NCBI GenBank assembly: GCA_017464245.1
Contig: JAFUDV010000050.1
Span: 1-44,838 of the forward strand
Length of the DNA stretch: 44,838 nt
DNA from: Bacteroidales bacterium
Lineage (GTDB): Bacteria; Bacteroidota; Bacteroidia; Bacteroidales; UBA932
Direction: 5' to 3'
The notes beneath the pieces were generated by a model. It saw nothing but the letters and a program-made list of their open reading frames with translations. It had not been told where the DNA came from and did not search any database. This document shows, in pieces, positions 1 through 44,838 of the stretch (its first letter is position 1; every line of letters begins with the position of its first letter). A program made the position numbers and the translations under genes.

Positions 1-2
1 GC

Positions 3-794
3 AACGAGATCGTCGCCCGCCAGTTCATCTTCCGCATGCGTGAGTTCGAGCAGATGGAGATGCAGTTCTTCATCAAGCCCGGTACTGAGCTCGACTGGTT
101 CGCCAAGTGGAAGGAGGCCCGTATGAAGTGGCACGTGAACCTCGGGATGGGCGCGGAGAACTACCGCTTCCACGACCACGAGAAACTGGCCCACTACGCC
201 AACGCCGCCACCGACATCGAGTTCAACTTCCCGTTCGGCTTCAAGGAGCTCGAGGGCATCCACAGCCGCACGAACTTCGACCTGGGGAACCACCAGAAGT
301 TCTCCGGCAAGAAGATCGAGTACTTCGACCCCGAGGAGAACGTCTCCTACACCCCGTACGTCATCGAGACGTCCATCGGCGTGGACCGCATGTGCCTGGC
401 CGTCATGGCCCATTCCTACACCGTCGAGAAGCTCGAGAACGGCGAGGAGCGCGTCGTGATGAAGATTCCCGCCCCGCTCGCTCCGATCAAGGTGGCCGTG
501 ATGCCGCTCGTGAAGAAGGACGGCCTGCCGGAGATTGCCCAGAAGGTCGTGGACGAACTCAAGTACGACTTCTCCTACCAGTACGACGAGAAGGATTCCA
601 TCGGCAAGCGCTACCGCCGCCAGGATGCCATCGGCACCCCGTTCTGCGTGACCGTGGACCACGACACCCTCGTGGACGGCTGCGTCACTGTCCGTGACCG
701 CGACACGATGACCCAGGAGCGCGTGAAGATCGAAGACCTCCGCGCCCTCATCGACAAGAAGGTCTCCCTGACGAACCTCCTGCGGAACCTGTAG
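3..794 (+). CDS. glyS: glycyl-tRNA synthetase, C-terminal part (5' end outside window)
   Basis: This is the 3' part of a class II glycyl-tRNA synthetase of the single-chain dimeric type, which charges tRNA-Gly in the cytoplasm. The reading frame is open from base 3 and codes for about 263 residues. The visible part has the end of the catalytic core, with the motif 3-like segment ETSIGVDRMCLAVMAHSY near residues 121-138, followed by the anticodon-binding domain (IKVAVMPLVKKDG, the conserved RYRRQDAIGTPFCVTVD, then DRDTMTQERVKI) and a normal C-terminus. Full proteins of this family are about 510 residues, so roughly half is missing because of the window edge and not because of mutation. A rho-independent terminator follows within 20 bp. 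Identification is secure. Confidence 0.95.
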   Translation, partial: NEIVARQFIFRMREFEQMEMQFFIKPGTELDWFAKWKEARMKWHVNLGMGAENYRFHDHEKLAHYANAATDIEFNFPFGFKELEGIHSRTNFDLGNHQKFSGKKIEYFDPEENVSYTPYVIETSIGVDRMCLAVMAHSYTVEKLENGEERVVMKIPAPLAPIKVAVMPLVKKDGLPEIAQKVVDELKYDFSYQYDEKDSIGKRYRRQDAIGTPFCVTVDHDTLVDGCVTVRDRDTMTQERVKIEDLRALIDKKVSLTNLLRNL

Positions 795-811
795 TCCGGT
801 CTCCGTCAATG

Positions 812-839
812 AAGCCCGACCTTTCGGCCGGGCTTTTTT
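812..839 (+). terminator. rho-independent terminator after glyS
   Basis: The arms AAGCCCG (812-818) and CGGGCTT (829-835) pair perfectly. An inner CC/GG pair closes a TTTC loop, and the right arm runs directly into a T tract (834-839). The T tract touches the stop codon of the convergent S46 peptidase gene, whose TGA complements 839-841. Confidence 0.85.
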
Positions 840-2770
840 CATTGGAGTTCCTTGACGATCCTTTCCAGTCCCACGTAGTCGCGGAGGATCCAGAGGATGT
901 AGCGGATGTCCACGCACACGCACTTGTTGTAGCCGGGGGTGTAGGAGACGTCGGAGGCGAGGGATTCCTTGTTGCCGTCGAAGGCGAGGCCGATGAGTTC
1001 GCCCCGGGCGTTCAGGACGGGGGAGCCGGAGTTTCCGCCGGTGATGTCATTGTCCGTGAGGAAGTTGACGGGGCCTACATAGTCGTGCACCGCTTCGACG
1101 AAGTCTGCCGGAAGCGCATAGTCGTGCTGCGCAGGGTCCCATTTTTCGAAAAGGCCGCGGGGGGTTGACCAGCAGGACGCGTGGACGGCGTCCCAGGGGT
1201 CCAGGGAAGAAACCCGTCCGTAGGTGATGCGCATCGTGGCGTTCGCATCGGGATACTGGACGAGGCCCCGGGCGGAGCGGTCCGCATAGAGGGCGCGCGT
1301 ATAGCGGCGTGTCAGTTCCGTCAGGTCGCCGGTGTGCCGCTCCCGGGCGTTGAAGGCCGTGATTTTGACCTCCGTGATGAAATCCATCAGTTGGAGGGGA
1401 TTGTCCCACAGGTGCGCCGCCAAGGCCGTGAAATCGCCGGAAAAGGCCCTGTACAGGGAATCCTGCCGATGGCCGACGACCTCGGCCGGGATATGCCCGA
1501 AATACTCCTCCAGCGCATAGGCGAGCAGTTCCTTCTCCACGCGGGGGTCCAGTTCCGCGATGCCCCGGCGGTAAATCTCTTCCCGCGCCTCTTCCGTCTT
1601 GGCGTTGGACATCCGGAGCATGGTCGGGGTGATGCGGACGCCGCGGATGAAAGTCTCGCGGTAGTAGGCCTTCTCCCGCTCCACGTCCTCGATGGCGGCG
1701 TATTCGTCGGCAAGGCCCTGCAGGATGTCGGCCGGGAGGTCCTTTTCCTGGGCCCGCTTTTCGTCGATGACGCGGAAACGCCGGATGCACTGCACTTCCC
1801 CTTCCTGCATCTCCTGGACGTTGGACAGGGAGAAGAACCAGTCGGAATACTTTTCGCGCACGGCCGGGTCGGCGTCCATCCACTTCCGGACGATCTCCAT
1901 CTGGCGGCCGCGGAGGCGGTTCGTCACCGGCCGCTCCATGCGCGTCAGGTAATCGGCCTTATAAGAACTGCTGTAACGGTCGGTCCGGCCGGGATAGCCG
2001 ATGACCATCGCGTAGTCCCCTTCCCGGAAGCCGGCTTCGGAGACCCTCAGGTGCCAAGGCGACACCAGCGGCTCTCCGTGGTCATAGATGCGGTACAGGG
2101 CGAAATCGGCCTTGTGCTGCGGCCATTCCCAGTTGTCCTCGTCCCCGCCGAAAGCGGCGATGGAAACGGGCGGCGCGCCCACGAGTCGGATATCCGTAAA
2201 TTTTTGATACAGCGCCAGATAGTACTTCTCTCCGGCCCACATGGAATGGAGCGATGCCTCCAGCCCCGTCCGGCCGGCATAGCGGCGCTCCAGGAGGTAG
2301 GAAAGCTTCCTCGACCCGAAGTGCTCGCCCCGTAGGGAAAGGGAATCCGACACGGCGGCCACCTCGTCCGTCACGTCCAGCACCCGCTTGAGGAAGAACA
2401 CTTCCTTCCCCTTGAGCGGAATCTCGTCCTGCCGGTGGAACGCCCAGTAACCATCCTCCAGGTAGTTCTTCTCCGGAGTGGACAGGTCGAACAGGTCGCT
2501 GTAAGCGCAGTGGTGGTTGGTGATGAGGAGCCCTTCGTCGGAAATCACGCTGGCCGTGCAGTAGAAGCCCAGCGAGACGATGGCGTCGGAGACCGTGGCT
2601 CCGGGAGCGTCGGCGTTGTAGATCTCCCCGGCGGAGAGCCGGAGTCCCCGCTCCTGCATCTTTTTCTCCAGGGCCTGGTCGATGGCGTGGACCATCCACA
2701 TCCCTTCATCGGCAAAGGCCGCCACCGGCAGGAGCGCCAGGGCGGCCTGGAGGAGGAGCCGTTTCATCAT
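839..2770 (-). CDS. S46 family dipeptidyl-peptidase (DPP7-like specificity pocket)
   Basis: This is a 643-residue exported serine peptidase of family S46 (DPP7/DPP11), which removes dipeptides from peptide N-termini in the periplasm. A signal peptide ends near AFA (18-20). The catalytic histidine is in TNHHC (about His87) and the nucleophile in TGGNSGSP (about Ser581). The residue that sets P1 preference lies 18 positions after the serine. Here it is Gly599 in FDGN, as in DPP7-type enzymes that accept hydrophobic P1 residues. DPP11 enzymes for Asp/Glu have Arg at this point. The protein is somewhat shorter than the usual 700-720 residues. The start was chosen because its ATG overlaps the upstream TGA as ATGA, which indicates translational coupling to the fimbrillin/FISUMP gene. 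It is the last gene of the TonB-receptor operon. Family assignment is secure; substrate preference is inferred from one residue. Confidence 0.92.
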   Translation of the reverse strand: MMKRLLLQAALALLPVAAFADEGMWMVHAIDQALEKKMQERGLRLSAGEIYNADAPGATVSDAIVSLGFYCTASVISDEGLLITNHHCAYSDLFDLSTPEKNYLEDGYWAFHRQDEIPLKGKEVFFLKRVLDVTDEVAAVSDSLSLRGEHFGSRKLSYLLERRYAGRTGLEASLHSMWAGEKYYLALYQKFTDIRLVGAPPVSIAAFGGDEDNWEWPQHKADFALYRIYDHGEPLVSPWHLRVSEAGFREGDYAMVIGYPGRTDRYSSSYKADYLTRMERPVTNRLRGRQMEIVRKWMDADPAVREKYSDWFFSLSNVQEMQEGEVQCIRRFRVIDEKRAQEKDLPADILQGLADEYAAIEDVEREKAYYRETFIRGVRITPTMLRMSNAKTEEAREEIYRRGIAELDPRVEKELLAYALEEYFGHIPAEVVGHRQDSLYRAFSGDFTALAAHLWDNPLQLMDFITEVKITAFNARERHTGDLTELTRRYTRALYADRSARGLVQYPDANATMRITYGRVSSLDPWDAVHASCWSTPRGLFEKWDPAQHDYALPADFVEAVHDYVGPVNFLTDNDITGGNSGSPVLNARGELIGLAFDGNKESLASDVSYTPGYNKCVCVDIRYILWILRDYVGLERIVKELQ

Positions 2771-4356
2771 TCGGCGTCGCGGATGCAGCGGAGCGGATTG
2801 CCGCTCAGGTAGTTCGAGTAGGCTACATTCACCTTGCCCTCGTTGTAAGTCGACGTGAAAGTGGACATCAGGGACAGGAACTGGCGGTTGGTTTCCGTGT
2901 TGGCCGGGGTATAGCCCGTGGATCCCATGTAGTAGGTGATGGCGTTCCTGCCGACCCATTCCTCGACGGCGCAGGTGCTGCTCTTGGTCACGGTCGCCTG
3001 GTATTTGCCCGTGGCGGTGTTGTTGTTGCGCATGATGCCGCCGGCGAAGTCCCAGTTGAAGCCGTCGGCGTTCATGGTCTTGATGCGGGCCGCCTTGTAC
3101 TCCGCGTCATAATAGACGGCGCTCTCGTCGGTCGCGGCCGCCGCCTCGTCGGTCTTGTTGGAGGCGCCCACGATGGCGAGGAATTCGGCCTGCGTCGGGA
3201 TGTGCCAGCCCTCCGGGCAGATGCCGCGGGTTCCCTCGAAGGTCTTGAAGTTGTCGGCCGTGATCTCGGCGCCGAAGGCGACCTGGTGGTCGTAGAGCAG
3301 GCCGCGCGCCTCGATGCTGGCCGCATCGGTCGCCGGCGTGGCGGTGGTGCCGTCGCTGGTGTACGGATACCAGAGGCCGTTCCCGTCGGCCGGATCGGAG
3401 GAAACCGTCTTTCCCTCAGGGATATAACGGAGGCTTTGGGTCATGATCCAGCGCTTGTTGGAGAGCTGCTTGACGGTGTATTTGTCGCCGCCGTACAGGA
3501 TGTAGCCCTCGGACAGGTGCTCCTCGGTGGAGGGGCCGCCGCCGGTGATCTCGCCGCCGTCGTTCCAGTTCTCGATCTCGCCGGCGAGGACGACTTTGAT
3601 CTCCTCCTTGTTCACGATGACGGACACGGAGTACTGCTTGCCGGGGAGGAGCGTGGTCTCCGCCAGCATCTGGGAGAGTTCCTTGCCGCCGGAGGTTACG
3701 ACGACCCTGGGGGCGACCTTCTGTCCGGGAACGATGGCGTAGTACTTGTCCCCGTCGGCAAAGGCTGTGATGGGCTGCCATTTCGCGCCCTCGGCGACCG
3801 TCGCCGTCAGGTCGTCGGCAATCACGGCGACCGGGACGATTTCCTCGAACCGGACGCTCTCCACCGGATTTCCGCTGTTGTTCTTGAGCGTGACGACCAG
3901 GCGGCTCAGCTGGTGCTTGAACACGACGGCGACCGCGTTGGCGCTCGGAAGGACGCCTTCCTTGACGGCGGAGATGAAGTCGGAGGACGCCGTGCCCTTG
4001 GACTGGTCCTGCTGCACGGTGAAACGGGTCGGGAGGGCCTCGCCTTCGGTGTAGGGATAATAGGCCTTGAGGGTGGCCTCGTCCGTGCCGTCATCGTACC
4101 AGTTGAGGTCGCCGGAGAAAGCGGTCCCGTCATAGGTCAGTTTCGCGTTGGCGGCATATTCGCCGGCCGCCCGGACGACGGAAAGGCCGATGGCGTCGCC
4201 TTTCTCGAAATCGGTCTCGGTGGCACGGGTGATCACCGGTTCCACGCGGATGCCGTACCGGGAGAAATCGACCGGCTGGGGCCCGGTCTCGGGGGTCTTG
4301 TTGCAGGCGGCCAGGGTGAGGAGGGCCATGCCTGCGAGGATCATGCTTCTTTTCAT
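2767..4356 (-). CDS. fimbrillin-like lipoprotein with C-terminal FISUMP-type domain
   Basis: This is a 529-residue predicted surface lipoprotein. The signal peptide MKRSMILAGMALLTLAAC has its lipid-attachment cysteine at Cys18. Residues about 25-270 resemble the fimbrillin-like (Mfa-like) beta-sandwich family (VITRATETDFEKGDAIGL, then YYPYTEGEALPTRFTV). A linker with GGG then leads to a C-terminal region like the Fibrobacter succinogenes major paralogous (FISUMP) fold: RWIMTQSLRY, GICPEGWHIPTQAEF, and the ending NPLRCIRD. The start at 4356 was preferred over an in-frame start 57 bp upstream because it begins the signal peptide directly. The gap to the upstream barrel gene is 19 bp and the stop overlaps the next start by ATGA. 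Its role (adhesion, pilus tip or surface capture) cannot be decided from sequence. Confidence 0.82.
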   Translation of the reverse strand: MKRSMILAGMALLTLAACNKTPETGPQPVDFSRYGIRVEPVITRATETDFEKGDAIGLSVVRAAGEYAANAKLTYDGTAFSGDLNWYDDGTDEATLKAYYPYTEGEALPTRFTVQQDQSKGTASSDFISAVKEGVLPSANAVAVVFKHQLSRLVVTLKNNSGNPVESVRFEEIVPVAVIADDLTATVAEGAKWQPITAFADGDKYYAIVPGQKVAPRVVVTSGGKELSQMLAETTLLPGKQYSVSVIVNKEEIKVVLAGEIENWNDGGEITGGGPSTEEHLSEGYILYGGDKYTVKQLSNKRWIMTQSLRYIPEGKTVSSDPADGNGLWYPYTSDGTTATPATDAASIEARGLLYDHQVAFGAEITADNFKTFEGTRGICPEGWHIPTQAEFLAIVGASNKTDEAAAATDESAVYYDAEYKAARIKTMNADGFNWDFAGGIMRNNNTATGKYQATVTKSSTCAVEEWVGRNAITYYMGSTGYTPANTETNRQFLSLMSTFTSTYNEGKVNVAYSNYLSGNPLRCIRDAE

Positions 4357-4375
4357 GGGGAATTCGGTATTTTTA

Positions 4376-5767
4376 TTAAAACTTATAACCAACGGTGAAG
4401 GTGCCGGTTTCACGGTTGTACCCGCCCATCAGCGTCAGGCGAAGGGCCCGGCGCCAGCGGCCGTCAAGCCGGAGGTACAGTCCCTGGACGGAGGGGACGC
4501 GGAAAGTCAGGGCCCCGCCCGCTCCGATCCGGGGAACCATCTGGTAATCCATCTGCCGGAGCCAGTTCTCCGTCCGGCGGCAGTCGGTGTCCGTCTTTTC
4601 GTCCCGGCTGCGCCCTCTGTCCCGCCACAGGCCGCCGCCGGCGAGGACATCGACATCCAGGTCGAAGGCTCCGTGGGAGAAGGAGGCGGACAGCGTCGCC
4701 GATCCGAGGTTCCGTTTGGTCAGGTCCGGGAAAAGGGCGGCGGAGCGCTCCACCCAGCGGCTGCCTTCCAGGGCGAGGCCGACGCTTTTCACGGCCCCGT
4801 GGTGGAGACGGATTCCGTATTTCAGTTCCAGCGCCCGGTTCACCCGGTCCGAAAGGGAGGTGAACGGCTGGTCTCCGGACGGGGTGTCCTCCCGCAGCTG
4901 GTCGCGCATGCGTCGGTAGGAGACGCCGTAAACATGGTCGACCCCGAATCCTTCGAGGGTCCGCTCGGCGAAAACCGACACCGTACTGCCGGGATACCGG
5001 AAACGGTCGCCCGCCTGACCGCGCTTCCAGACGTCTTTCACGCCGACGGTGACTTCGGGGCTGTAGAGGATCGCCGAGGCGCCGAAAGACGGTTCCAGGA
5101 CGCCGAAGGGGCTGTTTCCGGCCGAAAAACCGGAGCCGTACCGCATGCCCTGGTCCAGGAAGACCGCGGAGGCGTCGTCCGTTTCCGGCAGGCGGAGCCA
5201 TTCCGTCCGCATGCGGAGGATGCCCGCCACGGCGATTCCCATCTCGTCGTCCATCACGTAGGTGACCGTCGGCTCCATCTGCAGGTCCAGGCCGAGGCCC
5301 GAGTGGGAGACCGCCTGTTTCTTTGCGACATGCATCGCCTGGGCGGACACTTGGAGGCCGGCGGCCCAGGCATCGCCCAGGTCATGGACGTACCCGCCTT
5401 CCAGGCGGACATCCTGGCGGGATTTCCACCCCCGGCCGGTTTCCAGGAAATCCAGGGGATAGTATCCCGGATCCAGGAACATCGACGAAGACATGTCCTT
5501 TCCCGTCGTCTGCCCGAAGGACAGGCTGCCCGTGCGGGAGGCGTGCTTCCGGTGGCGGACGCCCGAGACGCGGGCGCCGGCCGACCACTGGAACAGGGCC
5601 ATGTCGGCAGACCGGAAGCGGCCTTCTTCCACGCCGCCCCAGACGGCTGCGTCACGCTGGTGCTTCGGCCGTTCCGGGGCGAGACGGATAAGGCCGATTT
5701 CCTGGCCCTGGGCCAGGACGGGGAGAAGCAGAAGGCCCAGAAGGCCGGTCTTGAGTACGCGGTTCAT
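4376..5767 (-). CDS. DUF6850-type outer-membrane beta-barrel protein (second paralogue)
   Basis: This is a 463-residue predicted outer-membrane barrel. It has a signal peptide (NRVLKTGLLGLLLLPVLAQGQ), many alternating amphipathic strands and a C-terminal aromatic residue (TVGYKF). It is a diverged paralogue of the protein encoded just upstream. Shared landmarks are IGLIRLAPERP versus VGLLREGPVAT at the mature N-terminus, SSMFLDPGYYPLDFLE versus TSMFLEPGYFPVDVLE, FLDQGMRYG versus FLDKGMRYG, and DQLRE in both. Its start lies 10 bp past the upstream stop; a start two codons earlier (5773) is equally possible. It is probably co-transcribed with the TonB-dependent receptor. The function of the family is unknown to me. 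Confidence 0.75.
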   Translation of the reverse strand: MNRVLKTGLLGLLLLPVLAQGQEIGLIRLAPERPKHQRDAAVWGGVEEGRFRSADMALFQWSAGARVSGVRHRKHASRTGSLSFGQTTGKDMSSSMFLDPGYYPLDFLETGRGWKSRQDVRLEGGYVHDLGDAWAAGLQVSAQAMHVAKKQAVSHSGLGLDLQMEPTVTYVMDDEMGIAVAGILRMRTEWLRLPETDDASAVFLDQGMRYGSGFSAGNSPFGVLEPSFGASAILYSPEVTVGVKDVWKRGQAGDRFRYPGSTVSVFAERTLEGFGVDHVYGVSYRRMRDQLREDTPSGDQPFTSLSDRVNRALELKYGIRLHHGAVKSVGLALEGSRWVERSAALFPDLTKRNLGSATLSASFSHGAFDLDVDVLAGGGLWRDRGRSRDEKTDTDCRRTENWLRQMDYQMVPRIGAGGALTFRVPSVQGLYLRLDGRWRRALRLTLMGGYNRETGTFTVGYKF

Positions 5768-5777
5768 CGTCATTCGT

Positions 5778-7253
5778 CTAAAAGTCATATCCGATTCCCA
5801 TGGTCGAGCTCCAGCGGTCGGCCCCCGGCAGGAGGACGATGCCGAAACCGTGGAGCCAGGTCCCTTCGGCCTGGACCGACAGCCCCTTGACCGCCTTCAG
5901 GCGATAGGTCAGCGTCAGTCCCGCCCCGGCCTTGGCGGTGGAGAAGTATTCCATCTTGCGGAGCCAGTCGGGCTCCAGGCGGTAAGGGGTGGTTTCCGCT
6001 TCGTCCGTGCCGCCCGTGAGGCCCTGTTCTTTCCAGGTACCCGCCCCGCCGTTCAGGCGCACGTTCAGGTCCACCGGGCCGAAGGCGAAAGCCGCGGCGA
6101 CCGTCGCCATGCCGTTGTACCGGTCCGTCCGGTCCTCGTAAGGGTACATCAGGTAGGATTTCTCGGTCCAGGCTCCCCCGTGCAGGACGGCCTGCAGGCG
6201 CTTCAGGCGACCCTGCCGGAAACGGACGGCCCAGGTCAGGTCCAGGCTCCCCCAGGTCCGGTCCGACACGGCGTTGTATCCGTAGATGACGGGCGTCGTG
6301 ACGCCGCCGGCGGCCACCTTGTCCAGCACGGCCTCCCGCAGCTGGTCGTCCTGCATCGACAGGGACAGCCCCAGCGAATGCCCGGACGGCCATTTCCTTT
6401 CAAGGGAGGCGGTCCAGGAGAGGCCCGGGTAGCGGAACCAGTCATATCCCTTTTCGCCGACGGAGCCGTGTTTCCACAGCAGTTCCATCCGGGCCGCGCC
6501 GAGAGGGAGGTCGAGGACATAGGCGAATCCGTGCGCAAATTCCCGGACGGGGAGGATGCCCACGCCCGCTTCGTCCAGGTGGATGCCGTCTCCGTCCCAC
6601 ACCTGGTAGGTCCCGTAGCGCATCCCTTTGTCCAGGAAGGCGTAATACGACTGATCTGCAGCACTTCCAACCTGTTCTGCATCAATGCTTTCCGTCCGTT
6701 TCCGGAAGACATAGGCGAGGGACAGGGCGCTTTGTTCGCCCATCTTGACGGCAAAGGTCGGCTCCACCCGCAGCGACATGCCGTAGGTCGTATGCCGGAT
6801 GTCCTTCCGTTTGGCGAGGTTCGAGGCCTGGTAGTCCGCCCGCACGCCCAGGACGAACGATTCGTCCAGGTCCGTCGCGAACCCTCCGCCCAACCGGTAG
6901 GTCTGCCGGGTTTTCGGCCCCGGGGTGAATTCCAACACGTCCACCGGGAAATAGCCCGGCTCCAGGAACATGGAGGTGAACATCTCCTTCCCCTCCATCT
7001 GCTCAAAGGCGAAAGACCCTGTCCATGAGGTGTTTGCGCCGTGCTTCGTGCCTTGCGCCCGGGCGCCGGCCTTCCACAGCGAGGACGGGGCAAAGGCGGG
7101 ATGATAGCCGCCTTCCTCGAAACCGCCGTACACGCCCGCACTCCCCCGGACGCCCGTGGCGACCGGTCCTTCCCGCAGCAGGCCGACGTCCTGCCCCAGC
7201 AGGGCCCACGGCAGCAGCAGGCTAACGATGCAGGCTTTGTATCTCGCTCTCAT
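5778..7253 (-). CDS. DUF6850-type outer-membrane beta-barrel protein (first paralogue)
   Basis: This 491-residue protein has a signal peptide (MRARYKACIVSLLLPWALLGQ) and a long beta-rich body ending in GIGYDF, as expected for an outer-membrane barrel. It resembles the family annotated DUF6850 in Bacteroidota, usually found beside a TonB-dependent receptor and a DUF4876 protein, which is exactly the neighbourhood here. The ATG at 7253 lies 32 bp inside the 3' end of the DUF4876 gene. It was chosen because it is the only start that opens a signal peptide. The following gene is a diverged duplicate. The biological role, perhaps as a receptor accessory or second porin for the same substrate, is inference from context only. 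Confidence 0.78.
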   Translation of the reverse strand: MRARYKACIVSLLLPWALLGQDVGLLREGPVATGVRGSAGVYGGFEEGGYHPAFAPSSLWKAGARAQGTKHGANTSWTGSFAFEQMEGKEMFTSMFLEPGYFPVDVLEFTPGPKTRQTYRLGGGFATDLDESFVLGVRADYQASNLAKRKDIRHTTYGMSLRVEPTFAVKMGEQSALSLAYVFRKRTESIDAEQVGSAADQSYYAFLDKGMRYGTYQVWDGDGIHLDEAGVGILPVREFAHGFAYVLDLPLGAARMELLWKHGSVGEKGYDWFRYPGLSWTASLERKWPSGHSLGLSLSMQDDQLREAVLDKVAAGGVTTPVIYGYNAVSDRTWGSLDLTWAVRFRQGRLKRLQAVLHGGAWTEKSYLMYPYEDRTDRYNGMATVAAAFAFGPVDLNVRLNGGAGTWKEQGLTGGTDEAETTPYRLEPDWLRKMEYFSTAKAGAGLTLTYRLKAVKGLSVQAEGTWLHGFGIVLLPGADRWSSTMGIGYDF

Positions 7254-8439
7254 AGAAGTCGTTGCTTGAATTGTTCGTGTCCATGAGCACCTCATACCCG
7301 TTCTCTGCCGAGGCCGCCTCGTCCACCCGGCGCCGGAGGGTGTGGCCCTTGTAGATGTCGCTCTGCATGACGAAGCCCGCATCGGCCGCCGGGGAAACGC
7401 GCTTCGCGTTGCCGCCGGACCGTCCGTCGAACACTTCCACCGCGTCGATGACCCACCCGTACGGGACCTTGACGACCCGGTCTGCGCTGTTGCCGGGCGT
7501 CACCTGCACCACGTCGGGTTGCAGGACGTAATCCCCCGCCGGCATGGGCGTGCGGAACAGAACGAGCGTCGGTGAGGAGAGGGAGACGGTATTGGCGTTG
7601 GCCTGGCCCGTCTTGATGACCACCTGCGCGTACCGGTCGGCCCGGACCTGGTCCCCGGGGGCCGGGTGATAGGTGGGATTCGGGAAGTAGGTGGGATTGT
7701 AGCAGGTGAAGACGTCGCTGCGGTTCAGATTGACCGACAGGGGATACTGGAGGGTATGGTCGATGGCCCCGCGAAGGGCCACGACCGCGTCCTCCCCCGG
7801 CTCCAGCGGGAAGGAGCGTCCGTTCCCGGGCAGCTGCCAGACCACCGTCACGACCGGGGCGAAATCCGGGAAGACGAGTTCGCCGGTCGCCGCGTCGCGG
7901 GTGACCCAGTTGTTCACCGCGGTGCTGTTGTACGGCGACAGGGTGCCGAAGCACAGGCTGTCCAGCCAGGCCGTCTCCGTGTCGTTGTTGTGGATGATGA
8001 AATACTGGTCGCTCTGGTAGGTCCCTTCCTGCGGGGCCTTGCTGCAGCCGCCCGTGTACACTTCCTTGATGACGAGGCTCCCCGCCCGGGAGTGGGCCAG
8101 GAGCAGGTCCACGGTCCGGCGTTCCGTCACGACGACCTTGTCGGCCGTGCCGTTGAACAGGTCCTTCCCCGTCCGGTCGCTGCAGGTGATGCGGTAGATG
8201 CCGGCGGGAATCCGGATCTCCGCCAGGCCGCGCCGGTCGGTCTGGGCCCGGTAAGCCGCCCCGGAGGACACCTCCTCGATCCGGATGACGGCCCCTTCGT
8301 GGACGGCGTCGGCATAACCCGCCGGATATACGGCGTTTATCGACAGCAGCTGCAGTCCGTCCGGCCAGGGGCTTCGGTACTCCCGGGCGCAGGCGGCCGC
8401 GAGCAGGGCGGCCAGAAGGATGAGTATCAACCGTTTCAT
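7222..8439 (-). CDS. DUF4876-family lipoprotein
   Basis: This is a 405-residue predicted lipoprotein with the lipobox cysteine at Cys17 (LLAAACARE). Residues about 30-115 look like a carboxypeptidase-regulatory-like beta-sandwich (EGAVIRIEEVSSGAAYRAQT, then IRIPAGIYRITCSDRTG). The remainder begins SLVIKEVYTGGCSKAPQEG and matches what I know of DUF4876 proteins, which occur next to TonB-dependent receptors in Bacteroidota. Its start overlaps the receptor's stop by ATGA, so the two are translationally coupled. There is no SusD homologue in the operon, so this lipoprotein may fill the surface-lid or substrate-capture position. That role is inference. Confidence 0.82.
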   Translation of the reverse strand: MKRLILILLAALLAAACAREYRSPWPDGLQLLSINAVYPAGYADAVHEGAVIRIEEVSSGAAYRAQTDRRGLAEIRIPAGIYRITCSDRTGKDLFNGTADKVVVTERRTVDLLLAHSRAGSLVIKEVYTGGCSKAPQEGTYQSDQYFIIHNNDTETAWLDSLCFGTLSPYNSTAVNNWVTRDAATGELVFPDFAPVVTVVWQLPGNGRSFPLEPGEDAVVALRGAIDHTLQYPLSVNLNRSDVFTCYNPTYFPNPTYHPAPGDQVRADRYAQVVIKTGQANANTVSLSSPTLVLFRTPMPAGDYVLQPDVVQVTPGNSADRVVKVPYGWVIDAVEVFDGRSGGNAKRVSPAADAGFVMQSDIYKGHTLRRRVDEAASAENGYEVLMDTNNSSNDFYESEIQSLHR

Positions 8440-11207
8440 AGCTTGATCCGGCAGGTGAGTCCGTAGTAGAAGGCCGGCGTGAAGATCGCGCTGACGCCGG
8501 TGGCGTGGCTCTTCCGGTACGGACGGGCGTTCGTGAAATTGTTGGCGAAGAAGGACAGGGACACGTGGTCCCCGATCTCCTTGGTCAGGCTGATGTTGGC
8601 GGAAAGATAGGGGTCATATCCGTCCCGGGCGAACGTGTAGATGTTCCCGGAGCGGAGGATGAGCCGCTGGAGGGCCGGGTCCGAGGCCGATTCCGCCGTC
8701 CAGGCATGCTCTGCCCCGTCCAGGTCGATATAGGCGACCGGGCAGACGGCCGTGTAGCTGTCCCCGTCGTAGATGTTTCCTCCGGTGGGCTCCAGGCTGT
8801 CCGCTCCGACGGTGAACGCGTGGGTGGACAGGTTCCGCGCATTGCGGAGCAGCGCCGCCTCCACCCGGCAGGTGAGGACGAGCCGCGCTTCGGGGATGTG
8901 CGTAATGGACGTGAGGTTCGCGTCCAGCCAGTCGGTCCGGCGGCCGTTGGAGAGGGAATAGCCGCCCGCATAGATGCCGGCATACTGGTAGGAGCGTCCG
9001 GAAAGTTCCGTGTGCGACCAGCCCGCCTGGTACCAGGCCGTCGGGTTCTCGTCCAGTGTCTCCGTATGCGTATAGGAGGCATCCAGGCGGAGCTTGGTCC
9101 GGAGGAGGGCGATCTCCGGAAAGTCCGCCGTGAGCTCCAGTCCGGTGCGGACGATATCGGCCCCGCCCCGCTGCATCCGGGTCCCGGCGAAGGTCCGGTC
9201 CTCGACGCGGACGGCCATCGGCGTATAATATTCGTCGGCGTTATTTCGTATGTAAACGGAGCCGGTTTGGTGGTCAACGACCATTTCGGGCGCTGTAGGC
9301 ATCTCAAAGCCGGTCGGAACCTGCAGGGCGGTATAGGAGAAGGGCGTGTACAGGTTGGCGAACTCGTACGGGTCCCGGGTCACGTTCCGGAACGCGGCCA
9401 GGCCCACGCGCCAGCCCCGGTTCTCGTAGTCCGCGCCCAGTTCCGCGTTGTGGTTGGACTGCCAGCGGAGGTCCGGGTTCGGGGTCATCGTGTAGGGGAT
9501 GGTGCAGTACAGGTAGGAGGCGCCGTCCCCGTGCGAGAAGCCGAACGTCTGGATGTCGCGGTATTCCTGCCGGGGGAACAGGATGAAGAATCCGGGCAGT
9601 TTCCGGGCGATGCCCCAGCCGCCCCGGAGCGACAGGTGTTCCGTCAGGTGCAGGCGGGCGTTCAGCCGGGGGGAGAGGGTCCGGAGGTTCCGGTACTGCG
9701 CCCTCCGGAGGAAGGTCTGCTCTCCCCGGAGACCGGCGCTCACTTCCAGGCCCTTCCAGGAGACCTTCTCCTCCAGGTACAGGGCGAGGTTGTGCATGTA
9801 CGGGTAGTCCGTGTAGGGCCGCGGCCGGTATCCGTTCGCCGCCAGGGCGGGATCCTCGTAGTATTCCCCGGCGCCGACGTTTCCGTCGGCCTTCCATTGC
9901 ACGCCGGCCTTCAGGACGCTTTTCACGCTCCCGAAATGGTGCAGCCAGTCGTATTTGAGCGAGGCGGCCCCGTCCAGTTCCCGGGAGTCCGTGATGCGGT
10001 CCGCGTAGAAGGTGAGAGGGAGGGCCGTCGCGAGGAAATACCCAGCCTCCTCCGCATGGACGGCCGGCTGGGATGACCCGTAGGAGTTGTACAGATGCTC
10101 GTGCGTCCGGTTGTCGTGGTAATAGAGGGACCCTTCCAGGCTCAGGTTCGTGATCCAGGAGCGGTTCAGCAGCCAGGTGGCCTTGAAATGGGGGGTCAGG
10201 AGGTTGTCGTGGGCCTTGGAATACTGCTGCGAGAAGGCGTCCGGGTCGTCCTTGCTGTCCATGCCGCCCACGTTGCCGGAGATCCCGGCCTCCAGCCGCA
10301 GGACCTTGGCGAAGGTCCGGCTGTACTCCGCCGTGAATCCGCGGCGGGTGTAGGACGTATAGGGCGAGGTAAGCTTCTGCGTGGCCCGGGTCCAGTCACC
10401 GCTCAGGTTCAGCACGCCTTTTCCGACGGCGACGCCCTTGGAGACGGACACGTTGTAGGTTCGGGGATTGACGGAGAACACGGCCTGCACGGGGGTGCGG
10501 CCTTTCCGGGTGGTCACCCGGACCATTCCGCTTCCGAAATCGCCGTATTCGGCCGACGGGACGCCGGAGACGACCTCCACGGATTCGATGTTCTCCACCT
10601 GGAGGCTGCGGGTGTCCACGCCGGCGAGCCCGCCGAAGGCTGCGTTGTCGCCCATCCGGACGCCGTTCACTTCCACGGCCGTGCCGAACGCAGCGTTGCC
10701 GGCGGCGGATCCGCCGCCGCGGACCGTCAGTTCGGAGGCGGCCGTCAGGTCCGGGTTGACAGTCTTCCCGCCCGGCATCAGGGCGGCGATGTCGGAAAGG
10801 CCGGACACCTGGAGATGGTCCAGGGCCGTCCGCTCGATTTTCCGGGTGGTGTTCAGGTTCTCGCGGGACTGCTCGGCCGTCACCACGACTTCGCGGAGGG
10901 CCAGCGTCTGCTCCTGCAGGACGATTTCCAGCCCGTCCACGGGCTTGTCCACGCGGAGCGTCCGGACGTCGGGCGCATAGCCCAGGCTGCCCGTCTCCAT
11001 CCAGTAGGAACCGGTCTCCACGCGGTCGAAGACGAACCGTCCGTCCGTGTCCGTCAAGGCCCACAGGTAGTCCGCGTCCAGGCGGACGACGGCGCCGGGG
11101 ACCGGCGATCCGGCCGCGTCCGTGACTCTCCCCCGCACACGATGGTCCGCCGCCCGGACCGGAAACCCGGCGGCGAGGAGCAGCAGGAGGCACAGAAACC
11201 GTTTCAT
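8436..11207 (-). CDS. TonB-dependent receptor with N-terminal carboxypeptidase-like domain
   Basis: This is a 923-residue outer-membrane active transporter. A signal peptide ends near PVRA. A carboxypeptidase-regulatory-like domain follows (RVRGRVTDAAGSPVPGAVV, about residues 22-105), then the plug (ALREVVVTAEQSRENL to about 230, including ESVEVVSGVPSAEYGDFGSG) and a 22-strand-type barrel ending in YYGLTCRIKL. The first ATG that opens a signal peptide is 11207; the frame extends to a TTG three codons earlier. It is the first gene of the operon, with a -7 box ending 6 nt before the start. The barrel substrate is unknown. The absence of SusD argues against a standard glycan-uptake pair, although neighbouring genes include a dipeptidase. 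Confidence 0.93.
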   Translation of the reverse strand: MKRFLCLLLLLAAGFPVRAADHRVRGRVTDAAGSPVPGAVVRLDADYLWALTDTDGRFVFDRVETGSYWMETGSLGYAPDVRTLRVDKPVDGLEIVLQEQTLALREVVVTAEQSRENLNTTRKIERTALDHLQVSGLSDIAALMPGGKTVNPDLTAASELTVRGGGSAAGNAAFGTAVEVNGVRMGDNAAFGGLAGVDTRSLQVENIESVEVVSGVPSAEYGDFGSGMVRVTTRKGRTPVQAVFSVNPRTYNVSVSKGVAVGKGVLNLSGDWTRATQKLTSPYTSYTRRGFTAEYSRTFAKVLRLEAGISGNVGGMDSKDDPDAFSQQYSKAHDNLLTPHFKATWLLNRSWITNLSLEGSLYYHDNRTHEHLYNSYGSSQPAVHAEEAGYFLATALPLTFYADRITDSRELDGAASLKYDWLHHFGSVKSVLKAGVQWKADGNVGAGEYYEDPALAANGYRPRPYTDYPYMHNLALYLEEKVSWKGLEVSAGLRGEQTFLRRAQYRNLRTLSPRLNARLHLTEHLSLRGGWGIARKLPGFFILFPRQEYRDIQTFGFSHGDGASYLYCTIPYTMTPNPDLRWQSNHNAELGADYENRGWRVGLAAFRNVTRDPYEFANLYTPFSYTALQVPTGFEMPTAPEMVVDHQTGSVYIRNNADEYYTPMAVRVEDRTFAGTRMQRGGADIVRTGLELTADFPEIALLRTKLRLDASYTHTETLDENPTAWYQAGWSHTELSGRSYQYAGIYAGGYSLSNGRRTDWLDANLTSITHIPEARLVLTCRVEAALLRNARNLSTHAFTVGADSLEPTGGNIYDGDSYTAVCPVAYIDLDGAEHAWTAESASDPALQRLILRSGNIYTFARDGYDPYLSANISLTKEIGDHVSLSFFANNFTNARPYRKSHATGVSAIFTPAFYYGLTCRIKL

Positions 11208-11213
11208 CAAGGA

Positions 11214-11221
11214 CAAAGATA
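11214..11221 (-). promoter_or_regulatory. -7 promoter box (TATCTTTG) for the TonB-receptor operon
   Basis: This exact TAnnTTTG box on the minus strand ends 6 nt before the receptor ATG. With the usual Bacteroidota geometry the transcript would start about 3 nt before the start codon. The box lies beside the -33 region of the opposite LytTR promoter, so the two promoters share about 50 bp. Confidence 0.6.
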
Positions 11222-11222
11222 A

Positions 11223-11251
11223 TTGTTTTCCCGAAAAAAGCCGTAATTTTG
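11223..11251 (+). promoter_or_regulatory. promoter for the LytTR/symporter operon (TTG, 18 nt, TAATTTTG)
   Basis: A -33-like TTG (11223-11225) is followed by 18 nt and a TAnnTTTG box at 11244-11251. The box ends 6 nt before the GTG chosen as the start of the LytTR gene, the same distance as for the divergent operon. Confidence 0.55.
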
Positions 11252-11257
11252 TATCCT

Positions 11258-12055
11258 GTGAAAGGGCCGATATCGCATATCCGGCTGGAGACCTGGGTGG
11301 ACGGATTCGTCTGCCTGGCGGTTCTCCCGTGTCTGGTTTCGGTCTTTCCCGTGGAGGAATGGGCCGTATGGAGGGCGGCGGACGTCGTCGTGTACCTGCT
11401 GTGGGTGTACCTGTGCTGGTACCTCGGCCGCCACGTGCTCCCCGGCCTCCTGTCTGCCGGGAAGGCCCGGACCTGGACCGGCATCGCCCTCCTGTTCCTC
11501 GTGACGGTGCTTACGTTCCTCATGAGCCTGCGGAAAGTGCCGTTCCCGCAGGAGATCGACATGGACCGTCCGCCGCGGCTGTACCTGTACCAGCAGGCGG
11601 TCTGGGTCCTGTACATCGCGTCCATGGGCATGGGCCTTGCGACCGGCTTCCTGACCGCCCGGATCCGGCGGCTGGAATCGGCCCGGAAGGTCAAGGACCG
11701 GCAGGAGGCCGTCCGCAGCGACCTCGAAGTCCGGGCCGCGCAGGCGGTGGCCGGCGAGACGGTGACCGTCAAGTCCGGCTACGAGGACGTCACCATCCCC
11801 CTGGCGGCCATCCAGTACGTCGAGGCGCGGAACAACTACGCCTGCATCCACCTGGACAACCGGGAGGACGTCGTCCCCCAGATGACGTTGAAATCCCTCC
11901 TGGAACAGCTTCCGGAGGGGAAATTCGTCCGCATCCACCGGTCCTACGTCGTTCCCGTGCACCGGATCGAGAGCAAGAAGGCCACCTCCGTGAAGCTCAT
12001 CGGCGTGGACACGCCCCTTCCGGTGGGCCGGGCCCATAAGGAGAACCTGAAATGA
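11258..12055 (+). CDS. membrane-anchored LytTR-family transcriptional regulator
   Basis: This is a 265-residue protein with four predicted membrane helices in the first 135 residues (FVCLAVLPCLVSVF, VVVYLLWVYLCWYLG, GIALLFLVTVLTFLM, VWVLYIASMGMGLATGF). A short charged linker follows, then a LytTR DNA-binding domain (about 165-262: EDVTIPLAAIQYVEARNNY, KFVRIHRSYVVPVHRIES, LPVGRAHKENLK). No receiver or kinase domain is present, so signal sensing is presumably by the membrane part. The GTG at 11258 is the best start: the only earlier in-frame option is a TTG inside the -7 box. The stop overlaps the symporter start (ATGA). It is divergent from the TonB-receptor operon, which is its most likely target; that link is inference. 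Confidence 0.87.
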   Translation: MKGPISHIRLETWVDGFVCLAVLPCLVSVFPVEEWAVWRAADVVVYLLWVYLCWYLGRHVLPGLLSAGKARTWTGIALLFLVTVLTFLMSLRKVPFPQEIDMDRPPRLYLYQQAVWVLYIASMGMGLATGFLTARIRRLESARKVKDRQEAVRSDLEVRAAQAVAGETVTVKSGYEDVTIPLAAIQYVEARNNYACIHLDNREDVVPQMTLKSLLEQLPEGKFVRIHRSYVVPVHRIESKKATSVKLIGVDTPLPVGRAHKENLK

Positions 12056-13467
12056 CCCCCTACGCAGTCCTGGCCACCATCCTGGCCTATTTCGCCGCCA
12101 TGGCGGCAGTCTCTTTCCTGTCCGGCCGCGGAAAGGCCGGGAAGGATGTCTTCTACACCGGCGGCCGCAAGACGCACTGGGCTGTCGTCACCTTCGCGAT
12201 GATCGGCGCCTGCATGTCGGGCGTCACCTACGTCTCCGTGCCCGGGATGGTGGGCGTGAGCGGCTTCGGCTACCTGCAGATGTGCATCGGCTTCTTCCTC
12301 GGCTATCTCGTGATCGCTTTCGTCCTCACGCCGCTGTATTTCCGGCTGGAGGTCGTTTCCATCTACCAGTACCTGGAGAAGCGGTTCGGCCTGGGCGCCT
12401 ACCGGACGGGAGCCTGGTTCTTCTTCCTGTCCAAGATGCTGGGGGCGTCAGTCCGGCTGTTCCTCGTGTGCCTGACCCTGCAGCTGCTCCTGTTCGGTCC
12501 GCTGGGACTCCCCTTCTGGCTCAACGTGCTTTGCAACGTGGGCATCTGTTTCGCCTATACCTTCCGGAGCGGGGTGAAGTCCGTCATCTGGAACGACGTC
12601 CTCAAGACCCTGTGCATGATCGTCGCCGTGACCCTGTGCATCGTGCTCATCGGCCGGGACCTCGGGGGTGTCCGGATCCAGGAGAAGGTGTTTTTCTTCG
12701 ATGACGTGAACCATCCGCAGTATTTCTGGAAACAGCTCCTCGGCGGCCTGTTCACGGTCGTGGCGATGACCGGGCTGGACCAGGACATGATGCAGCGGAC
12801 GCTGTCCTGCAGGAACACCCGCGACTCCCAGAAGAACCTGGTGGTGAGCAGCCTCCTGCAGACGGCCGTCATCGCCCTGTTCCTGTGCCTGGGCGCCCTG
12901 CTGTACCAGTATGCAGCGGCGCACGGGATCGCGGAGACCGGAGACCGGCTGTTCCCGGCGGTTGCCACCGGCGGCGGGCTGCCGGGCGTCGTGGGCGTGC
13001 TCTTTGTCCTGGGCCTGGTATCCAGCGCCTACGGGGCGGGCGGATCGGCCCTGACTTCCCTGACGACCTCTTTCACCGTGGACATCCTCCACAAGGGGAA
13101 TGAGGAGAAAGTGCGGAAGGGGGTCCATGTGGGGATGGCTGCCCTCATGGCCGTCACCGTCATCGTCTTCAACGCCCTGAACAGCACCAGCGCCATCGAT
13201 GCGGTGTACAAACTGGCGAGCTATACCTACGGTCCCATCCTGGGACTCTTCGCCTTCGGAATCCTGACCCGGAAACAGGTGAAAGACAAGTATGTACCCC
13301 TCGTCGCCCTGGCGGCGCCGGCCATTTGCCTGGTGCTCCAGCTCAATTCCGAGCGCTGGTTCGGGGGATACCGGTTCAGCTATGAACTGCTGCTGGTGAA
13401 CGCGGCCCTGACGTTCCTGGGCCTGCTGCTGCTCATTCGGCGCGACGGGCGTCGGACACGGGAATAG
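12052..13467 (+). CDS. sodium/solute symporter (SSS family)
   Basis: This is a 471-residue inner-membrane protein with about 13 hydrophobic helices. It matches the SSS family: FYTGGRKTHWAVVTFAMIGA near the N-terminus, GVTYVSVPG, the conserved TGLDQDMMQRTLSCRN segment near residue 240, and SSAYGAGGSALTSLTTSF. It should couple Na+ entry to uptake of a small organic solute, but the substrate (sugar, sialic acid, nucleoside or other) cannot be read from the sequence. Its ATG overlaps the LytTR stop, so regulator and transporter are translated together. Its 3' end overlaps the convergent gene by 35 bp, with no terminator between. Confidence 0.9.
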   Translation: MTPYAVLATILAYFAAMAAVSFLSGRGKAGKDVFYTGGRKTHWAVVTFAMIGACMSGVTYVSVPGMVGVSGFGYLQMCIGFFLGYLVIAFVLTPLYFRLEVVSIYQYLEKRFGLGAYRTGAWFFFLSKMLGASVRLFLVCLTLQLLLFGPLGLPFWLNVLCNVGICFAYTFRSGVKSVIWNDVLKTLCMIVAVTLCIVLIGRDLGGVRIQEKVFFFDDVNHPQYFWKQLLGGLFTVVAMTGLDQDMMQRTLSCRNTRDSQKNLVVSSLLQTAVIALFLCLGALLYQYAAAHGIAETGDRLFPAVATGGGLPGVVGVLFVLGLVSSAYGAGGSALTSLTTSFTVDILHKGNEEKVRKGVHVGMAALMAVTVIVFNALNSTSAIDAVYKLASYTYGPILGLFAFGILTRKQVKDKYVPLVALAAPAICLVLQLNSERWFGGYRFSYELLLVNAALTFLGLLLLIRRDGRRTRE

Positions 13468-15019
13468 ACCGGCCGTTCAGGAAGGCGACGACCGTCGCCT
13501 CCGGGAAGCCCAGCAGGCGGACCGGATTCAGGCTGCCCAGCGCCTCGGCGAAGGTGCGGAACTGCCCTACGGAATAAGTGTACCGGAGCGAGGAGGTGAG
13601 CCGTTCGTACACGGGGCTCAGCCCCTTGATCTCGTCCAGCGTGGCGTGACGGGCCGACGTGAACAACTGAATCTGATAGACAATCCCTTCCGGAAGGGCC
13701 GTGCTCTGGGCGAACCGGCCCACGGGGGCGACCTTGAAGCTTTCCGGCCCCGGCTCCGGAGCGGAGGCGACCTTCATGCGGAGCTTCGTCCCGAGCGTCT
13801 TCTTCGTGAACGTATAGCTGGAACGGGCGCCGACGACCTCGCGGTCGGCCCGGTCCGTGCGCTCGGCGGCATCCACGACGCCGCTCTTCAGGAAGGACTG
13901 TTCGATCCGGCGGACGGCCCGGTTGGTCTCCTCCAGCTGTTTCCGCAGCGGGGCGAGGGCGGCCTCTTTCTCGAGGATCGTCGCCGTCAGGGCGGTCCGG
14001 CCGTCCCCGTTGTCTTCCGACAGGGTGGTGCGCAGCTTGTCCAGCGTGCGCTCGTAGGCATAGATCGTGTCCCGCAGCGCCCGTGCCTCCCCCATCTTCT
14101 GCATATACAGGCGGGTGTCGTCGTTGGACGGGGCCGCGTCGGAGACGGCGGAGCCGTTGTCCATGCGGGCGGGGTCGCTGAGCGGAAGGAGCGCGGCGAG
14201 CCGGGACAGGGCCACCGGGTCGCGGACGGGCGTCCGCGGGAGCATCGCCTTCTTCTCGATCACATAGATATAGACGCTGTCCGCCGCGCAGTCGCGGTTG
14301 GAGGCGAACAGGGTGTAGCGCCCGTCGGCCGTGTCGGCCATGAGGAAATCGTCGCCGGGAGAAGAGAAGGGGAAGCCCAGGTTCACCGGTTCGCTCCAGG
14401 TCCCGGCCCCGTCGTCCCAGGTGGAGGTGTACAGGTCGAATCCGCCCATTCCGTGGAAGCCATCCGAAGAAAAAGTGAGCGTCTTTCCGTCGGCCGACAG
14501 CATCGGGAACACCTCGTCGCCCACGGAGAGCAGGTTCTCGCCCATCAGTGCGGGGGCCGACCACAGGGTGTCCTGGTCGCGGGTGACGTACAGATTGCGC
14601 ACGCCGGCGGCATCGGGGGCCGAGAAGTACACCGTCCGCTCGCCCTTGGGGGCATAGAGCGGGAAGTCGGAGACGGACAGGTCCAGGGCGTTGGGACCGG
14701 TGCGCCAGCCCTGGTTCTTGAGGGGATAGTACAGGAAGAAGTCCTTCCGGGAGAACCGTTCGCGGGCGACGACCACGGGGTCCGCGCAGAAGTCGGTCAT
14801 ATTCAGGGCGTTCTGGCTGTTACCGGCCTTTTCCCGAAGCAGCCTGAGGGTGTCCCCGGAGGTCGTCGTCCCCGCCGCCCGGGCGTAGGCTTCCATCGCC
14901 TCTTCGAAGCGGTACTGCCGGTGCAGGCGGTCGCCCTCCGTGAGAAGGGAATCCGTCTGGGCCCGGAGGCCGGAGGCCACCAGGAGCAGCAGCAGCATGG
15001 AAAACAACCCTCTTCTCAC
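13433..15019 (-). CDS. TPR / PD40 beta-propeller / SPOR-like envelope protein
   Basis: This is a predicted exported protein of 528 residues. After a signal peptide (RRGLFSMLLLLLVASGLRAQ) there is one TPR-like helix pair (LLTEGDRLHRQYRFEEAMEAYARA). PD40/WD40-like propeller blades follow, with the signatures RTVYFSAPD, LTFSSDGFHGMGGFDLY and YTLFASNRD. Next is a coiled-coil stretch about 270-340, and last a C-terminal SPOR-like module (VYQIQLFTSARHATLDEIKG, then YTVGQFR-like YSVGQFRTFAEAL). Such combinations occur in Bacteroidota peptidoglycan-associated or secretion-related envelope proteins, but there is no OmpA domain here. The GTG at 15019 is preferred: it gives a positively charged signal-peptide N-terminus and sits 24 nt after a -7 box. 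ATG 14998 is the alternative. The exact role is not known. Confidence 0.75.
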   Translation of the reverse strand: MRRGLFSMLLLLLVASGLRAQTDSLLTEGDRLHRQYRFEEAMEAYARAAGTTTSGDTLRLLREKAGNSQNALNMTDFCADPVVVARERFSRKDFFLYYPLKNQGWRTGPNALDLSVSDFPLYAPKGERTVYFSAPDAAGVRNLYVTRDQDTLWSAPALMGENLLSVGDEVFPMLSADGKTLTFSSDGFHGMGGFDLYTSTWDDGAGTWSEPVNLGFPFSSPGDDFLMADTADGRYTLFASNRDCAADSVYIYVIEKKAMLPRTPVRDPVALSRLAALLPLSDPARMDNGSAVSDAAPSNDDTRLYMQKMGEARALRDTIYAYERTLDKLRTTLSEDNGDGRTALTATILEKEAALAPLRKQLEETNRAVRRIEQSFLKSGVVDAAERTDRADREVVGARSSYTFTKKTLGTKLRMKVASAPEPGPESFKVAPVGRFAQSTALPEGIVYQIQLFTSARHATLDEIKGLSPVYERLTSSLRYTYSVGQFRTFAEALGSLNPVRLLGFPEATVVAFLNGRSIPVSDARRAE

Positions 15020-15043
15020 CGTAAAATGCTCGTTTGGAGTGTG

Positions 15044-15051
15044 CAAAATTA
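15044..15051 (-). promoter_or_regulatory. -7 promoter box (TAATTTTG) for the PD40/SPOR gene
   Basis: This TAnnTTTG match on the minus strand ends 24 nt before the proposed GTG start. It overlaps the only upstream TTG in frame, which supports the shorter coding region. Confidence 0.5.
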
Positions 15052-15092
15052 AGAAATAGTTACGAGAATCTTCATTTATCAGAAAAAATTCG

Positions 15093-15100
15093 TACTTTTG
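15093..15100 (+). promoter_or_regulatory. -7 promoter box (TACTTTTG) for secDF
   Basis: This is the only TAnnTTTG match between the divergent start codons on the plus strand. It predicts a leader of about 80 nt. The leader ends in an AT-rich stretch (15166-15186) typical of the unstructured ribosome landing region of Bacteroidota mRNAs. Confidence 0.5.
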
Positions 15101-15186
15101 TACCCTTATTTTGCCGAGGTCTGCGAGGTTCGGCCCCTGCAGGCACGGTTTGATGTGGACAACAAATAATTATAATAACGTTAAAA

Positions 15187-18159
15187 ATGCAAAGCAAAGG
15201 TTTAATCAGACTGTTCGCCATCCTGCTTGCCATCGCCAGCATCTGGCAGCTTTCCTTCACCGCGGTCACCCGCATCCAGGAGAAGAAGGCTGCCCAGTTT
15301 GCCGCCCAGAAGGCCCAGCAGTTTGTCGATGCCAACAATGTTGCCGCCGACGTCCGCGAGTTCGTCCTCGACTCCGTCGCCAACATCCGCAACCGTGCCT
15401 ATGTCGATTCCATCAGCAACGAAAAGGTCTATCTCGGATATACCTACCAGGATGCCAAGGAGAAGGAGATCAACCTCGGCCTTGACCTCAAGGGCGGTAT
15501 GAACGTCATGCTGCAGGTGCAGCTCCAGGACCTGGTGAAGGCCCTCGCCGAGAACAGCACGGATCCCGATTTCGTGAAGGCCCTCGATGAGGCGAAGAAG
15601 AACAACGTGAACTCCAGCCAGGACTTCATCGGCCTGTTTGAGACCGCCTGGGCCGAGAACGCGAACGGCCGCCGTCTGGCCGAGATCTTCGGCACCTACG
15701 AGCTCCGTGACAAGGTGAAGCCCGAGTCCACGGACAAGGAGGTCATCGACGTCATCCGCGCCGAGGCCAAGAGCGCCATCGACAACTCCTTCAACGTCCT
15801 GCGCAACCGTATCGACCGCTTCGGCGTCACCCAGCCGAACATCCAGCGCATCGAGAACAGCGGCAAGATCCTCATCGAACTCCCGGGCGTCAAGGACCCG
15901 GAGCGTGTCCGCAAGCTCCTCCAGGGTACCGCCTCCCTCGAATTCTGGCCCACCTTCCAGGGCAATGAGGTGAACCTCTACGCAGCCGACGCCCGCGTGG
16001 CCGAGATCCTCGCGAACCTCGGTGACAGCACCGCCGTCGCGAACCCGCTCCTCAGCATCCTGCAGCCCAGCGGCTGGAACAACGCCTGCATCGGCTTTGC
16101 CGCCGGCGTGGACACCGTGACCGTGAACCGTTACCTCGCCATGGCCGAGGACGTCCTCCCGCAGGGCTTCCGCGGTCTGTGGACCGTGCATCCGTCCGAG
16201 TTCTTCAAGAATGAGGACGGCGCCGCCGCCGGCAACGTGTACGAACTCGTCGCCATCAAGTCCACCTCCCGTGACGGCAAGGCCCCGCTCGACGGCGGTG
16301 TCGTGACCGACGCCCGCGTCGAATTCAACGGAACCGCCCGGGGCGGCAACTCCGGCAACCCTTCCGTCTCCATGTCCATGAACGCCGAGGGCGCCTCCAC
16401 CTGGGCCCGCCTGACCAAGGACAACGTGGGCAAGCAGATCGCCATCGTCCTGGACGGCCTCGTGTATTCCTATCCGAACGTCCTGGGCGAAATCACCGGC
16501 GGCAACTCCTCCATCACCGGCAACTTCGACGTCCAGGAGGCCGAAGACCTTGCGAACGTCCTCAAGTCCGGTAAGCTTCCCGCCCCTGCCACCATCATCC
16601 AGGAGCAGGTCGTGGGACCGTCCCTGGGTTCCGCTTCCATCCGCGCCGGTCTCATCTCCTTCCTGATCGCCTTCCTCGTGGTGCTCATCTACATGGTGCT
16701 GTTCTACAAGGGTGCGGGTCTGATCGCCGACGTCGCCCTGCTGTGCAACGTCCTCCTGCTCTTCGGTACCCTCGTCTCCTTCGGCGCCGTCCTCACCCTC
16801 CCGGGTATCGCCGGTCTCATCCTGACCCTCGGTATGGCCGTGGATGCGAACGTGATCATCTATGAGCGCATCAAGGAAGAGCTGGCTGCCGGCAAGGGCT
16901 TCTCCAAGGCCGTCGCCGACGGTTACAAGAACGCCTACTCCGCCATCATCGACGGCCAGGTGACCACCCTCCTCACCGGTATCATCCTCTATGTGTTCGG
17001 TTCCGGTCCGGTCCAGGGCTTCGCCACGACCCTCATCATCGGTATCGTCACTTCCGTGCTGACCTCCATCTTCATCACGCGCCTGATCTTCGACGACCGC
17101 ATCGCCAAGGGCAAGACCGTCAGCCTCTCCACCAACTGGAGCAAGAACTTCCTGAAGAACACCCACGTGGACTTCATCGGCCTGAAGAAGTACTCCTACA
17201 TCATCTCCGGCGCCCTGATCCTCATCAGCATCGCCTCCATCGCCTTCAAGGGCTTCAGCTACGGTGTCGATTTCACCGGTGGCCGTACCTACGTCGTCCG
17301 CTTCGACCAGGGTGTCAAGGCCGAGGATGTCCGCGCCGCCGTCGAAAGCACCTTCCAGGCTGCCGCCGAGGCCGCCGGCGAGGACCAGTATTCCGTCGAG
17401 GTCAAGCAGTTCGGTGGCGACGCCCAGATGAAGATCACCACCCAGTACAAGAACAAGTCCGAGGACAGCGCCGTCGATGCCGAAATCGAAGGTCTGCTCT
17501 TCCAGGCCCTCAAGGGCTTCTATGCCGCTCCGACGACCCTCGCCGAGTTCACCTCCACGCTGGAGAATCCGAACGGTATCGTCTCCTCCGACAAGGTGGG
17601 TCCGACCATCGCCCGCGACATCACCCGCAGCGCGTTCATCGCCGTGTTCCTGGCCCTCCTCGTGATCTTCGCCTACATCGCGATCCGCTTCCGCGGCTGG
17701 ACCTGGGGTCTGGGCGGCGTGGTTTCCCTCGCCCACACGGCCCTCATCGTCATCGGCTTCTTCTCCCTGTTCAACGGAATCCTTCCGTTCAACCTGGATG
17801 TGGACCAGACGTTCATCGCGGCTATCCTGACCATCATCGGTTACGCCATCAACGATAACGTGGTGATCTTCGACCGAATCCGCGAGCAGCGTTCCCTGCA
17901 TCCGAAGGATGACTTCCGCGAGACCGTGAACACGGCCCTCAACGCCACCCTCACCCGTACGGTCAACACCTCCGTGTCCACCCTCCTCCCGATGCTCGCC
18001 ATCGCGATCTTCGGCGGTGAGTCCATCCGCGGTCTGGCCGTCGCCCTGTGCCTCGGTGTCATCATCGGTACCTACGCCTCCATCATGATCGGTACCCCGA
18101 TCATGTACGACGCCACCATGAAGCGCGCCGCCAAGGCCGAGGAGCCCAAGAAGAACTAA
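15187..18159 (+). CDS. secDF: SecDF fused protein-export subunit
   Basis: This is a 990-residue fusion of SecD and SecF, the proton-driven accessory of the SecYEG translocon that pulls exported proteins across the inner membrane. The SecD half has one N-terminal helix, the periplasmic P1 domain (NLGLDLKGGMNVML, VLRNRIDRFGVTQPNIQRI) and a five-helix bundle (GMAVDANVIIYERIKEEL). The SecF half starts near residue 660 (FKGFSYGVDFTGGRTYVVRF) and ends with a second bundle (GYAINDNVVIFDRIREQR). Length is normal for Bacteroidota SecDF. It is monocistronic: a promoter is 90 bp upstream and a strong terminator 22 bp downstream. The ATG at 15187 directly precedes the first membrane helix. Confidence 0.97.
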   Translation: MQSKGLIRLFAILLAIASIWQLSFTAVTRIQEKKAAQFAAQKAQQFVDANNVAADVREFVLDSVANIRNRAYVDSISNEKVYLGYTYQDAKEKEINLGLDLKGGMNVMLQVQLQDLVKALAENSTDPDFVKALDEAKKNNVNSSQDFIGLFETAWAENANGRRLAEIFGTYELRDKVKPESTDKEVIDVIRAEAKSAIDNSFNVLRNRIDRFGVTQPNIQRIENSGKILIELPGVKDPERVRKLLQGTASLEFWPTFQGNEVNLYAADARVAEILANLGDSTAVANPLLSILQPSGWNNACIGFAAGVDTVTVNRYLAMAEDVLPQGFRGLWTVHPSEFFKNEDGAAAGNVYELVAIKSTSRDGKAPLDGGVVTDARVEFNGTARGGNSGNPSVSMSMNAEGASTWARLTKDNVGKQIAIVLDGLVYSYPNVLGEITGGNSSITGNFDVQEAEDLANVLKSGKLPAPATIIQEQVVGPSLGSASIRAGLISFLIAFLVVLIYMVLFYKGAGLIADVALLCNVLLLFGTLVSFGAVLTLPGIAGLILTLGMAVDANVIIYERIKEELAAGKGFSKAVADGYKNAYSAIIDGQVTTLLTGIILYVFGSGPVQGFATTLIIGIVTSVLTSIFITRLIFDDRIAKGKTVSLSTNWSKNFLKNTHVDFIGLKKYSYIISGALILISIASIAFKGFSYGVDFTGGRTYVVRFDQGVKAEDVRAAVESTFQAAAEAAGEDQYSVEVKQFGGDAQMKITTQYKNKSEDSAVDAEIEGLLFQALKGFYAAPTTLAEFTSTLENPNGIVSSDKVGPTIARDITRSAFIAVFLALLVIFAYIAIRFRGWTWGLGGVVSLAHTALIVIGFFSLFNGILPFNLDVDQTFIAAILTIIGYAINDNVVIFDRIREQRSLHPKDDFRETVNTALNATLTRTVNTSVSTLLPMLAIAIFGGESIRGLAVALCLGVIIGTYASIMIGTPIMYDATMKRAAKAEEPKKN

Positions 18160-18180
18160 ACCGTCAGGTATGCAAACATG

Positions 18181-18215
18181 AAAAAACGGTCCGGAAATCC
18201 GGGCCGTTTTTTTTT
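18181..18215. terminator. bidirectional terminator between secDF and cutC
   Basis: The inverted repeat ACGG-T-CCGG / CCGG-G-CCGT with an AAAT loop is flanked by an A tract on the left and a nine-T tract on the right. It can therefore end transcription of secDF (plus) and of the convergent cutC operon (minus). Confidence 0.85.
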
Positions 18216-18259
18216 CGACAGGAAGGGGTACGCCGGAGCGGCCGGAGTGCTGATAGGTT

Positions 18260-18940
18260 TCATTGTATGACGTTTAGGATGGCCGCCACCTTGGCGGCCG
18301 AAGTGACTTTCTTTCCCTCCCGGGTTTCCGAGGCCGAGGCATGGATTTCCGTGCAGCCGGTCCATGCCAGGATCCGTCCTGCATTCTGTGGCGTGACACC
18401 GCCGCCGGGGAGGATGATGATCCGTCCCGCCGCCCGTTTCCGGAGTTCCCGGAGCATGTCGGAGCCCTCGGTGACCGAGGCTCCCTGGCCGGAGGTCAGG
18501 ATGCGGGCGCAGCCCAGCGAAACGATCCGTTCCAGGGCCTCGAACGGTCGTCGGCACACGTCAAAAGCGCGGTGGAACGTCACGGATGCCTGTCCATCGA
18601 CGACCTGCATGAGCCGCTGCATGGCCGGAACGTCCACGTCGCCGTCCGCCGTCAGGCAGCCGATGACGATGCCGTCGGCTCCGGCCTCCAGGACCGTTTC
18701 CGCCTGCGCGACCGTCGTTTCAATCTCTTCCGGCGTGTACACGAAATCTCCCGCGCGCGGGCGCACGAGCACGTGGATGATTAAGGAAGGATACCGCCGG
18801 CGCACTTCCCGGATCCATTCCGCCGGCGGCGTGAGCCCGTCCAGTTCCAGCGCCGAGCACAGTTCAATCCGCCGCGCCCCTCCGGACACGGCCGCATCGA
18901 CACTCTCCAAATTCCCGCAGCAGACTTCCAGCAGGGCCAT
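18260..18940 (-). CDS. cutC: CutC family protein
   Basis: This is a 226-residue TIM-barrel protein of the CutC family (copper-homeostasis annotation; molecular function not firmly established). Diagnostic segments are LLEVCCGNLESVDAAVSGGARRIELC at the N-terminus (given by its ends: LLEVCCGN and GARRIELC), IHVLVRPRAGDFVYT, ADGIVIGCLTADGDVD, VTFHRAFD, RILTSGQG and the ending EIHASAS. Length is slightly below the usual 240-250. It is the last gene of a four-gene minus-strand operon and follows the methyltransferase gene by 3 bp. Nothing else in the operon points to copper, so its membership may be incidental. Confidence 0.93.
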   Translation of the reverse strand: MALLEVCCGNLESVDAAVSGGARRIELCSALELDGLTPPAEWIREVRRRYPSLIIHVLVRPRAGDFVYTPEEIETTVAQAETVLEAGADGIVIGCLTADGDVDVPAMQRLMQVVDGQASVTFHRAFDVCRRPFEALERIVSLGCARILTSGQGASVTEGSDMLRELRKRAAGRIIILPGGGVTPQNAGRILAWTGCTEIHASASETREGKKVTSAAKVAAILNVIQ

Positions 18941-18943
18941 CTT

Positions 18944-19477
18944 TCAGTGTTTCAGATGGATCTTGATGAGTTCCCGCTTGGTCTCGGAGCCGTAGGCGTA
19001 TTCGCCCACGTCGATGCTGTCCAGCAGGTACAGGTCCGAGCCCTTGAAGAGGGTGGACTGGGCGGTCGCTCGGATTTCACGGGCCTTGTCCAGGGATTCC
19101 TTCGGGATGATCAGGTGGCAGGGAATCAGATAGGCGACGGGATTGATGGCCACGGCGTGGGCCACGGAGCGGACGCCCAGGGGATTGTCGCACAGGGCCG
19201 CCAGCTCCGAATAGCTGTACAGCCGCGGCTCCAGGTCGAAGAGCTGCTTCCATACGCGCAGCTGGAATTTCGTGCCGAACAGGCGGAACTCCTCCCATTT
19301 CACCGTACCGGCAAGTGCGGCCAGTTCCTCCGTCGTGATCTTTCGGGTGGAAACGGCCCCGACGCTCTTCGGGGGCAGCTGGGCCACTTTCGCCGCGATC
19401 TCGGCGAAGTGCCCGTAATCGGCGGAGATGGACGCGATCCGGCCGTCTATCTCCGTGACAATCCATTCGGTAACCAT
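18944..19477 (-). CDS. O6-alkylguanine-DNA alkyltransferase homologue (atypical active site)
   Basis: This is a 177-residue protein related to the suicidal DNA-repair methyltransferases (Ogt/MGMT). The acceptor is Cys120 in NPVAYLIPCHLII. The preceding helix-turn-helix is recognisable (YSYSELAALCDNPLGVRSVAHAVAINP, ending at 113), with Arg103 in the arginine-finger position. Two departures stand out. The universal PCHR is PCHL here. Also, about 23 extra residues (about 125-157) separate the active site from the final GEYAYGSETKRELI segment, which corresponds to the usual GYxWGxxRKxxLL. The start at 19477 is the first ATG after the upstream stop, 2 bp away; the frame extends much further upstream only as a shadow of codB. 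Function as a repair protein is likely but not assured. Confidence 0.75.
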   Translation of the reverse strand: MVTEWIVTEIDGRIASISADYGHFAEIAAKVAQLPPKSVGAVSTRKITTEELAALAGTVKWEEFRLFGTKFQLRVWKQLFDLEPRLYSYSELAALCDNPLGVRSVAHAVAINPVAYLIPCHLIIPKESLDKAREIRATAQSTLFKGSDLYLLDSIDVGEYAYGSETKRELIKIHLKH

Positions 19478-19479
19478 GT

Positions 19480-20727
19480 TTACTTCCGCTTCGCGATCAT
19501 CTGCCCGATGCCCCAGATGAGGGCCGCGACCACCATGCCGTTGATGGAGGCGAAGCCCCAGTGGACGAGGTTGGCGACGACGGCGCCGACGACCACGCCC
19601 AGGACGGCGCTCCAGTCCACGACCTTCTCCTTCACCTCCTTCCCGCGATTCGTGAAATAGTGGAGGATGAGGATGATGCCCACGGGCGGCAGGGTGCAGT
19701 TCAGGACGTTCAGCCAGCCGCAGAAGTTCCAGTACAGCCACACGGCGGCGACGGTGCCGATGATGCCGGAAAGGATCACCATCGTCTTCTTGGACAGGCC
19801 GAAGATATTGGACAGGCCCAGGCCGGAGGAGTACAGCGCGTTGTCGTTCGTGGTCCAGATGTTGAGGCCCAGGACCAGGACGGCGAGGTAGAACAGGTTG
19901 AGGTTCAGCATGACCTCGAAGATGTCGTTGCCGCCCACGTAGATGCTGGAAACGGCGCCGAACAGGAACATCAGGGAGTTGCCCAGGAAGAAGGCCACGA
20001 CGGTGATCCAGAGGCCCACCTTGCCGCTCTTGGCGAAGCGGGTGAAATTGGGCGTGGCCGTACCGCCCGAGACGAAACTGCCCACGACGAGACCCGCGCC
20101 GGCGATGATGCCGAGGTCCTTGGTCCCCTTGGCAAACTGCTCGATGAGGCCGCTGTCCCCGTTCCGGACGGCCATGATCATCGCGACCGTGCCCAGGATG
20201 GCGACGGCCGGGACGGCGATGTAGCTGATGATCGTGAGGCTCTTGATGCCGAAGTAGGCGCTGGCGGTCATGAGGATGCCGGCGATGGCGACGAGCACGT
20301 AGCCCTGCCAGGGCATCGAATCCGGCGTCACTTCCAGGCCCATGAGCTCCTTGGCGACCGGGATGGCGAACATCGCCAGGCCTACGCCGAACCAGCCCGT
20401 CTGGGTGAAGGAGATCATTGCGCTCGGGAGCCAGCTGCCCTTGGTGCCGAAGCTCCGGCGGGCCAGCATGTCCAGCGACAGGCCGCTTTCCGCGCCGATC
20501 CAGCCCAGTGCGCCCGTATAGGCCGCCAGGATCAGGCCGCCCAGGACGAGGGCCCAGACGAACCCCCACCAGTCCAGTCCGGCGGCGAGCTGCTGGCCCA
20601 CCCACATGCTGGCGGAAAAGAAGGTGAATCCGAGCATCACCATGAACATGCTCAGGTTGCTCTTGCGTCCGGCGGCATCTACCGGCGACATCGTGTAATC
20701 GACATCGGTCCTCTGCTTGTTACTCAT
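19480..20727 (-). CDS. codB: CodB-like cytosine/nucleobase permease (NCS1 family)
   Basis: This is a 415-residue inner-membrane transporter with about 12 helices, close in length to CodB (about 419). Family features are the N-terminal FTFFSASMWVGQQLAAGL, SFTQTGWFGVGLAMFAIPVA in the third helix, and FVSGGTATPNFTRFAK in the cytoplasmic loop. It should import cytosine or another nucleobase with a cation. Its ATG overlaps the stop of the PRTase-like gene by 8 bp, so the two are probably translated together. This supports a nucleobase-salvage role for the pair. The exact base transported is not determined. Confidence 0.88.
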   Translation of the reverse strand: MSNKQRTDVDYTMSPVDAAGRKSNLSMFMVMLGFTFFSASMWVGQQLAAGLDWWGFVWALVLGGLILAAYTGALGWIGAESGLSLDMLARRSFGTKGSWLPSAMISFTQTGWFGVGLAMFAIPVAKELMGLEVTPDSMPWQGYVLVAIAGILMTASAYFGIKSLTIISYIAVPAVAILGTVAMIMAVRNGDSGLIEQFAKGTKDLGIIAGAGLVVGSFVSGGTATPNFTRFAKSGKVGLWITVVAFFLGNSLMFLFGAVSSIYVGGNDIFEVMLNLNLFYLAVLVLGLNIWTTNDNALYSSGLGLSNIFGLSKKTMVILSGIIGTVAAVWLYWNFCGWLNVLNCTLPPVGIILILHYFTNRGKEVKEKVVDWSAVLGVVVGAVVANLVHWGFASINGMVVAALIWGIGQMIAKRK

Positions 20728-21802
20728 ATTGTTTCAGGATTGTGTTGATCGCGTTGATCCGCTGCAGGGCGATGGTCTCCAGCGACAGGGCGTCGGCATG
20801 CTCCAGCAGGTCCGCTTCCAGCCGCCACAGGTCCTCCCAGCCGGACAGGTCCTGGAAATGATTGATATGCAGCCAGTTTTCATAGGACGTTCCGCGCGGA
20901 TACCCCAGCTTTTCCTCCACCAGGGCGAGCGGGTCGATCCGGTCGGCCCGGCCCCAGACGCCCTCCCAGTATTCCAGCGCCTCGTGGAAATGGACCGGGA
21001 TCTCATAGCGGCGCGCCCCGCCGTCGTAGATGATGCACTTCTCCAGCAGCGAGTACGGGTGCTCCATCACATAGCGGCGGAAATCCGGCGATACGGCACC
21101 GTCCTTCCAGCCGAAGTCGATGTCCGGGACGTTGATGCCCGTGGCGCCGTGGTCCTCATAGACCGAGAACACGCCTTCGTAAAAGAAGCATTCAAAACCC
21201 TCGAAGTCCGGGAATATCTTCCTGATTTCCAGCGTTTTTTCCTCCATCAGGTCAATGGCGCGGGTGCCGCCCACGGTGAAGAAGACGATCTTGCGGATGC
21301 TCCCGCCCCGGCGGCGGAACCGGTCCACCACCTGGTCCAGGCACAGCCGGAGGGTGTCGCCCGTGGCGATGATGTCTCCGATCACCAGCGTCCGTCCGGC
21401 GGACACGCGGAGCTTTTCGTATTTGATCTCGAGCCCCGTAATGACATGGTCCTCGATGATCCGTTCGCAGGAGACGAAATGGATGTCCCGGACGCGGATC
21501 CCGCTGCGGAAACAGGCCTCCTCCACCGGGTAGTTCAGTCCGCCGCGGAGGATGGTGAGGATATCCACGTCGCCGCCCCGGCCTTGCGGAAACAGATGGC
21601 GGAGGGCGGCGGTGGTGGCGGGCAGCATGGACAGGTACGAATCGAAGCCCACGACCTCGGGAAAGGCCATCAGGCGCCGGGTTCCCGGGCTGCTCAGGAC
21701 GAAATAGCGGTTGATGAAAGAAGGGGCCTGCAGGGCGTACAGGCTTGTATCTTCGAGCCGGCCGACGAGCTGCAGCCGGGCATCCTGGATACGTTCAGAC
21801 AT
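20720..21802 (-). CDS. phosphoribosyltransferase-fold protein (nucleobase salvage candidate)
   Basis: This is a 360-residue protein with a type I phosphoribosyltransferase core. The PRPP loop is VIGDIIATGDTL (about 140-151), and ILRGGLNYPVEEA (about 84-96) matches the pyrophosphate-loop region of uracil and hypoxanthine PRTases. About 150 residues after the core (from FFYEGVFSVYEDH onward) belong to no domain I recognise and are rich in aromatic residues. It is the first gene of the operon and overlaps a CodB-like permease by 8 bp, which suggests it converts the imported base to a nucleotide. It could instead be a regulator that keeps the fold. No signal peptide is present, so it is cytoplasmic. 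Confidence 0.75.
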   Translation of the reverse strand: MSERIQDARLQLVGRLEDTSLYALQAPSFINRYFVLSSPGTRRLMAFPEVVGFDSYLSMLPATTAALRHLFPQGRGGDVDILTILRGGLNYPVEEACFRSGIRVRDIHFVSCERIIEDHVITGLEIKYEKLRVSAGRTLVIGDIIATGDTLRLCLDQVVDRFRRRGGSIRKIVFFTVGGTRAIDLMEEKTLEIRKIFPDFEGFECFFYEGVFSVYEDHGATGINVPDIDFGWKDGAVSPDFRRYVMEHPYSLLEKCIIYDGGARRYEIPVHFHEALEYWEGVWGRADRIDPLALVEEKLGYPRGTSYENWLHINHFQDLSGWEDLWRLEADLLEHADALSLETIALQRINAINTILKQYE

Positions 21803-21831
21803 AAAAAATCCCGATTAGACTTAACCGGGAT
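21803..21831 (-). terminator. terminator of the GH2/S9/DUF3298 operon, placed in the next gene's leader
   Basis: On the minus strand a ten-pair stem (ATCCCGGTTA with TAATCGGGAT, one G-U pair) closes an AGTC loop and is followed by a TTTTT run. The run ends right at the ATG of the PRTase gene. It lies 28 bp after the DUF3298 stop, so it is best read as that operon's terminator. Confidence 0.8.
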
Positions 21832-21832
21832 A

Positions 21833-21840
21833 CAAAGTTA
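21833..21840 (-). promoter_or_regulatory. -7 promoter box (TAACTTTG) for the PRTase-codB operon
   Basis: This TAnnTTTG box lies on the minus strand between the DUF3298 stop and the hairpin at 21808-21831. The predicted transcription start falls within the left arm of that hairpin. Confidence 0.55.
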
Positions 21841-21858
21841 ATGAAAACGGGCGGAATA

Positions 21859-22614
21859 TCAAATTTTCTCCCGCAGATAGGGTTTGAGTTCGGCCCAGGG
21901 GACGGTGACGGAGATGACGCCCAGGTAGTAGGGGGCGATATCGTAGGGCTGGTAGTACCAGGTGACGCCGTCCTTCGAGACTTCGTAGAAGCCGTCCGGG
22001 CCCACGAGGTCGGGCTCGAAGAGGGCCGCGAGGGCCTCCTCGTCGCCTTCCAGGGCTTCCGGCAGGTGGGCCTGGATGAGTCCGGAGACCGGAGCGCGGT
22101 AACCATCCGCGAAGAAGTCCTCTTCGGGAACGGTGGCGCCGGTCCGGGTGTCGAAGACCACCGGGGTCATCGTGTTCATCCCATGGGCGCCGCCGCGGAA
22201 GCCGTAGTATTCCACCATGTAGGAGACATAATGGCCGCGTTTGCCGGAGAAATAGCCGTTGATGCGGTCTTCCCAGGAGAAGACGCCTTCCCCTTCGGCC
22301 TCCTCATATTCGTTGAAGTACTCGTCCTTGAGGTTGTCCTCATAGCGGGCGGCGGTCTCCTCCACCGTCCCGGGTTCCTCCTCCAGGTCGAAGGCGGCGC
22401 CGAGGATTCCCTGCGTGATGCGGTCCAGCACCTCCTGGGACGCGCCCTTGACGGGGTAGTCCAGGGAGACGGAGAAGGTGAGGGAATCGGTCCGTCCCTC
22501 CTCCAGGGGAATGGCCTGTTCGTCCGTGAAAGTGTTGGTCCTCAGGCCCTGGCAGCCCGCCAGGAGCAGCAGGCCCGCCGTCAGGTAAAGCAGTTTTTTC
22601 ATGGTCTTAGTCAT
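21859..22614 (-). CDS. DUF3298-domain lipoprotein (RsiV-like)
   Basis: This is a 251-residue predicted lipoprotein with the lipobox cysteine at about Cys21 (LLLLAGCQG). The body has the DUF3298/RsiV-type fold: SLDYPVKGASQEVLDRITQG, HYVSYMVEYYGFRGGAHGMN, then TPVVFDTRTGATVPEEDFF, and at the end YDIAPYYLGVISVTVPWAEL with the family's conserved aspartate and APYYxG pattern. The ATG at 22614 overlaps the S9 peptidase stop by 8 bp. A second ATG four codons later (22602) also opens the signal peptide. It is the last gene of the GH2 operon. The role is unknown; in Bacillus the family includes a lysozyme-sensing anti-sigma factor, but no sigma factor is nearby. Confidence 0.85.
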   Translation of the reverse strand: MTKTMKKLLYLTAGLLLLAGCQGLRTNTFTDEQAIPLEEGRTDSLTFSVSLDYPVKGASQEVLDRITQGILGAAFDLEEEPGTVEETAARYEDNLKDEYFNEYEEAEGEGVFSWEDRINGYFSGKRGHYVSYMVEYYGFRGGAHGMNTMTPVVFDTRTGATVPEEDFFADGYRAPVSGLIQAHLPEALEGDEEALAALFEPDLVGPDGFYEVSKDGVTWYYQPYDIAPYYLGVISVTVPWAELKPYLREKI

Positions 22615-25027
22615 TGTTCATTTCTTCGATGTCCACGGGGCGTTCCTTCCGGTCCCCGACGAGGTAGCGGGCGTAGTGGTCCGCCATCTTCCAGAAGAAC
22701 CACTCGTTCATGTCCCCGAAACCGTGGCGCTGGCCCGGCATGATCACATAGTCGAAGCGCTTGTTGGCCCGGATGAGGGCGTTCGCCACGCGGATGGAGT
22801 TCGCCGGGTTCACGTTGTTGTCGATGTCGCCGTGGACCAGCATCAGGTGGCCCTTCAGCCGGGAGGCAATCTGCGGGTTCGTCGTGATCTTGTACACGAA
22901 GGTGGTGTCGCCCTTCTCCACCTTCTCGGCGACGCCGTGGTGCTGTTCGCTCCACCAGCGGTTGTAGATGCGGTTGTCGTGGTTGCCGGCGCAGGAGACG
23001 GCCGCCTTGAAGAAGTCGTTGTACTGGAGCAGGGCCGCCGTGGACATGAATCCGCCGCCGGAATGGCCGTGGATGCCCACGCGGTCGGGGTCGATGAACT
23101 TGTGCCGCGCCGCGAGCTGCTGGATGGCGTACTTCTGGTCCTCCAGGCCGTAGTCGCGGAGGTTGCCGTAGCCGTAGTTGTGGTACCACTTGGACCGGTT
23201 CGGGTGGCCGCCGCGGTTGCCCACGGTGATGACGATCATGCCGATCTGGGCGAGCCGGTCGGTACGGGTCATGCCGCTGGACCAATAGACCGTATTGGCC
23301 TCCACCTGCGGCCCGGGATACACGTAGTCCGCTATCGCATAGACTTTCGTGGAGTCGAAGTCGAAGGGCTTGTACATGGCGCCGTGGAGGTCTGTGACCC
23401 CGTCGGCCGCCTTCACGACGAAGCGCTCCGGGAAACGGTAGCCGGCCGCGAAGAGCTCACTGAAGTCCGCCTCCTCCAGTTCCGTCCGCTTGCCGGTGGC
23501 GGAGACGAGGGCCGATGCGGGCTTGCAGTCCACGCGGGAGTAGTTGGCAATGAAGAACTTGGCATCGTCCGAGGCGACGGCCGCGACATTCATGTCGGGC
23601 ATGTCCAGCTGCTGCATCCCGCCGCCGGCAAGGGGCACGCGGAAGGTGTGCATCTGGTAGGGATTCTCCTTCTTGTCCACGCCGCAGGCGGCGGCGAGGA
23701 GGTAGCCGTCGCCCACCGCCAGGACGTCATCCACGTGGAAGGCGCCTTCGGTGAGGTTGCGCTCGAGGGTGCCGTCGGCCTTGTAAAGGTACAGGTTGGC
23801 CCAGCCGTTCCGCTCGGACCACCACACGAACCGGCCGTCCGGGAGGAAGCGGGGCGAACGGTATTCCACATAGGTGTTCATCCGTTCGGAGACCACCGTC
23901 TTCGTGCTGTCGCTGCCCACGTCCACGCGGCATAGGTCCAGCCGCTTGAGGTCGCGGCTCTGGCGGACCAGCCAGAAATGGGTGTCGTTCCCCATCCACT
24001 TGCTGCCCCGGAACTCCTCGTAGCGGTCCTTCGCCACCGGGTCGGCGTTCAGGACGCTGCATTCCTGGTCCTTGAAGGCGATGACCTTCACGGCCTGCGC
24101 ATGGCCCTCCGTGTCGATGACATACAGGTACGGCGTGGGCCCGGGCTCGCCCGGCATCTGGTAGTGGTAGGTCTCCAGGGTGGGGCGCGGCTCGGTGACG
24201 GAGTTGATCACCCAGAAGGGCTTGACCTTGGCCATGTCCCATTTGAAAGTGGCGAACTTCTTTCCGCCCGGCGCCCAGGCGACGGGCGCGAAGTGGCGCT
24301 TGGTGGAATCCGTCTCGTTGTCGCCGGCGTAATTGTCTCCGTTCCAGGAGAATTCCGCCGTCCCGTCGAAGGTGAGGCGCTTCTCCACAAGGGTGCTGTC
24401 CTTCTCGTCCTTCGCCGCCTTGCGCAGCGAGGTGGAGTCCATCAGGTACAGGTCGTGGTTCTTCACGTACACGCCCAGGGTGCCGTCCGGGGAGACATTG
24501 GCCCAGGAGGGGTACAGCTTCGGGTGTTCGTCGGTGTCCCAGGTGAGCTTCTTCGTCTCGATGTCCCAGTAGAACCGGTACTTGACGTACTCGGTCTTGC
24601 TTTTCTTCTTCGACGAGGTGTCCCGCTTCTCGGTCTTGGAGGTGATGTCGAACTGGAAGTACCGGTCATCCTTCAGCTCCAGGCGCAGGGGAAGGTGCTG
24701 GGCGTCATACGGGTCGCGGGTGATCTCGGTCACCTGCATCGCGAGCTTGTCCATGTCGAAAAGCTCGGTCTTCCGGCCCGCCACCGGGTCCACGAGGTAG
24801 TACTTCGTGCCCGCGGAGGTCTTGTAGCTGTACCAGAACCGGTCGCTGCGGGCGAACCAGTTCGGGGTGATGCGGGTGGAATAGACCATCTTCCCCACCT
24901 TCTTCTGGGAGAAGCGTTCGGCGAGGTCGTAATTGGCCGTGGTGACTTTGCGCGAGGCGTCGCGGTGCGGCTGGGCGGTGGCCGCGAGGCTCAGGGCGAG
25001 AACGAGGAGAGTAAGGAACCGTTTCAT
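22607..25027 (-). CDS. S9 family prolyl dipeptidyl-peptidase (DPP IV-like)
   Basis: This is an 806-residue exported serine peptidase. After a signal peptide ending near AATAQ there is an eight-bladed-propeller-type region (about 30-530) and an alpha/beta-hydrolase domain. The catalytic triad is visible: Ser656 in GHSGGGF, Asp736 in HGDIDNNV, His768 in GQRHGFG. Such DPP IV relatives remove Xaa-Pro or similar dipeptides in the periplasm. The start codon overlaps the GH2 stop (TAATG), and the stop overlaps the DUF3298 start, so all three genes form one unit. The propeller carries a lysine/serine-rich loop (DTSSKKKSKTEYVKY) that looks like an insertion. Exact specificity is not determined. Confidence 0.93.
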   Translation of the reverse strand: MKRFLTLLVLALSLAATAQPHRDASRKVTTANYDLAERFSQKKVGKMVYSTRITPNWFARSDRFWYSYKTSAGTKYYLVDPVAGRKTELFDMDKLAMQVTEITRDPYDAQHLPLRLELKDDRYFQFDITSKTEKRDTSSKKKSKTEYVKYRFYWDIETKKLTWDTDEHPKLYPSWANVSPDGTLGVYVKNHDLYLMDSTSLRKAAKDEKDSTLVEKRLTFDGTAEFSWNGDNYAGDNETDSTKRHFAPVAWAPGGKKFATFKWDMAKVKPFWVINSVTEPRPTLETYHYQMPGEPGPTPYLYVIDTEGHAQAVKVIAFKDQECSVLNADPVAKDRYEEFRGSKWMGNDTHFWLVRQSRDLKRLDLCRVDVGSDSTKTVVSERMNTYVEYRSPRFLPDGRFVWWSERNGWANLYLYKADGTLERNLTEGAFHVDDVLAVGDGYLLAAACGVDKKENPYQMHTFRVPLAGGGMQQLDMPDMNVAAVASDDAKFFIANYSRVDCKPASALVSATGKRTELEEADFSELFAAGYRFPERFVVKAADGVTDLHGAMYKPFDFDSTKVYAIADYVYPGPQVEANTVYWSSGMTRTDRLAQIGMIVITVGNRGGHPNRSKWYHNYGYGNLRDYGLEDQKYAIQQLAARHKFIDPDRVGIHGHSGGGFMSTAALLQYNDFFKAAVSCAGNHDNRIYNRWWSEQHHGVAEKVEKGDTTFVYKITTNPQIASRLKGHLMLVHGDIDNNVNPANSIRVANALIRANKRFDYVIMPGQRHGFGDMNEWFFWKMADHYARYLVGDRKERPVDIEEMNND

Positions 25028-27546
25028 TATCGGAGGGTTATTTTCTGGCCCTTGAGGCCGGGAGAACTGACGGAAAGGACGATTTCACCGGGTCCGGTCC
25101 GGCGGACGATGACGGAGGCGAGGCCGTTGAACGCCTCGATGGAGGTGCTGTGGAAGGGCGTGTGGCAGGTCGGGTCGCCGGCATCGGTGGCAACGATCTC
25201 GCCGGGACCCTTCACGCGGAAGGTCAGTTGGTTCGAGGCGGCCGGGACGGTGATTCCGTCGGCATCGGCGATGCGCACATCGACATAGGCGAGGTCGCCG
25301 GGGAGGGCGTGCCAGTAACCGACGGCGGGGTAGGGCTTCCCGTAGGTGCAGAACCCATCGCGCGGGAACATCCATTCCTGTTCCATCAGGACGGACTTGG
25401 GCGCGGAGGCCGTGACGACTTCCTCGCTGGCCCACGGCTTCCCGTTCCGGTAGGCGACCACCTTCAGGGTGCCGGGCTCATAGACCACGTCGTCCCAGCG
25501 GAGGCGGTAGCCCTCCCGGACCTTGCGGCCCTGGGACTTTCCGTTGACGAAGAGTTCGGCCTCGTCGCCGGTGGTATAGACATGGACGGGGGTCACCTGC
25601 CCTTCCCGGCCGGGCCAGGTCCAGTGCGGAAGGAGATGGACCATGGGCTTTTCCGGACGCCAGCGGGCCTGGTACAGCCAGTAGCGGTCCTTCGGGAAGC
25701 CGGCGAGGTCGATGATGCCGAAGTAGGAACTCCGGGACGGGAGCGGGACTTCCGCGATCTTCTGTCCCCAGCCGGCGACCATCTTCCGGAACGCCTCCTT
25801 CTCCTCTTCCGTGTGGAAGTTGGTGAACACGGACGGGTCCATGTTGAAGGGCGTGGGTTCGCCCAGGTAGTCGAAGCCGGTCCAGACGAACTCGCCGGCG
25901 CACGCGGGCACCTGGTCCTCATACTCCCACTCGTAATCGGGCTTGGAGGCCCATCCGGGGGCGTACAGGTCGTAGGAACTCACCTGGAAGGGGGCGTCCA
26001 GCGTCCATCCCTTGCCCTTCTCTTCCTCCACCGGGAAGAGGTAGTAGCCGCGGGTGGAGATGCAGGAGGCCGTCTCGGAGCCGAACACCGGCTGTCCAGG
26101 GTGGTTCTTCACGAATTCCGCGTATAGGTGCGGCTTGTAGTTGAAGCCATATACGTCGATGGTGGCGGCATAGGGCTGGCTGGCCGCCCAGGGGTTGTCG
26201 TTGCCGGCGGAGGTAGGACGCGTCGGGTCCTCGCGGTGACAGATGCCGGTGAGCTTTTCCGGAATCCACCACTTGGTGCTGTCGCCCTGCTCGCCGCATT
26301 CGTTGCCGATGGACCAGAGGATGACGGAGGGGTGGTTCCGGTCGCGGTGGATCATCGCTACGAGGTCTTTCTCCACCCACTCGTCGAACAGTTCCGCGTA
26401 ACCGTGTTCCTTCTTGGGAACGGTCCAGGTGTCCGTGAGCTCGTCCATCACCAGGAAGCCCATCCGGTCGCACAGGTCCAGCAGCTCCGGGGCCGGCGGG
26501 TTGTGGGAGGTGCGGATGGCGTTGCAGCCCATTTCCTTGAGCTGGGTCAGGCGGCGGATCCAGGCCCCGTCGTGCCAGACGGCGCCGAGGGCGCCCGCGT
26601 CATGGTGCAGGCAGACGCCTTTCAGGAACGTCTTCACGCCGTTGAGGTAGAATCCGTCGGCCTTCCATTCCGCCTTGCGGAGGCCGAAGGGGGTGTCGTA
26701 GGTGTCCTTGGTGCCGTCCGCCGATTCCACGACGGTGCGGGCGAGATACAGTTCGGGGTTCTCCGGACTCCAGAGACGGGCGCCGGGGATGTTGAAAGCC
26801 TGGGTGAGCGTCCGCCCGTCGGCGATCCGCTCGATGCTGCGCGTCTCTGCCAGGATGTGGTTTACGGTCACTTCCGTCTTGTCGCGCCAGTAGCGGTCCT
26901 GCCGGATGATCTGGGTGGTGACGGTGCCCACGGTCTCCGCTCCGGCGTGCTTGAGGGTGAGCCGGAGGGTGATGTCGGCATCGGCCCGGTTCAAGGTGCG
27001 GTCGATATGATAGACATCGGCAGTGACATACGTGCCCCAGCGGGCGACGGAGGTCCTTTCCGTGCGGGTGAGCCAGACATTGCGGTAGAGGCCGCCGCCG
27101 GGATACCAGCGGGAGGATTCCTCCGGGTTGTCCAGGGAGATGACGATCTCGTTGTCCCCTTCCTGCAGGGCCGGGTTCAGCCGGACGGCAAAGGAGGCGT
27201 AGCCGTAGGGCCAGCCGCCGAGGTCCCGGCCGTTGACCTTCACCGTCGCATGCGACATTGCGCCGTCGATTTCCAGGTCGATGTCCTTCTGCAGGTCTTC
27301 CGGCTTTATGCTCAGGCTCTTCCGGTAGGTGGCCTTCCCCCACCAGGCAAGCTTTCCGCTCTCGCCGGGGTACTCCTGGCGGAACGCTCCGTCCACGCCC
27401 CAGTCGTGGGGGAGATCCAGGGTCTTCCGGACTCCGTCTTTCTCGAAGGTCCATCCGTCGTTGAAGGGAGACCGGCCGGCGGGCTGCGCCGCGGCGGCCC
27501 CTGCGGCACCCGCCGCGATCGCAAGGCAAAGGAAAAGTTTTTTCAT
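25027..27546 (-). CDS. glycoside hydrolase family 2 enzyme (beta-galactosidase/beta-glucuronidase type) with DUF4982
   Basis: This is an 839-residue secreted enzyme with signal peptide MKKLFLCLAIAAGAAGAAAA. The order is: GH2 sugar-binding domain (about 25-165, SRWYPGGGLYRNVWL), immunoglobulin-like domain, and a TIM barrel with acid/base Glu416 in SIGNECGEQ and nucleophile Glu491 in VFGSETAS. A DUF4982 domain follows, and then the C-terminal GH2 module (ATDAGDPT, IEAFNGLASVIV). It should hydrolyse terminal beta-linked hexose or hexuronate residues. The exact sugar is not readable. It is the first gene of an operon with an S9 peptidase and a DUF3298 lipoprotein, which suggests combined attack on glycoprotein or peptide-linked glycans. 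Confidence 0.93.
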   Translation of the reverse strand: MKKLFLCLAIAAGAAGAAAAQPAGRSPFNDGWTFEKDGVRKTLDLPHDWGVDGAFRQEYPGESGKLAWWGKATYRKSLSIKPEDLQKDIDLEIDGAMSHATVKVNGRDLGGWPYGYASFAVRLNPALQEGDNEIVISLDNPEESSRWYPGGGLYRNVWLTRTERTSVARWGTYVTADVYHIDRTLNRADADITLRLTLKHAGAETVGTVTTQIIRQDRYWRDKTEVTVNHILAETRSIERIADGRTLTQAFNIPGARLWSPENPELYLARTVVESADGTKDTYDTPFGLRKAEWKADGFYLNGVKTFLKGVCLHHDAGALGAVWHDGAWIRRLTQLKEMGCNAIRTSHNPPAPELLDLCDRMGFLVMDELTDTWTVPKKEHGYAELFDEWVEKDLVAMIHRDRNHPSVILWSIGNECGEQGDSTKWWIPEKLTGICHREDPTRPTSAGNDNPWAASQPYAATIDVYGFNYKPHLYAEFVKNHPGQPVFGSETASCISTRGYYLFPVEEEKGKGWTLDAPFQVSSYDLYAPGWASKPDYEWEYEDQVPACAGEFVWTGFDYLGEPTPFNMDPSVFTNFHTEEEKEAFRKMVAGWGQKIAEVPLPSRSSYFGIIDLAGFPKDRYWLYQARWRPEKPMVHLLPHWTWPGREGQVTPVHVYTTGDEAELFVNGKSQGRKVREGYRLRWDDVVYEPGTLKVVAYRNGKPWASEEVVTASAPKSVLMEQEWMFPRDGFCTYGKPYPAVGYWHALPGDLAYVDVRIADADGITVPAASNQLTFRVKGPGEIVATDAGDPTCHTPFHSTSIEAFNGLASVIVRRTGPGEIVLSVSSPGLKGQKITLR

Positions 27547-27552
27547 AATACG

Positions 27553-27560
27553 CGAAGATA
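27553..27560 (-). promoter_or_regulatory. -7 promoter box (TATCTTCG) for the GH2 operon
   Basis: This box differs from TAnnTTTG at one position on the minus strand. It ends 6 nt before the GH2 ATG, the same distance seen for three other genes in the window. Confidence 0.45.
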
Positions 27561-27636
27561 GTGAAACTTCAGGACATCGGCAACCGGGAAACCGGAAAAT
27601 AACGCCCGTTCCGTTCCGTTTTGAGGACGGAATTCG

Positions 27637-27644
27637 TATCTTTG
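27637..27644 (+). promoter_or_regulatory. -7 promoter box (TATCTTTG) for the nitroreductase gene
   Basis: This exact TAnnTTTG box ends 18 nt before the nitroreductase ATG. No clear TTTG at the ideal -33 spacing was seen. Confidence 0.55.
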
Positions 27645-27662
27645 CCCCAGTTAACGACTTGA

Positions 27663-28289
27663 ATGATGAAATTGACCCGTTTCTTCCTCATGGCTACCCT
27701 TCTGACCGCCGCGGCGGCCTGCGCTCCGAAGCCGCAGGCGGCCGCCCCTTCCGCCCTGGACACGATCCTCTCCCGCAAGAGTGTCCGCACCTATACGGAC
27801 CAGCCGGTTTCCGACCAGCAGGTGGAGACGATCCTCCGCGCCGCGATGGCGGCTCCCTCCGGCATGAACGTCCAGCCGTGGCGCTTCGTCGTCATCCGCG
27901 ACCAGGCCGTGAAGGAGGTCCTCGCCGGCGGCTTCAACAAGATGATCGCGAAGGCGCCCGTCGTGTTCGTCGTGTGCGGCGAGACCACCGTCCTGCGCCG
28001 TCCCCGGGGTGAGGAGAATGCCGACCCCGTCCTCGTGGAGAACCACAACTGGACGGCCGACTGCGCCGCCGCGACGGAGAACCTGCTCCTCGCCGCCGAA
28101 GCCCTGGGCCTCGGTGCCGTATGGACCGCCTGTTATCCGTATGACGACCGGATGGGTCCCGCCCGCGAGGTCCTGGGCCTTCCGGAGAACGTCACGCCGT
28201 ACTGCATCGTCCCCTGCGGCTATCCCGGCGGCGACGACCAGCCCAAGGACAAGTGGAAGCCCGAAAACATCCACTACGACAAGTGGTAA
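27663..28289 (+). CDS. lipoprotein nitroreductase-family flavoprotein
   Basis: This 208-residue protein combines a lipoprotein signal (cysteine at about Cys20, LLTAAAACAPK) with a nitroreductase domain. The FMN-binding landmarks are ILSRKSVRTYTDQPVS, AMAAPSGMNVQPWRFVVI, and NLLLAAEALGLGAVWTACYP. Family members reduce nitro, quinone or other electrophilic groups using NAD(P)H and FMN. Export is unusual for the family as a whole but is seen in Bacteroidota. The first of two consecutive ATGs (27663) is used. The stop overlaps the next gene's GTG (GTGGTAA), so the GNAT gene is coupled to it. Confidence 0.88.
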   Translation: MMKLTRFFLMATLLTAAAACAPKPQAAAPSALDTILSRKSVRTYTDQPVSDQQVETILRAAMAAPSGMNVQPWRFVVIRDQAVKEVLAGGFNKMIAKAPVVFVVCGETTVLRRPRGEENADPVLVENHNWTADCAAATENLLLAAEALGLGAVWTACYPYDDRMGPAREVLGLPENVTPYCIVPCGYPGGDDQPKDKWKPENIHYDKW

Positions 28290-28816
28290 TCCGTCCCGCC
28301 GTTCCGGCTGACCTCCCCGCCCTGCGGCCCGTCTTCGAGGCCGCCAAGGGCATCATGCGTGCGGACGGTAACCTCGACCAGTGGTCCGCTCCCGGCTTCC
28401 CGCCGGAGGAGCTGCTGCTGCGCGACATCGCCCGCGGCGGCGGGTATGTCATTCTGAACGACGGGCCTTCTGTTATTCTGAACGACGGTTCTTCTGTCAT
28501 TCTGAGCGAAGCGAAGGAATCTGTCGTCGCGTACTTCGCCCTCCTGCCTTCCCCGGAGCCTACCTACTCCTACATCGACGGCGCCTGGCTCACCGACGCA
28601 CCCTACGGCGTCATCCACCGCATGGCCAGCTATCCGGACGTGCACGGAATCTTTTCTGCTGTAATAGATTACGCCTCCTCGCGTTATGCGCACCTTCGCA
28701 TTGACACACACCGCGACAACCGCATCATGCAGCACCTCATCGGCAAGCACGGCTTCACCTGCTGCGGCATCATCCGGCTTGCCGACGGCACCGAGCGCCT
28801 CGCGTACGAGCGGTAG
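28283..28816 (+). CDS. GNAT-family N-acetyltransferase with an in-frame repeat insertion
   Basis: This is a 177-residue GNAT-fold protein. VIRPAVPADLPALRPVFEAA is the typical first strand and helix. YIDGAWL and GVIHRMASYPDVHGI form the core, and HLRIDTHRDNRIMQHLIGKH followed by GFTCCG is the acetyl-CoA/helix-4 region. The start is the GTG at 28283, which overlaps the nitroreductase stop. The longer frame from 28253 lies inside that gene. Residues about 56-80 (VILNDGPSVILNDGSSVILSEAKES in parts) are translated from a tandem DNA repeat that looks foreign to the fold. The repeat keeps the frame open, so the protein may still be made. The substrate is unknown. Confidence 0.8.
   Translation: MVIRPAVPADLPALRPVFEAAKGIMRADGNLDQWSAPGFPPEELLLRDIARGGGYVILNDGPSVILNDGSSVILSEAKESVVAYFALLPSPEPTYSYIDGAWLTDAPYGVIHRMASYPDVHGIFSAVIDYASSRYAHLRIDTHRDNRIMQHLIGKHGFTCCGIIRLADGTERLAYER
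28448..28522 (+). repeat. three-unit tandem repeat inserted in the GNAT coding region
   Basis: Units lie at 28448-28471, 28472-28495 (24 bp each) and 28496-28522 (27 bp), all starting GTCATTCTGA or GTTATTCTGA. The third unit, GTCATTCTGAGCGAAGCGAA then GGAATCT, resembles a dispersed intergenic repeat I know from many bacterial genomes. All units are multiples of three. Confidence 0.8.
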
Positions 28817-28864
28817 GGGGGCGTTTTCCCCTTCTCCCAATTATATACAAGCCTCCTCTCTTTA

Positions 28865-29017
28865 TGTACACATCTCGTTTGTACAACCGAACGGCCATAG
28901 AAAGGTGTTTTTGTGTACAAATCTCCCGAAAGAAGACCGAATTTCCCTTTTTTCAAAAGATTTGAACAGGAAAACCGGCCTGGAGGACCATTTTCATGTA
29001 CATACGAGATATGTACA
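28865..29017. repeat. TGTACA-containing palindromic repeats in a convergent intergenic region
   Basis: Two 21-bp elements, 28865-28885 (plus sense) and 28997-29017 (minus sense), each have TGTACA at both ends around ATCTCGT. A third half copy (TGTACAAATCTCC) is at 28914-28926. The region lies between the 3' ends of the GNAT and lyase genes and holds no other recognisable feature. Confidence 0.7.
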
Positions 29018-29041
29018 AAGTCAGGATTCTATTCTGTGGGA

Positions 29042-30892
29042 CTACAGAACCTTTGACAGGCAGACGTGCAGCACGACCTTCTGGTGGGGCTGCAGCGTGA
29101 AGGTGTAGCCGATAAGCGATGTGCCGGGGTTGGCGACGTCGGTCGGGTGCAGGTACTGCATGCCGTCGATGTCCATGGCTGCGGAATCATAGGTCGTCGG
29201 CCAGAAATGCGGCGTGACTTCAGGGGCCGACTCTTCCGTTGTGACGGACAGGGTCCGGCATTTTCCGTCGGCGCGCAGCAGGAACCGGCCGTCGGAAAAG
29301 GCGGCCTCGGCCTCGGATGCCATCGCCCAGCGGATGGTGCAGGTGGAATCCCCGGCCTGCAGATGGTCCACGACATGAAGGTCCTGACCGTCGAAGAGCA
29401 CTTCCCGCCGGTAATCGGCGAGGTCGTCGTCATAGGCCGGCCGCAGATACAGTCCCGCACCGGCGGGATCCCCGGCGGACGGAACGTCCGGCTTCCGCGT
29501 CCGGAGTAGATCGATGACGCGGTTTACCTTGGGAACTTTCCCGTTGACCGTCAATATGTTATGGGAAAACGGACCGATGCGGAAAACGCTCCAGCGTTCG
29601 CTGTCCTGGGTCATGTCCCAGAGGTCCACGCCGGCCGACTCCAGCGAGTTGTAGTCCTGCATCCCGAGGTCGGTCGCCCAGGCGACGCCGTCGGACTCGA
29701 AGTAGAAAGAGCCCTGGTCGCAATGTGAGTGGCTGGACATCGTGAGGCCGCCCTTGACGCCCAGGTAATCGTCGTCCCGGGAGCGCCAGCCGCTGCGGTA
29801 CACGAAGATGGGGGTTGTGCCGCCGCACTCGTAATAATGCCCTTCCGGCGGGGTGATTTCAAACCCGGGTGCCTTACCCAGCGAAATGAGGAACATCGGG
29901 AACAACCGCTCCTCGCAGAGGCGCTTGTAGTCGGTATCTTCCATGATCCGCAATTCGGGATAGAGCAGTGTCGGGTCGCCCGTACGGGTCATCATCCAGG
30001 CCTGCATGTACTGCCCGCTGGCCTTCCGGTAGGAATCCGAAAAACTGTAGCAGTTCCCCGCCGGGGTGGACGTGAAGCGGATGAAGTCGGCGGAGGCGAG
30101 AAAGTCGTAGGGGAGATGCCCGGCTCCGACCGGCCATCTCTCCGGAAACGCGCTCTCCACGGCCGCCTCCAGCATGATCTGGAAGGAGGTCCCGTAGCCC
30201 CAGTAGTTGTACCCTTCCGGATAGCCGCCACCTTCGTAGGCTTTATATGCCAACTTGTTGGATTCCAGGGACTTCTCCAGCATGGACCGGCAGAATTCCG
30301 GGTCCTCCTCCCACACGGCGAGAGCCCCGTACACCATCCCGGCGTTGCACACGGAGTTCCAGTTGATTTCGCTCCGGTAGAACCAGGCGTCGCCGGGGTT
30401 CTGCGCCGGCTTGAGGCCTTTGTCGATGATGGCCCGGGCCACGGTCTTCCGCTCGGCAGGGGTCATCCTGTCGTACAGCCAGTCATAGCCGATCGCGACG
30501 GCCATCGTCATCTCCCCGACGTCCAGGAAGTGCGCCGGGTTCCAGTCGGAGAAGGCGCTTACGGCCAGCATCTCGTCGATGGCGCGCCGGGCATAGGCCT
30601 CTCCGCCGTGCGTCCGGTAGGTGTACCCCAGCCAGAAAACCCGCTTCAGCGCCTCCCGGGAGGTGTGCAGCAGCCGCCTGCCGATCATCTTCCGCGTCAC
30701 CGGCGGCTCGTCCAGCACTGCGTCGCAGAACGAGACGATCACGCTGTCCGCCCGGGTAAACATGCTCTCCGGTGGCACTACTGGCTTTTCGCCCGTCCGC
30801 ATCAGCAGCCGCGGGTGCGGAACCGGCTCCTGGGCCTGGGCGAAAACCACCATCCCGAGAAGGGCCCAGGAAAGGAATAACAGTCGTTTCAT
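29042..30892 (-). CDS. heparinase II/III superfamily polysaccharide lyase
   Basis: This is a 616-residue exported protein with signal peptide MKRLLFLSWALLGMVVFAQA. The first two thirds form an alpha-helical toroid with repeated aromatic-rich helices (SDWNPAHFLDVGEMTMAVAI, GYNYWGYGTSFQIMLEAAVE). The C-terminal third is the heparinase II/III beta-sandwich, recognisable by TMSSHSHCDQGSFYFESDG and WATDLGMQDY. Such enzymes cleave uronate-containing polysaccharides by beta-elimination and leave an unsaturated uronate end. That product is the substrate of the GH88 enzyme encoded 6 bp upstream in the same operon. Whether the target is heparan, chondroitin, alginate or another polymer cannot be decided. 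Confidence 0.87.
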   Translation of the reverse strand: MKRLLFLSWALLGMVVFAQAQEPVPHPRLLMRTGEKPVVPPESMFTRADSVIVSFCDAVLDEPPVTRKMIGRRLLHTSREALKRVFWLGYTYRTHGGEAYARRAIDEMLAVSAFSDWNPAHFLDVGEMTMAVAIGYDWLYDRMTPAERKTVARAIIDKGLKPAQNPGDAWFYRSEINWNSVCNAGMVYGALAVWEEDPEFCRSMLEKSLESNKLAYKAYEGGGYPEGYNYWGYGTSFQIMLEAAVESAFPERWPVGAGHLPYDFLASADFIRFTSTPAGNCYSFSDSYRKASGQYMQAWMMTRTGDPTLLYPELRIMEDTDYKRLCEERLFPMFLISLGKAPGFEITPPEGHYYECGGTTPIFVYRSGWRSRDDDYLGVKGGLTMSSHSHCDQGSFYFESDGVAWATDLGMQDYNSLESAGVDLWDMTQDSERWSVFRIGPFSHNILTVNGKVPKVNRVIDLLRTRKPDVPSAGDPAGAGLYLRPAYDDDLADYRREVLFDGQDLHVVDHLQAGDSTCTIRWAMASEAEAAFSDGRFLLRADGKCRTLSVTTEESAPEVTPHFWPTTYDSAAMDIDGMQYLHPTDVANPGTSLIGYTFTLQPHQKVVLHVCLSKVL

Positions 30893-30898
30893 GCGTAA

Positions 30899-32104
30899 TC
30901 AGTTGATAGACCGAGGAGAAGCCGAAACAGGGAATAGCGTCAGCGCCTCGAGGAAGTAATAATCGGCATAAGTCAGGGGGACATCGACCTCGGAGTTGGA
31001 GGGGATGTTGCCCACGGAGTGCTTCAGCAGGAACCCGCCGTTGGTGCGGGGCTCGGCGAGGTACTCCGGCGAGGCGAGGGTGCGGAGGATGCGCTCGGCC
31101 ATGGCGAGCGCCGGGTCGTCCGCCGGGCGGCCCCGCAGGTTCCACATCCGCAGGAAGCCGCAGGCGATAATGGCCCCGGCCGAGGCGTCCCGAAGGTCGT
31201 TCTGCGAGAAATCCCAGAACGGGACGCCGTCCTCGGGCAGGCGGGGAAGCAGCCAGTCCTCCAGCTTCGCGGCGACGCCGTAGAAGGTTTCCGCCAGGTC
31301 CATATTGCCGGCCTCCTTTTCCTTCAGCGCCATCATGGCATACCCGTACAGGGCCCATGCCTGGCCGCGCGCCCAGGCCGAATCGTCGGTATAGCCCTGG
31401 ACCGTCTGCCGGCCGAGCACGGAGCCGTCGTCGGCATAATCGACCAGGTGAAAGGTGGTACCGTCATCCCGGAAATGGTTCCTGGCGGTCGTGAGGGCGT
31501 GTTTTTCCGCCACGTCCCGGTCGCCATACGCCATCAGCAGCTCCAGGTTCATCATGTTGTCGATGATGACGGGAATGTTCCACGGTCCCCAGTTCCAGCT
31601 GCGGAGGACGCCGGCCTCGGGGACGAAGCGGGCGGCGAGGGTGGCGGCGCCGCGGGTGAGGACTTCTTTCGGGGAGAGATCTTCTTCGTCGCACTCGGAA
31701 AAGCCCGGATCGTGGGAAGGAAGGTCGCGGGCCATCTTGCCGAAGGAGGACATCAGCTGGAAGCCGATGTCGTGGTCCGTTTCCCGGTCCAGCAATCCGG
31801 CGAGGGGGAGGGTATGCTTGACGGCGAGTCTCAGGAAACGGGGATCTTCCGTCTCCTCGAAAACCTGCCACAGCACCCCGGGATAGAATCCGCTGCACCA
31901 CCAGCCGATGTCACTGGTCACGAGCGTGTCGCCCTGGAAGGTGCGGGGGCACCGCCCTTCCGTCAATAAACTGTCCATGTACACGGCCTGCACGCGCGCA
32001 ACGTCGAACACGCGGTTGCGCACCTGGTCCATCGATTCTTCCTGCGGGGCGGTTCCGCAGGCGGCGGCGAGGAGAACCGCGCCGGTCAAAAGCAGCTGTC
32101 TCAT
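30899..32104 (-). CDS. GH88 family unsaturated glucuronyl hydrolase, lipoprotein
   Basis: This is a 401-residue lipoprotein (Cys16 in LLAAACGTA) with the alpha6/alpha6-barrel of family GH88. Key segments are SDIGWWCSGFYPGVLWQ, HDIGFQLMSSFGKM, the catalytic-region PVIIDNMMNLELLMAYG and SAWARGQAWALYGYAMMAL. The enzyme removes 4,5-unsaturated uronic acid from lyase-generated oligosaccharides by hydration. The ATG at 32104 is preferred because the upstream TTG lies inside the -7 box. It is the first gene of an operon with the heparinase-like lyase, giving two consecutive steps of one pathway. Confidence 0.92.
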   Translation of the reverse strand: MRQLLLTGAVLLAAACGTAPQEESMDQVRNRVFDVARVQAVYMDSLLTEGRCPRTFQGDTLVTSDIGWWCSGFYPGVLWQVFEETEDPRFLRLAVKHTLPLAGLLDRETDHDIGFQLMSSFGKMARDLPSHDPGFSECDEEDLSPKEVLTRGAATLAARFVPEAGVLRSWNWGPWNIPVIIDNMMNLELLMAYGDRDVAEKHALTTARNHFRDDGTTFHLVDYADDGSVLGRQTVQGYTDDSAWARGQAWALYGYAMMALKEKEAGNMDLAETFYGVAAKLEDWLLPRLPEDGVPFWDFSQNDLRDASAGAIIACGFLRMWNLRGRPADDPALAMAERILRTLASPEYLAEPRTNGGFLLKHSVGNIPSNSEVDVPLTYADYYFLEALTLFPVSASPRSIN

Positions 32105-32110
32105 AGGGTC

Positions 32111-32118
32111 CAAAGATA
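32111..32118 (-). promoter_or_regulatory. -7 promoter box (TATCTTTG) for the GH88/lyase operon
   Basis: This exact TAnnTTTG box on the minus strand ends 6 nt before the GH88 ATG, predicting an almost leaderless mRNA. Confidence 0.55.
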
Positions 32119-32182
32119 CGAAAAATTGCAGGAATACACACGAGAATCCGTCATTTAAGTGGACGGCGGGCCTGTTGAAAAC

Positions 32183-32213
32183 TTTGTTAATTAAATTTTT
32201 TTACGTATCTTTG
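32183..32213 (+). promoter_or_regulatory. promoter for rpsL-rpsG-fusA-rpsJ (TTTG, 19 nt, TATCTTTG)
   Basis: The -33 TTTG (32183-32186), 19-nt spacer and -7 TATCTTTG (32206-32213) match the Bacteroidota consensus exactly. This is the clearest promoter in the window. It predicts a leader of about 70 nt before rpsL. Confidence 0.85.
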
Positions 32214-32224
32214 CAGCCCCAAAA

Positions 32225-32245
32225 TGCGGAACGGAGACTTCCGCA
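32225..32245 (+). promoter_or_regulatory. hairpin in the rpsL leader
   Basis: TGCGGAA (32225-32231) and TTCCGCA (32239-32245) form a perfect seven-pair stem with a seven-base loop near the predicted mRNA 5' end. No T tract follows, so it is not a terminator. A role in mRNA stability or ribosomal-protein feedback is possible but unproven. Confidence 0.45.
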
Positions 32246-32286
32246 CCCAGGGAAAATAAACCTATTTATTTTATTAACAAACATTT

Positions 32287-32670
32287 ATGCCTACTATTCA
32301 ACAGTTGGTCCGCAAAGGACGCGAGCAGCTCGAAGTGAAGAGCAAGTCTCGTGCGTTGGATGCTTGCCCTCAGAAGCGTGGCGTGTGTCTTCGTGTTTAC
32401 ACGACGACCCCTAAGAAGCCGAACTCCGCGATGCGTAAGGTCGCGCGTGTCCGTCTTTCCAACGCGAAAGAGGTCAATGCCTACATTCCGGGCGAAGGAC
32501 ACAACCTCCAGGAGCACAGCATCGTGCTGGTGCGTGGCGGCCGTGTCAAGGATCTCCCGGGTGTCCGTTACCACATCCTTAGAGGAGCTTTGGATACCGC
32601 TGGCGTCGATGGACGGACTCAGTCCCGTTCCCTCTATGGTGCCAAGCGTCCGAAGAAATCTAAGAAGTAA
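32287..32670 (+). CDS. rpsL: 30S ribosomal protein S12
   Basis: This is a 127-residue S12, a decoding-centre protein of the small subunit. The universal segments [20 protein letters not shown] and [15 protein letters not shown] are intact. Lys43 and Lys88, where streptomycin-resistance changes occur, are both wild type. It is the first gene of a str-type operon, preceded by a consensus promoter and an AT-rich ribosome landing region, and 36 bp before rpsG. Confidence 0.99.
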
Positions 32671-32706
32671 CCACCTAACTTTTATCACCTTTAATTCTTT
32701 TTCAAA

Positions 32707-33183
32707 ATGAGAAAAGCGAAGCCTAAAAAGAGGATTCTACTTCCTGATCCTAAGTTTCACGACGTGGAAGTCACCCGTTTCGTGAACAATCTTATGCTGC
32801 AGGGGAAGAAGAGTATCGCGTATTCTATCTTTTATGATGCCATCGACATGGTGGGCGAGAAGATGAAAGATTCTGACAAGGCTCCTCTCGATATTTGGAA
32901 GAAGGCACTCGAGAACGTGACTCCTCAGATCGAGGTCAAGTCCCGTCGTATCGGTGGTGCGAACTTCCAGGTGCCGACCGAGTTGCGCCCGGAACGGAAA
33001 GTCTCCGTCGCCATGAAGAACATGATTTCCTTCGCCCGCAAGCGTTCCGGACACTCGATGGCAGAAAAGCTTTGCGCCGAGATCGTCGCCGCGTTCAACA
33101 ACGAGGGTGGCGCCTTCAAGCGTAAAGAGGATATGCACAGAATGGCAGAGGCCAACAAGGCATTTGCACACTTCCGTTTCTAA
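32707..33183 (+). CDS. rpsG: 30S ribosomal protein S7
   Basis: This is a 158-residue S7, the head-assembly protein that binds the 3' domain of 16S rRNA. Typical segments are [54 protein letters not shown] and the C-terminal NKAFAHFRF. It lies between rpsL and fusA, 13 bp before the fusA GTG. Confidence 0.99.
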
Positions 33184-33196
33184 AACTGCGTAATCC

Positions 33197-35317
33197 GTGG
33201 CGAAAAGAGATCTTACATACACCCGTAACATCGGCATCATGGCCCACATCGATGCCGGCAAGACCACTACGTCCGAGCGAATCCTCTACTACACCGGCAA
33301 GACCCACAAGATCGGTGAGGTCCATGAAGGTGCGGCGACGATGGACTGGATGGTCCAGGAACAGGAGAGGGGCATTACCATCACGTCTGCCGCGACGACG
33401 GCGTTCTGGCACTATAACGGAGCGACCTATCAGATCAACCTGATCGACACTCCCGGCCACGTCGATTTTACGGTGGAAGTGGAACGTTCCCTGCGCGTCC
33501 TGGACGGCACGGTGGCCACTTTCTGCGCGGTCGGACGCGTCCAGCCCCAGAGCGAGACCGTCTGGCGCCAGGCCGACAAGTACGGCGTGCCTAAGATCGC
33601 CTACGTGAACAAGATGGACCGGGTCGGTGCCGACTTCCTCGCCTGCGTCGAGGAAATCAAGCAGAAGCTCGGTGCCACCGCCGTTCCCGTCTGTCTCCCC
33701 ATCGGTGCCGAAGACAAGTTCGAGGGCATCGTGGACCTCATCGACATGAAGGCCATCTTCTACGACAACACCGAGGAGCTGGTCAATTACAAGGAAGGCG
33801 AAATCCCCGCCGACCTGAGGGGCGAGGCCGCCCGCTGGAGGGACATCCTCCTGGAGGCTGCCGCCGAGTGCGATGAGACCCTGATGGAGAAGTACTTCGA
33901 GGATCCCGACTCCCTCACCCGCGACGAGATCATCGCCGCCATCCGCAAGGGCACCATCTCCATGCAGATCGTCCCGGCGTGCTGCGGCTCCTCGTTCAAG
34001 AACAAGGGCGTCCAGTTCCTCCTGGACAACGTGATGCGTTACCTGCCTTCTCCGCTGGACAAGGGCGCCGTCAAGGGGACCGATCCCCGGACCGGCGACG
34101 AGATCGTCCGCAAACCCTCCGCCGAAGAGCCGTTCTCGGCCCTGGTGTTCAAGATCGCGACGGATCCCTTCGTGGGCCGTCTGGCGTTCCTGAGGGCCTA
34201 TTCCGGACATCTGGACGCGGGTTCCTACGTGTACAACACGCGTACCGGCAAGAAGGAGCGGGTGGCCCGCCTGTACCAGATGCACTCCAACCACCAGAAC
34301 CCGATCGAGTTCGTGGAGGCGGGTGACATCTGCGCGGCCGTGGGCTTCAAGGACCTCCGCACCGGCGACACCGTGTGCGCGGAGGACCACCCGATCACCC
34401 TCGAGTCGATGGAATTCCCGGATCCCGTGATCGGCATCGCCGTGGAGCCCAAGACCCAGAAGGACCTGGACAAGCTCGGCATCGCCCTCGCGAAGCTTTC
34501 CGAGGAAGACCCGACCTTCACCGTGAAGTCCGACGTGGAGACCGGCCAGACCGTCATCAGCGGCATGGGCGAGCTCCATCTGGACATCATCGTGGACCGT
34601 CTGCGCCGCGAGTTCGGCGTGGACATCAACCAGGGCGCCCCTCAGGTCAACTACAAGGAAACCATCACGTCGGAATACCAGCTGCGCGAAGTCTTCAAGA
34701 AGCAGACCGGCGGCCGCGGCAAGTTCGCGGACATCATCGTCAAGCTCTCCCCGGCCGACGAAGGCGTACAAGGCCTTCAGTTCATCAATTCGGTCAAGGG
34801 CGGCAACATCCCCAAGGAATTCATCCCGTCCATCGAGAAGGGTTTCACCTCCGCGATGGCCAACGGTGCACTCGCCGGTTACGAGGTACCTTCCCTGAAG
34901 GTGGAAGTCATCGACGGCAGCTATCATCCGGTGGACTCCGACCAGCTCTCCTTCGAGATGGCGGCCCGGATGGCCTTCCGTCACGCCTATTCCAAGTGCC
35001 GTCCGGTCCTCCTCGAGCCGATCATGTCCCTCGAGGTCGTGACCCCGGAGGACTACATGGGCGACATCGTGGGTGACCTCAACCGCCGCCGCGGCCAGAT
35101 CGTGGCGATGGATTCCACCGCCAACGGAGCACGCATCGTCAAGGCATACGTTCCGCTCTCCGAGCAGTTCGGATACGTCACCGTGCTGCGCACCCTCTCT
35201 TCGGGCCGCGCCACGAGCACGATGACCTTCGACCACTACGCCGAGGTCCCGGCCAACCTGGCCAAGGACATCGTCGAGAAGAGCGGTTACAGCCGGATGT
35301 CCTTCGACGACGAGTAA
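33197..35317 (+). CDS. fusA: translation elongation factor G
   Basis: This is a 706-residue EF-G that drives ribosomal translocation with GTP. The G motifs are intact: [12 protein letters not shown] (G1), [10 protein letters not shown] (switch), DTPGHVDF (G3) and NKMD (G4). Domains IV-V end in YGYVT-like [15 protein letters not shown]. The start is GTG at 33197, followed directly by [10 protein letters not shown], the usual N-terminus. It is third in the str operon, 29 bp before rpsJ. There is no tuf gene after it. Confidence 0.98.
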
Positions 35318-35346
35318 AGTTTAGCAAAAAACAAAAAGTTATAGAA

Positions 35347-35652
35347 ATGAGCCAGAAAATCAGAATCAAACTCAAGTCGTACGACCACATGCTCGTGGAC
35401 AAGTCCGCCAGCAAGATCGTCGATACAGTGAAGGCTACCGGTGCAAAGGTCAATGGTCCCATTCCCCTTCCTACCCACAAGAAGATCTTCACTGTGAACC
35501 GCTCGACCTTCGTCAACAAGAAGTCCCGCGAGCAGTTCGAACTCGACTCCTATGTCCGTCTTCTGGACATCGACGAATCCAATGCGAAGACCGTCGACGC
35601 CCTCATGAAGCTCGAACTTCCCTCCGGTGTCGAGGTCGAGATCAAGGTCTGA
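35347..35652 (+). CDS. rpsJ: 30S ribosomal protein S10
   Basis: This is a 101-residue S10, with [38 protein letters not shown] and [17 protein letters not shown]. It also serves in NusG/NusA antitermination complexes. It closes the operon: a strong terminator follows 24 bp later. In other Bacteroidales the gene is, to my knowledge, followed directly by rplC and the rest of the S10 cluster, which is absent here. Confidence 0.98.
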
Positions 35653-35675
35653 GGTCATTGAAACGACCCAAAGCA

Positions 35676-35710
35676 AAAGCCCCCGTCGTACCAGGTACGG
35701 CGGGGGCTTT
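35676..35710. terminator. bidirectional terminator between rpsJ and glnN
   Basis: Arms AAAGCCCCCG (35676-35685) and CGGGGGCTTT (35701-35710) pair perfectly around an inner CGTACC/GGTACG palindrome. It is suited to end rpsJ transcripts and convergent glnN transcripts. Confidence 0.85.
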
Positions 35711-35727
35711 CGTCGTCTTTCCGGCGT

Positions 35728-37902
<2,175 letters not shown>

Positions 37903-37930
37903 ATGCTCCAGTTCGTTTTAAGGGTTATTC

Positions 37931-37968
37931 AAACAAAAGGGGACCGGCCCCCCCGAAGGACCGGTCCC
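37931..37968 (-). terminator. candidate attenuator hairpin in the glnN leader
   Basis: On the minus strand, GGGACCGG (37968-37961) pairs with CCGGTCCC (37947-37940) in eight perfect GC-rich pairs. A further TCC/GGG pair can enclose a TTCG loop. The stem is followed by C and then TTTTGTTT (37938-37931). It lies 28 nt before the glnN ATG and 33 nt after the leader-ORF stop. Confidence 0.75.
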
Positions 37969-38001
37969 TATCCTGAAATGCTGTTCCCGTGCCTGTCCGG
38001 T

Positions 38002-38073
38002 CTATCGGCATACAGAAACCCGCAGGGCCTGCTGGCCCTGGACGCGCTGCTGCTGGAAACCACGGAATTGCAT
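38002..38073 (-). CDS. glutamine-rich leader peptide of glnN (23 codons)
   Basis: This short ORF was found by reading the glnN leader. It starts with ATG at 38073, codes for 23 residues and stops with TAG at 38002-38004. It begins MQFRGFQQQRV and ends RVSVCR. Seven residues are Gln (2, 7, 8, 9, 12, 14, 15), encoded by one CAA and six CAG. The gene downstream makes glutamine. The ATG lies 22 nt after a promoter-like box. Codons 12-17 form a perfect seven-pair hairpin in RNA (CAGGGCC/GGCCCTG, 38040-38023). After the stop, GACCGG (38002-37997) can pair with CCGGTC in the left arm of the attenuator hairpin. All of this fits ribosome-mediated attenuation sensing Gln-tRNA. No homologue is known to me; expression is unproven. 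Confidence 0.72.
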   Translation of the reverse strand: MQFRGFQQQRVQGQQALRVSVCR

Positions 38074-38095
38074 CGTTCTTGTCGTTTTCTGGTTC

Positions 38096-38126
38096 GCAAG
38101 ATACGAAGAAAATCGTTTTCGGCCAA
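38096..38126 (-). promoter_or_regulatory. candidate glnN promoter (TTG, 20 nt, TATCTTGC)
   Basis: On the minus strand a TTG (38126-38124) precedes TATCTTGC (38103-38096) by 20 nt. The -7 box differs from TAnnTTTG in its last two bases. The predicted start lies about 17 nt before the leader-peptide ATG. Bases further upstream (38127-38190) hold nothing recognisable on this strand. Confidence 0.5.
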
Positions 38127-38192
38127 GAAAAAATTTTAAAAACCGCGGCCGGCCGTTCCCTGCCCTTTTACATTGCCGTATCCGTGTACCGC

Positions 38193-38223
38193 TTGTTCCT
38201 TTGGCGAAAGTTTGCTAATTTTG
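38193..38223 (+). promoter_or_regulatory. promoter for tRNA-Ile (TTG, 20 nt, TAATTTTG)
   Basis: A -33-like TTG (38193-38195), 20-nt spacer and TAATTTTG box (38216-38223) lie 44 nt before the tRNA gene on the same strand. Confidence 0.6.
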
Positions 38224-38267
38224 CAGCGCAAACGCGTTGGCGGTCCCTGTCCCGCCCGTGTTCCGCC

Positions 38268-38341
38268 GGCCCCTTAGCTCAGTTGGTCAGAGCAGCGGAC
38301 TCATAATCCGTGGGTCGTGGGTTCAAGTCCCCCAGGGGCCA
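38268..38341 (+). tRNA. tRNA-Ile (CAU anticodon, lysidine-modified type)
   Basis: This is a 74-nt cloverleaf without encoded CCA. The acceptor GGCCCCT/AGGGGCC is perfect, the D stem is GCTC/GAGC, the anticodon stem GCGGA/TCCGT, and the anticodon CAT lies at 38302-38304. The CAT anticodon could mean Met. However, the GGCCCCTTAGCTCAGT start and AGGGGCC end match the known minor tRNA-Ile2, whose C34 is changed to lysidine to read AUA. The T stem GTGGG/CCCCC has one T-C mismatch. Confidence 0.85.
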
Positions 38342-38345
38342 CGAG

Positions 38346-38375
38346 AAAAAGACTGCCATGCCGGCAGTCTTTTTT
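38346..38375 (+). terminator. terminator after tRNA-Ile
   Basis: GACTGCC (38351-38357) and GGCAGTC (38363-38369) form a seven-pair stem with a five-base loop, preceded by an A5 run and followed by T6. Confidence 0.85.
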
Positions 38376-38385
38376 CGTGGCTTTG

Positions 38386-38402
38386 CGGGGGCTCTGCCCC
38401 CG
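38386..38402. repeat. GC-rich hairpin (CGGGGGC-TCT-GCCCCCG)
   Basis: A perfect seven-pair inverted repeat with a three-base loop lies directly after the tRNA terminator. It has no T tract. Similar GGGGGCTCTGCCCCC elements occur dispersed in many genomes, so it may be a repeat fragment. Confidence 0.5.
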
Positions 38403-38431
38403 GATGCCCCAGCGGCTCCCGACCTATTCCT

Positions 38432-38596
38432 TGGCGCAGGTACAACCGGATGTTGGCGCAGGTGTGTTTTTTGGGTGTCAACCTGCGCCGCGAATCTGGC
38501 GCATACGCTCTCCACTGGCGCAGGTGCCCATGTCGAAATCACACCTGCGCCAATAACTTGCTACACCTGCGCCAGAATCCGGTTACACCTGCGCCG
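38432..38596. repeat. cluster of seven GGCGCAGGT repeats in both orientations
   Basis: Full copies of GGCGCAGGT start at 38433, 38455 and 38517 (plus) and occupy 38481-38489, 38543-38551, 38565-38573 and 38587-38595 (minus). A partial copy is at 38498. Copies in the same direction are spaced 22 bp. Two plus/minus pairs form identical-size 35-bp dyads (38455-38489, 38517-38551). No coding capacity or promoter was seen in the region from 38403 to 38651. Confidence 0.85.
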
Positions 38597-38651
38597 ACAG
38601 CCATTTGGAGGGACGGAGGAAAACGCGCGCCTGCATGGTTGCCAAGATGCT

Positions 38652-39335
38652 TTAGAACAGCCCCTTCACCAGGAACCAGAGGACCGGCACGAGGAGGGCC
38701 GGAATGAAGTTGAGGGTCTTGCAGTCCTTGATGTCCAGGATGGAGAGACCCGAGGCGATGATGAGGACCCCGCCCACGATGGCGAGCTCATTGACCAGCG
38801 TGCCCTGGAAAAGGGGGCTGGAGGAGGCCAGGTGCGCCAGGAGCCAGATCGACCCCTGCCAGCAGAAGAGGATGGGTGCGGCGAGGATCATGCCGATGCC
38901 GTAGGTCGTCGCGAAGACGGTGGAGGTCACGAGGTCCAGCGTGGAATTCGTGAAAAGGAAGGTATTGTCCCCCTGCAGGGCGCTCAGGACCGGTCCTACG
39001 ATGGAGAACGTGCCGATGCAGTAGAGCAGGCAGGCCGATATGAGGCCTTTCGCGAAGCTGTCGCCGCCCTTTTTCGCCAGCGCGCGCTTCACCCGGCCGT
39101 CCAGGTCCAGGGCCGTGCCGACGAGCCCGCCGAGGGCGAGCGACAGGATGAACAGCACCGGAAATTCGCTTTTGGGCATATTCGCCACGAAGGAATTCGC
39201 GCCGAGGGCGAGGGAGGCCAGGCCCATCGCGTTGAATAGCGTCTTCGTATATTTTTCCCCAAGGCCCTTCCTGAAAAGGGTCCCGACGAGGGTGCCGACG
39301 ATGATGCAGCCCGTATTGACGACGGTTCCGAGCAT
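38652..39335 (-). CDS. DUF554 family membrane protein (YqgA-like)
   Basis: This is a 227-residue inner-membrane protein with about seven hydrophobic helices, matching the DUF554 family in length. It has MLGTVVNTGCIIVGTLVGTL at the N-terminus, AMGLASLALGANSF, and GGVLIIASGLSILDIKDCKTLNFIPAL near the end (seen as IIASGLSIL and LNFIPALLVP). These proteins are putative transporters of unknown substrate. The gene is monocistronic and divergent from dnaE, with a -7 box 8 nt before the start. Confidence 0.9.
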   Translation of the reverse strand: MLGTVVNTGCIIVGTLVGTLFRKGLGEKYTKTLFNAMGLASLALGANSFVANMPKSEFPVLFILSLALGGLVGTALDLDGRVKRALAKKGGDSFAKGLISACLLYCIGTFSIVGPVLSALQGDNTFLFTNSTLDLVTSTVFATTYGIGMILAAPILFCWQGSIWLLAHLASSSPLFQGTLVNELAIVGGVLIIASGLSILDIKDCKTLNFIPALLVPVLWFLVKGLF

Positions 39336-39343
39336 ATTGGTTG

Positions 39344-39351
39344 CAAAGATA
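39344..39351 (-). promoter_or_regulatory. -7 promoter box (TATCTTTG) for the DUF554 gene
   Basis: This exact TAnnTTTG box on the minus strand ends 8 nt before the DUF554 ATG, again predicting a very short leader. Confidence 0.55.
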
Positions 39352-39426
39352 GCAAGAAATCAATTCGTTGCGGACGGAAGTCCGCTTTTGTTGATAACTT
39401 TTTTCGGAGATTCCGAGAAGGTATGC

Positions 39427-39434
39427 TATCTTTG
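39427..39434 (+). promoter_or_regulatory. -7 promoter box (TATCTTTG) for dnaE
   Basis: This exact TAnnTTTG box ends 20 nt before the dnaE ATG. A small hairpin (GCGGAC/GTCCGC, 39370-39385) followed by four T bases lies between the two divergent promoters. Confidence 0.6.
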
Positions 39435-39454
39435 TTATCCAAGATAGCGCACCT

Positions 39455-42400
39455 ATGTCTTTCGTACACCTTCACGTCCATACCCAGTATTCCATCCTCG
39501 ACGGGCAGTCGTCCATCGAGAACCTGTTCAACCGGGCCGAGGAGCTCGGGATGCCCGGCCTTGCCATCACGGACCACGGCAACATGTACGGGGTGAAGGA
39601 GTTCTTCAAGTACGCGAAGAAGCATCCGAACGTGAAACCCGTCATCGGATGCGAGATCTATGTGTCCAAGGGTGACCATCGCGTGAAGGAGAAGGGGTAT
39701 TACCACCTGATCCTGTTGGCGAAGAACTACAACGGCTACAAGAACCTCGTGAAGATCGTGTCCACGGCGCACATCGAGGGCATGTACTACCGCCCCCGCG
39801 TGAGCCACGAAGTGCTGGAGAAGTACCACGAGGACCTGATCTGCAGCTCCGCCTGCATGGCGGGCGAAGTGCCCCGCGCCATCCTGGCGGGGGACATGAA
39901 GAAGGTGGACGAGGTTATCGAGTGGCACAAGCGGGTGTTCGGGGACGACTACTACCTGGAGGTGATGCTCCACAAGACGGAGGTCCCCGGCCTCTCGCAG
40001 GAGGTGTACGACAACCAGATGATCTACAACAAGGTCATCTTCGAGCTGGCGGAAAAGCACGGGGTGAAGGTCATCGCGACGAACGACGTGCATTTCGTCC
40101 GGAAGGAGGACGGTCCGGTCCACGACCGGCTCATCTGCCTGACCACCAATTCCTATGTGGACGATCCGGACCGCCTGCGCTATACCCAGCAGGAATTTCT
40201 CAAGAGCGAGGAGGAGATGCTGGCCCTTTTCCCGGACCACCCGGAGGCCATCGCCAACACGCTGGAGGTCCTGGACAAGGTGGAGTCCTATTCCATCGAC
40301 TGCGACCCCATCCTGCCGGTGTATGAGATCGATCCGGCGTTCATGGCGGACATCGACGCGCAGATGGAGAAATACAGGGACGTCATCGACGCGGGCCGGT
40401 GCGACAAGAAGGGGAACTACCGCGGCGACGGTTTCTGCCATTCGGTGGCCTACCTGTGCCATCTGACCTACCAGGGTGCGCACCAGCGCTACGGGGAGAC
40501 CTTCACCGACGAGCAGGCCGAGCGTATCGACTTCGAGCTCAAGACCATCTCCCGCATGGGCTTCCCGGACTACTTCCTCATCGTCCAGGACTATATCGCG
40601 GCCTCCCGCGCCATGGGGTCCATGGTGGGGCCGGGCCGTGGTTCCGCGGCGGGCTCCGTGGTCGCTTACTGCCTGAAAATCACGAATCTGGACCCGATCC
40701 GGTACCAACTCCTGTTCGAGCGTTTCCTGAATCCGGACCGTATTTCCATGCCGGATATCGACGTGGACTTCGAGGACCTGACGAAGGCCCACAACTACGT
40801 GGAGCAGAAGTACGGGGCCGACCATGTCTCCCGCGTCATCACCTTCGGCACGATGGCGGCGAAGAGCGCAATCAAGGATGTCGCCCGTATCAGCCATGTG
40901 TCCATCGACGAGTCCAACCGCCTCACGAAGATGGTTCCGGACCGCCTCTCCGAGAAGAAAGAGAAGGAATACCCCTTCAATCCCAAGCTGGACCAGCTGA
41001 AGCCGGGCTTCAAGGTGGTGGAGAAGGAGGTCGAGGAGGACGATCCCGAGCACGAGGGCCAGAAGCTCCTGATAAAGAAGACCTTCCAGAAGGGTATGGA
41101 GGATGTGGACGTCAAGATCACCCTTAAGAATTGCTACCGGCTGGTTCCGGAGTTCATCGAGGAGCTCAAGAACGGCCCCGAACTGAACAAGGAGGTCCTG
41201 AAGTACGCCCAGGCCCTGGAGGGCTGCGTCCGTCAGGTGGGCGTCCATGCCTGCGCGACCATCATCGGCCGGGGCGACCTGACCGATTTCCTGCCCATGT
41301 GCCTGTCCAAGGACAAGGAGACGGGCGAGGACGTGCGCACTTCCCAGTACGACGGCCATTACATCGAGGACGTGGGCATGCTCAAGATGGACTTCCTGGG
41401 CCTGATCACCCTCTCGATCATCCACAACTGCCTGGACCTCATCAAGGACCGCTTCGGCGAAGACATTGACATCGAGGCGATTCCTATCGACGACAAGCCT
41501 ACCTACGAGCTGTACGGCCGCGGCGACACCGTTTCCGTGTTCCAGTTCGAATCCGAAGGCATGCAGACCTGGCTCCAGAAGCTCCATCCGGAACGGTTCG
41601 AGGACCTCATCGCCATGAACGCCCTGTACCGCCCGGGGCCGATGGACTACATTCCGGATTTCGTGGCCCGTAAGCTCGGCGAGCAGAAGATCGAGTACGA
41701 CCTTCCCGAGATGGAGGAGTACCTGAATGACACTTACGGCGTCACGGTGTACCAGGAGCAGGTGATGCTGCTGTCCCAGAAGCTCGCGAACTTCACCAAG
41801 GGCGAGGCGGACAAGCTCCGCAAGGCCATGGGCAAGAAGCAGATCGACATCCTGAACTCCTTGAAGGACAAGTTCATGAAGGGCGGTCTCGCGAACGGCC
41901 ATCCGGAAAAGGTCCTGGACAAGATCTGGAAGGACTGGGAGAAGTTCGCCCAGTACGCCTTCAACAAGTCCCACGCCACCTGCTACGCCTGGGTGAGCTA
42001 CCAGACGGGCTGGCTCAAGTGCCACTATCCGTCCGAATTCTTCGCCTCCTGCCTGACCAGCGCCAAGAGCATGGAGGAAATCAAGAAGATCATGGACGAC
42101 TGCAAGGGCCATGGCATCAAGATCCTCAACCCGGACGTGAACGAGAGCGCCGCGCATTTCACCGTGAACAAGGAGGGGAACGTGCGTTTCGCCCTCAGCG
42201 GCATGAAAGGCTTCGGCGGGAACATTGTCGACGCCATCCTCAGGGAGCGGGAAGAAAACGGTTGGTTCACCGATATTTACGACTTCGTGGAACGGATGTC
42301 CGGCAGCGTGAACCGCAAGGCGTTCGAGACCCTGTTGTACGCGGGCGCCTTCGACAGTTTCGGCATCCAGCGCCGCCAGTTCGAACTTCCGGGCCGGAGC

Positions 42401-43237
42401 GGGCAACCGTTCCTGGACGAGATCGTGCGCTACGGGGAACTGTACCGGGCCGATACGATGGACACGGCCGCCTCCCTGTTCGGCGACATCGAGGAGATGA
42501 AGCCGGAGCGTCCCGCCGTCCCGGAGATGGCGGGCGAGGTGGACATCCTGGACCAGCTCCAGAAGGAGAAAGAACTCGTGGGCATGTACCTGTCTTCCCA
42601 TCCGCTGGACCGGTATGGCTTTGAACTGAAGACCTTTACGAACTGCGAGATGGGCAGCCTGGCGGCCCTGGTCCAGGAATGCGAGGATACGAAAAAGACC
42701 GCCAAGGTGTGCGTGGCGGGCCTGGTGACGGACTACAAGCAGCTGCTGACCAAGAAGGGAACGCCGTACTCACGGACCACCCTGGAGGATTATTCGGGCA
42801 GCTACGAACTGGCCCTCTTCGGCAAAGACCACGAGGCTTTCTTCAAGTATATGGTGCCGCATGAGGCCCTGTTCCTGGAAGGGGTCATCGAGGAGAAGTT
42901 CTTCCTCAAGCCCGAGGAACGGGCCCAGGGCAAGACGTCCCCGTATGCCTTCAAGGTGAAGAAAGTGACCATGCTGGGCAACGTTTCCGCCGACCGCCTC
43001 AAGGGCTTCAGCCTGAGCATCGACACGCCGATGCTGACCCCCCGTTTCCGGGAGGACCTGGTCCGGGTGGTCCGGAAACACAAAGGGAACATCCCGCTCG
43101 AGATGTTCCTCTTCGATCCGCAGACCCGCTACCGGATCCAATTCAAATCCAACAAGTTCCAGGTGGGCGTTTCCACGGAACTCATCGCCGACCTGCACCG
43201 GATCGGTGTGGACCGGTACGAGGCGTTGCAGAAATAG
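39455..43237 (+). CDS. dnaE: DNA polymerase III alpha subunit
   Basis: This is the 1260-residue replicative polymerase (DnaE1 type). The N-terminal PHP domain keeps the metal-binding residues (HLHVHTQYSILDG, ITDHGNMYG), so it may retain phosphatase or proofreading activity. The polymerase core has SMVGPGRGSAAGSVVAYCL and the catalytic aspartates in PDIDVDF. The tail holds KSHATCYAWVSYQTGWLK, a helix-hairpin-helix region and an OB fold (AKVCVAGLVTDY). Residues about 505-550 carry an acidic/basic insertion (EKEVEEDDPEHEGQ). Its stop abuts the convergent ThiL-like gene with no gap and no terminator. Confidence 0.98.
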   Translation: MSFVHLHVHTQYSILDGQSSIENLFNRAEELGMPGLAITDHGNMYGVKEFFKYAKKHPNVKPVIGCEIYVSKGDHRVKEKGYYHLILLAKNYNGYKNLVKIVSTAHIEGMYYRPRVSHEVLEKYHEDLICSSACMAGEVPRAILAGDMKKVDEVIEWHKRVFGDDYYLEVMLHKTEVPGLSQEVYDNQMIYNKVIFELAEKHGVKVIATNDVHFVRKEDGPVHDRLICLTTNSYVDDPDRLRYTQQEFLKSEEEMLALFPDHPEAIANTLEVLDKVESYSIDCDPILPVYEIDPAFMADIDAQMEKYRDVIDAGRCDKKGNYRGDGFCHSVAYLCHLTYQGAHQRYGETFTDEQAERIDFELKTISRMGFPDYFLIVQDYIAASRAMGSMVGPGRGSAAGSVVAYCLKITNLDPIRYQLLFERFLNPDRISMPDIDVDFEDLTKAHNYVEQKYGADHVSRVITFGTMAAKSAIKDVARISHVSIDESNRLTKMVPDRLSEKKEKEYPFNPKLDQLKPGFKVVEKEVEEDDPEHEGQKLLIKKTFQKGMEDVDVKITLKNCYRLVPEFIEELKNGPELNKEVLKYAQALEGCVRQVGVHACATIIGRGDLTDFLPMCLSKDKETGEDVRTSQYDGHYIEDVGMLKMDFLGLITLSIIHNCLDLIKDRFGEDIDIEAIPIDDKPTYELYGRGDTVSVFQFESEGMQTWLQKLHPERFEDLIAMNALYRPGPMDYIPDFVARKLGEQKIEYDLPEMEEYLNDTYGVTVYQEQVMLLSQKLANFTKGEADKLRKAMGKKQIDILNSLKDKFMKGGLANGHPEKVLDKIWKDWEKFAQYAFNKSHATCYAWVSYQTGWLKCHYPSEFFASCLTSAKSMEEIKKIMDDCKGHGIKILNPDVNESAAHFTVNKEGNVRFALSGMKGFGGNIVDAILREREENGWFTDIYDFVERMSGSVNRKAFETLLYAGAFDSFGIQRRQFELPGRSGQPFLDEIVRYGELYRADTMDTAASLFGDIEEMKPERPAVPEMAGEVDILDQLQKEKELVGMYLSSHPLDRYGFELKTFTNCEMGSLAALVQECEDTKKTAKVCVAGLVTDYKQLLTKKGTPYSRTTLEDYSGSYELALFGKDHEAFFKYMVPHEALFLEGVIEEKFFLKPEERAQGKTSPYAFKVKKVTMLGNVSADRLKGFSLSIDTPMLTPRFREDLVRVVRKHKGNIPLEMFLFDPQTRYRIQFKSNKFQVGVSTELIADLHRIGVDRYEALQK

Positions 43238-44236
43238 CTATTCCTCCCGCCAGCCCTGTGCCTTGACCGGCAGTTCCACGCCTTCCGGCGTGACCAGGAC
43301 GGCGCCGGCTTCCGGCTGCGCGAGATGCCCGATGATGTCGAAGGTCTGGAAATCCCTTCTGAACTTTTCCAGCTGCAGGATGGGAACCGTGAACAGCAGC
43401 CGCATGTCGTCCCCGCCGTTGAAGGCGGCCGAAATCGGGTCGATGTCCAGTTGTTTGCCTAGCTGGAACGTATTACCCTCGAAAGGAAGGCGGTCGGCAT
43501 AGACCTTGGCGCCGAGGCCGCTGTCCCGCTGCAGGCGCTTCAGGGCATCACCGAGGCCCCGCGTCACGAAATAACCGTAGGACGGGTAGATTTCCGCATC
43601 TTCCAGCTTCGCGACCACGCCGCTGTCCAGTTCGGGACGCAGATAGTCGCCCACGAGCATGCGCCAGGGCGTCATGTCGGGCTGGTTCCCTGTCTTCTCG
43701 AAGTCGCGGCGCCCCTTTTCCAGCACTTGCAGGCCCAGATAGGCCGCGCCCAGGCTGCCGGAGACGCACAGGAGGTCCTTGGATTTCGCCGCCATGCGGC
43801 GTTTGTCCGTGAGGAGGGCCGTCTCTCCGGTCGCCGCCAGGGAGATGAACAGCCCGTTGTTGGAAGGCTGCAGGTCCAGGTTCACGGCCTCGAAGCCGTG
43901 TTCCTTCGCCGCGACGGTAATGCCGGTCCACAGTTCCTTGATGTGGTCCAGGTCCAGCTTGGAGGAAATGCCCAGGATGACGTTCAGCAGCTTCGGGTGG
44001 GCCAGGGTGGCGTACAGTTCGCCCACGACCCCCACGACGCTCTTGTACCCCAGATGCTTGAGCGGAAAGTAAACGAGGTTGAAATCAATCCCTTCCAGGA
44101 ACATACGGGCCGCGGTATGGACCTTCCCGCCCTTCTCGGCGGAGTAGGTGAGCCCCGGGACGGGATGATAAGCAGAGAGGCGATAGAGCTGGTCTATCGC
44201 CTCTACTTTTCCGATATCCGAAAAGTTTTCGGCCAT
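43238..44236 (-). CDS. ThiL-like protein (AIR synthase-related), probably catalytically inactive
   Basis: This 332-residue protein aligns along its length with thiamine-monophosphate kinase: LEGIDFNLVYFPLKHLGYKS, LLCVSGSLGAAYLGLQVLEKG, NGGDDMRLLFTVP and the ending ELPVKAQGW. The ATP/metal-binding motifs are lost. GDDAAV is replaced by LTYSAE (29-34), TTD by TAA (41-43), SDIYA by GELYA (72-76), GGDT by NLDL (119-122) and DISDGL by FVTRGL (223-228). Only the late GGDD (274-277) remains. The start at 44236 gives MAENFSDIGK; the frame upstream lies inside the TonB gene. It follows the TonB-family gene by 2 bp. A binding or regulatory role is more likely than kinase activity. Confidence 0.78.
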   Translation of the reverse strand: MAENFSDIGKVEAIDQLYRLSAYHPVPGLTYSAEKGGKVHTAARMFLEGIDFNLVYFPLKHLGYKSVVGVVGELYATLAHPKLLNVILGISSKLDLDHIKELWTGITVAAKEHGFEAVNLDLQPSNNGLFISLAATGETALLTDKRRMAAKSKDLLCVSGSLGAAYLGLQVLEKGRRDFEKTGNQPDMTPWRMLVGDYLRPELDSGVVAKLEDAEIYPSYGYFVTRGLGDALKRLQRDSGLGAKVYADRLPFEGNTFQLGKQLDIDPISAAFNGGDDMRLLFTVPILQLEKFRRDFQTFDIIGHLAQPEAGAVLVTPEGVELPVKAQGWREE

Positions 44237-44238
44237 CT

Positions 44239-44838
44239 TTAGCGGAGCTGGAAGATCACCGGGAAGGTGTAGGTGACCTTGACGGCGCGGTCGCGCTGCT
44301 TGCCCGGCTTCCACTTCGGGGAGCTGGAGACGACACGGACAGCCTCCTTGTCCAGGGACTCGTCCACGCCACGGAGGACCTTCACGTTGGTCACGCGGCC
44401 GTCGGCTTCCACGGTGAACTGGAGGGTGACACGACCCTGCACACCGTTCTCCTTCGCGATTTCAGGATAGACGAGCTTGGAGTTCACCCACTTTGAGAAC
44501 TCGTTCGCATCGCCGCCGTTGAAGGACGGCTTCTGCTCCACGAGCTGGAACGGAATGGCCTCTTCCTCGACTTCCTCTTCCACGACCTCGGCTTCCTTGT
44601 AATCCATGATCTCGACGCCGGTGTTGTCGTCTTCGAGGTTCATGAACATGTCGTCATCGAGCTTGATGTCCTCGTCCACGATGTCGATCTGGTCGGCAAG
44701 GACGGGGATGTTCGGGGCCTCGGGCGGCGGCGGAGGGGTCTCGTTCTGGATGGCGACCATCTCCTCTTCCACGAGGACCTGGGTGGTGTCCTCGAGGACA
44801 GCCACCTGCGCATCCTTGGAGGAATACTCGAAAGCACC
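44239..44838 (-). CDS. TonB-family energy transducer, C-terminal part (5' end outside window)
   Basis: The frame is open from the window edge and gives 199 residues. After a proline-rich segment (ETPPPPPEAP) and an acidic stretch (about residues 45-95, IVDEDIKLDDD and EEEVEEEAI) comes a TonB C-terminal domain: FSKWVNSKLVYPEIAKENGV, QGRVTLQFTVEADGRVTNV, VLRGVDESLDKEAVRVVSSS and PKWKPGKQRDRAVKV, ending FPVIFQLR. Such proteins carry proton-motive energy from the inner membrane to TonB-dependent receptors. The N-terminal membrane helix is beyond the edge. The unusually acidic linker is noted. It is probably co-transcribed with the ThiL-like gene. Confidence 0.9.
   Translation of the reverse strand, partial: GAFEYSSKDAQVAVLEDTTQVLVEEEMVAIQNETPPPPPEAPNIPVLADQIDIVDEDIKLDDDMFMNLEDDNTGVEIMDYKEAEVVEEEVEEEAIPFQLVEQKPSFNGGDANEFSKWVNSKLVYPEIAKENGVQGRVTLQFTVEADGRVTNVKVLRGVDESLDKEAVRVVSSSPKWKPGKQRDRAVKVTYTFPVIFQLR

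Follow-up and report, generated by a model that had tools for sequence, protein, structure and literature searches.

Results

The region upstream of glnN

The window, that is, the whole stretch of 44,838 nucleotides that was analysed, belongs to contig C33 of a draft genome (G000; 2.37 Mb, 97 contigs, 84.7% complete) whose nearest named relatives are Bacteroidales assemblies from rumen and gut. On its reverse strand lies glnN, encoding a type III glutamine synthetase, preceded by the elements collected in Table 1. The original prediction had described here a promoter-like sequence, a short ORF with seven Gln codons of which three are consecutive, an RNA hairpin formed by some of these codons, a GACCGG motif over the stop codon that could pair with a terminator arm, and a GC-rich terminator with a U-rich tail just before glnN. 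All of these elements were recovered from the sequence and its translation, and position 37931 in the tail is separated from the glnN ATG (37902) by 28 nt.

Table 1. Predicted elements of the glnN leader and the gene that follows it (positions in the window)
Element	Position	Strand	Characteristics
Promoter-like stretch	38097..38126	-	TTG at 38126-38124 (by eye) and Bacteroidetes-type -7 box TATCTTG at 38103-38097
Leader ORF	38002..38073	-	23 codons, MQFRGFQQQRVQGQQALRVSVCR; 7 Gln codons (6 CAG, 1 CAA), codons 7-9 consecutive
Hairpin P0	38023..38040	-	codons 12-17 (CAGGGCC-AGCA-GGCCCTG); 7 bp, -13.4 kcal/mol
Presenting hairpin HP1	37985..38017	-	TTCTGT..GCC / GGCACGGGA; putative antiterminator in loop
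Putative antiterminator GACCGG	37997..38002	-	first G is the last base of the TAG stop codon
Intrinsic terminator stem-loop	37940..37968	-	13 bp, -24.2 kcal/mol; predicted from sequence pattern
U-rich tail	37930..37939	-	CTTTTGTTTG, directly after the terminator stem
glnN, type III glutamine synthetase (putatively controlled gene)	35728..37902	-	Pfam GSIII_N (2.2e-73), Gln-synt_C-ter, Gln-synt_C

The sequence leads us to expect a transcription start near position 38090. The -7 consensus of B. fragilis is TAnnTTTG (PMC7366714). A TAnnTTG box is shared by 22 of 47 leaders at a comparable distance, as against 8.1 expected from shuffles; a scan for E. coli-type promoters gave no match. Hairpin P0 is a possible pause hairpin for RNA polymerase. 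The leader RNA from 38095 to 37903, the folding of which had been proposed as a check on the original prediction, forms a more stable fold than any of 200 shuffles (z -2.82).

The GACCGG motif can pair with CCGGTC (37964-37959) in the terminator's 5' arm, and the spacing between the motif and the terminator is 28 nt. Taken in the window alone, the presence of such a complement is unremarkable (shuffle p 0.18). The resulting 6-bp duplex (-9.5 kcal/mol) is far weaker than the terminator (-24.2 kcal/mol), and the motif is partly paired in the computed fold; any antitermination brought about by this duplex would therefore have to be kinetic.

Recurrence of the leader upstream of glnN

Inspection by eye of 80 named loci already showed that the leader is present in relatives. 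For example, the leader peptides of L011 (MAHALYNQQQNQQSQSQQVWSVSVCV), L006 (MAYTFYNQQQNQQSQGNQAGVVSACV) and L052 (MTRLHQNIVQQQSQQQNLNNVQVRLSVFSHRTSPVMII) are each followed by CCAGCC or CCAGTC and by a terminator whose 5' arm contains GGCTGG. For the systematic survey, 236 loci yielded 229 glnN starts and 183 distinct upstream regions, on which we ran a detector that ignores peptides and requires only a terminator and a complement of at least 6 bp to its 5' arm. The pair was found in 69 of the 183 regions, and in 52 of these 69 (52/183) the arm is suitably placed and of the family type, a few of them being doubtful (L091 is a likely false positive, and L242 and L291 are weaker). The antiterminator and arm come in several versions among glnN leaders, including GACCGG/CCGGTC, CCGGTC/GGCCGG and CCAGCC/GGCTGG. 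On single loci the complement often lies within chance, with p 0.05 reached by only 20 of 66; the case therefore rests on recurrence.

A covariance model (R1) was also tried as a survey tool and rejected: at E <=0.01 it matched in 272 of 393 genomes of the order, apparently mostly on terminator-like sequences. As this model is unspecific and has no means of representing the pairing between loop and arm, loci were collected by way of the GlnN protein instead. Thirty loci from an order-wide GSIII_N search, read by script, contained no combination of CCAGYC and GRCTGG upstream (0/30), and seven of them list a short Gln/Asn-containing ORF without this combination; these loci, and 30 others from the R1 search, lie outside the 183 regions. 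The exact hairpin core TGYGTATAAN{0,4}CCAGYC has 16 matches in 151 genomes of the genus to which G544, the genome of L011, belongs. Fifteen of these are located just before glnN and the 16th lies inside a coding frame, so that in this genus the core is close to exclusive to glnN; the reversed control pattern has 10 matches in the same 151 genomes.

The leader is not present in all close relatives. It is absent from L003, L004 and L195-L197, whose glnN is 88-93% identical, and it may have been deleted there. In three (L229, L230 and L232) of the six Prevotella-type loci, the leader, located between asnB and glnN, lacks an 11-codon stretch with an Asn run and retains the hairpin and terminator; the stretch is present in L031, L225 and L227. 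The leader device appears, from these comparisons, to have been gained and lost across relatives. L003 and L004 have a promoter-like box immediately before glnN, and in L004 a tRNA gene adjoins glnN, as in the window.

In four other loci (L033, L037, L043 and L047), a very short ORF before glnN (MVIQPIISDKEG in L033, by eye) enters a strong terminator (AAAGAGGGCTAGTCC...). This ORF contains no run of Gln codons in any of the four, and the arrangement is possibly another type of attenuator.

Pairing of the putative antiterminator and its predicted display in a hairpin loop

Two alignments were prepared: A1, with 22 of 24 prepared leaders (L026 and L080 excluded), and A2, with 26 of 29 leaders (L016, L212 and L213 excluded, L026 added by eye). 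In A1, the helix between the loop and the terminator arm is paired in 97.6% of cells, a value that falls to 0.9-55% when the partner is slid. The complementarity first noticed in the window is thus conserved among relatives. Two-sided changes occur in two of the six pairs of this helix and in seven of the eight pairs of the HP1 stem, of which 68.5% of cells are paired. Together, HP1 and the loop helix contain 41 two-sided cells as against 20.5 in shuffles, a number reached by 0 of 500 shuffles. By stricter counts, which suffer less from relatedness, the number of pairs with a two-sided change in both helices is reached by 111 of 500 shuffles and the number of pair types by 30 of 500; for the loop helix alone, each of these counts is reached by 182 of 500. 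The covariation in these alignments is, in other words, clear by some counts and non-significant by the strictest.

The signal for HP1 is weaker in the Gln-type set. Hairpin P0 shows two-sided changes in six of nine pairs, with 28 cells as against 14.3 in shuffles (28 reached by 0/500), and by the stricter counts its number of pairs is reached by 82 of 500 shuffles and its pair types by 205 of 500. Among relatives, six of the 11 predicted pairs of the terminator show two-sided changes. For A1, RNAalifold predicted the terminator and no other structure; for A2 it predicted neither P0 nor any other structure.

To assess the display of the antiterminator, 15 nt on each side were folded with the antiterminator held unpaired, in 30 glnN leaders, taken one or more per cluster, and in seven of 13 asnB leaders (see below). 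An enclosing hairpin was obtained in 37 of 37 leaders, a constraint of this kind itself favouring enclosure, so that the energies and not the counts carry the evidence: the mean is -7.9 kcal/mol as against -3.0 kcal/mol for shuffled flanks (Wilcoxon 1.5e-11). On single leaders, p 0.05 was reached by 24 of 37, and the window has p 0.06. According to these modelled energies, the antiterminator is displayed in a hairpin loop and not on a free strand. Judged by sequence, its formation would be exclusive with that of the terminator, their pairing partners being overlapping.

Composition and reading frame of the leader ORF

An ORF chosen by position under a blind rule was obtained in all but five of the 52 family-type candidates (L034, L080, L091, L212 and L245). 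Its presence in 47 loci is not evidence in itself, short ORFs being common; its composition is. In the 47 loci (30 clusters), these ORFs contain 17.5% Gln and 12.8% Asn, as against 4.5% and 3.5% in other short ORFs of the same regions and 3.2% and 3.0% in two proteins of the window. The figure is lowered by L040 and L052, in which the blind rule picks an ORF in the wrong frame. The Gln enrichment anticipated for relatives by the original prediction thus exists, and in most relatives Asn codons accompany the Gln codons; the window's own leader has zero Asn codons.

Codon choice adds little. The preference for CAG is not special to the leaders, since glnN has it likewise (CAG:CAA 697:102). Asn codons are used in a ratio AAT:AAC of 140:57 in leaders versus 186:1278 in glnN (45/47 loci), a reversal that carries no weight because the codons of glnN may be expression-biased.

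The alignment of regions upstream of glnN, put forward with the original prediction, revealed a Gln-rich ORF and a terminator conserved in Bacteroidales, but the proposed comparison of synonymous and nonsynonymous changes was uninformative: substitutions in Gln-type ORFs are mostly nonsynonymous (787 vs 107). Residues other than Gln and Asn are not conserved, as expected if the codons alone matter. Indels in multiples of three, counted in pairs that are not independent, amount to 48 of 89 in the ORF versus 28 of 178 in the spacer for the Gln type, and to 20 of 32 versus 12 of 36 for Salinivirgaceae; in the Prevotella type threes are not favoured (3/12 vs 3/18).

These data bear on an alternative explanation, namely that the hairpin and terminator form a switch that binds a ligand or a protein, i.e. 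a riboswitch or the target of an RNA-binding regulator, with an ORF that is accidental or translated in passing. The hairpin and loop are indeed kept where the reading frame runs through (L016, L018, L040 and L052), both hairpin and terminator persist in L034, where no Gln/Asn ORF was seen, and there is no visible purifying selection on the peptide sequence. Such a switch does not account for the enrichment of Gln and Asn upstream of the hairpin, about 4-fold over other short ORFs and found with glnN and asnB alike, nor for the frame favoured by indels in Gln-type ORFs. Moreover, a search with the covariance models of Rfam cis-elements (the glutamine riboswitch, T-box and others) gave no match to such an element on the leader: at gathering thresholds the window yields only a tRNA, and in the six relatives nothing at E <=1 falls on the span from ORF to terminator. 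We therefore regard a ligand- or protein-binding switch as unlikely, and favour an ORF that is read by the ribosome for its Gln and Asn codons.

The place of the stop codon is relevant to this reading. In 24 Gln-type leaders, the stop codon ends between 2 nt inside and 6 nt before the antiterminator; in the 23 other leaders the reading frame enters or crosses it. The distance from the last Gln or Asn codon to the antiterminator, measured in 29 Gln-type leaders, is 22-30 nt; in Salinivirgaceae it is 12-15 nt. Given the usual footprint of a ribosome, the Gln-type spacing implies that the hairpin would be free while the ribosome waits at a Gln codon. By distance alone, the antiterminator would be masked by a ribosome on the stop codon and left exposed by one on the control codons, an argument that is weaker in Salinivirgaceae.

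The C-terminus VSVCR or VSACV looks conserved in many Gln-type leaders, which might suggest, as the original prediction did for RVSVCR, a signal in the nascent chain. In such a case, a Gln/Asn-rich peptide or its VSxCV end would arrest the ribosome in response to free glutamine, as TnaC does. The similarity is explained by the fact that these codons are the 5' arm of HP1, which makes the idea of a nascent-chain signal dispensable, and leaders that share the anatomy have quite different C-termini in L016, L018, L040, L052, Salinivirgaceae and upstream of asnB. Arrest by the nascent chain is, in our view, highly improbable, and the Gln and Asn codons remain the preferred signal.

Genes downstream of the leader, and leaders of asnB

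In G544, the leader heads a cluster of genes on the same strand consisting of glnN, gltB, gltD, pyrG, a purF-like gene, PII, amtB and asnB. The matches for purF and PII score under the curated threshold, and Pfam gave nothing for the purF-like protein at 1e-10. This gene set, at L375 (377-15150, minus strand), lies on one strand over ~14.8 kb and places four further glutamine-using enzymes beside glutamine synthetase, PII and the ammonium transporter. For G698 (L206), similarity of protein starts gives the order glnN, gltB, gltD, PII, amtB, an unknown gene and asnB. Ten genomes carry asnB on the contig and strand of glnN, roughly 7-12 kb farther downstream, and in G550 (L021), whose leader has 8 Asn and 4 Gln codons, asnB starts 201 nt after glnN. 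Neither G000 nor G553, to which L002 belongs, gave a match to asnB at E <=1e-50.

The opposite order also occurs: in 36 of the 183 regions, asnB ends no more than 600 nt before glnN. Extending 20 regions further upstream identified asnB in 18 of them; 13 of the 18, including the near-duplicates L315/L329 and L323/L324, have an Asn/Gln-rich leader of their own with a terminator and a matching antiterminator. The asnB leader of L313, for instance, is MAKGLVFVTNNNQNNNQNQNNNQVLMITSFGQRES with GGCCAG/CTGGTC. Other pairs of asnB leaders are GACCAG/CTGGTC, GCCGGTC/GACCGGT and ACCAGTC/GGCTGGT; as these differ in their letters from the glnN pairs, the principle has been kept while the letters have changed. 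In L315/L329 the leader is located ~250-350 nt upstream of asnB with a second terminator between them. The loose terminator rule also yields a pair in five asnB regions that have no leader ORF, so that in these regions the pair alone does not discriminate. In a wider search for asnB, 37 of 42 loci were read and four of the 37 have such a leader, all of them already among the 13. Where asnB lies at the end of a cluster headed by glnN, no leader of its own was found in the loci read.

Among Gln-type leaders, the median number of Asn codons is 4.5 with asnB (n=20) versus 2 without (n=13; Mann-Whitney p 0.0004). Independent contrasts on the glnN tree (31 of 33 tips, L263 and L291 being too short; the genomes are drafts, and L026 was added by eye) give p 0.20 as found, and p 0.0016 if L006, whose near-identical sister L204 has asnB, is counted with asnB. 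It is suggestive, on these sequence counts, that leaders have more Asn codons where asnB is present.

Discussion

Based on these results, we think it probable that transcription into glnN is governed by ribosome-mediated attenuation, with charged tRNA-Gln as the signal and, in relatives with Asn codons in the leader, tRNA-Asn as well. RNA polymerase would start near 38090 and a ribosome would follow on the leader ORF. With ample Gln-tRNA, the ribosome would run on to the stop codon and sit over GACCGG and its hairpin; the terminator would then form, ending transcription before glnN. In a shortage of Gln-tRNA, it would halt at Gln codons 7-15, no closer than 26 nt to the antiterminator. The stop-codon hairpin could then form, and its loop could pair with the emerging 5' arm of the terminator, thereby delaying the terminator so that glnN is transcribed. 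The sequences show the anatomy of the leader, its recurrence, the enrichment in Gln and Asn, the kept complementarity and the position of the stop codon, while translation of the ORF, stalling, kinetic antitermination and the direction of control are inferred.

The known classical attenuators belong to the Trp, His, Phe, Leu, Ile and Thr pathways, and in the trp and his systems the hairpin in the control codons pauses RNA polymerase there. The glnN leader shares with the trp and his attenuators a short ORF with codons for the product, a predicted hairpin in the control codons, a putative antiterminator exclusive with the terminator and a stop codon adjoining the antiterminator. It differs from them in that its control codons are Gln and Asn, its genes serve nitrogen assimilation and its host belongs to the Bacteroidales. 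Furthermore, where the trp and his leaders use a long strand 2:3 stem, antitermination here would fall to a loop of 6-8 nt, carried on a small hairpin and pairing with the terminator arm. The glutamine attenuation of the trp/his type that was originally predicted is thus supported by comparison in its principle, and requires correction in that Asn codons are also present and the antiterminator probably sits in a hairpin loop instead of a free strand. We consider the leader a variant of ribosome-mediated attenuation, the principle of which has been described (PMC1183508), and not a new kind of system. As far as the sequences indicate, what is new is the input from Asn, the asnB leaders, the antiterminator presented by a loop and a nitrogen-assimilation cluster placed under a leader.

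Several described elements resemble this leader in part. Small ORFs in long 5'-UTRs of Bacteroides thetaiotaomicron are suspected attenuation leader peptides in the same order (PMC7366714), but the main text of that paper contains neither 'glutamine' nor 'glnA'. Like the glnN leader, the glutamine riboswitch (PMC8632094) represents RNA control linked to glutamine, and one title cited there concerns glutamine synthetase in cyanobacteria; it differs in that Rfam has no match on the glnN leader, where codons and not a ligand pocket would carry the signal. The His leader peptides of hisS paralogs (PMC2965389) are attenuators outside the Proteobacteria, likewise described by comparative terminator analysis, but they use His codons and occur in bacilli, and the words Bacteroid-, glutamine and asparagine do not occur in the main text of the paper. 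No Gln/Asn leader peptide for glutamine synthetase or asparagine synthase was found among the matches listed from the open-licence literature.

Published physiology is available for Prevotella ruminicola 23. Depending on ammonium supply, expression of its glnN-2, gltBD, amtB, glnK and asnB genes differs 26- to 69-fold, and according to the introduction of that paper their regulation 'remained to be characterized' (PMC5552732). On the one hand, section 8 reports much higher expression of these genes in the comparison of ammonium with peptides, which fits the sensing of amide-tRNA charging. On the other hand, the Figure 4 legend and section 13 have the genes higher in excess ammonium, whereas one sentence of section 7 states the opposite, i.e. 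induction by limitation. If this strain has such a leader, higher expression in excess than in limiting ammonium would have no simple fit to the prediction from attenuation. This mismatch, as well as the close relatives that manage without a leader, would suit a constitutive partial terminator accompanied by a non-regulatory small ORF, the true nitrogen control being exerted at the promoter or through PII. That arrangement leaves no reason for a complementarity kept through changed letters, or for the match between the Gln/Asn codons and the product, and we judge it very unlikely.

If the attenuator is real, a Gln/Asn attenuator over ammonium assimilation would be a new input for the attenuation mechanism, and gut and rumen Bacteroidales would gain a nitrogen sensor. 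A wider view, which we put forward tentatively and at somewhat short of even chances, is that amide nitrogen is controlled throughout the Bacteroidales by attenuators that read charged tRNA-Gln and tRNA-Asn jointly. Their mix of codons would be matched to the operon that follows (Gln before glnN on its own, Gln and Asn before glnN...asnB, and mainly Asn before asnB-glnN), and whole nitrogen-assimilation operons would be switched via the loop-presented antiterminator without a dedicated protein or ligand sensor. The relatives offer natural variants in this respect: Gln only, Gln and Asn, Asn type and leaderless.

Other features near the locus

Further upstream in the window, positions 38431-38606 contain REP-like direct repeats of ACACCTGCGCC with a 22-nt spacing and inverted copies GGCGCAGGT, and a tRNA-Met (cat) gene (38268-38342) is located near this repeat cluster. 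In the Salinivirgaceae locus L056, a match to the Acido-Lenti-1 RNA (RF01687) above the gathering score lies at positions 878-923, upstream of the glnN leader.
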